Shown here: positions 1 to 47,743 of the stretch, piece after piece
Numbering within the stretch: the stretch's first letter is position 1
How the letters are laid out: each line of letters opens with the position of its first letter
NCBI GenBank assembly: GCA_022562455.1
Contig: JADFPG010000002.1
Location: forward strand, 1-47,743
Direction: 5' to 3'
DNA: 47,743 nt
DNA from: Fidelibacterota bacterium
Lineage (GTDB): Bacteria; Fidelibacterota; Marinisomatia; Marinisomatales; SCKK01
The notes under the pieces: model-generated
Seen by the model: only the letters and a program-made list of their open reading frames with translations
The model's database searches: none
What the model was told of the DNA's origin: nothing
Program-made: the position numbers and the translations under genes

Positions 1-2
1 CA

Positions 3-116
3 GTCTATGAAGGTGATATGAAGCAAAAGTTTCCAAATATTGACAATGTTAAATGCCATAAAAGCGAGTGTAATTTATGTTCTTATATAGGATATTCCTT
101 CTTCCATCCTACCTGA
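3..116 (+). CDS. C-terminal fragment of an unidentified Cys-rich protein
   Basis: An open frame enters from the left edge and stops at TGA 114-116, giving about 37 residues. It ends with a cysteine cluster (KCHKSECNLCSY) shortly before the stop. C-terminal Cys clusters of this kind occur in PD-(D/E)XK nucleases with an iron-sulfur site, but too little is visible to assign a family. It overlaps the next open frame by 40 bases, so one of the two is probably not translated or the locus is damaged. Confidence 0.3.
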   Translation, partial: VYEGDMKQKFPNIDNVKCHKSECNLCSYIGYSFFHPT

Positions 117-382
117 AGGGGGGACTATTTTTGGATATAGACTTGTTCAAATCCTCACTCGCACTCGATCTTGAGTATTTTTATCAGATCAGCGATATTC
201 TACCCGATGAAAGCACATTAACAAGATATGAAGTTTCCGCTGAACTTAATACCCCCCTTTCGAAGAATTATATTCTGACATTTGGATACGAAGAGGAATT
301 CTTTATATCAGCAGATATTCAAAAGGTGCGATCTATCTATATTGCATTGGGTTTTAAGAGATTGTTGCTCTTGACGTTCTGA
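77..382 (+). CDS. hypothetical protein, possible outer-membrane barrel fragment
   Basis: This 101-residue frame starts at the first ATG after an in-frame TAA just upstream. I do not recognise it. The middle part alternates polar and hydrophobic residues in short runs (LALDLEYFY, YEVSAEL, NYILTFGYE, SIYIALGFK), as beta strands of an outer-membrane barrel do. There is no convincing signal peptide, and the C-terminus (LLLLTF) looks unlike the strands before it, so this may be a remnant of a longer barrel gene. No clear ribosome binding site precedes it. The following 148 bases to the PIN gene hold nothing I can name. Confidence 0.3.
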   Translation: MFLYRIFLLPSYLKGGLFLDIDLFKSSLALDLEYFYQISDILPDESTLTRYEVSAELNTPLSKNYILTFGYEEEFFISADIQKVRSIYIALGFKRLLLLTF

Positions 383-530
383 TCTGATTGGTTCACCTGT
401 TGGCGCCCCACCACCTGAAGAAAGGTTGGCGAATTAGCTGGCCGGATGCCCCTCCTTATGGAGAATACTCGATAGAAAATTGTAGTTGGGAGATTCTATA
501 AGAGCAGATAATCTTTGTGAATTAAGAGAC

Positions 531-983
531 TTATAGCGCCGTATCAATTCCAACTCTCAGAACAGACAAAAATACCTCAGGTGATAAAACACGAATTCCC
601 TTGTAATTTTTAATCCTGAGAAGGTGCTTATCACGACTGATAATCGCCTTTGCGTCCGCTGCTATGGCTGTGTGGAAAAACTTATCGTCATCCGGATCCA
701 CTTCCACAATCTGTTCGGAAGTTTCTAGGGCCTTTACCACAGTAGCATGCTCTCGCAATAGTTGTAGGAAAACAACCTTTTCGTGTTTTGACCAACCAAG
801 TAAATCTTGTAATCGAGGATAATCCAACACAGCTTTTATTTCTTCCAGTATTGGCTCGGAAAGGACGAGTTCATATTGAGCTTCTCCAACTAAACCGCTG
901 GCTTTAAACAGACGATCCGCTGCACCACCTGGATTTAGAACAGCAGAAATAATCTGATTGGTATCTAAAACAACTCGAATCAA
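531..983 (-). CDS. PIN-domain toxin, putative type II toxin component
   Basis: A 150-residue PIN-fold ribonuclease of the kind annotated as PIN-family toxins. The acidic active site is visible: D7 in VVLDTN, E47 in the EPILEEI helix, D98-D100 in DPDDDKF and D118 in SRDKHLL. PIN toxins cut RNA in a metal-dependent way and are held inactive by the antitoxin encoded just upstream. The frame opens with TTG inside the antitoxin stop (4-base overlap), the only reasonable start, which suggests translational coupling. Whether it cuts tRNA, rRNA or mRNA cannot be read from the sequence. Confidence 0.9.
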   Translation of the reverse strand: MIRVVLDTNQIISAVLNPGGAADRLFKASGLVGEAQYELVLSEPILEEIKAVLDYPRLQDLLGWSKHEKVVFLQLLREHATVVKALETSEQIVEVDPDDDKFFHTAIAADAKAIISRDKHLLRIKNYKGIRVLSPEVFLSVLRVGIDTAL

Positions 984-1258
984 ATATAAGTCTTGGAGCG
1001 TGTTTGCTGAACGGCTTCATCTACAAGTCTTTCAATCTCGTCAGAACTTTTATCACGGTTCCTCTCATGAACTGCTTCAATTATTTCCAGGAATACCTGT
1101 TTGGACTCCTTGTACAATTCCATGACCCGGATTGGAACCAATGCTGCGGCTGGTTTTCCCTTCTTACTGATGATGAACAAGTCACCCTTTTGCCGGGCAT
1201 CATCTACCAAATGTCCAAGTTTTTTCCTTGCTTCCTCGATACTGATAGTTTTTTCCAT
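980..1258 (-). CDS. Phd/YefM-type antitoxin
   Basis: A 92-residue antitoxin upstream of the PIN toxin. The N-terminal half (SIEEARKKLGHLVDDARQKG, then FIISKKGKPAAALVP) is the typical Phd/YefM DNA-binding fold, and the C-terminal half is a charged helical tail of the sort that neutralises the toxin. The frame can be extended to a TTG at 1273, but I chose the ATG at 1258 because AAGGAG lies six bases before it. The gene overlaps the toxin by four bases. Antitoxins of this family usually repress their own promoter with the toxin as co-repressor; a candidate operator lies just upstream. Confidence 0.85.
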   Translation of the reverse strand: MEKTISIEEARKKLGHLVDDARQKGDLFIISKKGKPAAALVPIRVMELYKESKQVFLEIIEAVHERNRDKSSDEIERLVDEAVQQTRSKTYI

Positions 1259-1288
1259 CCCCATCTCCTTCAATTAGGTTTCCTCCAT

Positions 1289-1309
1289 TAACTTACGTTA
1301 CTTAAGTTA
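1289..1309 (-). promoter_or_regulatory. candidate operator of the PIN/Phd toxin-antitoxin operon
   Basis: Inverted repeat TAACTTA (1289-1295) and TAAGTTA (1303-1309) with a seven-base spacer, about 30 bases upstream of the antitoxin start. Phd-type antitoxins autoregulate by binding such repeats; the assignment rests on position and symmetry only. Confidence 0.35.
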
Positions 1310-1674
1310 CAACAGCAAGGCACATTTGCAATGCAAAGGAGCGCTCACTTAACTTGATCTACTCATCAGCCATCCCGATATCCAGAAGCTTCAGGGACGT
1401 GCCTTTGTGTCTTTTCCCGTCCCATAGGGATCCCTTTGGGACAGGGACTCTCCAGGGGTCACGAAGGACTCCCACGGAGAGTCCATCCCGACGCGTCGGG
1501 ATGGAAGTGGCGAATAATCCAAGTTAAGGAACTATCGCAACAACACCATCTTTTTCACAGCGATAAAGTAACCTTATATTGCTTTGGGATTTAAACGTTT
1601 AATACCAATCAAAATATAAAATCATGACTCATATCATTGATTACTAAAAAGTGATGAGCTAAATTCATCGAGAA
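1310..1674. other. intergenic region with palindromes
   Basis: No gene seen. The centre (about 1420-1505) is a patchwork of short inverted repeats: GTCCCA...TGGGAC, GGACTCTCC facing GGAGAGTCC, and a perfect 22-bp palindrome at 1483-1504. Similar pieces recur in other gaps of this window (about 4610-4660 and 24880-24925). The last 150 bases are AT-rich and must hold the promoter of the CsgG-like gene. Confidence 0.6.
1483..1504. repeat. 22-bp perfect palindrome, TCCCGA/TCGGGA family
   Basis: Perfect palindrome centred on GACGCGTC, with arms CCATCCCGA and TCGGGATGG. Related TCCCGA...TCGGGA hairpins occur near 5332, 24967, 26080, 45127 and 46113. Confidence 0.75.
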
Positions 1675-3003
1675 ATGATCAAAAAAACTTACCTCCTTAT
1701 TACCTTTATTTCGACTCTTTCTGTCATTGCTGGTCAAATCTCAAAAACTGAGATTACGGATGAACAGTACCGTCTACTCATCCTCCCCGCGAATATGGAA
1801 GAAGATGAATCTTCGGTTTCAAAAGAGGTTGTGAGCATTGTATCTGATGTCTGTACCAATCTCCCGAGATTTGAAGTCATCGATCGAAATGATCTGGAAG
1901 CAATTCTTGGTGAACAAGCTCTTCAACTTTCCGGTATAATAAATGATTCTCTAGTTGTTGAAATTGGAAATATCGCATCGGCTAAAGAGGCTCTCGTTGT
2001 TAAAATTCTCAACTTTTATCAACAAGGTGTACCACCCAAAGATGAAGATGAGGATGAAGACGATGAGGACAAAAATATTGGGCTTCTTGGAAAAATTATT
2101 CTAAAAATAGTTGAGGAAACTGCTAAAAGCGCTTTTCGTTCAAAAGAAGATAAATCCGATGAATACTACTATAATATCCAAACAACCCTCTCCGTTCAGG
2201 TAAAGAAAATTGATATAGAAACGGGAAAATCATCGGGATCATTCACCGTCATAACCGGACATACTGGAGGTAATAAAGGTCGATCTCGAGCTGTCACAAT
2301 GTTGAACTTCCAGCGGCAGACTCTGACAAAAATTAAACAATTCTACACGCTTACATCAGAGGTCATTTCTGTTAGAGGTAAAGAAGTATTGCTTTTTCTT
2401 GGTTCGAATCTTGGAGTTGAGAAGGGAACTATGTTCGAAATTATTAAACCCGATCGATTAAAAATTATTCGAGGGAAAAAAATCGTTATCCCTGGCAAAC
2501 GTGTAGGCATTGTGGATGTGATGGACGCTTCCAAAGATGCAAATCGATCCATCATTTTGCGAAACTGGCGACCAATCAAAGAGGGGTACCGAGCCCTCGA
2601 ATACCGGAAGATCCCTACTGCCTTTGAGTTAAAATATATCCATAACTCTGAGACCACCTATTCGGGGTTAAGCCTTGGATTTCTCTTTAGACCCATCAAA
2701 CCGGGCTTTGGCAGTGCAATACTTCGCCTTGCTTCAACAACCGATTCTTTTAACAATAACGATTTCACTTTAGGGTTTGGTGGGACCGGAGGCTGGAGAT
2801 TTCTTCGTACCCCACTTCTTTCCTTTTCTGGTCTAATCAACCTTGATCTTGATATTGCCTTCCGGGATGATGATGATAATCACAACGTCACCGCATTCAT
2901 CCTGTCCGCTGCGCCCCATATTGAAATGGAAATTTTAATGAGTGAAACAAAAGATTTGGTATTCGGAGCCGGATATCGATTCGGAGGCGTCTCCAATCAT
3001 TAG
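1675..3003 (+). CDS. CsgG-like exported protein, interrupted by an in-frame TAG
   Basis: A 442-residue protein with an N-terminal signal peptide (about 1-20, no lipobox cysteine) and a CsgG-like domain. Typical landmarks are LPRFEVIDRNDLEAIL, then EQ...LSGIINDS, followed by a strand-rich part; CsgG-type proteins form or assist outer-membrane secretion or assembly complexes. A strongly acidic stretch (about residues 122-132) sits before a basic one. From about residue 310 the chain looks like barrel strands. The reading frame stops at TAG 3001-3003, but continues in frame for 43 more residues to TAA 3133-3135, ending in a typical terminal strand. The full-length gene was therefore probably 1675-3135. 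Exact function is unknown. Confidence 0.8.
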   Translation: MIKKTYLLITFISTLSVIAGQISKTEITDEQYRLLILPANMEEDESSVSKEVVSIVSDVCTNLPRFEVIDRNDLEAILGEQALQLSGIINDSLVVEIGNIASAKEALVVKILNFYQQGVPPKDEDEDEDDEDKNIGLLGKIILKIVEETAKSAFRSKEDKSDEYYYNIQTTLSVQVKKIDIETGKSSGSFTVITGHTGGNKGRSRAVTMLNFQRQTLTKIKQFYTLTSEVISVRGKEVLLFLGSNLGVEKGTMFEIIKPDRLKIIRGKKIVIPGKRVGIVDVMDASKDANRSIILRNWRPIKEGYRALEYRKIPTAFELKYIHNSETTYSGLSLGFLFRPIKPGFGSAILRLASTTDSFNNNDFTLGFGGTGGWRFLRTPLLSFSGLINLDLDIAFRDDDDNHNVTAFILSAAPHIEMEILMSETKDLVFGAGYRFGGVSNH

Positions 3004-3135
3004 ACCTATACAGTGAATCCTGAAGGAGATGATGGCAACTCCATTACAAAAAACGCTGTGTGGGATGGCAGTTCTCCAGAAGTAGATATTTCAGGGTTAT
3101 TCTTCACTATCGGGATAAAATTCATTTCCTTCTAA
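3004..3135 (+). other. in-frame C-terminal continuation of the CsgG-like gene
   Basis: After TAG 3001-3003 the same frame stays open for 43 codons to TAA 3133-3135. The encoded tail contains a polar loop and ends SGLFFTIGIKFISF, an amphipathic strand with terminal phenylalanine as in the last strand of outer-membrane barrels. This indicates a nonsense mutation, a base error, or readthrough. Confidence 0.7.
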
Positions 3136-3195
3136 CTTCACCAGATAGTTGTGTAATTCCTCTTTAACACTGTAATTTCCTTCGGAGCAGATATT

Positions 3196-4419
3196 ATGTC
3201 TAAAGACACTTGGCACCCATTGCCACCTGAAACATTTGATATTCCAGTCCATGAAATTCGACGTGGATACCGGAGTGATGTATACTTTTGGCGCAGCAAA
3301 GTCGCCTTAGAGAATGCCCACCAAGAAACCTCGGTCACAATGCAGGTCTTTCAGAAAAAGGATGCGTTATTATGTGGTGTGGATGAGGCACTCGCCATTT
3401 TAAAACTGGGAACAGGTTATTACAAGGATCGCAATAAGGCCTACAAACTCTTCGACCAATATATCGAACGGAAGAAAAAAATCCGCTCCCTCTATTTCAA
3501 CTCAAAAGAAAAGATGCTTGAGGCACAGGAAGAAAAACTTGACCTGGAACAGAAATTAGATGAACTGTGGGAGGATACGCATGGCGAACTTACAATTCAT
3601 ACACTCAGGGATGGAGATTCCGTCGAACCGTGGGAGACGATCATGACTATTGAAGGCACACTCTATCAGTTTGTCCATCTCGAGACAATCTATCTGGGTG
3701 TGCTTTCCCGCAGAACAAAAATAGCAACCAATGTCCGCCATGTTGTGGAGGCAGCTCAGGGTAAGCCCATACTTTATTTCCCGGCACGGTTTGACCATTG
3801 GTTTATGCAAGGAGGTGACGGATATGCCGCCAAGATCGGTGGCGCCACGGCCATTTCAACCGATGCCCAGGGGGAGTGGTGGGGCGCCCTGGGTGCAGGG
3901 ACTATTCCTCACGCTCTCATTGCCGCCTGTAAGAGAGACACCGTGAAAGCGGCAAAGCTTTTTAATGCGAACTTCCCCGACACAAATCTCATAGCTCTTG
4001 TGGATTTTGATAACGATTCCGTAAATACTACTCTTTCAGTGGCTCGGGAATTGGGTGAACGTCTCTGGGGTGTTCGGCTCGATACTTCCGGCACTCTCGT
4101 GGATAAATCAGTTGTCCCTATTATGGGACAATCTAACCCTACCGGCGTCAATCCTCAACTCGTCTTGAATGTCCGGGAGGCACTGGATAAGAATGGGTTC
4201 AATCACGTCAAAATCATCGTCTCCGGTGGCTTTAGCGCTGAACGGATTGCCCAGTTTGAGAAAGATGACGTTCCGGCTGACGCCTATGGCGTTGGGTCTG
4301 CTCTCATGGAAGGAAGATACGATTTTACCGCTGATGTGGTACTGGTAGAGGGGAAACCTTGCGCCAAAGTTGGGCGGGAATATCTACCAAACGACAGAAT
4401 GCGGAAGATTGAACTTTGA
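3196..4419 (+). CDS. pncB: nicotinate phosphoribosyltransferase
   Basis: A 407-residue enzyme that joins nicotinate to PRPP, with ATP, to give nicotinate mononucleotide in the Preiss-Handler branch of NAD salvage. Recognisable parts are the N-terminal RRGYRSDVYFWRSK region, the LETIYLGVLSRRTKIATN helix, the HWFMQGGDGYAAKIGGA loop, the LVDFDNDS strand and the C-terminal VSGGFSAERI phosphate-binding region. It has an internal charged helical insertion (about residues 90-125). The ATG at 3196 follows GGAG by eight bases. The nicotinamidase gene downstream on the same strand supplies its substrate, so the two form a salvage pair although 338 bases of repeat-rich DNA separate them. Confidence 0.92.
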   Translation: MSKDTWHPLPPETFDIPVHEIRRGYRSDVYFWRSKVALENAHQETSVTMQVFQKKDALLCGVDEALAILKLGTGYYKDRNKAYKLFDQYIERKKKIRSLYFNSKEKMLEAQEEKLDLEQKLDELWEDTHGELTIHTLRDGDSVEPWETIMTIEGTLYQFVHLETIYLGVLSRRTKIATNVRHVVEAAQGKPILYFPARFDHWFMQGGDGYAAKIGGATAISTDAQGEWWGALGAGTIPHALIAACKRDTVKAAKLFNANFPDTNLIALVDFDNDSVNTTLSVARELGERLWGVRLDTSGTLVDKSVVPIMGQSNPTGVNPQLVLNVREALDKNGFNHVKIIVSGGFSAERIAQFEKDDVPADAYGVGSALMEGRYDFTADVVLVEGKPCAKVGREYLPNDRMRKIEL

Positions 4420-4757
4420 GAGTAATACGTGATTCGTGATTCATCGTTCGCTGCGCATGGAGGACTGAGAAAAAAGAACCCCTGTACGGTCTCCGTCAGC
4501 TGACGGATCCCTACCTGCCCGACAAAGCCATTCAGGCGGGCGGAGCAGGCAAGAACCAAATTTCAAGAGGCGAAAGGTGAAAGAGAAAGTAGCAAGTGGC
4601 AGTCCCGAAGGGTCCGTATTTCCTCCACGCGGGTCACGAAGGTCACAATGGACTCTCCGCTACAATAGGCAGTGGCAGGTGGAAGAAGATAGTAAGCAGT
4701 GGACTCGAACACAAAAAAGTGAACACAAAAAGAACTCGTCACTCAAGGAAGTAACGC
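4420..4757 (+). other. repeat-rich gap between pncB and pncA
   Basis: No credible gene. It holds a tandem-like CGTGATTCGTGATTC stretch (about 4428-4442), the CCGTCAGCTGACGG palindrome (4492-4507), an imperfect hairpin of CCTGCCC...GGCGGGC type (about 4513-4545), and a piece with GGTCACGAAGG and GGACTCTCC that resembles sequence near 1455-1485. Confidence 0.6.
4492..4507. repeat. dispersed palindrome TCCGTCAGCTGACGGA, copy 1
   Basis: Perfect 16-bp palindrome. Identical cores lie at 19415-19430, 24867-24882 and 45501-45516, all intergenic. Confidence 0.8.
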
Positions 4758-5312
4758 ATGAGTAAACAAGCACTGATTATCGTCGATCTCCAAAACGACT
4801 TCTGCCCCGGTGGATCACTGCCTGTACCGGAAGGAGATCAGATTGTGCCGGTGGTAAACAACTTGATCAAAGAGTTTTCGGAGGCAGGTTTCCCCATTTT
4901 CGCTACCCGGGATTGGCATCCCACCGATCACTGCAGCTTCCGTGAACAGGGAGGACCCTGGCCGCCTCATTGTGTGCAGAACACCAATGGAGCAGAGTTT
5001 CACCCAGACCTCAATCTACCTGAAGAGACAACAATTATCAGCAAAGCGATTACTACCGACAAAGATGCTTATTCAGGGTTCGAGAGGACAAATCTCGAGT
5101 CCCTATTAAAACGCTCCGGTGTTGATAAACTTGTCGTATGTGGACTGGCTACAGACTATTGCGTGAAAGCAACCGTATTAGATGGATTGAAAGCGGGGTT
5201 TGAGGTGTCTGTGGTAAAAGATGGTATAAAGGGTGTGAATGTGCAGCCCAGGGATTCTGAAAATGCGATTGAAGAAATGAAGAAGGGGGGAGCTATTTTT
5301 TACTCAATATGA
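4758..5312 (+). CDS. pncA: nicotinamidase
   Basis: A 184-residue isochorismatase-fold amidase that hydrolyses nicotinamide to nicotinate and ammonia. The catalytic triad D10, K96 and C135 is present (VDLQNDF, ISKAITTDKDAYSGF, GLATDYCV), as are metal ligands D52, H54 and H71 in RDWHP and WPPHC. Length and motif order are normal for PncA. The ATG at 4758 is preceded by AAGGAAG-like sequence. Its product feeds the phosphoribosyltransferase encoded upstream. Downstream it converges with the rubrerythrin-like gene, with an inverted repeat between the two stops. Confidence 0.95.
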   Translation: MSKQALIIVDLQNDFCPGGSLPVPEGDQIVPVVNNLIKEFSEAGFPIFATRDWHPTDHCSFREQGGPWPPHCVQNTNGAEFHPDLNLPEETTIISKAITTDKDAYSGFERTNLESLLKRSGVDKLVVCGLATDYCVKATVLDGLKAGFEVSVVKDGIKGVNVQPRDSENAIEEMKKGGAIFYSI

Positions 5313-5331
5313 AAACTTGATCGTACCTGCC

Positions 5332-5348
5332 TCCCGATTTCATCGGGA
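5332..5348. repeat. TCCCGAT/ATCGGGA hairpin repeat
   Basis: Seven-base arms around TTC, set inside a wider CCTGCC...GGCGGG frame (about 5327-5362). One member of the dispersed TCCCGA...TCGGGA group. Confidence 0.6.
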
Positions 5349-5387
5349 TCGTTCAGGCGGGTAGGAATTTTAATTTTTGTACTCTAC

Positions 5388-5478
5388 ACCGTCACAGACA
5401 CTCTTATTTGTTATGAATTCATACGATGTGTTCCTAATAAAACGATATTTGTTGAAAGTCATAAGTGTCTGTGACGGT
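5388..5478. repeat. 91-bp interval bounded by 15-bp perfect inverted repeats
   Basis: Arms ACCGTCACAGACACT (5388-5402) and AGTGTCTGTGACGGT (5464-5478) match perfectly, with 61 AT-rich bases between. It lies between two convergent genes. It could act as a bidirectional terminator, but the long loop and lack of U-tracts fit a tiny inverted-repeat element equally well. Confidence 0.6.
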
Positions 5479-5501
5479 TAACTTGTTTGACATACGGTTC
5501 A

Positions 5502-5762
5502 TTATATCTCACCTTCACCAAAGGATGACATAATCCCCTTCATACCGAATCGATTGGCTTTATATTCCTCTAATTTCTTCTTGAGCGTTTCGTAGTGATC
5601 TACTTCCATCTCTGCCAATTTCAGTAAAAATTTCTTTAGATCAGGATCATGTACTTCCTCTGAAGCTTGTACATAGAAGTCATGAGCATCCTTTTCCTCA
5701 CTCATGGCATAGCTGATAATATCCTCAAAAGAAGAAAACTTGGGGGGGTTTTCTGGATCCAT
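5502..5762 (-). CDS. rubrerythrin/ferritin-like small protein
   Basis: An 86-residue protein with two helices of a ferritin-like bundle. The first helix has SYAMSEEKDAHDFY (E22/E23 and H27) and the second LAEMEVDHYETL (E53 and H56), the acidic/His spacing used for a di-iron site. This is half a normal bundle, so a dimer would be needed to complete it. The frame can start three bases after GGAG, but the ATG at 5762 has AGGAG six bases upstream and is preferred. It follows korC by nine bases, so it is probably co-transcribed with the oxidoreductase; a role in peroxide or iron handling near oxygen-sensitive enzymes is inference. Confidence 0.75.
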   Translation of the reverse strand: MDPENPPKFSSFEDIISYAMSEEKDAHDFYVQASEEVHDPDLKKFLLKLAEMEVDHYETLKKKLEEYKANRFGMKGIMSSFGEGEI

Positions 5763-5771
5763 GATCATCTC

Positions 5772-6323
5772 CTAACTTAAAACGGGATTTTGAAGCAACT
5801 CCATACCCCTTTTCAAAGCTTTTTCATTAGCTGAGATCAAATGATGATGTCTCTCCGGCAGTACTTTTTTTAATGCTTTGAGAATGGAATCAATACTCAC
5901 GATTGGGTTTTTCTCTAAAAAGGCTCCTAACATGATCATGTTCATGCCTTTTGCGTTTTTCAGGTTGACCGCCTCTAAAGCAGCCGGCACCTCAAATACA
6001 GACACATCCTCCCGCGTTGGGGGATTTATTACATTATTGGATTCATAAAAAATCTGTCCCATTGGCTTAACGGTATTTTCAAACTTATCCAGTGACGGCT
6101 GATTCAAAATAATTGCCATATCAAACTGATTGATGATAGGGGAACTGATCCGGTCGTTTGAAATAATCACGGTGCAATTTGCCGTGCCGCCTCGCATCTC
6201 AGGACCGTAACTGGGCATCCAGACGACCTGTTTACCTTCAAACACACCCGCATAAGCCAGCGTCATTCCCATAGAGAGCACACCCTGTCCCCCAAACCCG
6301 GCAATCTTGATTTCATTCGTCAT
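5772..6323 (-). CDS. korC: 2-oxoacid:ferredoxin oxidoreductase, gamma subunit
   Basis: A 183-residue gamma subunit. The N-terminus IKIAGFGGQGVLSMG and the following WMPSYGPEMRGGTANC are the family signatures that help bind coenzyme A and close the active site. It works with the alpha, beta and ferredoxin subunits encoded just upstream to convert a 2-oxoacid, CoA and oxidised ferredoxin to acyl-CoA, CO2 and reduced ferredoxin. Unlike its tightly packed neighbours it is separated from korB by 171 bases containing a CCTGTC/GACAGG palindrome, which looks like a repeat inserted into the operon. Substrate could be 2-oxoglutarate or branched-chain 2-oxoacids. Confidence 0.9.
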   Translation of the reverse strand: MTNEIKIAGFGGQGVLSMGMTLAYAGVFEGKQVVWMPSYGPEMRGGTANCTVIISNDRISSPIINQFDMAIILNQPSLDKFENTVKPMGQIFYESNNVINPPTREDVSVFEVPAALEAVNLKNAKGMNMIMLGAFLEKNPIVSIDSILKALKKVLPERHHHLISANEKALKRGMELLQNPVLS

Positions 6324-6362
6324 ATTTCTACCTAAATTGATAATCCCATTTTTCTACTACTC

Positions 6363-6383
6363 CCTGTCTGCCGACAGGCAGGC
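6363..6383. repeat. dispersed palindrome CCTGTC...GACAGG, inside the kor operon
   Basis: CCTGTCTGCCGACAGG at 6363-6378, followed by a CAGGC extension. Same family, opposite orientation, as copies at 24941, 30500 and 46161. It sits between korB and korC. Confidence 0.75.
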
Positions 6384-6494
6384 ATTTCTCCCCCGTATTC
6401 CGAAACTTTGGGATTTCTCCATACAGGGCAGGCACCACTCCATCTCCTTACGAACCTTATGTCCCATAGTCCGAAGCATTACAATTCAATTCGC

Positions 6495-7283
6495 TTATGT
6501 ATCAGGCGTCTTTAGATCCCCCAGCGGATAATATTTTAACATTTCTTCTTTAAGCCATCGGTTTGCCTCGATTGGGGTCATCTTCCATCCTGCAGGGCAA
6601 TTGGAAACCACCTCAATGAAGCTGGTACCGGGCTTCCTTTCTATCTGGTACTGAAATGCTGATAACAGCGCCTTTTTCAATTTCCTCACACCTTTCGCAG
6701 AGGTCACCGATTGGCGAGTCACATAATAGGCGCCTGGTAATAGAGCGATCATGTCTGCTATTTTTAGTGGATGACCCTGGCTTTCTACATCCCTTCCATC
6801 AGGACTGGTCGTGGTCTTCATTCCGGGCAGTGTCGTGGGAGCCATCTGCCCACCCGTCATACCGTAAATTCCATTATTGATGAACACAATGACAATCTGT
6901 TCTCCGCGGTTCACAGTATGAATCGTCTCGGCCGTACCGATGGCAGCTAAGTCGCCATCACCCTGATAGGTGAAAACAATTCGATCCGGTCTCACCCGCT
7001 TGATTCCCGTCGCCACCGCCGTTGCTCGACCATGAGCGGCTTCCTGCATATCAATATCCAGATAATCATAAGCCAAAACAGCACAACCAACGGGTGCAAT
7101 ACCAATCGTTTTATCCTGGATATCCAGCTCCTCAATGACCTCCATCAGAACTTTATGAACAACCGAATGTCCACATCCCGGGCAGTAGTGCATTTTCACA
7201 TCGAGAAGGGCTGGGGGTCGCTCCCATACGATATCCATCCGGTCTAATATCTCACATTGAATCCCCTCATTCCGGTTGGTCAT
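6495..7283 (-). CDS. korB: 2-oxoacid:ferredoxin oxidoreductase, beta (TPP-binding) subunit
   Basis: A 262-residue thiamine-diphosphate subunit. The CPGCGHS motif near residue 34 and the GDGDLAAIGTAETIH...NNGIYGMTGGQ segment are the TPP/Mg-binding hallmarks. With the alpha subunit it decarboxylates the 2-oxoacid and passes electrons to iron-sulfur clusters. The ATG at 7283 shares its A with the korA stop (TGATG), a classic coupling arrangement, and GAGGAA lies a few bases upstream within korA. The family usually bears 250-300 residues, so the protein is full length. Confidence 0.93.
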   Translation of the reverse strand: MTNRNEGIQCEILDRMDIVWERPPALLDVKMHYCPGCGHSVVHKVLMEVIEELDIQDKTIGIAPVGCAVLAYDYLDIDMQEAAHGRATAVATGIKRVRPDRIVFTYQGDGDLAAIGTAETIHTVNRGEQIVIVFINNGIYGMTGGQMAPTTLPGMKTTTSPDGRDVESQGHPLKIADMIALLPGAYYVTRQSVTSAKGVRKLKKALLSAFQYQIERKPGTSFIEVVSNCPAGWKMTPIEANRWLKEEMLKYYPLGDLKTPDT

Positions 7284-8368
7284 CAAAAAGTTTCCTCAAT
7301 TAATTTCTGTGAGTAAAACCGGTTAATCTCGTTAAGAATTTCTTCAGGTGCAGGAATCATTCCTCCCATTCTGCCATAGAATTCCACAGGCACTTTTCCA
7401 TTCACAGACAGTCGAACATCCTCCACCATCTGCCCAGCGCTCATCTCCACTACCAAGATACCGTTTACATGGTCTGCCAGCGCATTCAATTGCTCTGATG
7501 GAAATGGGAATAGCGTTTGTGGACGAAGAAGACCCACTTTCATCCCCTCTTGTCTACCCATTTCAATAGCTTTATGAGAAACCCGAGCGCTTAGTCCGTA
7601 GGCAACCACTATGAAATCGGCATCATCCGTCATCACAGCTTCGTATCGGACTTCCTTTTCCCGAATAGTGTCATACTTCTTCTGGAGATGGAGGTTTACA
7701 TTTTCCAGTATCTCCGGATCAAGAAACAGGGATGTGATTATATGCCTTTCGCTACCTTTCTTTTTACCAGTCGTTGCCCATGAAGAATGATCCACAAGAT
7801 GGGCTTCAATGTCATATTCCGGAAATTCCACCATTTCCATCATCTGACCCAGCGCTCCATCTGTAAGAATAAGGACAGGGATTCGATACTTGTCAGCAAG
7901 ATCAAAACCTAAATAGACAAAATCAGCCATTTCCTGGACACTGCCGGGTGCCAGTACAATCATCCTATAGTCGCCGTGTCCACCTCCTTTCACCGCCTGG
8001 AAATAGTCACATTGCCCCGGCTGAATCGTTCCCAAACCCGGACCTCCACGCATCACATTTACCAGCAGGCAGGGCAATTCGGCGCAGGCAATATAAGAAA
8101 TACCCTCCTGCATCAGACTGAATCCAGGGCTACTGGTGCTGGTCATCACCCGCTCACCGGTTGCCGCCGCTCCATAAACCATATTGATGGATGCTATTTC
8201 ACTCTCAGCCTGAAGTATTGCGCCGCCTCGTTTGGGTAATTCCCGAACAAGATATTCCAACAACTCCGATTGCGGCGTAATGGGATAACCGAAGTATGCC
8301 TTCAGCCCTGCCCGGATGGCAGCCTCCGCCAGAGCTTCATTCCCTTTCATCAATAGTTTTGTTGCCAT
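7283..8368 (-). CDS. korA: 2-oxoacid:ferredoxin oxidoreductase, alpha subunit (VorB-like)
   Basis: A 361-residue alpha subunit with the pyrimidine-binding domain. Signatures include MKGNEALAEAAIRAG, YFGYPITPQSE, AESEIASINMVYGAAATG and NVMRGGPGLGTIQPGQ. The spacing and wording of these match the VorB type, annotated for 2-oxoisovalerate (3-methyl-2-oxobutanoate) oxidoreductases, more closely than dedicated 2-oxoglutarate enzymes; this is from memory and not decisive. The N-terminal gamma-type domain found in some KorA proteins is absent, consistent with a separate korC. It starts two bases after korD stops and overlaps korB by one base. Confidence 0.93.
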   Translation of the reverse strand: MATKLLMKGNEALAEAAIRAGLKAYFGYPITPQSELLEYLVRELPKRGGAILQAESEIASINMVYGAAATGERVMTSTSSPGFSLMQEGISYIACAELPCLLVNVMRGGPGLGTIQPGQCDYFQAVKGGGHGDYRMIVLAPGSVQEMADFVYLGFDLADKYRIPVLILTDGALGQMMEMVEFPEYDIEAHLVDHSSWATTGKKKGSERHIITSLFLDPEILENVNLHLQKKYDTIREKEVRYEAVMTDDADFIVVAYGLSARVSHKAIEMGRQEGMKVGLLRPQTLFPFPSEQLNALADHVNGILVVEMSAGQMVEDVRLSVNGKVPVEFYGRMGGMIPAPEEILNEINRFYSQKLIEETF

Positions 8369-8370
8369 TA

Positions 8371-8661
8371 TTAATTGATATCTAAACTGATTTTAATATT
8401 TTCTGTAACATTCGAAATAACCGCCACCGGTTCCTTTTTCTTTTTACTTTCCCGATATACCGTAATGATGGCTTCCGGGCAGACCAGAGCACAATTTATA
8501 CACCCTGTACAATTGTCTTCCACGAGAACAGCATAATGATAACCATTTTGATTGATTTTCAGCGACATTTCAAGAGAGTGCTGAGGACATTCTTCTATAC
8601 AGAGTTCACACCCTTTACAGTTTTCTATTTTGATTGAAACGTGTCCCCGAATCTTTGCCAT
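8371..8661 (-). CDS. korD: 2-oxoacid:ferredoxin oxidoreductase, ferredoxin (delta) subunit
   Basis: A 96-residue dicluster ferredoxin. Two classical 4Fe-4S motifs are visible, CKGCELCIEECP and CTGCINCALVCP, spaced as in the 2[4Fe-4S] fold. As first gene of the korDABC cluster it would carry electrons from the TPP site to external ferredoxin. A C-terminal tail of about 25 residues (rich in K, then hydrophobic) follows the fold. The Shine-Dalgarno sequence is weak, and the promoter must lie in the AT-rich gap upstream. Confidence 0.92.
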   Translation of the reverse strand: MAKIRGHVSIKIENCKGCELCIEECPQHSLEMSLKINQNGYHYAVLVEDNCTGCINCALVCPEAIITVYRESKKKKEPVAVISNVTENIKISLDIN

Positions 8662-9017
8662 GGTTATCTATATTAAAAAGGTTATCCTATTATCTCCTCA
8701 ACTTAAAATTTTCACCGGAAGTAATTGAATTACCTCCAGTCATGTTCTCGATGATCTTCAGAACCTGAATCCGTAGTATCCTGTAGAAATTTGGGTCATT
8801 ATAATTTCAGGATTGTTTGTTCCTTCGATAGTTATTTGAATACCAAACCAAAGCTGATGAAAAAACCATGTCAAAATATACACTTTTCTGTCATTGTATG
8901 GAATGTATATATGAAAAAGGCATTGAAATCAGTCTCAATGCCTTCATTGAATGTCAGTTACCTATCTCCCAAATCAATGCGATTTAACCGGCTATTTTAT
9001 ATGTACTTTTACAAACA
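8662..9017 (-). other. gap between the FAD oxidoreductase gene and korD
   Basis: AT-rich, 356 bases, no credible gene on either strand. It contains a terminator for the upstream gene (8912-8944) and, closer to korD, presumably the kor promoter, which I cannot pinpoint. Confidence 0.5.
8912..8944 (-). terminator. rho-independent terminator of the FAD oxidoreductase gene
   Basis: On the minus strand a 10-bp perfect stem (AAGGCATTGA/TCAATGCCTT, 8935-8944 and 8917-8926) with an eight-base loop runs into a U-tract (CCTTTTTC). It lies about 75 bases after the stop at 9018. Confidence 0.75.
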
Positions 9018-10247
9018 TTATTCCCTTGAATGGGCGTTTGCCCAATTAGAGTAATTACCGTCATAACCGACACGTGTTTGCCATTCTTTTACCTTTTTCT
9101 GAATGGCTTCCACATCGACCCCTGCTTCAGGAAGATGATTCTCTGCCACATAATTCGCAACTTCCCGGGCATGCTTTCTGGATATGCGAATATTCCCCTT
9201 TCCGGTGACTACATTCCCCATGCCGAAGACACGTTCCAGTTGATTGACTTCGCCTGTCTCCTCACTGTTGATATCGTACCAACTCCACTGCATGGGAATA
9301 CCATCGATAGGTTCGGGAATACTACCGATGGAACTGATGATCATGCTGCCTCGAACGTCGTGTTCTGTCCCTTTCACAGCCACTGCTTTTCTATCGATTA
9401 CGTCCGTCTCAATCATGCGGAGACCCACGAGCTTATTATTCTCCACAAGAATGCCAACCGGTTGACGATGATCTTGAAACCGGAATAGATATTTATCCAC
9501 CGCTTTCTTCAAAATCTTCTGTCTGGTGTTGCGAATCGCCTGTTCTTTCTCCGGGGTTGCATCAGGTGGAATAGACGCCAAAGGCATATTCGTAACATCC
9601 CTGCGATAGAGCAAATTACATCCCTGTAAGCCCAGATCATCCCATGTTAATTCATGAGCATCCAATGTCTTCTGAATCCCTTTATGTTCCATTTCCACCA
9701 CATCCACGGAAATTCCCCGCTCTTTTAGAGCCATTACCACCAATTCAAGCTGCAGAATTTTTGCCACGTCGATGGATGCCAATCCGCCACCCACAACGAT
9801 TGGATTGTCCGTAATCGTAATCTGTTCTCCGGAGTACTTGGATTCTTTGTAGTGGTTAAACCAGTAAACAAAGGGATTCTGGTAATAAAAACCGCTCCCT
9901 TCGAATTCATCGATCTCTTTGATGGGAAACGGTCGATCTTTCCAGGCGCCGTTTGCCAGTAAAATAGCGCTCCATCCCAGTCCATAAAGTTCAGAAAAGG
10001 AAACATCCTTTCCTATTTTGGTGCGGGGAACAAAATCAACCAATTCATGGTTAATTCTCGAATCGATGAGGTCCATTTCCTTTTGCCGCTGTTTGGCATG
10101 CCATTTGGGTAGACCGTCTTCAATTTTACCGTACGGTAAGTCATTTTGCTCGATCACAACACACCGGATACCCCGTTCCGTAAGCTGGTAGGTCGCTTCT
10201 GATCCTGCTACGGCTCCGCCAATAATGGCAACCATTTGTTTGTTCAT
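9018..10247 (-). CDS. FAD-dependent NAD(P) oxidoreductase (GltD/adrenodoxin-reductase-like)
   Basis: A 409-residue flavoprotein of the glutamate synthase small subunit/adrenodoxin reductase kind. The N-terminal Rossmann motif IIGGAVAGSEA binds FAD and ends in VVIEQ; a second nucleotide-binding motif, VVGGGLASIDVAKI (about residues 150-163), should bind NAD(P). The C-terminal part has the family's conserved G-N-V-x-T-G-K-G segment before a helical tail. No iron-sulfur domain is fused. Its position just upstream of korDABC suggests electron exchange between ferredoxin and NAD(P), but a terminator separates the two units, so the link is inference. Confidence 0.8.
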   Translation of the reverse strand: MNKQMVAIIGGAVAGSEATYQLTERGIRCVVIEQNDLPYGKIEDGLPKWHAKQRQKEMDLIDSRINHELVDFVPRTKIGKDVSFSELYGLGWSAILLANGAWKDRPFPIKEIDEFEGSGFYYQNPFVYWFNHYKESKYSGEQITITDNPIVVGGGLASIDVAKILQLELVVMALKERGISVDVVEMEHKGIQKTLDAHELTWDDLGLQGCNLLYRRDVTNMPLASIPPDATPEKEQAIRNTRQKILKKAVDKYLFRFQDHRQPVGILVENNKLVGLRMIETDVIDRKAVAVKGTEHDVRGSMIISSIGSIPEPIDGIPMQWSWYDINSEETGEVNQLERVFGMGNVVTGKGNIRISRKHAREVANYVAENHLPEAGVDVEAIQKKVKEWQTRVGYDGNYSNWANAHSRE

Positions 10248-10467
10248 ATTTGATAAGATCCTTAATCTAAATGGGTTGTTAAAATAGTTGAATATCGGGT
10301 TACAATACTTCTCTAAAATTACTGAGAAAGTTCCATCGATTACACGTCTTATTTAACCCCTCAATACAATTTATACGGTTTTCACAATTCTCTTAAGAGA
10401 AAAGAATACACTTTATTTTTGACCAAAATAGTATTGCATTAAGACCCATAAAAAGGGATTAGAACAT

Positions 10468-11475
10468 CTATGGGAATGAAACAAAAGCCAATATAGTTTC
10501 GGGATACGTATCCGTGGCAATGATAAATCCCCTGTCATCTAATCTTACGATTCCTTCCCAATTCCGCGATTGACCATCTCCCCGAAGTACCAATTGGATG
10601 GGAGGTTGATCTGAAACCGTTATTCCATCAATCGAGAAATAAAATTCCATCAACCTTTCTACAATATCAGATCCAGCATGGGTTGTCCCTTTTCCATGCG
10701 TTAAACTAATTGGATCTTTTTGAGGCTTTAAAAAATCTTCTCCGGGATAGAAATAATTAATTGCCCAAAACTTACCTTTGTCATTCACAGCAGTGGCGTC
10801 AGTAATCCGGTATTCCACGGATGGAAACGGAATTGCTCCTCGAGAATTGAGATGTCTGTCAAATAATTTTGCCTCCGGTTTAGGATTAACCTTTGCACCA
10901 TTCACCTCATAAATGGCAACGATATTTTCACCGGTCCGGACCAACGTCTCATAGGAGATATTACGAAAGCCTGTTTGAGGTTCAAGCTCGACCAGAGATT
11001 TTGGATCTAAACGAATTTCACTCAGCCCAGCTCCAATTTTACCCATGATAAGGAACCCTGTTCTGCCTCCATTATTTTTAGCTTCGATTACCAAAAATAC
11101 TGTGTCTCCTAAAGTCACTATGGCTTCAAATCCCTCAAACCCGGGAAGTTGGGTGGAAACACCCCCATCAAAAAAGGGTATCTTATGAGGTATAAGGGAG
11201 ATCGAGGTATCTCCATTTAGAATATCAAATATCTTTCGTTTAGAAATGGCAAATAGATTGCTGTGACCATCTTCCAAAAACCTGTCAGGGTATTGGGTTA
11301 AGATAATAAGCTTATCTTCATACCAGGTTAAACCGGAAATTTCAGCGTCTCTCGATGTAATCTCACCTGATATAGGAAGGATAAAAACCTCTTGTTCATT
11401 TACTTGGTGACAACCGAGAAAAATGAACGATAGAATAACCCAACAAAAGAAAAATATCCGAATAAACGAGTTCAT
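10468..11475 (-). CDS. exported lipoprotein, beta-propeller-like (phytase/esterase-like) protein
   Basis: A 335-residue predicted lipoprotein: a hydrophobic N-terminus ends in IFLGC (cysteine 22), a lipobox. Repeated motifs such as ISGLTWYEDKLIILTQ, GFEGFEAIV...VFLVIEA and NWEGIVRLDDRGFIIATD resemble the blades of secreted esterase-like or phytase-like propellers, where E/D residues bind calcium. I cannot assign a substrate. The frame extends to a TTG 39 bases upstream, but the ATG at 11475 directly before the signal peptide is preferred. It ends in TAG. It is divergently oriented to the methyltransferase gene, sharing a short promoter region. Confidence 0.6.
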   Translation of the reverse strand: MNSFIRIFFFCWVILSFIFLGCHQVNEQEVFILPISGEITSRDAEISGLTWYEDKLIILTQYPDRFLEDGHSNLFAISKRKIFDILNGDTSISLIPHKIPFFDGGVSTQLPGFEGFEAIVTLGDTVFLVIEAKNNGGRTGFLIMGKIGAGLSEIRLDPKSLVELEPQTGFRNISYETLVRTGENIVAIYEVNGAKVNPKPEAKLFDRHLNSRGAIPFPSVEYRITDATAVNDKGKFWAINYFYPGEDFLKPQKDPISLTHGKGTTHAGSDIVERLMEFYFSIDGITVSDQPPIQLVLRGDGQSRNWEGIVRLDDRGFIIATDTYPETILAFVSFP

Positions 11476-11586
11476 AATGGTTGCAAATCTTGGTGTAACA
11501 ACATAATAATGCAAGAAAGTATTTCGTATAATCCTTGTCCGAATGGTTAATTTACCCTACCTTTCAGAAAAACAAACAGACATGCG

Positions 11587-12318
11587 ATGCATATTTATTC
11601 GAGAAGAACAACCTACCTATTGTTCCTATTTTTCGGTTTTTTGCCCTGTTCATATACGTGGCAAGACGATCAAACTTTACACTACGAAGCATTAAAGCAA
11701 CAGATGATTGATACCCAAATCAAAGCCAGAGGCGTTAACGACCCTGAAATCCTCTCTGTGATGGAAACCGTTAACCGGCATCTTTTTGTACCTGAAGATT
11801 TGCGAGAGTATGCTTACAACGATGGACCGCTTCCTATCGGTCATGGTCAGACTATCAGCCAGCCCTATATAGTGGCATACATGACAGAACTTCTCCAACC
11901 GGATAGCCATCATGTAGTTTTAGAAATCGGTACCGGATCAGGATATCAGGCTGCCGTTTTGTCAAAACTTGTTCACTTTGTTTATACCATAGAAATCATC
12001 CCTGAGTTGGGGAATGAAGCTGCTAAAAGGCTGAAACAGTTGGGTTATGATAACATTAGTGTTCGCGTTGGAGATGGCTACCAGGGATGGCCTGAATTCG
12101 CACCTTTTGACCGAATAATTGTCACAGCAGCCCCGGAAGAAATCCCCCCAAAGCTAATCGAACAGCTCAAAGCCGGTGGGCGAATGATCCTGCCAAAAGG
12201 ACCCCAATGGTGGGGACAGGATCTCCTGATTGTGGAAAAAGACAATGATGGAAATGTTTCCATTGAAAAAACTATCCCCGTCCGTTTTGTCCCTATGGTG
12301 AAAGAAAGGAAGCCATAA
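11587..12318 (+). CDS. pcm: exported protein-L-isoaspartate O-methyltransferase
   Basis: A 243-residue PCMT. Diagnostic pieces are MIDTQIKARGVNDPEILSVM, the HLFVPEDLREYAYND...LPIGHGQTISQPYIVAYM block and the SAM-binding EIGTGSGYQAAVLS. The enzyme methylates isoaspartyl residues in aged proteins so that they can revert to aspartate. Unusually it begins with a hydrophobic leader (about residues 10-24, YLLFLFFGFLPCSYT), predicting export; a cysteine at the end of the leader could also make it a lipoprotein. Next to it is an exported superoxide dismutase, so the pair may protect envelope proteins. SAM supply outside the cytoplasm is an open problem. Confidence 0.9.
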   Translation: MHIYSRRTTYLLFLFFGFLPCSYTWQDDQTLHYEALKQQMIDTQIKARGVNDPEILSVMETVNRHLFVPEDLREYAYNDGPLPIGHGQTISQPYIVAYMTELLQPDSHHVVLEIGTGSGYQAAVLSKLVHFVYTIEIIPELGNEAAKRLKQLGYDNISVRVGDGYQGWPEFAPFDRIIVTAAPEEIPPKLIEQLKAGGRMILPKGPQWWGQDLLIVEKDNDGNVSIEKTIPVRFVPMVKERKP

Positions 12319-12384
12319 TTTTTTCCCAAATGAAATAAAAATTATTTTTATCAGGTTAAAGCCTAAAATCCGGGGGCAACTATC

Positions 12385-12906
12385 ATGAAAAAATTGTTCC
12401 AATCAATTCTGATTATTTCCTTACTCATATTTTCCACAATTGCACCTTCCGATAAAAATAGTCAAAAAGCCATTGCCGTGCTATATCCAACATTCGTGAA
12501 TGATGTACATGGTACCGTCACATTTACAAAAGTGGATGAAGGAGTTTTGGTGACAGGCAAGGTCTCAGGATTAACACCAGGCAACCACGGATTCCACATC
12601 CACCAATGGGGTGATTGCAGTTCAACTGATGGGAAATCTGCAGGGGGACATTTTAATCCGGAATCCAAGTCGCATGGAGGTCCGGATAATATAGACCGTC
12701 ACATTGGAGATTTGGGAAATATAGAGGCAGATGAAAGCGGAATTGCGCGGATAAATTTCATTGATAGGATGCTTACCTTTGAGGGACCTAACTCCATAGT
12801 AGGAAGGGCTGTCATTATTCATGAGAAGAGTGATGATCTAACGTCTCAACCCACGGGTGCAGCGGGGACCAGAGTGGCGTGTGGAGTTATAGGAATTGCC
12901 CAATAG
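12385..12906 (+). CDS. sodC: exported Cu/Zn superoxide dismutase
   Basis: A 173-residue periplasmic SodC that dismutates superoxide to oxygen and peroxide. A signal peptide covers about residues 1-20. Copper and zinc ligands are all visible: H71 and H73 (GFHIHQWGDC), H89, H97, H106, D109 and H146, with R163 near the end, and C78/C166 for the structural disulfide. It ends at the family's normal C-terminus (VACGVIGIAQ) with a TAG stop, which shows that TAG is a real stop in this genome. It lies 66 bases after pcm on the same strand and converges with the next gene. Confidence 0.95.
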   Translation: MKKLFQSILIISLLIFSTIAPSDKNSQKAIAVLYPTFVNDVHGTVTFTKVDEGVLVTGKVSGLTPGNHGFHIHQWGDCSSTDGKSAGGHFNPESKSHGGPDNIDRHIGDLGNIEADESGIARINFIDRMLTFEGPNSIVGRAVIIHEKSDDLTSQPTGAAGTRVACGVIGIAQ

Positions 12907-13054
12907 AAGTGAGTGTTAAGTTTTCTCCTCTTGTCAATCCATAACTTTCCGAAGAACCCATTAGAAATAATTCTATGTGTCCTCCCCGCTTGAACGATTT
13001 GGTCAAGCAAGTATGGCTTTGTGGTGAATCTCAAGATCCTCTGTATGATCCCAA

Positions 13055-16027
13055 CTAAAATGGGTTAATCAGAGCAAGACGGGCATAAGCACCGGGTGAT
13101 TTGTTATTACGCCAGTCTTCCACCGTCTGAGCCCTCCCAAAAGCCAAAATAAAGAGCGGTACATCTCCTATTCTCACAGCTACTTTAACCTCGAAGCCTC
13201 TGGTTACAATCCACTTCTCCATATCATCCCTACTATACCACGCATTCCCTACATCTGAAATCAGCGCACCAGTGATGTCACCGATGGATATGCCAAAAAT
13301 ATTGATAGGGAGAGAGGAGATAAGGGGAATTCTCAATTCAGTTGTCCCGAAGAACATTCTATCGCCCAAACGAACACCCTCCCATCCTCTCAGATTATGA
13401 TTCTCCTGAAGCGATAGGAAAAAGCCTAAACCCCCCTGGTTATCTCCCGGACCATAGATAGGTGGGTCGTTTGATAGACCCACATATTCCTGTGGTGGCG
13501 GACTTCCGGTAAGACTTATTGTCTTCCCTCTAAAAAACAATACCGCTGGTCCAATGCCCACATTCGCAAATGAATCCATCGTCAGTCGTCGGTACGTGAA
13601 ATCGCCATAAACAGAGCTCTGAGCCAGATCATACATTACACTAACACCCCATCCATGCGCCGGAAGAACCAGATTATTTTTATGAGGACGCCGATCGACC
13701 CATTGATATCCCAAAGATAAAATCCCCTCCTGGCCGCTTTCTGGTTTCGGAAGGCCATTTACTATAAACTGATGATAATAGATTACCCCATCTGTTCCCA
13801 CCGAATCATAAGGCATATAGGCTACGCGATTCTGTATGGAAAGTGAAGCTTCAAAAGAATGGTTTGAACTCATGGAAGTTCCAAAGTTGAGGGGTTGACT
13901 GACCCACAGATTCCAACCATCCAGTCGTTCCGATAGACCACTTCGACTCTCATCATAAAACCTGAATTTCCACCGCGTATCGAAATAGTAATTAATTCCC
14001 CACAGCGGTCCGCTTTGAGCATTGATATAACTCAGAAAATAACCCAATCCGGATCCGTCCCATTCCGTCCCTCCACCAGCCAGCAGTAGATGTCTGCCCA
14101 TCGCATCTGTCCAGTTAGTAAAGCCTAAAAAACCACTGAAATCAATGTAAGGTATTGCCAGTGATGTAAAATGCTTCATGTGTTTGTAAAATTTGTACGA
14201 GTCGGTTTTTATGATATCAACATGTGCTTCAGGATCAATGTTCTGGAGCATATTCTCTGGCGTTTGATCTCTCCATCTTGTGACGGACTCGCGCATTTGC
14301 AACGGTTTAGTTGTAATTGATCGATTGGGATCCACCATCACAACTCTTACGGAATCCACATCGTTTAATGTTTGGGCAAGCACCGTATTCCCTTTGGGAG
14401 TCCATTGTACGGACCAAATCGCCTCTCCCACATCGGTAATTTGAACTGACTCTCCTGCTGTAAGATTCACTGTCCACAAGTTGGGTGAGGAACCGGCGTG
14501 TGAAGTATAGGTGATCTTAGACCCATCGGGATGCCATACAGGTAAGTAATCCACTTCCGGGTTGGTGGTGATTCTTTCAGTCTCTCCGCTGGCCACATCC
14601 AGAATGAAAATGTCACAATTCCCATTGGGGGCTGAAGCAGCGTAGGCGATTTGTTTTCCATCTGGCGACCAGCGAGGAGTCAAAAGTTGTGTATCGTTCT
14701 CAAATTGGGTGATGGCCTGTTTCCCGGAACCGTCAGGCTTGATGGTGTAAAGATTAGCAATTCCGTTATGATGCGCCACAAACACAATCTGTTCCCCATC
14801 GGGTGACCAGTCGGGATGAGCAGCCCGAAGGTCTTTAGTAAGCCACTGACCCTTTCCCGTTTCTGTATCCACTACCCGTATATCCCATATCATGGATCCG
14901 TATTTGCCATAACGATATTTAGGATAAATCAATTGTGTCCCATCAGGTGACCAACGGGGAGAAGATCCAATTTGACCGTGGTCAATTTCCTTCACGTCGT
15001 ATTTAACCTTTGGTTTTTTCTTCTTCTTGTCCTTTTCCTTTTTCTTAAACCACTGGAGGAATTTATACTCTTTTGGTTTCGTTGTATCCCTGATGGCAAT
15101 AAACAAGGATTGATCCCATTGATCTTTATCATCCCTCCCCACAATCGCAATTTTCATACTGTCCGGAGAAACAGCAAATCTTGTTGCATCCTTTACTGGG
15201 AGAGATACAATTTTCCCCACATCTTCAAAAGACTCTTTTTGAGCTTTATACCCATAATAATAGGTGTTCATGAGGCGGCGCCAGTCTTCCTCGAACTGAT
15301 CGAGCTCGATGCCTGTTACATCATTGAAGGCTTTCTTGAACTGGAACAGTTTCAGCTTGTTGCGATGATGGATAAGCTTGACGATGGTAGAGTCACCAAA
15401 TCGATCTGCCCAGTATTTCATCTTGGAAAAGCCGTCGTGGTGGGGATCCATGTGATCCGTTTTATTTTTCAGAATGTGCCATTTGTGAGAGATATCTGCC
15501 CGATATGGCCGCCACCGCTCTGTGTAGTACTCTGCCATCCCCTCCCAGAACCATAGGGGAGTGCGCGACAATAACTGACTCCACGGTTCCCACATCCATG
15601 TTTTCAGGGAATGGAATAGAGCGGCATGTTGCAACTCATGAGCGATCACCTGGTAGAGCCATTTTTCATCTTCCAGCCAGATAATTGCATCGTTCTGATC
15701 CACCCAGATGAAGACCATACCCGTGAATATGGCATACCCGCTCATGATTTCATCCTCAGCCGTAAACGTGATATCCACTCGGGGCATGGATTCCAATCTC
15801 AACTGTTCAAGAAGCGTGGTCCGTACCTGTTCAGCGATACTGGCACCCCGCTTTGCAATTTCTTCTATCCCATTATGGTAATGAATGTTGAAATGCTCAG
15901 TTTCAATAGTCTCCCATGTAAGTTCCGGGTGAGTACGATTTGTCCACATCCATGTTCCCTGGGGTAAGGCTACACGCAACAGGGAAAAATAAATTAAAAT
16001 ATAGAGTAATGATTTTTTATTAGTCAT
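13055..16027 (-). CDS. peptidase-MA / TolB-propeller / outer-membrane barrel fusion protein
   Basis: A 990-residue exported protein with three parts. After a signal peptide (about 1-25) comes a gluzincin metalloprotease domain with HELQH at about residues 130-134 and the third-ligand region WEGMAEYYTE about 40 residues later. The middle (about 260-560) has at least four PD40/WD40-like repeats of the form RWSPDGTQLIY, DWSPDGEQIVF, RWSPDGKQIAY, WHPDGSKITY. The last third is a D15/BamA-like barrel ending in phenylalanine (LALINPF). A lysine-rich linker (about 325-345) splits the propeller start. The frame allows a GTG at 16039; the ATG at 16027 has AGGTG nine bases upstream. Surface proteolysis or assembly is plausible, but the substrate is unknown. 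Confidence 0.85.
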   Translation of the reverse strand: MTNKKSLLYILIYFSLLRVALPQGTWMWTNRTHPELTWETIETEHFNIHYHNGIEEIAKRGASIAEQVRTTLLEQLRLESMPRVDITFTAEDEIMSGYAIFTGMVFIWVDQNDAIIWLEDEKWLYQVIAHELQHAALFHSLKTWMWEPWSQLLSRTPLWFWEGMAEYYTERWRPYRADISHKWHILKNKTDHMDPHHDGFSKMKYWADRFGDSTIVKLIHHRNKLKLFQFKKAFNDVTGIELDQFEEDWRRLMNTYYYGYKAQKESFEDVGKIVSLPVKDATRFAVSPDSMKIAIVGRDDKDQWDQSLFIAIRDTTKPKEYKFLQWFKKKEKDKKKKKPKVKYDVKEIDHGQIGSSPRWSPDGTQLIYPKYRYGKYGSMIWDIRVVDTETGKGQWLTKDLRAAHPDWSPDGEQIVFVAHHNGIANLYTIKPDGSGKQAITQFENDTQLLTPRWSPDGKQIAYAASAPNGNCDIFILDVASGETERITTNPEVDYLPVWHPDGSKITYTSHAGSSPNLWTVNLTAGESVQITDVGEAIWSVQWTPKGNTVLAQTLNDVDSVRVVMVDPNRSITTKPLQMRESVTRWRDQTPENMLQNIDPEAHVDIIKTDSYKFYKHMKHFTSLAIPYIDFSGFLGFTNWTDAMGRHLLLAGGGTEWDGSGLGYFLSYINAQSGPLWGINYYFDTRWKFRFYDESRSGLSERLDGWNLWVSQPLNFGTSMSSNHSFEASLSIQNRVAYMPYDSVGTDGVIYYHQFIVNGLPKPESGQEGILSLGYQWVDRRPHKNNLVLPAHGWGVSVMYDLAQSSVYGDFTYRRLTMDSFANVGIGPAVLFFRGKTISLTGSPPPQEYVGLSNDPPIYGPGDNQGGLGFFLSLQENHNLRGWEGVRLGDRMFFGTTELRIPLISSLPINIFGISIGDITGALISDVGNAWYSRDDMEKWIVTRGFEVKVAVRIGDVPLFILAFGRAQTVEDWRNNKSPGAYARLALINPF

Positions 16028-16214
16028 TGTTTGTATCACCTAAATTGATCGAATTTATGCCAACTTTTAAAGAACATGTGTATTCTTATAGAGTTGTTAT
16101 CATTACTAAAGATATTACGTCTTGTCACGAGGACAAGTTAACAACTTATCCTACGCAAATTGCTCAATTTAGGTATCACTTATTTATTTCAAAATGGAAT
16201 ATCAATAAAAATTC

Positions 16215-17633
16215 CTACTCCCCAAACGGAATACTACTTATCATCTCCGGGACGATCGCCTCGGGCTGTTTTACCTCAACTTTCCTTTCAATAATTCCAA
16301 GCTTAAATCTCAACCATATTATGGACACTCCCGAGGATAAGATAACCGAAATAATCATGGCAATCCACACCCACTCAATTGATTTCCCCATGATGAATAC
16401 AAACAGATAAGCAAGAGATACACTAATGGCAAGCACCCTTAAAAATGTAAGGATAAGCAATGGCATCCCGAATCCCAATCCCTGCAATACCCTTCCGCTT
16501 GTCATCCCTATGGCAATAAAGGGGTAAGCAAACACAATATATCTAAGATACTGTGCTCCCAGACTGAGAATAGAGGTATCGTCTGTAAACATTCCCATGA
16601 GGGGTTGTGCAAAGATGAAGAATATTGTTCCAAGAGAAATACCAATGAGAGCAGACCGGCTCATCCCATAAAAAATAATATTACGCAACAGGTTCATCCG
16701 TTTTGCTCCATAAAACATCCCGACCAGCGTAACCAACCCTGTGGTAATAGAAATAACAGGCATCAAAAAGATGTGATCGATACGAGCGGCAGCCTGGTAG
16801 GCAGCCACAGCATCACTGGAAAAGGAAACGAGTATCCTGTTAAATGCTCCTCCTCCCAGTGACATGATAATCATTGAAAATGAAGCAGGAAGTCCAATTT
16901 TAAATATCTTAGCAAGGATTGTTTGTGAAAAGTGAAAATCCTTCATTGCAAACCGTATGTAGGCATGTTCTTTTACAAAGAGCAGATAAATATAGATAAG
17001 ACAGACAACTGCCTGACTCATAATGGTAGCTATCGCCGCTCCTTTTACCCCCATATGAAAGACAAAAATAAAAATGGGGTCAAGTATGATGTTTAATATT
17101 GTGCCGCTTCCCTGGATTACCATGGGAGTTTTCATGTCTCCTTCCCCAGATAAGATGGAGCGGAAAAAGATCGACAATACAACAAAAATATAGCCTGAAG
17201 CCATAACTTTAAAATAGTTCCACGCTAAGGGAAGGATTGTTTCGGGAACCCCCAGTAAGACAAGCATTTGTTCTCCCCATCTCAGCCCGACAAATGTGAT
17301 GAATATGGCACACACAACACCTAACACTACCGCATGTTCTGCACTATTGTCGGCACTTCTTTTATCCCCCGCCCCGATAAATTGAGCGATCACTGCTGTA
17401 ACACCGGAACCAAGCCCAAAAATGAGTCCCAGTCCCAAAAAGACAAGTGGCATATTAAAAGCCAGTGCAGTCAGGGATGCAGCATTTATTTTACCTACAA
17501 AAATCATATCAACGATCATGTAAACGGTTTGAACCATCATCCCAAACATCATAGGTACAGATAGCGTCCATAGGGCTTTTCGAGGATTGTCGATAAAATT
17601 CTGTAGTCGACTGGACTTTGACTCGGGGTTCAT
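16215..17633 (-). CDS. MATE-family efflux transporter
   Basis: A 472-residue membrane protein with about twelve hydrophobic helices in two halves, the layout of MATE (NorM/DinF-like) exporters that use H+ or Na+ gradients to extrude drugs or metabolites. Family phrases include LSVPMMFGMMVQTVYMIVDM, VGKINAASLTALAFNMPL, IFFRSILSGEGDMKTPM and the matching GRVLQGLGFGMPLLIL in the second half. The C-terminus carries a short soluble tail. It is transcribed in the same direction as the barrel gene upstream (111-base gap), but nothing ties it firmly to that cluster; substrate cannot be inferred. Confidence 0.92.
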   Translation of the reverse strand: MNPESKSSRLQNFIDNPRKALWTLSVPMMFGMMVQTVYMIVDMIFVGKINAASLTALAFNMPLVFLGLGLIFGLGSGVTAVIAQFIGAGDKRSADNSAEHAVVLGVVCAIFITFVGLRWGEQMLVLLGVPETILPLAWNYFKVMASGYIFVVLSIFFRSILSGEGDMKTPMVIQGSGTILNIILDPIFIFVFHMGVKGAAIATIMSQAVVCLIYIYLLFVKEHAYIRFAMKDFHFSQTILAKIFKIGLPASFSMIIMSLGGGAFNRILVSFSSDAVAAYQAAARIDHIFLMPVISITTGLVTLVGMFYGAKRMNLLRNIIFYGMSRSALIGISLGTIFFIFAQPLMGMFTDDTSILSLGAQYLRYIVFAYPFIAIGMTSGRVLQGLGFGMPLLILTFLRVLAISVSLAYLFVFIMGKSIEWVWIAMIISVILSSGVSIIWLRFKLGIIERKVEVKQPEAIVPEMISSIPFGE

Positions 17634-17744
17634 AGGATGGGGAGTTTATTCAGTTAATTGGGAAACTACAAAAGGATTTTCATCTCATACGAAAATATCA
17701 TATGACTTCTACGTCGAAACAATAAGCCACAAATAGGGGGGCTA

Positions 17745-19019
17745 TCAAAATGAATACTTCAGTCCAATAAAAACATGAGAAAAATCCTCGAGCCGATTGA
17801 AAAAATTATCGCTTCCAGAGTTGCCGTCGCCAATGAATTCATTCAGACTTATTTCAATGTTCCAGTTCTCAATAGGTGAATACTCCAACCCCAACCCAAA
17901 CATGTAACCTGTTTCTTCCAGACTAATAAAGCTGAATGCGCTCAGTTTCAGCCTGTCATCCATCAAATTGCCTGTAGCTGTGAGCATTAGTGCTTGATCT
18001 ACAAACATGGCAAAGGGGGTGCCCATGCCTGGTTGGAAAGTCTCTTTGGTTATGGAAATCACTTGTTGAGTGGTTTGATCCAGAGTTTCTCCTTCAACAC
18101 TAAGAATCGAATTCCCGATGAACTGTCCCACGAGACTCACATCAAAGAAGCCGGTATATTCTGCCTGCAAGACATACTGCAGATACTCAACTTCAGGTTT
18201 GAACGTCACTGCCCACGCTTTATCATACTCATTAGATGTCTTGAAATAGGCAGTTTCTCCCCTTACAGTTATTCCTCCGATGAATGAAACAAAATCCAAA
18301 CCCAATACGTCGGTGCTTCGATATCCGAAGTGTGTCACTGGATTACCAGCGTATCCGAAATCCAAGCCCACCAAGCTAAAGATCCGGTCGTGTCCTTTGA
18401 AATACGAAAGCGAAACATCGCTTTCAAAAATGGAGGTTTGCAGTCGAACTCCAAACTCCAATGGAGCATCTACTTCAACAATGAATTCCCGGGGATCGAA
18501 CGCATCCTCGGATTGGAAGAGCGGGAAATCTGGCTCACCGAGAACCAACCTGTTTCCCTGATGCTCCGGAATCACCACCGCTTCGATCTGCCAGTTTCCA
18601 AGATATGCATTCACCGCAATAGAGAGGGAACCGATTTTGCGATCCACTCCAGGTAGAAACAGGTAATAATAGTCATAAGCCGACAGATTGTCCGTGGGAT
18701 TGTTTCCATCAGCGGCACCCCATGCAAAGATCTGTTTCCCCAGTCGTACTTCTCCAAAACTTGGATACCACGCGAGATAGGCTTCCCGTAAATCCGAGGT
18801 GAGCTGAGGATCTGACCAGCGGGTTTCTATCGCCCAACGAGTTTTGATATCAAAATCCCGCCAGGTATAACCCAACTCCATATCTACCAGTCGAAAAGGA
18901 AGGGAGATCTCAGAACCATCTGAAATCCGGTAGAGATTAGAAGGGTGAATTGAACCTGAGTATTCAATTTGTGCATTTAGTAAAAGTGGTGCTAATAATA
19001 ACGGAAAAAGATGTTTCAT
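17745..19019 (-). CDS. porin-like outer-membrane beta-barrel protein (DUF1302-like)
   Basis: A 424-residue exported protein: a short signal peptide ending LLLNAQ, then amphipathic strands throughout, ending IGLKYSF with terminal phenylalanine. Strings such as LREAYLAWYPSFGEVRLGKQIFAWGAADG resemble DUF1302-type barrels, in which a conserved R-x-G-[KR]-Q...WG segment is typical. It follows an MMPL transporter, a LolA-like protein and a cupin gene in the same direction, an arrangement also seen elsewhere for hydrophobe-export clusters. Its role as the outer-membrane end of that route is inference. Confidence 0.7.
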   Translation of the reverse strand: MKHLFPLLLAPLLLNAQIEYSGSIHPSNLYRISDGSEISLPFRLVDMELGYTWRDFDIKTRWAIETRWSDPQLTSDLREAYLAWYPSFGEVRLGKQIFAWGAADGNNPTDNLSAYDYYYLFLPGVDRKIGSLSIAVNAYLGNWQIEAVVIPEHQGNRLVLGEPDFPLFQSEDAFDPREFIVEVDAPLEFGVRLQTSIFESDVSLSYFKGHDRIFSLVGLDFGYAGNPVTHFGYRSTDVLGLDFVSFIGGITVRGETAYFKTSNEYDKAWAVTFKPEVEYLQYVLQAEYTGFFDVSLVGQFIGNSILSVEGETLDQTTQQVISITKETFQPGMGTPFAMFVDQALMLTATGNLMDDRLKLSAFSFISLEETGYMFGLGLEYSPIENWNIEISLNEFIGDGNSGSDNFFNRLEDFSHVFIGLKYSF

Positions 19020-19056
19020 TCCCTATCTTCTGATCTCAATAATCAATAGTCATTAT

Positions 19057-19374
19057 TCAATTTCGTATCATGACAAGCATCATTTTGAACCTTACCTTCG
19101 CTTTCAACGCATGTGGTTCATTGGCTGGAAGTATAATCATCTCACCACTGTTTAAATTATGTGATTTGCCTGAAATAATCACCTCAGCCTTTCCATCCAA
19201 TAAAAAGACCAGAGCATCAAATGGCGCTGTATGCTCGCTTAAACCTTCTCCTCTATCGAAGGCAAAGAGTGTTACGGTGCCTGTTTTACTCTTTAAAATT
19301 GTTTTGCTTACAACCGATCCCGACTGGTAATCTATAAGTTGTTGCGCATTCTGTGGTCTGTTTAAGTTATTCAT
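19057..19374 (-). CDS. single-domain cupin protein
   Basis: A 105-residue cupin with the usual two motifs: G-E-G-L-S-E-H-T-A-P-F-D-A (metal-binding His) and the second G-E-M-I-I-L-P-A-N-E-P-H-A-L. Small cupins bind a metal and serve as sensors, isomerases or dioxygenases; none can be chosen here. The open frame extends 63 bases further upstream, but that part runs through the TCCGTCAGCTGACGGA palindrome, whereas ATG 19374 has GGAAAGGAA just before it, so the shorter form is preferred. It lies 37 bases upstream of the barrel gene, probably in the same transcript. Confidence 0.8.
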   Translation of the reverse strand: MNNLNRPQNAQQLIDYQSGSVVSKTILKSKTGTVTLFAFDRGEGLSEHTAPFDALVFLLDGKAEVIISGKSHNLNSGEMIILPANEPHALKAKVRFKMMLVMIRN

Positions 19375-19413
19375 ATTGTTCCTTTCCAATAGCTCTGTTC
19401 TAAATACTGACTG

Positions 19414-19431
19414 ATCCGTCAGCTGACGGAT
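19414..19431. repeat. dispersed palindrome TCCGTCAGCTGACGGA, copy 2
   Basis: 18-bp perfect palindrome ATCCGTCAGCTGACGGAT just upstream of the cupin gene, sharing its core with the copies at 4492, 24867 and 45501. Confidence 0.8.
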
Positions 19432-19547
19432 GATCATTGTAAGGAGTAAAGACGTTATGTGTGCCTTCGGTGGGCATGGAACCTGTATAAGCGGTTTTGG
19501 AGATCATTGGTTTTATTTAGTGTCTGAACGAAAAGTCCAGTTTAGAA

Positions 19548-19627
19548 AAAGATGTCATCTTTACCGCCAATTTTCCTATTGTTCGACGAAGATCTTATGA
19601 ACATTCAATCCAAAAGATGACATCTTT
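19548..19627. repeat. paired AAAGATG(N)CATCTTT palindromes
   Basis: Two odd-centred 15-bp palindromes, AAAGATGTCATCTTT (19548-19562) and AAAGATGACATCTTT (19613-19627), face each other across 50 bases between the LolA-like and cupin genes. They can pair internally or with each other. A terminator or protein site is possible, without U-tract support. Confidence 0.5.
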
Positions 19628-19659
19628 CTTCATCTGGTTTTTTGTTTTTCGGTCAAGCT

Positions 19660-20403
19660 CTATTTAGGTAAACGCTTTAAATACTTCTCCTGGAACTGGC
19701 TATCCTCAATACCTGTATCCACCTCGATATTATCAAATGTAAGTAGAGTGGAATGTCGTTTTATCACATTTTCTACGAAAATCTCTTTAAGAACGATGTA
19801 ATTTTTGATATTCTGTTGTTTGAACAATTTTGTTTTAAAAAGTCTTCCTGTTCTATCATACGATTCTTCTTTTACTATATTATAATCTTTCTTCGTTACC
19901 CAGGTTACGTGCCTGCTGTAGGTGGATTTCACTTCCGGTTTGGGTATCGATTCTAAAATATAGCAGTCCTGGTTTTGAATCTCTTCCTGTCCTAAAAGTT
20001 TATAAAAGTATTCATCCAGTTCTCGATTGGTCATGTCTTCATAACTCAAGTCAGATCCCATAAAAGAATCTCCTTTTTGTTTGGATGCAATACGCCGGAC
20101 CTTCTTAAAAGCCGGGAGCCACAATCGCATCTCATCGTCTTTCCCCGTGTGTTCAATCTTTAAAAAAGCAACACCTTTATCGTCCTTTGGAGAAAGAAAC
20201 CAAATCATCTGTTTATTGCCTCCATCCTTTGACACAGAATGAAGGACGGATGAACGAGTTTTCCCTTTCTTATTCGTTAATACCATCGTGAGATCGACTA
20301 TCATATCTTTTGGGGTTTTACGCTCGTCCACCAATTTGGCTATGTCATAGCCTGTTTGGCTGAAAAGAAAAACAGGTAAAAATAGTGTGATCAAATTTCT
20401 CAT
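19660..20403 (-). CDS. outer-membrane lipoprotein-sorting (LolA-like) protein
   Basis: A 247-residue exported protein with a signal peptide ending LFSQ and the LolA-like fold of the PF17131 group. Its best landmarks are MRLWLPAFKKVRRIAS and GDSFMGSDLSYEDM, followed by a YILES...VTWVTKKDYNIVKEE strand region. Proteins of this group act as periplasmic carriers for lipids or lipoproteins and are often encoded beside MMPL/RND transporters, as here. The transporter gene lies upstream, but a four-helix-bundle gene in a repeat cassette has come between them. Cargo is unknown. Confidence 0.85.
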   Translation of the reverse strand: MRNLITLFLPVFLFSQTGYDIAKLVDERKTPKDMIVDLTMVLTNKKGKTRSSVLHSVSKDGGNKQMIWFLSPKDDKGVAFLKIEHTGKDDEMRLWLPAFKKVRRIASKQKGDSFMGSDLSYEDMTNRELDEYFYKLLGQEEIQNQDCYILESIPKPEVKSTYSRHVTWVTKKDYNIVKEESYDRTGRLFKTKLFKQQNIKNYIVLKEIFVENVIKRHSTLLTFDNIEVDTGIEDSQFQEKYLKRLPK

Positions 20404-20427
20404 AATCGTTCCCCTTGTCTAAGTGTA

Positions 20428-20473
20428 TGATTGCATGGTTGTATGGTCGTTATTCATGCATCCATCCATTCAT
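20428..20473. repeat. left direct repeat of the four-helix-bundle cassette
   Basis: 46-base repeat beginning TGATTGCATGGTTGTATGG, 39 of 46 bases identical to 21025-21070 in the same orientation. It overlaps the stop codon of the four-helix gene. Confidence 0.75.
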
Positions 20474-20934
20474 TCTATGTTATATCTGGCAAGTAATTCA
20501 GAAATTTGATAATCGGATTTCCATTCACCCTTCGATTTAAGTTTACTTAACAATGATATATTATAACTGATGAGTTTATTTTCAAGTGAATAATGCAAGT
20601 TATCATATTCATCGAACCATTCTGAATTGATATCATCAGCAGCTACAAGGGCTATTATTTGTGTGTAGTTTTCAGCCAGTGATGAAAGTGCAATTGAAGT
20701 ATATTGAATAGTTTCTTTCAAATACCTACGGGAATAACCTTCTGCAATATTTGAGGGAACTGAAATACCAGAATCTTCTATTTGTGCCTTAGTTTTATAT
20801 GAGACATTCGTTAACTGTTTTATCTTTTTCTTCGTTAAAGCGAACAATTGAATTGCTTCATTACATACTTCAAGTTTTCGATACCCCCGATTAATGTTTT
20901 TATTTCTGTTTAAATATTTATCAATATCCGCCAT
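20470..20934 (-). CDS. four-helix-bundle protein (23S rRNA intervening-sequence family)
   Basis: A 154-residue member of the small four-helix-bundle family (the S23 / 23S rRNA intervening-sequence proteins). The hallmark central segment QIEDSGISVPSNIAEGYSR is present, followed by a region rich in S, A and E that ends SLAENYTQ. Family members were first seen in insertions of rRNA genes, and a relative (Avd) serves diversity-generating retroelements, but no reverse transcriptase is near. It is bracketed by 46-base imperfect direct repeats and interrupts the MMPL/LolA-like gene order, which suggests insertion as a cassette. Molecular function is not known. Confidence 0.88.
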   Translation of the reverse strand: MADIDKYLNRNKNINRGYRKLEVCNEAIQLFALTKKKIKQLTNVSYKTKAQIEDSGISVPSNIAEGYSRRYLKETIQYTSIALSSLAENYTQIIALVAADDINSEWFDEYDNLHYSLENKLISYNISLLSKLKSKGEWKSDYQISELLARYNIE

Positions 20935-21024
20935 AACTATTGGTTCCTTCCTTTAATGATTGCATAACTGCATGGTTGTCTCGTTCCAAAGGAACCCCTC
21001 TCGGATAGAGACTCCTTCGGAGCA

Positions 21025-21070
21025 TGATTGTATGGTTTTATGGCTGTTATTCATTCATCCATGCATTTAT
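21025..21070. repeat. right direct repeat of the four-helix-bundle cassette
   Basis: 46-base repeat beginning TGATTGTATGGTTTTATGG; a further partial copy (TGATTGCATAACTGCATGG) lies at about 20957-20976. It ends 15 bases before the MMPL stop. Confidence 0.75.
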
Positions 21071-21085
21071 ACAACCATACATACT

Positions 21086-23377
21086 TTATTCCCCATACAA
21101 GTTCTCTTTCAGTAATTCCATCAGTGATGCCAGAATTGTCAATGTTCCTAAAGAACAGGAAACCATAGCAAAGACCATTAAGCCACCAATGTATTGAAGA
21201 GGAAGAAACGTTGAGAAAATGAGCGCTCCAAAAGCCATATTGGATCCTGCATCCAATAATATGGGATAACCAACATCATCCACAACTTCTCGACTGATAC
21301 TTTCTTTACTTACCCCATTCCTTGAAAAATTCCTGAACTGGGCAATATAGTGGATGGCAAAATCGACCCCTACCCCGATAATAATGGAAGAAAGAATTGC
21401 AGTGACATGGTTCAGGTGTACTTTAAACAATCCCATCAACCCAAAATTCAAAATAATAGCGGAAGTCAACGGGATGACAGATAACAATCCCCATTTATAA
21501 GATTTATAAAATATCCATGCAATGATAAAAATAACGAAAATGGAGGCGATCATACTCGTTAAAGACGATTGAATCAGTAGAATGGAAAAATCACGCATAA
21601 TTACCAGCAGACCTGTCGTTTCCGGATTCAGGTTTCCTTTGATATTTTCACGAACATATTCTTCTACACCCCGCACAAATGTGATAATTCTATCCGTAGA
21701 AACGGTTCTCATCATTGCGGTAATTACCCCTGTCCGGTAATTATAATCCACCAGTGCATTAAAATCTTCAGGATCTCCGGACATGGTATAGAGCGTAAAC
21801 AGATTGTTCACTTTACCTGCAGAATCAGGAATGACTTCATAAGCAGGATCGTCATCCATCACCACCCGGTGCATCTGTTTTACAACATCGGCAATAGAGA
21901 TTGTCGTGGTAACTTCCGGATATGTTTCCATGTATTTCTGGATAGCCAGCAAATCGTTGAGGGTTTGGGGATTTTTCATATTTCCTTCTGTTCGAACAAC
22001 CAGATTCAACGTCCCTGTCATTTCCTTATCAATAAATTCGATGCTCTCCCTAATAGGATTTCCAGGTTTGAAGAATGTGATGAAATTAATTTCGACTTTC
22101 ACCAGAAAAATGCCAAAAACTCCAATAAGAACAATGACCAATCCAGCTACAAGAACTTTCCTGGGATGTTGTAAAATCTGTCTTCCAAATCTATGAATGA
22201 CTCTTTCCAAAAAGCTGGCGTGAGTAACGGCTTTCGAGTCTGTTTTCCATTTTTTTAGGATGATTAGGGATGGGAGATAAGTAGTAGAGAGAAACCATGC
22301 CCAGACAATACCGAAAGAGATGCTGATCCCATAACCCGTCATGGGTATAATGGGAGTGGTCGTAAGGATAGAGAAAGCCGCTGCGGTTGTCAAAGATGTT
22401 AAAAAGATTGGTAACATGAGGGTATTCATGGTAGCATTGACGGATTCTTTCACATCTTTCCTTTTTCGCATCTCACGTAAAAACTTGGTTAGAATATGGA
22501 CGCCATCCGAATTGGCTATGGTCAATAAAATGATTGGCATAGAGGTGTTTACCATAGTAAAAAAGAATCGAGATGAACCTGTCCAATGGACAATCCAGCC
22601 CATAAATCCCATCATACTGACACCTGATAAGAAAATAACCGATAACACCATCCCAACCGCTGAAATGTTTCTCAGATTCGCCAATAATATCAGAATCATA
22701 ATCATTAATCCAATCGGCATCAGCATTTTGACATCATCACGAATCAATTCCGGCAACAGACCGGTAATGTAAGGTTGGCCTCCGAAATGAACTTCAAAAT
22801 CAGTAAGATATTTATCAGAAACTGAAATTACCCTGTTTGCCAGAATGTTGTTATTAACCCCAGTAATAGGACGGATTACAACATTTGTAAATTCACCTGT
22901 ACGACTGATTACTCGAGTTTTAATACTTGGATTTCGCTCCAGGTAGTTAGCGATATACTGAATCTCTTTCTCGATCAGGTCTCTCGCCGGTTGGAGATCG
23001 CTCACCATCATAAATCCGTCTTCACTATCAATTCGGTTCAAGGTAGCAATGGATATGACTTCATCAATCTCCGGCAAATCCTCTAAGGCGTAAGATACAT
23101 CCCATAGGGCTGCAAGGATTTCCCTGTTTATAGCGAACTCTCCTCGTTTCCCAAAAGTGATAAACATCATATCGATAGACCCAAACTCATCCTGAACCTC
23201 ATCCCATAGTACGCGGGAGGGGATATCTTCAGGAAGCATCTTCATTATATCATCGTCAATCACGACCCAACGAACCCCTGAACCAACAATAACTGTCAGT
23301 AGGATAGAAAAGATTATCACTTGCTTCGGGTGACGAATAGACTGAGAGATAAACCAATTTTTAATTTTATGCGCCAT
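21086..23377 (-). CDS. MMPL/RND-superfamily transporter
   Basis: A 763-residue membrane protein with the duplicated RND design: one helix near residues 17-36, a large periplasmic loop, five helices (about 215-385), then a second single helix (about 400-425), loop and final five helices (about 595-755). Phrases such as NSDGVHILTKFLREM and IGVGVDFAIHYIAQFR, with D in helix 4 and helix 10, are the proton-relay regions of MMPL/HpnN-like exporters that move lipids or hydrophobic compounds from the inner membrane. With the LolA-like protein and barrel encoded downstream it may form an envelope-spanning route. Cargo cannot be inferred. Confidence 0.88.
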   Translation of the reverse strand: MAHKIKNWFISQSIRHPKQVIIFSILLTVIVGSGVRWVVIDDDIMKMLPEDIPSRVLWDEVQDEFGSIDMMFITFGKRGEFAINREILAALWDVSYALEDLPEIDEVISIATLNRIDSEDGFMMVSDLQPARDLIEKEIQYIANYLERNPSIKTRVISRTGEFTNVVIRPITGVNNNILANRVISVSDKYLTDFEVHFGGQPYITGLLPELIRDDVKMLMPIGLMIMILILLANLRNISAVGMVLSVIFLSGVSMMGFMGWIVHWTGSSRFFFTMVNTSMPIILLTIANSDGVHILTKFLREMRKRKDVKESVNATMNTLMLPIFLTSLTTAAAFSILTTTPIIPMTGYGISISFGIVWAWFLSTTYLPSLIILKKWKTDSKAVTHASFLERVIHRFGRQILQHPRKVLVAGLVIVLIGVFGIFLVKVEINFITFFKPGNPIRESIEFIDKEMTGTLNLVVRTEGNMKNPQTLNDLLAIQKYMETYPEVTTTISIADVVKQMHRVVMDDDPAYEVIPDSAGKVNNLFTLYTMSGDPEDFNALVDYNYRTGVITAMMRTVSTDRIITFVRGVEEYVRENIKGNLNPETTGLLVIMRDFSILLIQSSLTSMIASIFVIFIIAWIFYKSYKWGLLSVIPLTSAIILNFGLMGLFKVHLNHVTAILSSIIIGVGVDFAIHYIAQFRNFSRNGVSKESISREVVDDVGYPILLDAGSNMAFGALIFSTFLPLQYIGGLMVFAMVSCSLGTLTILASLMELLKENLYGE

Positions 23378-23567
23378 GTTTGAGTAAGGTTAAGTAGACG
23401 TTATTCCGGAATATCAGTTATGTGTAACTATTCAACCTATTTGCCGGGAAAAGGCTAAGGCTATGAATTGACGATTGACGATTGACAATTGAAAATCCTG
23501 AGCCTTTGCCTGCGCCTTCTTGTCCCGTAGGGAGCTTGTGACCGTACAGGAAGCCTAAATAGTTACG

Positions 23568-24512
23568 TTATGAAAAGATTGCCTCTAACTTATCCATCGT
23601 ATCCCGATCCACAGAAAGCTCAGATGCCTGCAGGTTCTCATCCAATTGCTCAATCGAAGTAGCGCCAATAATGGCTGAAGAAACCTCTTCCTTCCTCAGA
23701 ACCCAAGCCAGGGAAAGTTTTGCTAATGAGGTCTCCAGTTCATCCGCTATTTTATGAGCTTTGTCTACCTTCTCCAGATTTTCTTCTGTGAGATACCGGG
23801 ACATAAATTGGCCCCCTGGTTTATCACTCCGACTCTTAGATGGAGGACGTTGCCCTTTTTTATATTTACCTGTTAAAACACCATGAGCCAGGGGAGAATA
23901 GACAATATTTCCAATACCCGATTTCCTGCAGAGAGGAAAGAACTCTCTTTCCGCATCCCTTTCCAACATGTTGTAACAGGGTTGATTGGAGATAAACCTT
24001 GGATAATGACACCGGTTAGAAATATCGAGTCCTTCTTGGATTTCAGCAGGACTAAAGTTAGAACAGCCCACATACAACACCTTTTCCTGTCTTACGAGGA
24101 TATCGAGCGCTTCCAAACTTTCCTCTAAAGGAACCTGTTTATCCGGTGTATGAAATTGATAAAGATCGATGTAATGGGTACCCAATCTTTTTAAGCTGGC
24201 GTCACATGCCTGGAGAATATGTTTTTTGGATAATCCTGCTCCAAAGGGACCATCATGCATTCGCCCCATGACCTTTGTGGCAACAACAACTTGATCTCTT
24301 GGAAGATTTTTTAATGCTTTCCCAAGTATGACCTCAGATTGCCCCTCGGAATAAACATCTGCCATATCAAACAAATTAACTCCGCAATAAAAAGCATGCT
24401 CGATGAGGCGAACGGAGAGTAGTTCATCAACATGACCTCCCAACGTTAGCCAACCCCCCAAACTAATCTCAGAAACCTGAAGCCCCGAATTTCCTAATTG
24501 ACGATATTTCAT
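23568..24512 (-). CDS. aldo/keto reductase
   Basis: A 314-residue NADPH-dependent aldo/keto reductase, (beta/alpha)8 barrel. The catalytic tetrad is D49, Y54, K80 and H121 (LFDMADVYSEGQSE, VVATKVMG, DLYQFHTP). The set GNSGLQVSEISLGGW, GCSNFSP and VYSPLAHGVLTGKY fits the AKR group related to Kv-channel beta subunits and YghZ/YhdN-like enzymes. Substrate cannot be told. It stands alone, with a repeat-rich gap upstream and 190 bases holding a tandem TTGACGA motif (about 23466-23490) downstream. Confidence 0.92.
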   Translation of the reverse strand: MKYRQLGNSGLQVSEISLGGWLTLGGHVDELLSVRLIEHAFYCGVNLFDMADVYSEGQSEVILGKALKNLPRDQVVVATKVMGRMHDGPFGAGLSKKHILQACDASLKRLGTHYIDLYQFHTPDKQVPLEESLEALDILVRQEKVLYVGCSNFSPAEIQEGLDISNRCHYPRFISNQPCYNMLERDAEREFFPLCRKSGIGNIVYSPLAHGVLTGKYKKGQRPPSKSRSDKPGGQFMSRYLTEENLEKVDKAHKIADELETSLAKLSLAWVLRKEEVSSAIIGATSIEQLDENLQASELSVDRDTMDKLEAIFS

Positions 24513-24634
24513 AATATCACTGCTTTCTTCTTTTCTAGTGTCATGTCAAATATAAAATGTCCTATGCAATGGTGAAAAGAATGGAAATAACTACCATCGT
24601 AAAAGGTACCATTTGAAAAAACACAGAAAAAATG

Positions 24635-24756
24635 ATTCCACTCCTAACGGAGTTGCTTATTATGATTGATCAAATTACTATAAATATTTCATACCTACGG
24701 TGTTTTTTAAAGGAGAAAATAATCTTTGTTTGCCTGAACTCCGTTAGGAGTGGAAT
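24635..24756. repeat. 122-bp interval bounded by 20-bp perfect inverted repeats
   Basis: Left arm ATTCCACTCCTAACGGAGTT at 24635-24654 and its exact reverse complement at 24737-24756. Each arm is itself partly palindromic (ACTCC...GGAGT). The interior is AT-rich and non-coding. Confidence 0.75.
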
Positions 24757-24866
24757 ATTTATAGTGATTTGGTATTTGTATTTCGATTAACCCCAGCGGG
24801 GTGATATATTTCTTATGAAAGATGATGGTGGACACAACACTAGTTTAAAAACACAGCTACGTCCCA

Positions 24867-24882
24867 TCCGTCAGCTGACGGA
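24867..24882. repeat. dispersed palindrome TCCGTCAGCTGACGGA, copy 3
   Basis: Identical core to the copies at 4492, 19415 and 45501. Confidence 0.8.
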
Positions 24883-24940
24883 TCCCTTTAGGAGCAGGTC
24901 TCTCCGTGGGAGTCCTCCGTGACCTATTGAGAAATTCCCT

Positions 24941-24983
24941 GCCTGTCGGCAGACAGGCCTGCTTGACCCCGATTTAATCGGGG
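24941..24983. repeat. two adjacent palindromes, GCCTGTC/GACAGGC and CCCCGAT/ATCGGGG
   Basis: 18-bp palindrome-like hairpin at 24941-24958 and a 17-base hairpin at 24967-24983, representatives of two dispersed families lying side by side. Confidence 0.75.
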
Positions 24984-25029
24984 GCGATACAGTAACATAA
25001 TCACAGCTTAAATTACAAAGGTGAGAAAT

Positions 25030-26079
25030 TTACAATATTGTAGAAAATCCAATACCAATGATAGTCCCACCGGCTCCGTTGTAACCCAAACCAAGATCTA
25101 CCGTAAGATTATCTGTCGCATAACCAAATCCGAAGGAGGTCCCCGCAAGATAAGTTTCCCAAAGGATATTAGTCCCCAGGTCAAATTTTCGGCTTGAGGT
25201 CCCCCAGCGAAGGGTGAAATTGTATGGAAGTGTAAATTCTCCTCCAAGGCGAACAATTCCATTTTCCATACCCTTCCACCATGTGCCTTCTACTGATAAA
25301 TCCAATGGCAGATGAACCAGGGATTTTAACACTCCAATATTTATAGTGGCAGGGAGAGGTTCTTTATACTCTGTATATGAATTGAACGTAATTCCCATAT
25401 TTTTTACACTCAAACCAAGTTTGGCTCCAAATGTGTCTATCTTTAAAATTGTTCCTGCCGTAATCAGTCCCAGTGTGGCACTTACATTATCCACCTGACT
25501 ATAAAACACGCCCATGGTAAGTCCCACATCAACGGAGGAAAAAAGCGCCTGTGCTATTGAAACACTGATCCACGTATCACCCGCGCCAAACTGCCCTGTT
25601 TTTACGTTATCTATGCTTCTTCTGTCAAAGGTGCCAAACCCTACATGCCTCAGTGAGACTGCCCCCATTCTGTTTCCCACAGGTAGACGCCATTCAACCA
25701 CTTCCGATTGGATGTCTGCGGGATATCGGATGACAGATAACAGTAATGTCTGTGGATTGCTCTGTAGCAGCGCCGGATTCATTGCGGTAATATCCATTCC
25801 TCGTCCATCCGCCACACCTGTTCCCGACATACTCAATGTTCGGATATGATAAGCAATCTCCAAAGAACCATAACTTCTCTGCGCGTACACAGCATTTGCT
25901 AAGAGAATGGCGAAGATTATCCCTTTTGGTCCTAACCCGCATTTCTCACCAACAAATCTACTCCGACGGCGGATGTGTTCACGACTACTATGTTTTCCTC
26001 GAAAAATGTACTCGACGTACTGTTTAGTACGCCTCCATGCATTTTTCTTTGTAAGCCTCGTATTCACAAACACTTTCAC
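25030..26079 (-). CDS. outer-membrane beta-barrel protein with displaced 5' end
   Basis: The conserved part begins at about 25920 with a signal-peptide-like stretch (GIIFAILLANAVYAQ) followed by strands ending FSTIL; the M-S-G-T-G-V-A-D...AMNPALL segment resembles PorV/PorQ-type barrels. No ATG, GTG or TTG lies in frame between the signal peptide and GTG 26067, 26073 or 26079, all inside a 192-bp inverted-repeat element. The first 50 residues of the open frame are therefore encoded by that element and very basic. Either the element displaced the native start, or a rare start codon such as ATA is used. I record the whole open frame; only 25030-25920 is likely original. Confidence 0.65.
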   Translation of the reverse strand: MKVFVNTRLTKKNAWRRTKQYVEYIFRGKHSSREHIRRRSRFVGEKCGLGPKGIIFAILLANAVYAQRSYGSLEIAYHIRTLSMSGTGVADGRGMDITAMNPALLQSNPQTLLLSVIRYPADIQSEVVEWRLPVGNRMGAVSLRHVGFGTFDRRSIDNVKTGQFGAGDTWISVSIAQALFSSVDVGLTMGVFYSQVDNVSATLGLITAGTILKIDTFGAKLGLSVKNMGITFNSYTEYKEPLPATINIGVLKSLVHLPLDLSVEGTWWKGMENGIVRLGGEFTLPYNFTLRWGTSSRKFDLGTNILWETYLAGTSFGFGYATDNLTVDLGLGYNGAGGTIIGIGFSTIL

Positions 26080-26124
26080 TCCCGAACAATCGGGACTACG
26101 ATTCTTGGTGAGAAATACGGGCTA
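25933..26124. mobile_element. 192-bp MITE-like element with 20-bp terminal inverted repeats
   Basis: Ends TAACCCGCATTTCTCACCAA (25933-25952) and TTGGTGAGAAATACGGGCTA (26105-26124) are inverted repeats with 18 of 20 bases matching. The interior folds further: TCCCGA...TCGGGA (26080-26095) and a long imperfect hairpin around GTACTGTTTAGTAC (about 25996-26045). It encodes no transposase. It fills the space between priA (stop at 26127) and the barrel gene. No clear target-site duplication was seen. Confidence 0.7.
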
Positions 26125-26126
26125 AT

Positions 26127-28358
26127 TTAAAGCAATGATATGGGATCCACATCCACATGTAAATTCACCCCTTTTCGTCTCTTCATTCGTGAAGAATTTA
26201 ACAGGTTTTTCTTTAGAAAATTATGAAGTGTTGTGCCGTTTCTGTCTTTTTCTTTGGGAGATTTAAAGATAATCTGAAAGCGATAGTTTCCACGTATCTT
26301 TTCAAATGGACAGGGTGCAGGTCCAAGTACTTGCAATGACTTAGGTTTTTTTTGCAGACTTTTTGTGAACTCATTGGCAACCTGCCTCACATTTCCTTTA
26401 TCTTTTCCGGAGAATTCCACTCTTGCCATCCAACTAAATGGAGCATAGTCAAGTTCCCGCCGTTCGCTGAGACAGATATTATAATATTTTTTCAGATCGA
26501 GGCGGGCAGCAGTTTTGATGACCGGGCTGTCAGAATTATTTGTCTGGATAACCACCTCCCCGGGTTTTTCTCCTCTCCCCGAACGACCAGCCACCTGATA
26601 AATAAGTTGAAAGGTTCGTTCTCCCGCTCTGAAATCCGGTAAAAAAAGACCGGTATCCGCATTGATAATACCCACCAGAGTCACATTATCAAAATCGAGA
26701 CCCTTGGCTATCATCTGTGTTCCTAATAACACATCATAAACTCCATCACCAAAATCTCTCAGGATATGTACGTAGGCTCCCTTTTTCCTGGTGGTATCCC
26801 AGTCCATTCTCACCAGACGCATTTGGGGGAAATATTCCACCAGGGCTTCTTCCACTTTTTGTGTCCCGATGCCACCCAACATTAACCGGGATCCCTGACA
26901 TTCACGACAGCTTATGGATGTGGGCTTTTCAAAATTACAGTAATGGCACCTGAGAATATTTCCTACTTTATGGTAGGTTAACGAGATCTGACAATTCCGG
27001 CACATTTCCACATACCCACAATCCCTGCACGACACAATGGGAGAAAAACCCCGCCGGTTCTGTAAAAGAATCACCTGTTCCCCCTTTTTTAGACGATCCT
27101 CAATTTTATCCTTCAACAGGCGAGAGAAAGGTGTTTTGTAATCTTCTGTTTTTTTCCGTTCTTCGATCATGTCCACCATATGAACCTGTGGATATTTTGC
27201 TCCTCCGAATCGTCTTTTCAATCTCAGATAATAGATCTTTCCAACCACCTGATTGTAGTAGGATTCCATACTCGGTGTTGCGCTGGAGAGGACGGTTAAA
27301 GCGCCACTCAATTTCCCCCGCATGAGGGCAACATTCCGGGCGTGGTATCGAGGGGCGGGACTTTCTTGTTTATAACTGCTTTCCTGCTCCTCATCGACAA
27401 TAATGAGACCTACATTCTTGAGAGGTGAAAAAATAGCGCTTCTTGCTCCCACCACTACCGAATAGGCACCGGAACAGATTTGCCGCCAAGTCCATGCCCG
27501 CTCTGCCGGTGACATTTGACTGTGCCAGATAGCTATCCTGTCACCGAATTCTGCTTGAAACCTCCCTGCAATCTGTGGCGTCAACGATATCTCCGGCAGC
27601 AGGATAATTGAAGCTCGTCCTTTTGATTCCGCCATTTTTGCAAGTTGTAAATATATTTCCGTCTTCCCGCTTCCCGTCACACCATGCAGGAGAAATGATT
27701 GGAACCTCTTTGCATCCATAGAATCTGACAACCGGGTAATGACTCCTTGCTGCTCTTTCGTGAACTTTACTTCCTTTGGTCGGGGGAAAAGTGAAAGGCT
27801 CGATAAATCAGGGATTCTTGGCACCTTTTGTATGGAAACATATCCTTTTTTTTCAAGAGCATTACAGATCGATGATACATTTGTTACAATCCGGTTCAAA
27901 TGAGCTACTGGAATTGTTCCGTCTCTTTCTAACAAAAACCGCATCACCTTGAATTGAACCGGCGCATTTTCGGAAAGATTATCCAAATCAGTTTGTGAGA
28001 TGGTTCCTGCATGAACCATTAACTGTTGCATGGGTTTGTAGGACAAATTCAGCTGTTTTGGAACCGCTGTTGACATCACCTGCCCGATTGGGGTGAGGTA
28101 GTAGTCGCTTACCCAGTTCAAGAGCTTCCAGAGGGTGGCATCGAATATAGGGGTTTCATCCACTACCGATTTTATGGATAGGATTTTCCCCTTGAATTTT
28201 GTTTTTTTAAAAAGGGAAACTACCACACCCTGGTCAGTTCGCTTCCCAAACGGCACCCGGACTCGTACCCCTACCTCAACGGTGTGTTCAAGTTTCTCGG
28301 GAATTCGGTAGACAAAGACCTTATAGCTGGAGATGGGAAATGAGATATCGGCAAACAT
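26127..28358 (-). CDS. priA: primosomal protein N' (PriA helicase)
   Basis: A 743-residue replication-restart helicase that loads the replisome at stalled forks. The N-terminal DNA-binding domain is followed by a superfamily 2 core with Walker A GVTGSGKTEIY, Walker B-like VDEEQESSYKQ, SSATPSMES and the C-terminal GRSGRGEKPG motif. Between the helicase lobes sits the zinc-binding insertion with eight cysteines in paired CxxC form (CRDCGYVEMCRNC and CHYC...CREC). Length is normal. A terminator separates it from the upstream toxin-antitoxin genes, and the MITE-like element begins two bases after its stop. Confidence 0.97.
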   Translation of the reverse strand: MFADISFPISSYKVFVYRIPEKLEHTVEVGVRVRVPFGKRTDQGVVVSLFKKTKFKGKILSIKSVVDETPIFDATLWKLLNWVSDYYLTPIGQVMSTAVPKQLNLSYKPMQQLMVHAGTISQTDLDNLSENAPVQFKVMRFLLERDGTIPVAHLNRIVTNVSSICNALEKKGYVSIQKVPRIPDLSSLSLFPRPKEVKFTKEQQGVITRLSDSMDAKRFQSFLLHGVTGSGKTEIYLQLAKMAESKGRASIILLPEISLTPQIAGRFQAEFGDRIAIWHSQMSPAERAWTWRQICSGAYSVVVGARSAIFSPLKNVGLIIVDEEQESSYKQESPAPRYHARNVALMRGKLSGALTVLSSATPSMESYYNQVVGKIYYLRLKRRFGGAKYPQVHMVDMIEERKKTEDYKTPFSRLLKDKIEDRLKKGEQVILLQNRRGFSPIVSCRDCGYVEMCRNCQISLTYHKVGNILRCHYCNFEKPTSISCRECQGSRLMLGGIGTQKVEEALVEYFPQMRLVRMDWDTTRKKGAYVHILRDFGDGVYDVLLGTQMIAKGLDFDNVTLVGIINADTGLFLPDFRAGERTFQLIYQVAGRSGRGEKPGEVVIQTNNSDSPVIKTAARLDLKKYYNICLSERRELDYAPFSWMARVEFSGKDKGNVRQVANEFTKSLQKKPKSLQVLGPAPCPFEKIRGNYRFQIIFKSPKEKDRNGTTLHNFLKKNLLNSSRMKRRKGVNLHVDVDPISLL

Positions 28359-28390
28359 ATCCCTCTAAAATAGAGGGAGAAGGATGAAAG

Positions 28391-28420
28391 TGCAACAAAA
28401 AACCCTGCATATTGGCAGGG
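28391..28420 (-). terminator. rho-independent terminator between the RelE pair and priA
   Basis: On the minus strand CCCTGC (28420-28415), a six-base loop and GCAGGG (28408-28403) are followed by six U residues. It would end transcripts arriving from the toxin-antitoxin genes before priA. Confidence 0.75.
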
Positions 28421-28542
28421 ATTTTAGGATAAAGACTATCGGAGTTACCTTTTTAATTTCTTGTAAAAGTTTTCATGTAAACCAAAGGTAATATAAACAA
28501 GGTGTTTTCTTTCACATCATAAGAAATAAGAGACAATGATTT

Positions 28543-28662
28543 TCAATCAATCACACCGAATGTGTATTTCTTTCCAAGGCCTGCTTCAATTTCCTTTTTT
28601 GCCTCTAAAGTTTCCCTAATGAAAGATAATGGCAAATCCGGGTATTCCTCTAAAGCTCTAAT
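28543..28662 (-). pseudogene. antitoxin-like C-terminal fragment
   Basis: A 39-codon open stretch ending at TGA 28543-28545 encodes a helical, charged tail (SFIRETLEAKKEIEAG, then GKKYTFGVID) like the C-terminus of small antitoxins. An in-frame TAA lies just before it and no start codon is evident, so it looks like the remains of a longer gene. It overlaps the RelE-like toxin end by a few bases. Confidence 0.25.
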
Positions 28663-28937
28663 TTACGATAAATATCTTTTCTGTGAGCAATCCGCAATAA
28701 ATACAAATTGTCCGTATCAAAAGAGAAAACCATACGATAGTCACCCTTTACTACAACTCGAAAGATACTGTTAAATCCTGTCAATTTGTGAACATTTAAT
28801 TGCGGATTAAAGATGTCATCCGCTAGTATTTTTGATATATTGAATGCTTTTTTTTGAATCGATTGAGGTATCTTTTTAATGTCTTTTCCAAATCGGTTTG
28901 TCTTTAGAATTGCCCTTTTATGTGACGAAGTCTTCAA
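28650..28937 (-). CDS. RelE/ParE-family toxin
   Basis: A 95-residue toxin of the RelE fold. The helix pair with RFGKDIKKIPQSIQKKAF, the strand VHKLTGFNSIFRVVVKGDYRMVFSF and the final LYLLRIAHRKDIYRKLEL are the typical order: K/R-rich helices, G-x-x-x-x-F-R-V, then Y-R and the IAHR-D-x-Y end. RelE toxins cleave mRNA on the ribosome, ParE relatives act on gyrase; the Y/H/R end favours RelE-like nuclease activity. The start is TTG 28937 with AGGT upstream, inside the last 20 bases of the antitoxin gene, implying coupled translation. Confidence 0.85.
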   Translation of the reverse strand: MKTSSHKRAILKTNRFGKDIKKIPQSIQKKAFNISKILADDIFNPQLNVHKLTGFNSIFRVVVKGDYRMVFSFDTDNLYLLRIAHRKDIYRKLEL

Positions 28938-29124
28938 AACTTTTTACCTGCTCTATACGTCCGGCTTTGACATCTTCCTGTGCCTCTCTTAAACCATTTA
29001 GGTAATCTGCCTTATACAAGTCACTTGGTGAAACCATTTTTTTTATAAAGTTTTGAAAAGTATGATAAGCCTGTAAAACTTCTGTAAGCTCCTCTTTAGA
29101 AATTTGAATTGTAATGTTTCCCAT
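28918..29124 (-). CDS. antitoxin partner of the RelE-like toxin
   Basis: A 68-residue protein encoded directly upstream of the RelE-like toxin with a 20-base overlap. The chain begins GNITIQISKEELTEVLQAYHTF and continues as charged helices ending in GRIEQVKSFEDFV, a pattern common in antitoxins that wrap the toxin. I do not recognise a specific DNA-binding motif. Assignment rests mainly on size, order and overlap. It lies downstream of rplI with 200 AT-rich bases between, where its promoter should be. Confidence 0.75.
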   Translation of the reverse strand: MGNITIQISKEELTEVLQAYHTFQNFIKKMVSPSDLYKADYLNGLREAQEDVKAGRIEQVKSFEDFVT

Positions 29125-29324
29125 AACTTTGTCCTTTTTTAATCTGTTTTATCTTCCATATATTTTTATCGACATACATTTCATAATCAATATTACACAC
29201 AACGTTAATACAAGGAAACTAATTTCATTGTAAAAATGTTTGTTTGCTTTAATGACTATTTAGTAAATAGCACCAAAATAGCTGGTGGTTTACTTCGGAA
29301 TCTTATTCCGTGAGGTCCGGATAC

Positions 29325-29768
29325 TTACGCTTTAATAACATACACCTTAACTTCCACTTCCACATCATGGTGAAGCTTCACCGGAATGTTGTAGATACCT
29401 AAGGCTTTGATGGGTTCATCCAACAAGACATCTTTTTTGTTCACATCAATTCCCTGTTTTTTCAGAAGCTCCGCAATGGTAATGGCTGTAACGGAGCCAA
29501 AGACCCTGTCTTCTTTCCCTACCTTAACAGGGGCTGAAAGTTTAAGTTTTGACAGCATATCAGCTATCGCTCTGGCTTTATCTGCTGCCTTCATTTGCTG
29601 GAAATCTACCTTCTTCTTCTGTGCTTTCACCATGTTGATGTTTCCTTGAGTTGCAGCAACAGCCATCCCCTTAGGGATAAGGTAATTCCGGGCGTATCCC
29701 GGCTTTACCCGGATGATATCTCCAACATCACCTAATTTTTCTATCTTCTGACGTAATATTACATCCAT
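29325..29768 (-). CDS. rplI: 50S ribosomal protein bL9
   Basis: A 147-residue bL9. The N-terminal domain has the family signature (LGDVGDIIRVKPGYARNYLIPKG split here as GDVGDIIRVKPGYARNYL), a long central helix (residues 40-75), and the C-terminal 23S-binding domain with GSVT and the final strand VEVEVKVYVIKA. It is the last gene of the rpsF-rpsR-rplI cluster, 23 bases after rpsR. Confidence 0.97.
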   Translation of the reverse strand: MDVILRQKIEKLGDVGDIIRVKPGYARNYLIPKGMAVAATQGNINMVKAQKKKVDFQQMKAADKARAIADMLSKLKLSAPVKVGKEDRVFGSVTAITIAELLKKQGIDVNKKDVLLDEPIKALGIYNIPVKLHHDVEVEVKVYVIKA

Positions 29769-29791
29769 CCTACTTACTCCTTCTAACCGGT

Positions 29792-30019
29792 TTAACCGAA
29801 TTCTTCACCTGTGTATGACAAGAGAGCAATGTTCCGTGCCTGTTTAATTGCTCTCGTTAACTGACGTTGATGCTTGGAACAGGTCCCAGTCACTCGTCGT
29901 GGAATGATTTTCCCCTGGTCGTTAACAAACTTCCTTGTCAGCTTAATATTCTTATAATTTATCGTCAGGTCACGATCTTCGCAAAATTTGCATATCCGCC
30001 GTCTTCCAATAAATCCCAT
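29792..30019 (-). CDS. rpsR: 30S ribosomal protein bS18
   Basis: A 75-residue bS18, which binds 16S rRNA with bS6 in the platform. It has the typical CKFC near the N-terminus (RRICKFCEDRD), then DLTINYKNIKLTRKFVNDQG and KIIPRRVTGTCSKHQRQL. The CxxC...C...H set may bind zinc. It lies 14 bases after rpsF. Confidence 0.97.
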   Translation of the reverse strand: MGFIGRRRICKFCEDRDLTINYKNIKLTRKFVNDQGKIIPRRVTGTCSKHQRQLTRAIKQARNIALLSYTGEEFG

Positions 30020-30033
30020 AACCTTTTCCTCCG

Positions 30034-30420
30034 TTATGCTTTTGTTGATTCTTCTTTTTTAATCTTTTCTTTCTTACTCTCTACTTCCCTGGTAGGAACA
30101 GACGAATCGTGTCCGTTTCTGGATGCAGGCTCCTCTTCCAATCGAATGGTCATATAGGCAAGGATAGATTCATTTAGCTCCATCCAACTGTTGAAGGATG
30201 CTAATTTCAACGACTCCATGCTGTACTGTAGCATCATATAAGTACCATATTTCTGCTTGTCCACAAGATAAGCCAATTTTCGCTTCCCCCAGACATAGGA
30301 ATTGATAATTTTTACATCCAGCCGTTCTTCTACACGTTGATCCACTTCCTGCCGGACTTTTTCCAGTCTATCTTCCTCATAGTCAGGATGAACTATATAC
30401 AGTGTTTCATAATATCTCAA
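30034..30420 (-). CDS. rpsF: 30S ribosomal protein bS6
   Basis: A 128-residue bS6 with the ferredoxin-like core: RYYETLYIVHPDYEEDRLEK at the start, WGKRKLAYLVDKQKYGTYMM in the middle, and a charged C-terminal tail rich in K, E and S. It heads the bS6-bS18-bL9 gene set. In many bacteria ssb lies between rpsF and rpsR; here only 13 bases separate them, so ssb is elsewhere. Confidence 0.96.
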   Translation of the reverse strand: MRYYETLYIVHPDYEEDRLEKVRQEVDQRVEERLDVKIINSYVWGKRKLAYLVDKQKYGTYMMLQYSMESLKLASFNSWMELNESILAYMTIRLEEEPASRNGHDSSVPTREVESKKEKIKKEESTKA

Positions 30421-30780
30421 AGTTTTATCCTCCTCTTATTAATAGTCACTAAGAACACTAATATTCACTAATATTTCTGTATTGCCTACCTGCCGCCTGC
30501 CTGTCGGCAGACAGGTCAGGCAGGGAATTTCAATGTTTATCGACGACATTCGTGATGCGTGATACGTGAAACGTGATGCACCTAACCACTGCTGTGTATG
30601 GTAGGGAAGCATCCTTGCGGGGCACTCTACTATTCTACCACTCACCAGTTACCACTCACTACTTCGTCAGCCTGTGCCTTTTTCCGCACAGGGTCCTACG
30701 GACAAAGGATCCTTCGGACAATGAATTTGCTCAGCTATGTTCAAAAGCTCCTTCATGCTCCTTGTGACACCTCATAATGA
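30421..30780. other. repeat-rich gap between hppA and rpsF
   Basis: No gene seen in 360 bases. It holds a CCTGTC...GACAGG palindrome (30500-30515), tandem CGTGATACGTGAAACGTGAT sequence (about 30555-30575), an 18-base stretch CTACCACTCACCAGTTAC (30635-30652) repeated exactly at 36960-36977, and pieces of GTCC...GGAC type. The rpsF promoter must be near 30421-30490 but is not clear. Confidence 0.6.
30500..30515. repeat. dispersed palindrome CCTGTC...GACAGG
   Basis: CCTGTCGGCAGACAGG, same family as 6363, 24941 and 46161, nested in a longer CCTGCC...GGCAGG frame (about 30488-30524). Confidence 0.75.
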
Positions 30781-32826
30781 TTAAAACATGGGCGCTATCA
30801 CCAGGGATACCACCGAAATTAGCTTGATCAGAATATTCAGGGACGGACCGGCTGTGTCTTTAAAAGGATCACCCACCGTATCTCCCACAACAGCAGCTTT
30901 ATGGGTTTCCGACCCTTTTCCGCCTAAGTTTCCTGCTTCGATATATTTTTTGGCGTTGTCCCACGAACCACCGGCATTTGCCATAAAGATTGCCAACAGT
31001 ACGCCGGTAACGGTCACACCCGCTAAGACGCCTCCCAACATCTCCGGATTTTTCAGTACTAACCCGAAGAACACCGGTGTGAGAACTGCCAGTAATCCTG
31101 GAGCGATCATCCGCTTAAGAGCGGCAGCGGTAGCAATATCCACGCACCGGGCATAATCCGCTTGGGCTGTACCTTCCAGCAGCCCCTTGATTTCCCGGAA
31201 CTGTCTGCGGACTTCCTCGATCATTTCGAATGCCGCTTCACCTACAGCTTTCATGGCAAAGGACGAAAAGACAAAAGGCAACATGCCCCCGATGAGAAGT
31301 CCTGCCATAATAGTCGGATCGCTGATGTCCAACTCCAATTGCTTCCCCGTGACTACAGCCACTGTTTCACGATATGCCGCAAAAAGAGCCAAGGCTGTCA
31401 ATGCAGCGGAACCTATGGCAAATCCTTTACCGATGGCGGCTGTCGTATTCCCCACGGCATCCAATTTGTCTGTTCTTTCCCGAACTTCAGCGGGAAGTTT
31501 AGCCATTACGGCACAACCGCCCGCATTATCTGCTATGGGACCGTAAGCGTCCACAGCCAGTTGAATTCCCGTAGTAGAGAGCATGCCAAGCGCTGCGATG
31601 GCAATACCATACAGCCCGGACAATTCATATGCCACAATGATTGCCAGCGCTATTGTCACTGTCGGAACTGCCGTGGAAACCATACCGTTTGCAAGTCCAG
31701 CTATTATGTTTGTTGCAGCTCCGGTTTCACTGGCTTTCGATATGTTTCGAGATGGATTACGATTCTCTGAAGTATAATATTCCGTAACTATTCCAATCAC
31801 TACTCCTGCCACCAGACCGGCAATGGTCGCCCAGAAAATATCGAGACCGGTTACTACATTACCCCCCATAATTACAGCAGTTGGAACAAATTTTTGGATA
31901 ATGAAATAGCTCACCACCAACATCAACACACTTGCACCATAAGTACCTATGTTCAAAGCAGTTTGAGGATTTCCCCCTTCCTTTGTCCTGATGAAAAACG
32001 TTCCGATAATGGACACCACAATGCCGGCTCCCGCCAGTATAAGGGGAAGCAGAACGAGATTACCAGCACCAGCCGCCGCTGCCAATACCATTGCACCAAC
32101 GATAGATCCTACATACGACTCAAACAGGTCTGCCCCCATGCCGGCTACATCACCCACGTTATCGCCCACATTATCGGCAATGGTAGCAGGATTTCGAGGG
32201 TCATCTTCGGGTATTCCGGCTTCTATCTTTCCAACCAGATCAGCGCCTATATCTGCCGCTTTTGTAAAAATCCCACCACCTACACGAGCAAACAGAGCAA
32301 TGGAAGAAGCTCCCATGGCAAACCCGGTAAGAAGCGTCACAACGTGTGACAGGTCAACATCATTATTAAGTCCCCCATAAAAATAAAAAAGCATCGACAG
32401 CCCAATTACACCCAAACCAACGACGCTCATCCCCATAACAGACCCACCGGCAAAGGCGACGGAAAGAGCTGCATTCAGGCTTGTACGGGCGGCTTGAGTT
32501 GTTCTGTGATTCGCTGCTGTAGCGACATACATTCCAAAAAATCCCGCAAGGGCAGAACAGGAGGCTCCAACTACAAAAGAAACTGCCACCAGACTTGTCC
32601 CCCGGGAAGCGTTACCCCAGGCTAAAAGCGCCCCAACAGCAATGACAAACACCGCCAGCACCTTGTACTCCCGGAAAAGAAACGCCATGGCGCCTTCTCT
32701 GACTGCTCTTCCAATCTGGATCATCGTCTCGTTTCCGGGGTCTTGTCTGTTTACCCAGGTTGACTTCCAAAACGCAAAAAGTAACGCCAGCACACCTGCC
32801 ACAGGGATCAATACGAAGCTTCCCAT
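30781..32826 (-). CDS. hppA: membrane-bound pyrophosphatase, K+-dependent type
   Basis: A 681-residue ion-pumping pyrophosphatase with about sixteen helices. Substrate-binding signatures are all present: [38 protein letters not shown], and [18 protein letters not shown] near the C-terminus. In the [10 protein letters not shown] motif the residues that are lysine and threonine in K+-independent enzymes are alanine and glycine, the K+-dependent signature; such enzymes often pump Na+, sometimes H+. It hydrolyses PPi from biosynthesis to energise the membrane. Its ATG overlaps the pth stop by one base (TAATG), so it is co-transcribed with translation genes. Confidence 0.95.
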
Positions 32827-33401
32827 TATATCGCTACCTCCTCTTCAATCCGATTATATTCAGACATCGTTTTCTCAATTCCTCGTTCCAATATAGATTC
32901 TACTGCATCCGCACCGCGATTAATCATTCTTTCCACAAGTCCCCTGTCCTTTCGACGAAATGGTTTAAGAACATATTCCTCTGCCGGGCGGGTATTGTTA
33001 TCAGCTGCGATCCCCATCCGGATACGTGGGAATTTAGATTCCTCCAGATGGTAAATCACCGATTCCATCCCCCGGTGGCAACCATCACCCCCTTTGGGAC
33101 GAATCCGCATAACACCTAAGGGAAGATCCACATCATCTACAATAATATGTAAATCCTCAAGTGAAATGTTCCAACGATCTCGCATTTCTTTAACTGGGAT
33201 ACCGCTCCTGTTCATGCCGGATACCGGTTTGCCTAATAACACCTTTTTTAGGGTATCCTTCGCATAAATATAGTCACCTTTTCCTGGTTTAAACCTCATA
33301 CGCCATCGGCGAGCCAATTCATCTACTACCCAAAACCCAAAGTTGTGCTTGGTTCGGGCATATCGATCTCCCACATTCCCAAGTCCGATAAAAACAATCA
33401 T
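32826..33401 (-). CDS. pth: peptidyl-tRNA hydrolase
   Basis: A 191-residue Pth that releases peptides from prematurely dropped peptidyl-tRNA. Active-site elements are N9 in GLGNVG, H19 in TKHNFG, N64 in MNRSG and D92 in DDVDLPLG. In the loop that usually reads GGHNG the sequence is GCHRG, replacing a substrate-binding asparagine by arginine, a variant I believe occurs in other lineages. Overlaps rplY by four bases and hppA by one, a tight operon. Confidence 0.95.
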
Positions 33402-34057
33402 TGCGAAGAACTCTCACTCTTCCCCTCTTCTGACGGTTTTTCTTCTTCAACCTCAACTTCTTCAACTGCCTCTGCTTCCTCAATCTCCAATTCCTCCTCA
33501 ACAATCTCCTCTCTAGGAACCAAAACAGTAACAATTGTAACATCAGGATTTGTTAGTAATTCACTCTTGCCAAGGTCTAAATCCTTAACATGTATACTAC
33601 TCCCCAAATCCAAGTCCGTCACATCGACTTCCGCAGATTCCGGGACATCAGTTGCCTGACAGCGTATGCTTAACTCCATAAGGTTCTGAGATAACATTCC
33701 ACCACTGTTTTTCACTCCAATAGCCTCCCCGATAATAACGATCGGTATATTGATATCTATTTTGTCCTTTAACCGAATACCAAAAAGGTCGATGTGTAAC
33801 ACTTCGTCTGTTACTGGGTGATGCTGAATCTCCTTAAAAATAGCATGCAGCTTTTTACCACCGACGGTAACAGAAAACACCCGTGCATGGGATTGAAAAG
33901 CATTGTGAAGATGCTTCTTATGAATAAAAAATGGGATGGCTTTACTCTCGCCTGAATAAAATATACCGGGGATTTTCTCTTCTTTTCTCAAGCGTTTTAC
34001 CGCCTGTTTCCCCAGCTCGGATCTTCTTTCTAATTCCAGTTTAAACTCTTCAACCAT
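33398..34057 (-). CDS. rplY: 50S ribosomal protein bL25 (CTC/TL5 type)
   Basis: A 219-residue bL25 of the long CTC form. The N-terminal 5S rRNA-binding domain (LERRSELGKQAVKRLRKEEKIPGIFY) is followed by the second beta domain (HVDLFGI-like HIDLFGIRLKDKI, SIRCQATDVPESAEVDVTDL) and an acidic tail (from about residue 180, mostly E, with S/K at the end). It lies 12 bases after prs and overlaps pth by four bases; the order prs-rplY-pth is common in bacteria. Confidence 0.95.
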   Translation of the reverse strand: MVEEFKLELERRSELGKQAVKRLRKEEKIPGIFYSGESKAIPFFIHKKHLHNAFQSHARVFSVTVGGKKLHAIFKEIQHHPVTDEVLHIDLFGIRLKDKIDINIPIVIIGEAIGVKNSGGMLSQNLMELSIRCQATDVPESAEVDVTDLDLGSSIHVKDLDLGKSELLTNPDVTIVTVLVPREEIVEEELEIEEAEAVEEVEVEEEKPSEEGKSESSSQ

Positions 34058-34069
34058 AATGTCCTCCTG

Positions 34070-35002
34070 TTAAAATTCGAATAATGCGCTAATAGATTCT
34101 CCATTATGAATACACCGAATTGCCGTAGCAAATAAATCCGCAACTGAAATAACTTCCAACCTGTCAAATCGGTGATCCTCAGGAATATTTAGTGTATTGG
34201 TTACAATAATTTTTTCTATTGGTGAGGAATTAAGTCGTTCCGCCGCCGGACCTGATAAAATTCCGTGAGTGGCAAAGGCGATGACAGAAATAGCACCACT
34301 TTCCATGGCTGCTTTTGCTGCGTTCAGCAATGTTCCCCCCGTATCGATTATATCGTCAATAATGATAACCCGTTTCCCTTCCAAATCTCCAATTAGATGA
34401 ACAACTTCCGCTTTATTGGGAGCAGTGCGGCGTTTATCCACCAATGCAAACCCCACACCCAAATGTTTGGAATACGACTGACTCATAGGAGCGCTGCCTG
34501 TGTCTGGCGCAAGGATGACGGTGGTTTCTTGAGATATATTCAGTTGTCTCAAACGTTCAAAGATCACCTTTCTCGCGTATAAATGGTCAAAGGGGATACT
34601 GGTAAATCCCTGGATTTGGGAAGAATGCAAGTCCATTGTGAGAATTCTGCCAACCCCCACACTACTGATAATATCCATAATAGCTCTGGCTGAAATTGGG
34701 ACCCTGGGCTGATCTTTCCTATCTTGGCGACCATACCCATAATAGGGAATTACAGCTGTCACCCGCATTGCTGATGCACGCACGGCAGCATCGATCATAA
34801 GAACCAGTTCGAGAATGTTTTCTGCGGGTGGGTTGGTCGATTGTATGATAAAAACATCTTCACCTCGGATGTTCTCCTGGAATTTAATCCACAACTCTCC
34901 ATCACTAAATGACTGTATCAAAATATCTCCCAATGGAATGTTGAGATGTTCCACAACTTCCTGGGCAAAAGGTAAATTTGATCTTCCGCTAAAAACCTTC
35001 AT
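34070..35002 (-). CDS. prs: ribose-phosphate pyrophosphokinase
   Basis: A 310-residue PRPP synthase, which transfers pyrophosphate from ATP to ribose 5-phosphate. Signatures: FSDGELWIKFQENIRGEDV, YYGYGRQDRKDQPR with the flexible-loop region, DLHSSQIQGF and the PRPP-binding IIDDIIDTGGTLLNAA. Length is standard. PRPP is used by the nicotinate phosphoribosyltransferase encoded early in the window, though the genes are far apart. Transcribed after the two tRNA genes and ispE in the same direction. Confidence 0.97.
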   Translation of the reverse strand: MKVFSGRSNLPFAQEVVEHLNIPLGDILIQSFSDGELWIKFQENIRGEDVFIIQSTNPPAENILELVLMIDAAVRASAMRVTAVIPYYGYGRQDRKDQPRVPISARAIMDIISSVGVGRILTMDLHSSQIQGFTSIPFDHLYARKVIFERLRQLNISQETTVILAPDTGSAPMSQSYSKHLGVGFALVDKRRTAPNKAEVVHLIGDLEGKRVIIIDDIIDTGGTLLNAAKAAMESGAISVIAFATHGILSGPAAERLNSSPIEKIIVTNTLNIPEDHRFDRLEVISVADLFATAIRCIHNGESISALFEF

Positions 35003-35131
35003 TCTTTCTTTTTCCTTTCCTTCTTTTTTCTGCCGGGATAGGACTTCCCACCACCAAATCTCTGTTCAAGATTTTAATCGAAAATATCCGCAGGATCCTT
35101 TGTAGAAAATTATCAATATTCAATTTCTTAG

Positions 35132-35202
35132 CTGCCGGGCTAGGATTCGAACCTAGATTAACGGCTCCAAAGGCCGCGGTCCTGCCATTGGACGACCCGG
35201 CA
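35132..35202 (-). tRNA. tRNA-Gln (anticodon TTG)
   Basis: A full cloverleaf can be drawn on the minus strand: acceptor TGCCGGG/CCCGGCA with discriminator G, D stem GTCC/GGAC, anticodon stem GCGGC/GCCGT with loop CTTTGGA (anticodon TTG), and T arm CTAGG-TTCGAAT-CCTAG. U1-A72 fits bacterial glutamine tRNA. CCA is not encoded. Confidence 0.95.
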
Positions 35203-35276
35203 AATCAATTGTGGATTTCGGATTCTTAAATGCGGAAAAATCCGCAATCCGCAATCGCAATTCTGTAATCAATTGG

Positions 35277-35349
35277 CTGGGACGGAGGGATTCGAACCCC
35301 CATTTTCCGGATTAACAGTCCGGTGCCTTGCCAATTAGACCACATCCCA
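35277..35349 (-). tRNA. tRNA-Asn (anticodon GTT)
   Basis: Cloverleaf on the minus strand: acceptor TGGGATG/CGTCCCA with discriminator G, D stem GTCT/AGGC, anticodon stem CCGGA/TCCGG with loop CTGTTAA (anticodon GTT), T arm GGGGG-TTCGAAT-CCCTC. CCA is not encoded. It precedes tRNA-Gln by 74 bases in the direction of transcription. Confidence 0.95.
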
Positions 35350-35439
35350 AATACAAATTTTATTTTCGATTGACAATTTAATTCAAGCTAATTCATAACA
35401 TCTGTTAAAGATTTACTAAAATCAATCGAAAATAGTCAA

Positions 35440-36309
35440 TTAAATCGGGTGAGCTATAAATGTTTGGAAGGGAGGAGGAAAAAGAACCATTACTTTATGG
35501 GCATCTCTTTCTTCCTTGTAGATTCCAAACACAGTCGAGCCACTACCCGACAGACTGGCAAATTCAGCTCCGTTCTCCAACAATTGATCCTTTATCCTGC
35601 CAATCTCCGGATATGTTTGAAACACCAGAGGTTCAAAGTCATTCTCAAAAAGCTTTTCGACTTTGTGCCATGAGAAAGGCAACGAGAAATCTACCTTCTC
35701 ATAAGCGGCGGCAAACTTACCTTTACGACTGTAATCAGACAAGTGATTTTTAACCTCCCTGTATGCCCACTCCGTGTCTATTTGAATGGGGAGTGTTACA
35801 AGTAAAATAGCTCCCATCGGTGGTGTAGTGACGGGAGACAGTACTTCCCCAATTCCCGAAGCCAATTGGGTCTCTCCCCGAATAAAAAACGGGATGTCTG
35901 CTCCAATGGAGTGAGCGATCTCCTCCAATCGCTTATTGGAAAGGTTCAAACCATATAATTTATTCATCCCTTTCAAAACTGTGGCGGCGTTGCTGGATCC
36001 TCCTCCTAACCCAGCGCCAATGGGGATACATTTTTTTAGATAAATCCTGATACCACCTAAATCCGGAAATCGTGCTCTTAATTCCAGATAAGCTTGTACA
36101 CACAAATTGGATTCATCGGTGGGTGTATCACTGTTATCACAGGAGAACTGCCAGCCATTCGAAACTTTCTCAAGTTCAATAGTATCAGCCAATGAAATTT
36201 CCTGAAATAAAGTTTCAATGGTGTGATAACCATCTGGCCGTTGGCTTATAATTTTCAGACCAAGGTTTATCTTTGCACAGGAAGTAAAATCAGTTTTCGA
36301 AGAATTCAA
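35440..36309 (-). CDS. ispE: 4-diphosphocytidyl-2-C-methyl-D-erythritol kinase
   Basis: A 289-residue GHMP kinase of the MEP isoprenoid pathway that phosphorylates CDP-methylerythritol. It shows the N-terminal CAKINLGLKIISQRPDGYH motif, the ATP-binding PIGAGLGGGSSNAATVLKGM loop and the C-terminal SLSGSGSTVFGI loop. It lies four bases after ispF. The prior enzyme (IspD) and next enzyme (IspF) are encoded directly upstream, so the three consecutive steps are grouped. Confidence 0.96.
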   Translation of the reverse strand: MNSSKTDFTSCAKINLGLKIISQRPDGYHTIETLFQEISLADTIELEKVSNGWQFSCDNSDTPTDESNLCVQAYLELRARFPDLGGIRIYLKKCIPIGAGLGGGSSNAATVLKGMNKLYGLNLSNKRLEEIAHSIGADIPFFIRGETQLASGIGEVLSPVTTPPMGAILLVTLPIQIDTEWAYREVKNHLSDYSRKGKFAAAYEKVDFSLPFSWHKVEKLFENDFEPLVFQTYPEIGRIKDQLLENGAEFASLSGSGSTVFGIYKEERDAHKVMVLFPPPFQTFIAHPI

Positions 36310-36313
36310 AATC

Positions 36314-36793
36314 TTAGGATTTTGTTGATAAGGTAGCTAAAGATAGTGTGGCAACACCTTCTCCCCGACCTACAATCCCCAGAAAGTCCGTTGTCGTGGC
36401 TTTCACTGAAATACAATCGTTCTCCATTCTCAGAGCTTTGCACATTTTGGATTTCATATCAGGAATGTATGAACATATCTTTGGCTTCTGAAGGATCACC
36501 GTGCAGTCGATATGCACAATCTCAAATCCCTTTTTCCTGATTTCCTCGGCAGCTTTCCTCAAAAAGATCAAACTTGATACCCCTCTCCACGTGTCATCTT
36601 CACTAGGAAAGTACTGCCCGATATCACCTAAGTTTGCAGCACCCAACAAGGCATCCACAATTGCATGGCACAGCACATCGCCATCCGAATGACCCACCGA
36701 CCCCTTCTCAAAGGGAATTTCCACCCCACCTAATACAAGCTTTTCACCCACCTCCAATCGATGGACATCATACCCAATCCCAACTCGAATCAT
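36314..36793 (-). CDS. ispF: 2-C-methyl-D-erythritol 2,4-cyclodiphosphate synthase
   Basis: A 159-residue IspF. Zinc ligands lie in GIGYDVHRL and GHSDGDVLCHAIVDALLGAA; the C-terminal VKATTTDFLGIVGRGEGVA is also diagnostic. The enzyme cyclises CDP-methylerythritol 2-phosphate. The open frame extends nine codons upstream, but I chose the ATG at 36793 because the family nearly always begins M-I/R-x-G-x-G-Y-D-V-H-R. Gap to ispD is about 250 bases and carries repeats. Confidence 0.96.
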   Translation of the reverse strand: MIRVGIGYDVHRLEVGEKLVLGGVEIPFEKGSVGHSDGDVLCHAIVDALLGAANLGDIGQYFPSEDDTWRGVSSLIFLRKAAEEIRKKGFEIVHIDCTVILQKPKICSYIPDMKSKMCKALRMENDCISVKATTTDFLGIVGRGEGVATLSLATLSTKS

Positions 36794-36891
36794 GATAAAG
36801 CCCAAATCTTCGATAGACAATATTGGCTATGTTCTATGAACAGTATCAATTATCTCCTCTTTCTTGTACTATGTCTAAGCTAAGGTTTGAT

Positions 36892-36977
36892 ATTGGTTAG
36901 TTATTGGTTATTGGTAGCTGGTTATTGGTTATTGGTACTACCACTCCACTACTCACCAGCTACCACTCACCAGTTAC
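36892..36977. repeat. short-period repeat block between ispD and ispF
   Basis: Tandem TTATTGGT units (36892-36937) followed by CACTCACCAG-type units. GGTAGCTGGT in the first half is complementary to ACCAGCTACC in the second, so the block can fold back. CTACCACTCACCAGTTAC (36960-36977) recurs exactly at 30635-30652. Confidence 0.65.
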
Positions 36978-37046
36978 TGTTCACCGCTCACCAATTACAA
37001 CTAACCTTTTAACCAATTTTTTCAACGGGCATAGATCATACGACAT

Positions 37047-37772
37047 TTAGGACAGCGCCACAATATTCAATCTTTCCTTCCAGATCGCCTTTGCCAATTC
37101 CCAATCCTCTTGAGTGGTAATCTTGATGTTAAGAGTGCTTCCCTCCACGATAGCGACACGTCCACCATTCATCTCAACAAGCTGTGCTTCATCCGTACCA
37201 ATAATTCCTTTTTCATCTGCACTTTCAATAGCAGCTAACAAGACATCTGTTTTGAATGTCTGAGGTGTCTGTGCCTGCCAAATTCCCTCCCTTTCCAGAG
37301 TACTATTCACCACACTGTCATTCACTTTTTTGAGCGTGTCTTTTGCCTTTATTGCAACAATGGCGCCATCAAATTTCTCACACAGATTCACCGTTTCTGA
37401 TATCCACACCTCTTTCACAAATGGCCTCACAGCATCATGTACCACAACCACATCATGTTGAGATGCCGCCACTTCTACTCCATTTCTTACACTCCTCTGT
37501 CGAGTATCGCCCCCCAAGACCACATAAACAGGTTTATTGAAAAACCCTGTTTTCACCTGATTATTTATCCAATCGATCCTATCCTCCGGAACAACAACAA
37601 TTACTGAAGTGATAATTGTAGATTGCAGGAATGGTTCAAGGGTAGTAAAAATTAATGGCTTGTCGCCAAGCTGAAGAAACTGTTTTTTTTTATCGTGTCT
37701 GTTTAAACCGGACGAATCTCCGGAGAATCGCAATCCTTGTCCGGCGCCTGGAATGACAGCTGCTACTTTCAT
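37047..37772 (-). CDS. ispD: 2-C-methyl-D-erythritol 4-phosphate cytidylyltransferase
   Basis: A 241-residue IspD, which makes CDP-methylerythritol from CTP and MEP. Motifs: VAAVIPGAGQGLRFSG with the CTP-binding loop, KKQFLQLGDKPLI, VVVHDAVRPFV and QTPQTFKTDVL. A slightly longer loop than usual (SSGLNRHDK) follows the first motif. It begins the ispD-ispF-ispE run. An AGGTGCG/CGCACCT palindrome lies just upstream. Confidence 0.96.
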   Translation of the reverse strand: MKVAAVIPGAGQGLRFSGDSSGLNRHDKKKQFLQLGDKPLIFTTLEPFLQSTIITSVIVVVPEDRIDWINNQVKTGFFNKPVYVVLGGDTRQRSVRNGVEVAASQHDVVVVHDAVRPFVKEVWISETVNLCEKFDGAIVAIKAKDTLKKVNDSVVNSTLEREGIWQAQTPQTFKTDVLLAAIESADEKGIIGTDEAQLVEMNGGRVAIVEGSTLNIKITTQEDWELAKAIWKERLNIVALS

Positions 37773-37784
37773 CGGTCAAATTAA

Positions 37785-37799
37785 AGGTGCGACGCACCT
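37785..37799. repeat. palindrome AGGTGCGACGCACCT
   Basis: Seven-base perfect arms around one A, 12 bases upstream of the ispD start. It may be a terminator stem for queA or a member of a dispersed family; only one copy is in this window. Confidence 0.55.
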
Positions 37800-37852
37800 G
37801 AATATTCAAAATATGATAGGTTCGGGGAAATAAAAATTCCTATGCAATTGAA

Positions 37853-38911
37853 TTATACAACAAGCATGGCGTCGCCATAACTCAAGAAACCATACTTTTC
37901 CCGCTTAGCTTCCTGATAGGCTCTCAGAACAAATTTTCGACCTGCAAAGGCGCTCACCATCATCAACAGAGTTGATTTTGGCTGATGGAAGTTCGTCACC
38001 AGAGCATCCGTCATTTTAAAATCATAAGGAGAGTGTATAAATTTATCCGTCCAACCCCGCTTTGGAGTAACTTGGAATCCGGAAACTACAACAGTTTCAA
38101 GAGCCCTCACCGTGGATGTCCCTACAGCAAAAATACGTTTTTCTTTTTCCCTGGCTTCATTAATGGCAATAGCAGTTTCCGGTGGTACTTCGAAATATTC
38201 CGAATCCATCTGGTGACGTGTTAAGTCCTCAACCTGAACGGGGCGAAATGTTCCCAGTCCGATGTGAAGCACCACATACATAATCTTCACACCTTTTTCC
38301 TCTATTTTCTTCAGTAATGTTTCTGTAAAATGAAGCCCAGCGGTCGGAGCGGCTACAGCCCCCCGTTTTTCTGCAAATACAGTCTGGTATCGCTCTTTGT
38401 CTTTCGGTTCGGCTTCCCGCTTGATATAAGGCGGCAGGGGTGAATGACCTATCCTGTCAATGATTTTGTAAAAATCCTCATCATCATATTCAAAGCGTAC
38501 CACACGACCACCTGACACAGTATTATCAATTACATCACAATGTACTTTTTTAGTGAAATGAAGTTTATTACCAATTCTAACCTTCCGGGCTGGTCTCACA
38601 AGCACTTCCCACAGGTCGTTTTCAAGTTCTCTCAGAAGAAATACCTCCACAATTGCATCGGTACGATCTTTCACTGCGAACAGTCGAGCCGGAAATACTT
38701 TGGTCTTATTTAAAATCAACAAATCGTTCTTTTTTATGTAGTCGATAATATTGTAAAATCGCTTGTGTTCGATCGTTTTAGTCTTCCGATGCAACACCAT
38801 TAACTTAGAATGGTCTCGCCGCTTGGATGGATATTCGGGTATCCTTGTACTGGGTAAAAAGTAATCAAAATCAGTTAACCGCAGTTTGATCCGCTTTTGA
38901 AATAGTGTCAC
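37853..38911 (-). CDS. queA: S-adenosylmethionine:tRNA ribosyltransferase-isomerase
   Basis: A 352-residue QueA, which adds the ribosyl part of SAM to 7-aminomethyl-7-deazaguanine in tRNA to give epoxyqueuosine. Landmarks: FDYFLPSTRIPEYPSKRRDHSKLM, ILNKTKVFPARLF, GAVAAPTAGLHFTETLL, HIGLGTFRPVQ and NFHQPKSTLLMMVSAFAG. The open frame extends to 38965, but I chose GTG 38911 because AAGGAG lies six bases upstream and the family starts near L-x-L-x-D-F-D-Y. It then follows ruvB by 13 bases instead of overlapping it. Confidence 0.95.
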   Translation of the reverse strand: MTLFQKRIKLRLTDFDYFLPSTRIPEYPSKRRDHSKLMVLHRKTKTIEHKRFYNIIDYIKKNDLLILNKTKVFPARLFAVKDRTDAIVEVFLLRELENDLWEVLVRPARKVRIGNKLHFTKKVHCDVIDNTVSGGRVVRFEYDDEDFYKIIDRIGHSPLPPYIKREAEPKDKERYQTVFAEKRGAVAAPTAGLHFTETLLKKIEEKGVKIMYVVLHIGLGTFRPVQVEDLTRHQMDSEYFEVPPETAIAINEAREKEKRIFAVGTSTVRALETVVVSGFQVTPKRGWTDKFIHSPYDFKMTDALVTNFHQPKSTLLMMVSAFAGRKFVLRAYQEAKREKYGFLSYGDAMLVV

Positions 38912-38924
38912 TTTATTCTCCTTT

Positions 38925-39944
38925 TTAAAATAACGATTGTTGTTTCTGTGGGATTCCCAATCCAAGATATTTAAAGGTCAGGTCTTGAGCAATCCGTCCT
39001 CTTGCCGTCCGTTGAATAAACCCTTGTTTAATGAGAAAAGGTTCAAATACATCCTCGATAGTTTGTGCATCTTCTCCCAAGGCAACACTTAGGGAATTGA
39101 TCCCCACAGGACCTCCCTGAAATTGTTCAACCAACACGCTTAATATTTTTCTGTCCATATCATCTAATCCCCTGTCATCAATACCCAGTTTATTTAATGA
39201 TTCCCTTGCCACATCTATTGTAATGATTCCATCAGCCTTAACTTCCGCATAATCACGTGTTCTCCGTAATATTCGATTGGCGACTCGGGGCGTTCCGCGA
39301 GACCGACGTGCCAATTCATAAGCGCCATCGTCATCAATCTTCACATCAAGAATTTTGGCCGACCGCTGTATAATTTCTAATATATCTTCAGGTTCATAAA
39401 AATCCACCCTCATTACCACCCCAAATCTGTCTCGAAGGGGTGAGGTCAGATTCCCCAATCGGGTCGTAGCGCCGGTTAGTGTAAATGGTTCTAAATTTAG
39501 TTGAATACTTCGAGCGCTGGGTCCCCTGTCTATCATGATATCAATCCGATAGTCTTCCATAGCCGAATAAAGATATTCTTCCACCACGCTGCTGAGCCTG
39601 TGAATCTCATCGATAAAGATAACATCCCTATGTCGCAAATTGGTTAAAAGTCCTGCCAGGTCCGCCGCTCTCTCTAAAACAGGTCCCGAAGTCTGCTTCA
39701 AATTGACACCCAACTCCTTTGAAATAATATAAGCCAATGTTGTTTTCCCCAGACCTGGGGGACCAAATAGAAGGACATGATCGAGAGCTTCATTTCTCTT
39801 GCGGGAGGCTTGGATATATAGTTTTAAATTGTCTACAATCTCTTTCTGACCTATGAATTCATCAAAGGTGCCAGGTCTGAGACTTTGCTCTACTGCTAAG
39901 TCTTCTTCCTGTGGGGCTGGACTGATAATTTGAGGTTCAGTCAT
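38925..39944 (-). CDS. ruvB: Holliday junction branch-migration ATPase RuvB
   Basis: A 339-residue AAA+ motor that drives Holliday-junction migration with RuvA. Walker A is [11 protein letters not shown] (61-71), Walker B DEIHRLS (from 112), sensor region [15 protein letters not shown] and arginine-finger segment [18 protein letters not shown]. The C-terminal winged helix ends [18 protein letters not shown]. Neither ruvA nor ruvC is in the window. The ruvB-queA order is common in bacteria. Confidence 0.97.
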
Positions 39945-40126
39945 TAATGAATAATCTTGCCCGGTGGGCTCACCACATTAAAGTGATATGACAACAAATC
40001 GGTTCTGGATATAGTTAAAAACAACCTTAAATGTAATATCAGATCGAAGCGATTCCAAACTTGAAATATTAATCCCACGCCACACACGACATTATTTTTC
40101 AAAAGCCTGAGTGGTTACCGTATTAT

Positions 40127-42133
40127 TTATTGGTGGGGTGAACAAAGTGATAATGCCCGCTCCACAACATTTAGGACATTAAACCCTAATTTTTCGTACA
40201 CTACCGATCCTGGGGATGAGGCGCCAAACCTGTCAAGACCGATGATATCACCCGTATCACCCACATATTTCCTCCACCCTAAAGTTGAACCGGCTTCTAT
40301 GGCAAGTTTGGGGATGTCTGGCGGTAAAATTAGTTTTTGGTAATCGTCGGAACTCTCCTCGAACAACTCCCAGCACGGCATGGAGATTACCCTTACATTA
40401 ATCCCTCGTTCAATCAGTACCTCCTTTGCTGTAGTTGCCAGATGTACCTCAGACCCTGTAGCAATTAATATGACGTCAGGATTTCCCTCAGGCGGATCAG
40501 ATAAAATATATGCCCCATTTGATACACCCTTATCGATTGAGAGCATATCTACATCTAAAATGGGGAGTTTCTGCCGGGTTAAAATCAGTGCTGTGGGCCC
40601 ATCTAATTTAAGAGCCAGTTCCCAGGCTATGGCAGTTTCGTTGGCATCCGCAGGTCTGATGACCCTGAAATTTGGGATGATCCTTAGAGACATCAGTTGC
40701 TCCACTGGTTGATGAGTGGGACCATCCTCGCCAAGTTGAATGCTGTCATGAGTAAAGATAAAAATGATGTGGGCATTCATCATGGCAGAGAGACGCAGCG
40801 CAGGTCGCATGTAATCTGAAAATATGAGGAATGTCCCCGTGTAGGGTAGAATGCCGCCATGAAGAGCCATCCCATTAGAAATGGCGCCCATGGCATGTTC
40901 TCTAATTCCGAAGTGAATATTAGGACCCCACTTCTCGTTCAATCCAAATATAGACTTCCCTATCTGAAATGTTTTATTGGATGGAGCCAGATCAGCCGAG
41001 CCACCCACAAGATTCCCCACTTTTGAGGCGATAGCATTCAAAATTTTACCCGATGCAGCCCGTGTGGCCAGGAACCCATTTTCAGGTGAAAATCGTGGAA
41101 TACTTTGCTCCCATCCCTCCGGCAATTTCCCTGACATGACCTGTTCAAATTCTTTTGCCAATCGAGGATATTCCTTTCGGTAAGATTCCATCAAATTTCC
41201 CCAATTTCTAAGAGCCTCGCTACCTCTTTCTATTGCTTTTTGAAAATGGTCAGCCACATGATCCGGAATAAAAAACTTTTCATCGGGTGGCCAGCCCAGA
41301 TTCTCCTTGGTCTGTCTTGTTGAATCAGGTCCGAGAGGTTCCCCATGAACTGATGAGGTGTCCTGCTTTGGACTGCCATACCCAATATGGGTTTTGATCA
41401 TTAGCAAGGAAGGTCGGTTGGTCTCCGCCTGGGCTGATTTAATTACCTTAGCAATTGCGTGCAGGTCATTTCCATCGTCCACCCGCCCTATGTGCCAACC
41501 GTACGCTTTAAATCTCTGTGCTACATCTTCAGTGAATGTCAAATCGGTTGATCCATCTATGGTAATGGAATTGTCGTCATACAGATAGATCACTTTCCCG
41601 AGTCCCAGATGACCCGCCAAAGATGCCGCCTCTGAGGAAACTCCTTCCATTAAATCGCCATCTGAAACAATGGCGTAAGTGAAGTGATCCACTACTGGGA
41701 AGTCCGGTTTATTAAAACGTGCGGATAAATATTTCTCAGCCATCGCCATCCCGATGCCCATGGCAAATCCCTGCCCCAAAGGACCCGTCGTACATTCTAC
41801 GCCCGGAGTCAATACAAATTCAGGATGTCCAGGGGTTTTACTACCCCACTGCCTGAAGTTTTTTATGTCCTCCAAAGAAAGGTCATACCCGGTCAGATGC
41901 AGGAGACTATAGAGCAACATGGATCCGTGCCCTGGAGAAAGGACAAACCGGTCACGATTGAACCACTTCGGGTTTTTAGGGTCGTGCTTTAAAAACCTGT
42001 CCCATAGAACATACCCCATGGCAGCGCTTCCCAGAGGCATCCCGGGATGGCCTGAATTCGCCGCTTCGATGGCATCTACCGCTAAAAATCGAAGGGTGTT
42101 GATACAAAGATTATCGAGACTTTCTTTTTCCAT
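40127..42133 (-). CDS. tkt: transketolase
   Basis: A 668-residue full-length transketolase of the pentose phosphate pathway. TPP-binding features: [58 protein letters not shown]...DDNSITIDG, and in the second domain [20 protein letters not shown] and [19 protein letters not shown]. The frame could start at GTG 42151; ATG 42133, with GGGA seven bases before, is preferred. It overlaps the end of uvrA by 23 bases, suggesting coupled translation although functions are unrelated. Confidence 0.97.
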
Positions 42134-44999
42134 TCGTCTGTCCCTTTCCACCGGATCCTTTGGACAAAATCGTTTTCAGAAACTGTCCGGTATAAGATTG
42201 TTTTACCTTTGCCACATCTTCCGGGGTTCCTTCGGCAACAATGGTGCCCCCATCATCCCCTCCCTCCGGACCTAAGTCTATGATCCAATCCGCTGTCTTG
42301 ATCACATCTAAATTGTGCTCTATAACAATTATGGTATTCCCTTTGTCCACCAACCTGTTGAGGACATCCAGAAGCATACGCACGTCTTCAAAGTGGAGAC
42401 CTGTAGTCGGTTCATCGAGAATATAAATGGTGCGCCCCGTTCCGATTTTGGATAATTCCGTGGAAAGTTTTACTCTCTGTGCTTCTCCGCCGGAAAGTGT
42501 CGTCGCTTGCTGACCCATGCGAATATAACCCAACCCCACTTCCTGAAGTGTTTTGAGCTTTCTCTTTATTTGAGGGATGTTGGTAAAAAATTCCAGCGCT
42601 TCAGATACCGTCATACCCAGAACTTCTGCAATGGTCTTCCCCTTGTAAGAGATTTCCAATGTTTCCCGGTTATAACGAGATCCTTTACACACTTCACATT
42701 GGACATAAACGTCAGGCAAAAAGTGCATTTCGATTTTAATAATTCCATCTCCCCGGCACGCCTCGCAGCGCCCCCCTTTCACATTAAAAGAGAATCGTCC
42801 CGGTTTGTATCCACGGATTTTCGATTCGGGAAGTTGTGCGAAAAGGTCCCGGATATAGGTAAAGACTCCGGTATAAGTAGCAGGATTTGACCTGGGCGTT
42901 CTGCCAATAGGAGACTGATCAATATCGATCACCTTATCGAAAAAAACCAACCCGTCAACTTTATCGTAGGGTAATGGATATTTCCTTGCTGAATAAAGTT
43001 CCCTGGCAAGCACAAGATACAATGTCTCGTTGACTAATGTACTTTTCCCTGAACCCGAAACACCCGTGACACAAATAAATTTCCCTAATGGAAACTCTAC
43101 ATCTATGGATTTAAGGTTATTCCCCCTTGCACCATGAAGTTTTATCACTTTCCCCAATCCGCTTCGACGCTTATCCCGAAGTTCAATTTTTCGCTTATCC
43201 GCTAAATAGAGCCCCGTTATGGAATCAACGGCATTTTTGATTTTATCAGGTGTCCCCTCAAACACAACCTTCCCGCCATTTTCCCCTGCACCAGGTCCTA
43301 GATCCACGATGTGATCCGCACTTTCGATGGTTTCCCGATCATGTTCCACAACGATCACGGTATTTCCCAGGTCCCTAAGCTTTCTTAATGTAGCAATGAG
43401 TCTCTTGTTATCCCGTTGATGGAGACCGATGGAAGGTTCATCCAAAATGTAAAGGACACCCACCAATTGAGCGCCAATCTGCGTAGCCAGACGGATTCTT
43501 TGAGCTTCACCACCCGATAGAGATGAAGCTGTCCGGTCAAGTGTCAGGTAATCCAATCCGACATTAATTAAAAATCGAAATCTATCTTTCACTTCTTTAA
43601 GAATCTGCTTGGCAATTTCCTGCTCAGTTTTATTGAGATTTAATTTGCCAAAAAAGTGTTCAATGTCTTTAATCGATAATTTGGATAGATCTCCAATGGT
43701 CATATCCCCTATTCTGACCGCCAGACTCTCCTTTCGAAGGCGGGCGCCGTTGCATTCCTGACACGGCTGCATACTCATATACTGCTCTATCCACTGGCGA
43801 ATACCCCCTGATTTCGTTTGATGATACCGCCTTTCAAGATTGTGAACAACTCCCTCGAAACCTCCGGAATATTCCCCGCTAAACCGTTTTGACTGGTACT
43901 GCATTATAATCCTCTCGCCCTCAGTTCCCCACAAAAGAGCGCTCCTCGCTACCCGGGATAGCTTGTACCATGGAGTCGTAAAATCGAAATTGTAATGCCT
44001 GGCGAGGCTTTTCAATATGGCGCTGTACCAACTTCCGCGTGGCTGCTCCCCCAGAGGAGCTATGGCGCCCTGAATGAGCGATTTCCTTTTATCCGGAACC
44101 ACCAGGTCAGGATTAATTTCCATACGGGAACCCAAACCGTCACACGTTTTGCAAGCCCCATATGGCGAATTAAAAGAAAACATTCTGGGGCTCAGTTCCT
44201 CCATACTGACTTCACATTTGGGACAGGCAAATTTTTCGCTGAATATATGCTCTTCCTTTGGCAACCTGTTGATGATGACCAACCCTGAGCCGATATTTAA
44301 TGCAAGTTCTACCGATTCGGTGAGACGTTCCTTACCGTAAGATCCATTATTATCCTCCTCTAATACAATCCGATCTACCACTACCTCTATATTGTGTTTC
44401 TTGTTCTTATGGAGGATAATTTTTTCGTTCACCCCTCGAATTTTTCCATCGACACGTACTCGAAGAAATCCTTCCCGGGCAATTTCCTTAAAGACATTTT
44501 TAAACTGACCTTTCCGTCCTCGAACCACGGGTGACAATACCTGTAGTTTGGTCCCAATAGGAAACTTAAGAACCGTATCTACAATCTGCTGTACTGTCTG
44601 GCGTTGAATAGGATCTCCACATTCCCAGCAGTAGGGTGTTCCGACCCGGGCAAAAAGCAGGCGAAGATAATCGTGAATTTCCGTGACTGTCCCAACCGTT
44701 GAACGGGGGTTTCGGGAGGAGGATTTTTGTTCGATGGATATCGCAGGAGACAACCCCTCTATGTAATCCACATCGGGTTTTTCCATGAGGCTAAGGAATT
44801 GGCGGGCGTAGGCGGAAAGAGATTCCACATACCGGCGCTGACCTTCAGCATAAATGGTATCGAATGCAAGGGACGACTTTCCTGAGCCGGAGAGCCCGGT
44901 AATGACTACAAACTTATTCCTGGGAATCTCAACATTGATATTTTTCAGGTTGTGTTCCCTGGCGCCTCGTACGATGATTTTGTCGTTCTTTTTATTCAT
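42111..44999 (-). CDS. uvrA: excinuclease ABC subunit A
   Basis: A 962-residue damage-recognition ATPase of nucleotide excision repair. Both ABC ATPase modules are intact: Walker [15 protein letters not shown] and [13 protein letters not shown], signatures [10 protein letters not shown] and [10 protein letters not shown], and Walker B-like [11 protein letters not shown] and [11 protein letters not shown]. Zinc modules are seen at CPKC...CKTCDG and CEACRGDG...CEVCKGS. The frame reaches TTG 45005, but ATG 44999 is the probable start. It is the first gene of a minus-strand run, with only repeat DNA upstream. Confidence 0.97.
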
Positions 45000-45287
45000 T
45001 TTCAAGCAGCTTGGAAATTACACAATTATCACGGACATTCAAATCAGAATTTGGAATCTTCGCTCTTAATTGGTAACTATTCAGCCTATTTGGTATAACA
45101 AGGCTAAGGTTCACCTTGTGGAATATCCCGAAGTTTCGGGGTAGCATAAGCATCCCTGCCCCGTGGAATAAATTCATCATTGATATCCCTCAGACACAAG
45201 AGCTGATTATTCCACAGGGCGGGCTTGTGTTCATCGGTTGATCCGAATGTCCGCCAACTGGCGGATTGCATCACTCAATTGTTTATC

Positions 45288-45333
45288 ACCTCCTCATCAG
45301 AAATAGGGGTTGAATCGCTTAATAAGGATATCA
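45288..45333. repeat. 46-bp direct repeat, copy 1
   Basis: Begins ACCTCCTCATCAG and ends GATATCA; 40 of 46 bases are identical to 46285-46330 in the same orientation, 997 bases away. Confidence 0.75.
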
Positions 45334-45334
45334 C

Positions 45335-45352
45335 TAACATTTCTCACTTCAT
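45335..45352. repeat. TAACATTTCTCACTTCAT repeat, copy 1 (forward)
   Basis: The same 16-base core occurs inverted at 45881-45896, forward at 46512-46530 and (13 bases) inverted at 46787-46799. Confidence 0.75.
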
Positions 45353-45500
45353 ATTAATAATACAACTGTAATATAATCTGCATGTAACGACATATATAAT
45401 TCAAAATAAGCTAAAATATGGTTACCCTGAAAAATGACCATTTTAAAAATGGCGTTAAGAAATTTTACGAAAAGACCGTTAAGAAAAATAAACTGTTTGA

Positions 45501-45516
45501 TCCGTCAGCTGACGGA
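45501..45516. repeat. dispersed palindrome TCCGTCAGCTGACGGA, copy 4
   Basis: Perfect palindrome, followed by GAG and a T-rich run (GAGTTTTTATTTTTT), so on the plus strand it could work as a terminator. Confidence 0.75.
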
Positions 45517-45583
45517 GAGTTTTTATTTTTTAGGCATTTTCGTTGAATTTTAGCAACATTTTTAAACCGGTCTTGATTTTTTG

Positions 45584-45609
45584 GTACTTTTGTATCAAGA
45601 CAAAAGTAC
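45584..45609. repeat. GTACTTTTGT/ACAAAAGTAC hairpin
   Basis: Ten-base perfect arms around ATCAAG. A related hairpin with GTACTTTTCTTA arms lies at 46016-46042, and the flanking TTTTTTGG and CCAAAAG tracts show that the two are in opposite orientation. Confidence 0.7.
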
Positions 45610-45880
45610 AAAGAGGTTGTATTAGGAGATATCAACGGTTATTGAGAAACTGCCTGCCTGTCGCCTGCCCGCCGAGATTGGTCAGGCGGGGCAGATAGGA
45701 AAAAATTCGTTTTGAAAAAATGTTAGTGATTTATATTTCACCCTTTTCCGCAGGATACTGTGCACAGGATTTACCTTTTTCCCGAATACAAAGTGTTGAG
45801 AGGATTACCTGCTTACCATAGTGCCAGTACAGTAAGGATGGAGGATTTACAAACCGGCGGAGGTTTTCAAATCACGTTTT

Positions 45881-45896
45881 GAAGTGAGAAATGTTA
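45881..45896. repeat. TAACATTTCTCACTTC repeat, copy 2 (inverted)
   Basis: GAAGTGAGAAATGTTA, exact reverse complement of the core at 45335. Both copies are joined to a GATATC on the outer side, so 45335-45896 is bounded by inverted repeats. Confidence 0.75.
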
Positions 45897-46015
45897 AGAT
45901 ATCAGTTATTCAAGCTTCGCACATAGTAAGTGTATTATATTTCAGAAGATGTTCATAAATAAAGTAAATAAGTATCGTAATAAAAAAGACGAATTTCTTA
46001 TTACCGTTATTCTCT

Positions 46016-46220
46016 GTACTTTTCTTAGCGTAAGAAAAGTACCAAAAGAAACAGTCGCTGGAGAAAAATTATACCCGTCTGCACCATCGTTATGGGAATG
46101 AATTAAACTCATCCCGACATCTGTGTCGGGACTCAAACAGTAATTCATTCTAATCCTCCCTGCCTGTCGGCAGACAGGCACGATGGTTTGACGTAAATGA
46201 TAAAATTTTTCTAATGCGAC
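46016..46220. ncRNA. candidate nested, multi-branched structured element
   Basis: A 12-bp perfect hairpin (46016-46027/46031-46042) precedes nested stems that are all mutually compatible: GTCGC and AGAAAAATT (46054-46070) with AATTTTTCT and GCGAC (46204-46220); ACCATCGT (46083-46090) with ACGATGGT (46180-46187); GAATGAATTA (46096-46105) with TAATTCATTC (46141-46150), which encloses CCCGACA/TGTCGGG (46113-46130); and beside it TGCCTGTC/GACAGGCA (46161-46180). It may be RNA or a DNA-level mobile element; transcription and strand are unknown. Confidence 0.45.
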
Positions 46221-46284
46221 AAAATCACAAATTCTACAAACATCAAGTACATGAATGACCGTAAAGAGGTACGAAACATGAGTT

Positions 46285-46330
46285 ACCTCCTCATCTAAAA
46301 TAGGGGTTGAGTCGCTCAATATAGATATCA
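46285..46330. repeat. 46-bp direct repeat, copy 2
   Basis: Begins ACCTCCTCATCTA and ends GATATCA; partner at 45288-45333. Confidence 0.75.
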
Positions 46331-46511
46331 GTTAAAAGTATAAAATCCCTGAAACAAGGAGGAGTTGAAAACCGGCCACATTTAACAGGCAGACTCCCCT
46401 GCCTGTGAGACTTTGATTTTGAGATGAGTATTGAAATATAAAAAGTCTGTTTTATGAGGTGTTTTTAAGATAATTTTGGATTGTTTAAAAAAGTATAGCT
46501 AACTAAATATT

Positions 46512-46799
46512 TAACATTTCTCACTTCATAACTGATTGATAATATGAGTAATTGGAATTATAAGGTAGAAACAGTGGTTGAACTGTTATTTCAATACTTA
46601 TCAATGAAGTCCACTAAAGTAGACTATTGTCATTTCTTGTTTATCGGTGTCACCCAGATAAATCAGGGTGTTAATCTTATATGTTTTATAAGGTTAACAC
46701 CAAGCTTCAGCTTGGTGATGTGGAACCAGCACTCATCTGATGAGTCTGCTTTAGCAGACTTTTTATGTCAATTGCGAGTAAATAATGTGAGAAATGTTA
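46512..46799. repeat. hairpin array bounded by TAACATTTCTCAC inverted repeats
   Basis: Ends TAACATTTCTCAC (46512-46524) and GTGAGAAATGTTA (46787-46799) match perfectly over 13 bases. Inside are five hairpins: AGTCCACT/AGTAGACT (46608-46625), a 15-bp stem with one G-U pair (46667-46681/46687-46701), CACCAAGC/GCTTGGTG (46698-46717), ACTCATC/GATGAGT (46731-46745) and AGTCTGC/GCAGACT (46743-46760). Neighbouring stems overlap and so exclude each other. Confidence 0.65.
46743..46764 (+). terminator. possible rho-independent terminator
   Basis: AGTCTGC-TTTA-GCAGACT followed by TTTT on the plus strand, about 100 bases before the toxin-antitoxin genes; it would end any transcript entering from the repeat region. 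Confidence 0.5.
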
Positions 46800-46862
46800 G
46801 TAAATATTTTAATAGTCCATTACAAATTACTGTTGCATGGTATCATATGATACCATTAAATT

Positions 46863-47213
46863 ATGATAAACAGACCAACATATAAAGAGCTAAATAGGAA
46901 AATCAATCTTGCTAAAAAATTTGTTAAAAATAATCAGTTTAATATAGTAGATCCCGTACCCTTTGCACTGGATCTGATTGAATTGGACTGTGATGCAGAT
47001 CAGGAAACAATGTCAACCATTTTAGACGAAATTACACCAAATGATTATGTTGGATCGCGACCTCCTCAAAAATCCTATAAAAGTAAAATTAAGGGCAGTG
47101 ATCTTTTTGCCTTTGCCTGGGAAAGTAGATGTTTGAAATGCAAGGCATACTTCAAATTTGCAATAATAAACGATACTCTATGGTTGGTCTCGTTACACAA
47201 AGATAAGAAATAA
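46863..47213 (+). CDS. MqsR-like toxin
   Basis: A 116-residue protein placed directly before an MqsA-like antitoxin, the toxin-first order typical of mqsRA. The layout matches the MqsR/RelE fold: N-terminal helix NRKINLAKKFVKNN, D-L-I-E-L-D with a helix ending ILDEITPNDYVGS, a K/S-rich loop, and final strands CKAYFKFAIINDTLWLVSLHKDKK, which parallel the Y-x-K-I-x-x-x-x-D-x-L-x-V-S-x-K end of MqsR. MqsR cuts mRNA at GCU sites; that specificity is not established here. No strong ribosome binding site is seen. The stop is one base before the next ATG. Confidence 0.65.
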   Translation: MINRPTYKELNRKINLAKKFVKNNQFNIVDPVPFALDLIELDCDADQETMSTILDEITPNDYVGSRPPQKSYKSKIKGSDLFAFAWESRCLKCKAYFKFAIINDTLWLVSLHKDKK

Positions 47214-47214
47214 C

Positions 47215-47743
47215 ATGACACTAAATATGAGAGAAAATAAAACAATGATTTGTCCGAATAACCACGGAAAAATGATACGTAAAGAAATGAGAAAAAAAGC
47301 GGTATTACGTGATATTCCTGTAAGTGTAAAAGTTGAGGAATATTTATGTGAAACTTGCGGTTTTGAAGCGGGCACTCCTGAACAGACAACCATAATAAAA
47401 CGGAAATTATGTGATGCATACCGTGAGAAAGTCGGACTCCTATCCGGAGAACAAATTAGAAGGTTAAGATCTAAATTAAATCTAAGTCAAAAAGCTCTTG
47501 CAAAATCATTAGGTGTTGGTATAGCAAGTGTTAAACGATGGGAAACAGGATCTATTCAGAATGTTTCAATGGACAAGTCCCTGCGAAATATATTAAATGC
47601 TGTGAAACCAGGAAATGACCATTCCGGAAATCAATTATTTTCAATACCAAGGGTGAAATTAGTGATCCTCGAGTTTGAAAAGTACCTTGGGAAAAAGTTA
47701 CTTATTAAAGGTGATGACCTCGCAAAAAGTTTAATTATAATAA
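47215..47743 (+). CDS. MqsA-like antitoxin (zinc-ribbon plus HTH), incomplete at the window end
   Basis: An open frame of at least 176 residues running off the window. It has CPNNHG near the start (C13, H17) and CETCGFE (C45, C48), a zinc-ribbon layout in which the first CxxC of MqsA is replaced by C-x3-H, then an HTH domain (LSGEQIRRLRSKLNLSQKAL...VKRWETG, about residues 77-115). This is the YgiT/MqsA architecture, with an extra C-terminal part beyond the HTH. I chose ATG 47215, one base after the toxin stop; ATGs at 47227 and 47245 are alternatives. It should repress the pair and neutralise the toxin. Confidence 0.75.
   Translation, partial: MTLNMRENKTMICPNNHGKMIRKEMRKKAVLRDIPVSVKVEEYLCETCGFEAGTPEQTTIIKRKLCDAYREKVGLLSGEQIRRLRSKLNLSQKALAKSLGVGIASVKRWETGSIQNVSMDKSLRNILNAVKPGNDHSGNQLFSIPRVKLVILEFEKYLGKKLLIKGDDLAKSLIII

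Follow-up and report, generated by a model that had tools for sequence, protein, structure and literature searches.

The window, the whole stretch of 47,743 nt analysed here, carries on its minus strand priA and, downstream of it, a gene for a PorV/PorQ-like barrel protein, with a palindromic element lying between the two (Table 1). The barrel protein matches the NCBIfam profiles NF033711 (PorQ, E=4e-29) and NF033709 (PorV family, E=1e-13), both under the curated cut-offs. An earlier note, made from the sequence alone, had described the element as a MITE-like unit of 192 bp; the unit is real, with a length of 186 bp and borders set by a flanking 4-bp CTAA on either side. It had also placed the end of the element two bases after the priA stop and directly before the signal peptide of the barrel gene; the priA stop codon (26127-26129) lies one base beyond the CTAA.

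Table 1. Features of the priA-barrel junction in the window
Feature	Position	Strand	Detail
MITE, 186 bp	25936..26121	-	IS1380-type terminal inverted repeats CCCGTATTTCTCACCA ... TGGTGAGAAATGCGGG, minus-strand reading
Target site duplication CTAA (minus strand TTAG)	25932..25935		barrel-gene side; one copy at the empty site of G001
Target site duplication CTAA (minus strand TTAG)	26122..26125		priA side, one base from the priA stop
Barrel ORF, present form, 349 aa, PorV/PorQ-like	25030..26079	-	putative GTG start inside the element
Basic extension, 48 residues, element-encoded	25936..26079	-	MKVFVNTRLTKKNAWRRTKQYVEYIFRGKHSSREHIRRRSRFVGEKCG
Three in-frame GTG candidates	26065..26079	-	at 26079, 26073 and 26067
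Native ATG reading frame	26096..26158	-	ATG 26158 inside priA, reads MWMWIPYHCFKLARISHQES, stops at TAG 26098-26096
Native signal peptide region, downstream of the insertion	25879..25935	-	LGPKGIIFAILLANAVYAQ
priA, 743 aa	26127..28358	-	native barrel start lies within its last codons

The near match of the outer ~20 bases of the terminal inverted repeats and the lack of a transposase inside the element hold as first described, and the inverted arms (25933-25964 and 26093-26124) extend over 32 nt with 78% complementarity. The self-complementary interior was likewise borne out, the RNA of the element folding as one long hairpin (-79.4 kcal/mol, z = -8.3) and the DNA fold giving z = -5.5, with 0 shuffles folding equally well. 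The element scored E=1e-37 with a covariance model that was built including this copy. A structured RNA of a known family was rejected, the element region having no Rfam match, and no promoter was found inside the element on the strand of the barrel gene, two matches on that strand lying upstream, within priA. A second small palindrome, TCCCGA..TCGGGA, is inserted into the window copy (at about 26080-26096) and into some copies of a related genome of the same order (G034); 15 occurrences were counted in 168 kb of the window's genome, G000 (sampled at L211-L216 plus the window), against 0 for five control words, and by these counts would be a second, separate small repeat family.

The empty site whose search the earlier note proposed was found in a species of the same genus (G001, contig C16), where priA and the barrel gene meet without the element, at a single TTTAG, and where the barrel gene starts at an ATG within the last priA codons and reads MWMWIPYHCFNLGPKQIIFAILLANAVYAQ. 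The same overlap, with the ATG in the +1 frame of ...VDVDPxSLL, was found in at least six other relatives (G034, G019, G044, G004, G016 and G027/G048) and is thus ancestral. In none of the relatives did we find a basic N-terminal extension, so that a conserved basic domain, which the note had named as one finding that would overturn its reading, was rejected. Although the genomes compared are draft assemblies, the target duplication and the clean empty sites argue against an assembly chimera and for a real insertion.

That the insertion affected the 5' end of the barrel gene, as first proposed, is plain from the filled and empty sites: it adds 190 bp and cuts off the native ATG, the frame of which now runs for 20 codons to a TAG lying 16 nt before GTG 26079. 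The standard start codons that remain in frame with the barrel before its signal peptide all lie inside the element, as the earlier note had said of its ATG, GTG and TTG candidates, but they are three GTGs only, and the extension comprises 48 rather than 50 residues (15 K/R, 3 D/E, pI 11.5). The next in-frame standard start, at 25890, would remove most of the signal peptide. GGGAG, a candidate ribosome site, stands 5 nt ahead of GTG 26073, and no stop interrupts the frame from inside the element on through the entire barrel. Compared with G001, the barrel gene has a dN/dS of 0.14, a value that spans the whole divergence of the two species and not just the time since insertion, and the priA tail one of 0.05.

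Other copies at 78-81% identity, together with fragments, were found in the same genome, and the element therefore belongs to a repeat family. Besides the window copy, G000 has full-length copies on C155, C183 and C191, a half copy on C137 and a 45-bp deletion derivative on C79, giving four full copies in G000, with three in G001 and five in G034; in G001, a further copy (C65) is truncated and another (C9) is a deletion derivative. Most copies are flanked by 4-bp YTAR duplications. When 245 genomes of the phylum were searched with the covariance model, only one weak match (G022) was obtained beyond these three. One insertion site is common to both species of the genus, with the same flanks (G000:C183:4632-4807 and G001:C9:74533-74603); the G001 copy there has shrunk to 71 bp through internal deletion, and the shared insertion is probably older than the species split. 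Elsewhere in G000 (L118, C191:23384-23559) the element closes a small zinc-ribbon-like frame, giving it its last residues and stop (..MPLT-RISRKRSL).

Another genome (G230:C169) carries a complete IS1380 element of 1.7 kb that is flanked by CTAA and CTAG and shares its ends with the MITE, and its transposase matches the IS1380 models NF033539 (E=2e-113) and PF13701 (E=3e-154). An IS1380 transposase 54% identical to it adjoins the same repeat on a viral contig (L186), and an IS1380 element of G001 (C1) has diverged ends with TTAG beside both sides, so that the YTAR target is common to the IS1380 elements of G230 and G001 and to the MITE. No autonomous copy with the MITE's ends was found in the 201-contig draft of G000. 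IS701, for which a YTAR target rule is also known, was rejected as parent, the sole PF13546 match in G000 being without matching ends. Terminal inverted repeats, a target duplication with its empty site, dispersed copies free of a transposase and an autonomous element with the same ends were thus all found; the dispersed copies, the YTAR duplications, the sister-species empty site and the repeats matching an autonomous IS1380 support a MITE-like insertion.

The two full-length copies closest to that of the window, both in G001, are also fused to genes for exported proteins: one (C3) lies after lgt, ahead of a gene for a beta-propeller-like lipoprotein, and the other (C26) ahead of a gene for a protein with an AgmX-like tail. 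Both have the orientation and phase of the window copy and exit through ...GEKCG-L into a hydrophobic stretch, and G000 has the empty site for each. In all three fusions the target YTA is an in-phase Leu codon; the frame that enters from upstream gives L-[A/T]-RISHQES before it stops at element position 24. In a 448-kb sample, 1.3% of combinations of YTAR site and orientation were fusable, and 0.35% were both fusable and followed by a hydrophobic stretch; with three of nine copies in the genus fused, this gives P ~1.6e-4 or 3e-6, respectively, on the assumption of independent copies and with criteria chosen once the cases had been seen. The three fused copies form one subfamily, the other nine full-length copies were found unfused, and the excess needs no explanation beyond the survival of insertions that are tolerated. 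Even at its empty site the beta-propeller-like gene after lgt (L130, G000:C157:11550-12425, minus; G001:C3:28113-28988) has no in-frame ATG, GTG or TTG upstream of its signal peptide, which suggests a non-standard start codon in the genus.

We consider it probable that the MITE insertion cut off the native start of the barrel gene and that a GTG of the MITE now serves as its start. Besides what is observed (the insertion, its target duplication and empty site, the overlap, the frames and a geometry repeated in two further cases), this reading would have a non-autonomous, hairpin-forming MITE of IS1380 type enter a TTAG target one base past the priA stop, after the start codon of the barrel gene but ahead of its hydrophobic core, duplicating TTAG and separating the native ATG, inside priA, from the rest of the gene. 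A GTG inside the MITE would then start the gene and add ~48 basic residues before an unchanged hydrophobic core and cleavage region; signal peptidase would presumably remove this extension with the signal peptide, and the insertion would for that reason be tolerated. Ribosomes from the native start would end at the TAG of the element and could reinitiate 16 nt on, at the GTG. As a counterpoint, a hairpin of -79 kcal/mol could block translation from the GTG, and GTG starts are all that the window copy offers.

The earlier note had left it whether the gene was rewired or killed. Silencing, with translation blocked by the strong hairpin and by the lack of the native ATG and with the ORF left as a recent pseudogene that has yet to decay, would account for a native ATG cut off with its frame stopped, for the strength of the fold and for the GTG starts that alone remain, but it is unlikely: the ORF is wholly intact with purifying selection over the species divergence, the gene is widely kept (52/61 genomes searched, the weaker matches of which may be paralogues), and at two other signal-peptide genes a copy independently occupies this frame and orientation, something not required of dead genes. 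Rewiring is thus the better supported half of that alternative, a gene with a new start being more likely than a dead one since the downstream gene is intact, and the barrel protein is apparently translated from a GTG of the element.

Translation could instead begin at a non-standard codon just past the element (ATA 25920, ATC 25917 or ATT 25908), so that no basic extension is made. Such starts may exist in the genus, as the C3 gene natively lacks ATG, GTG and TTG before its signal peptide in both G000 and G001, but here we find one improbable: the stretch from the element to these codons shows no evident ribosome-binding site, GTGs with GGGAG upstream are available in the element, and the in-phase exit of all three copies would be a coincidence.

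Starting from the GTG of the MITE as the preferred reading, the subfamily might further act as a portable stop-restart cassette for in-phase YTA Leu codons near the starts of signal-peptide genes, with the native frame ended at a fixed stop, a restart a few bases on and an exit frame that keeps the signal peptide; this extension is doubtful, but if true it would mean that export genes can survive insertion of the element at their 5' ends. That the stop-restart segment and open frame were domesticated, being selected for keeping host genes translated, is highly improbable, because although 3/3 full-length copies of the subfamily are fused to signal peptides and frame-0 dN/dS among the three is 0.32-0.41 vs 0.6-1.3 in other frames, a contrast that is weak as it rests on few substitutions, the G034 copies carry stops in frame, in four others (G000/G001) a 1-nt indel precedes the right end, and survivorship gives the same pattern. 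Coding selection on the element ORF, suggestive among the fused copies only and inconsistent elsewhere, was accordingly rejected.

A pattern scan recovered the same layout in a Desulfobulbaceae MAG (G245) and a Verrucomicrobia MAG (G246), genomes in which the ~175-bp hairpin is present; the examples folded gave z = -13.5 and -12.1, respectively, and both have the terminal hairpin ACATACT..AGTATGT. The covariance model found dozens of matches in each genome (both strands counted, the element being palindromic), and many copies at these loci (L264-L303) have YTAR duplications. Across 14 sequences, 26/55 pairs were changed on both sides vs 12.0 expected in shuffles, which supports a hairpin maintained through selection or arm-to-arm correction. 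A scan of genome contigs with a 26-base tail gave no match. Start donation was rejected for the 40 Desulfobulbaceae and Verrucomicrobia copies, a few open frames of which enter genes (L272, L273), with the gene's own ATG kept. Together these matches outline a hairpin MITE family in at least three phyla, of which we found no description.

Correia elements are short, dispersed and palindromic, and some have ORFs. The same is true of ERIC and BOX (PMC10969869). Compared by description, elements of these types are mostly intergenic, unlike that of the window. MITEs of the IS1380 family are closer, sharing with it repeats that match the G230 IS1380, YTAR duplications and the lack of a transposase, but the interior of the window element is a conserved ~175-bp hairpin that may not derive from the transposase gene. 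The piggyBac superfamily, to which IS1380 serves as the prokaryotic outgroup, has a 4-bp TTAA-type target (PMC10813416); it is eukaryotic, and the family of the window element uses the broader YTAR.

No report of a MITE donating a start codon was found in the open-access literature. The nearest parallel is with the Rickettsia palindromic elements (RPE), ~150 bp long with an open frame, which lie in frame within protein genes as an extra peptide (PMC10969869); by description, RPE and the window element are both palindromic, have an open frame and are fused in frame. RPE modify gene products by translational fusion and keep both flanks of the host protein, whereas the window element cuts off the native start and would supply a new one before the signal peptide, the upstream frame stopping at the TAG and the downstream part alone being joined. 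In-frame fusion of such elements is already known from RPE; the donation of a start to a signal peptide would be a variant of it, one for which two closely related species provide three natural pairs of filled and empty sites where a mobile element replaces the start of an exported protein. With these pairs it can be tested how a gene stays functional after a transposon has entered its front part, and whether insertions can land safely in signal-peptide regions that are cleaved off.
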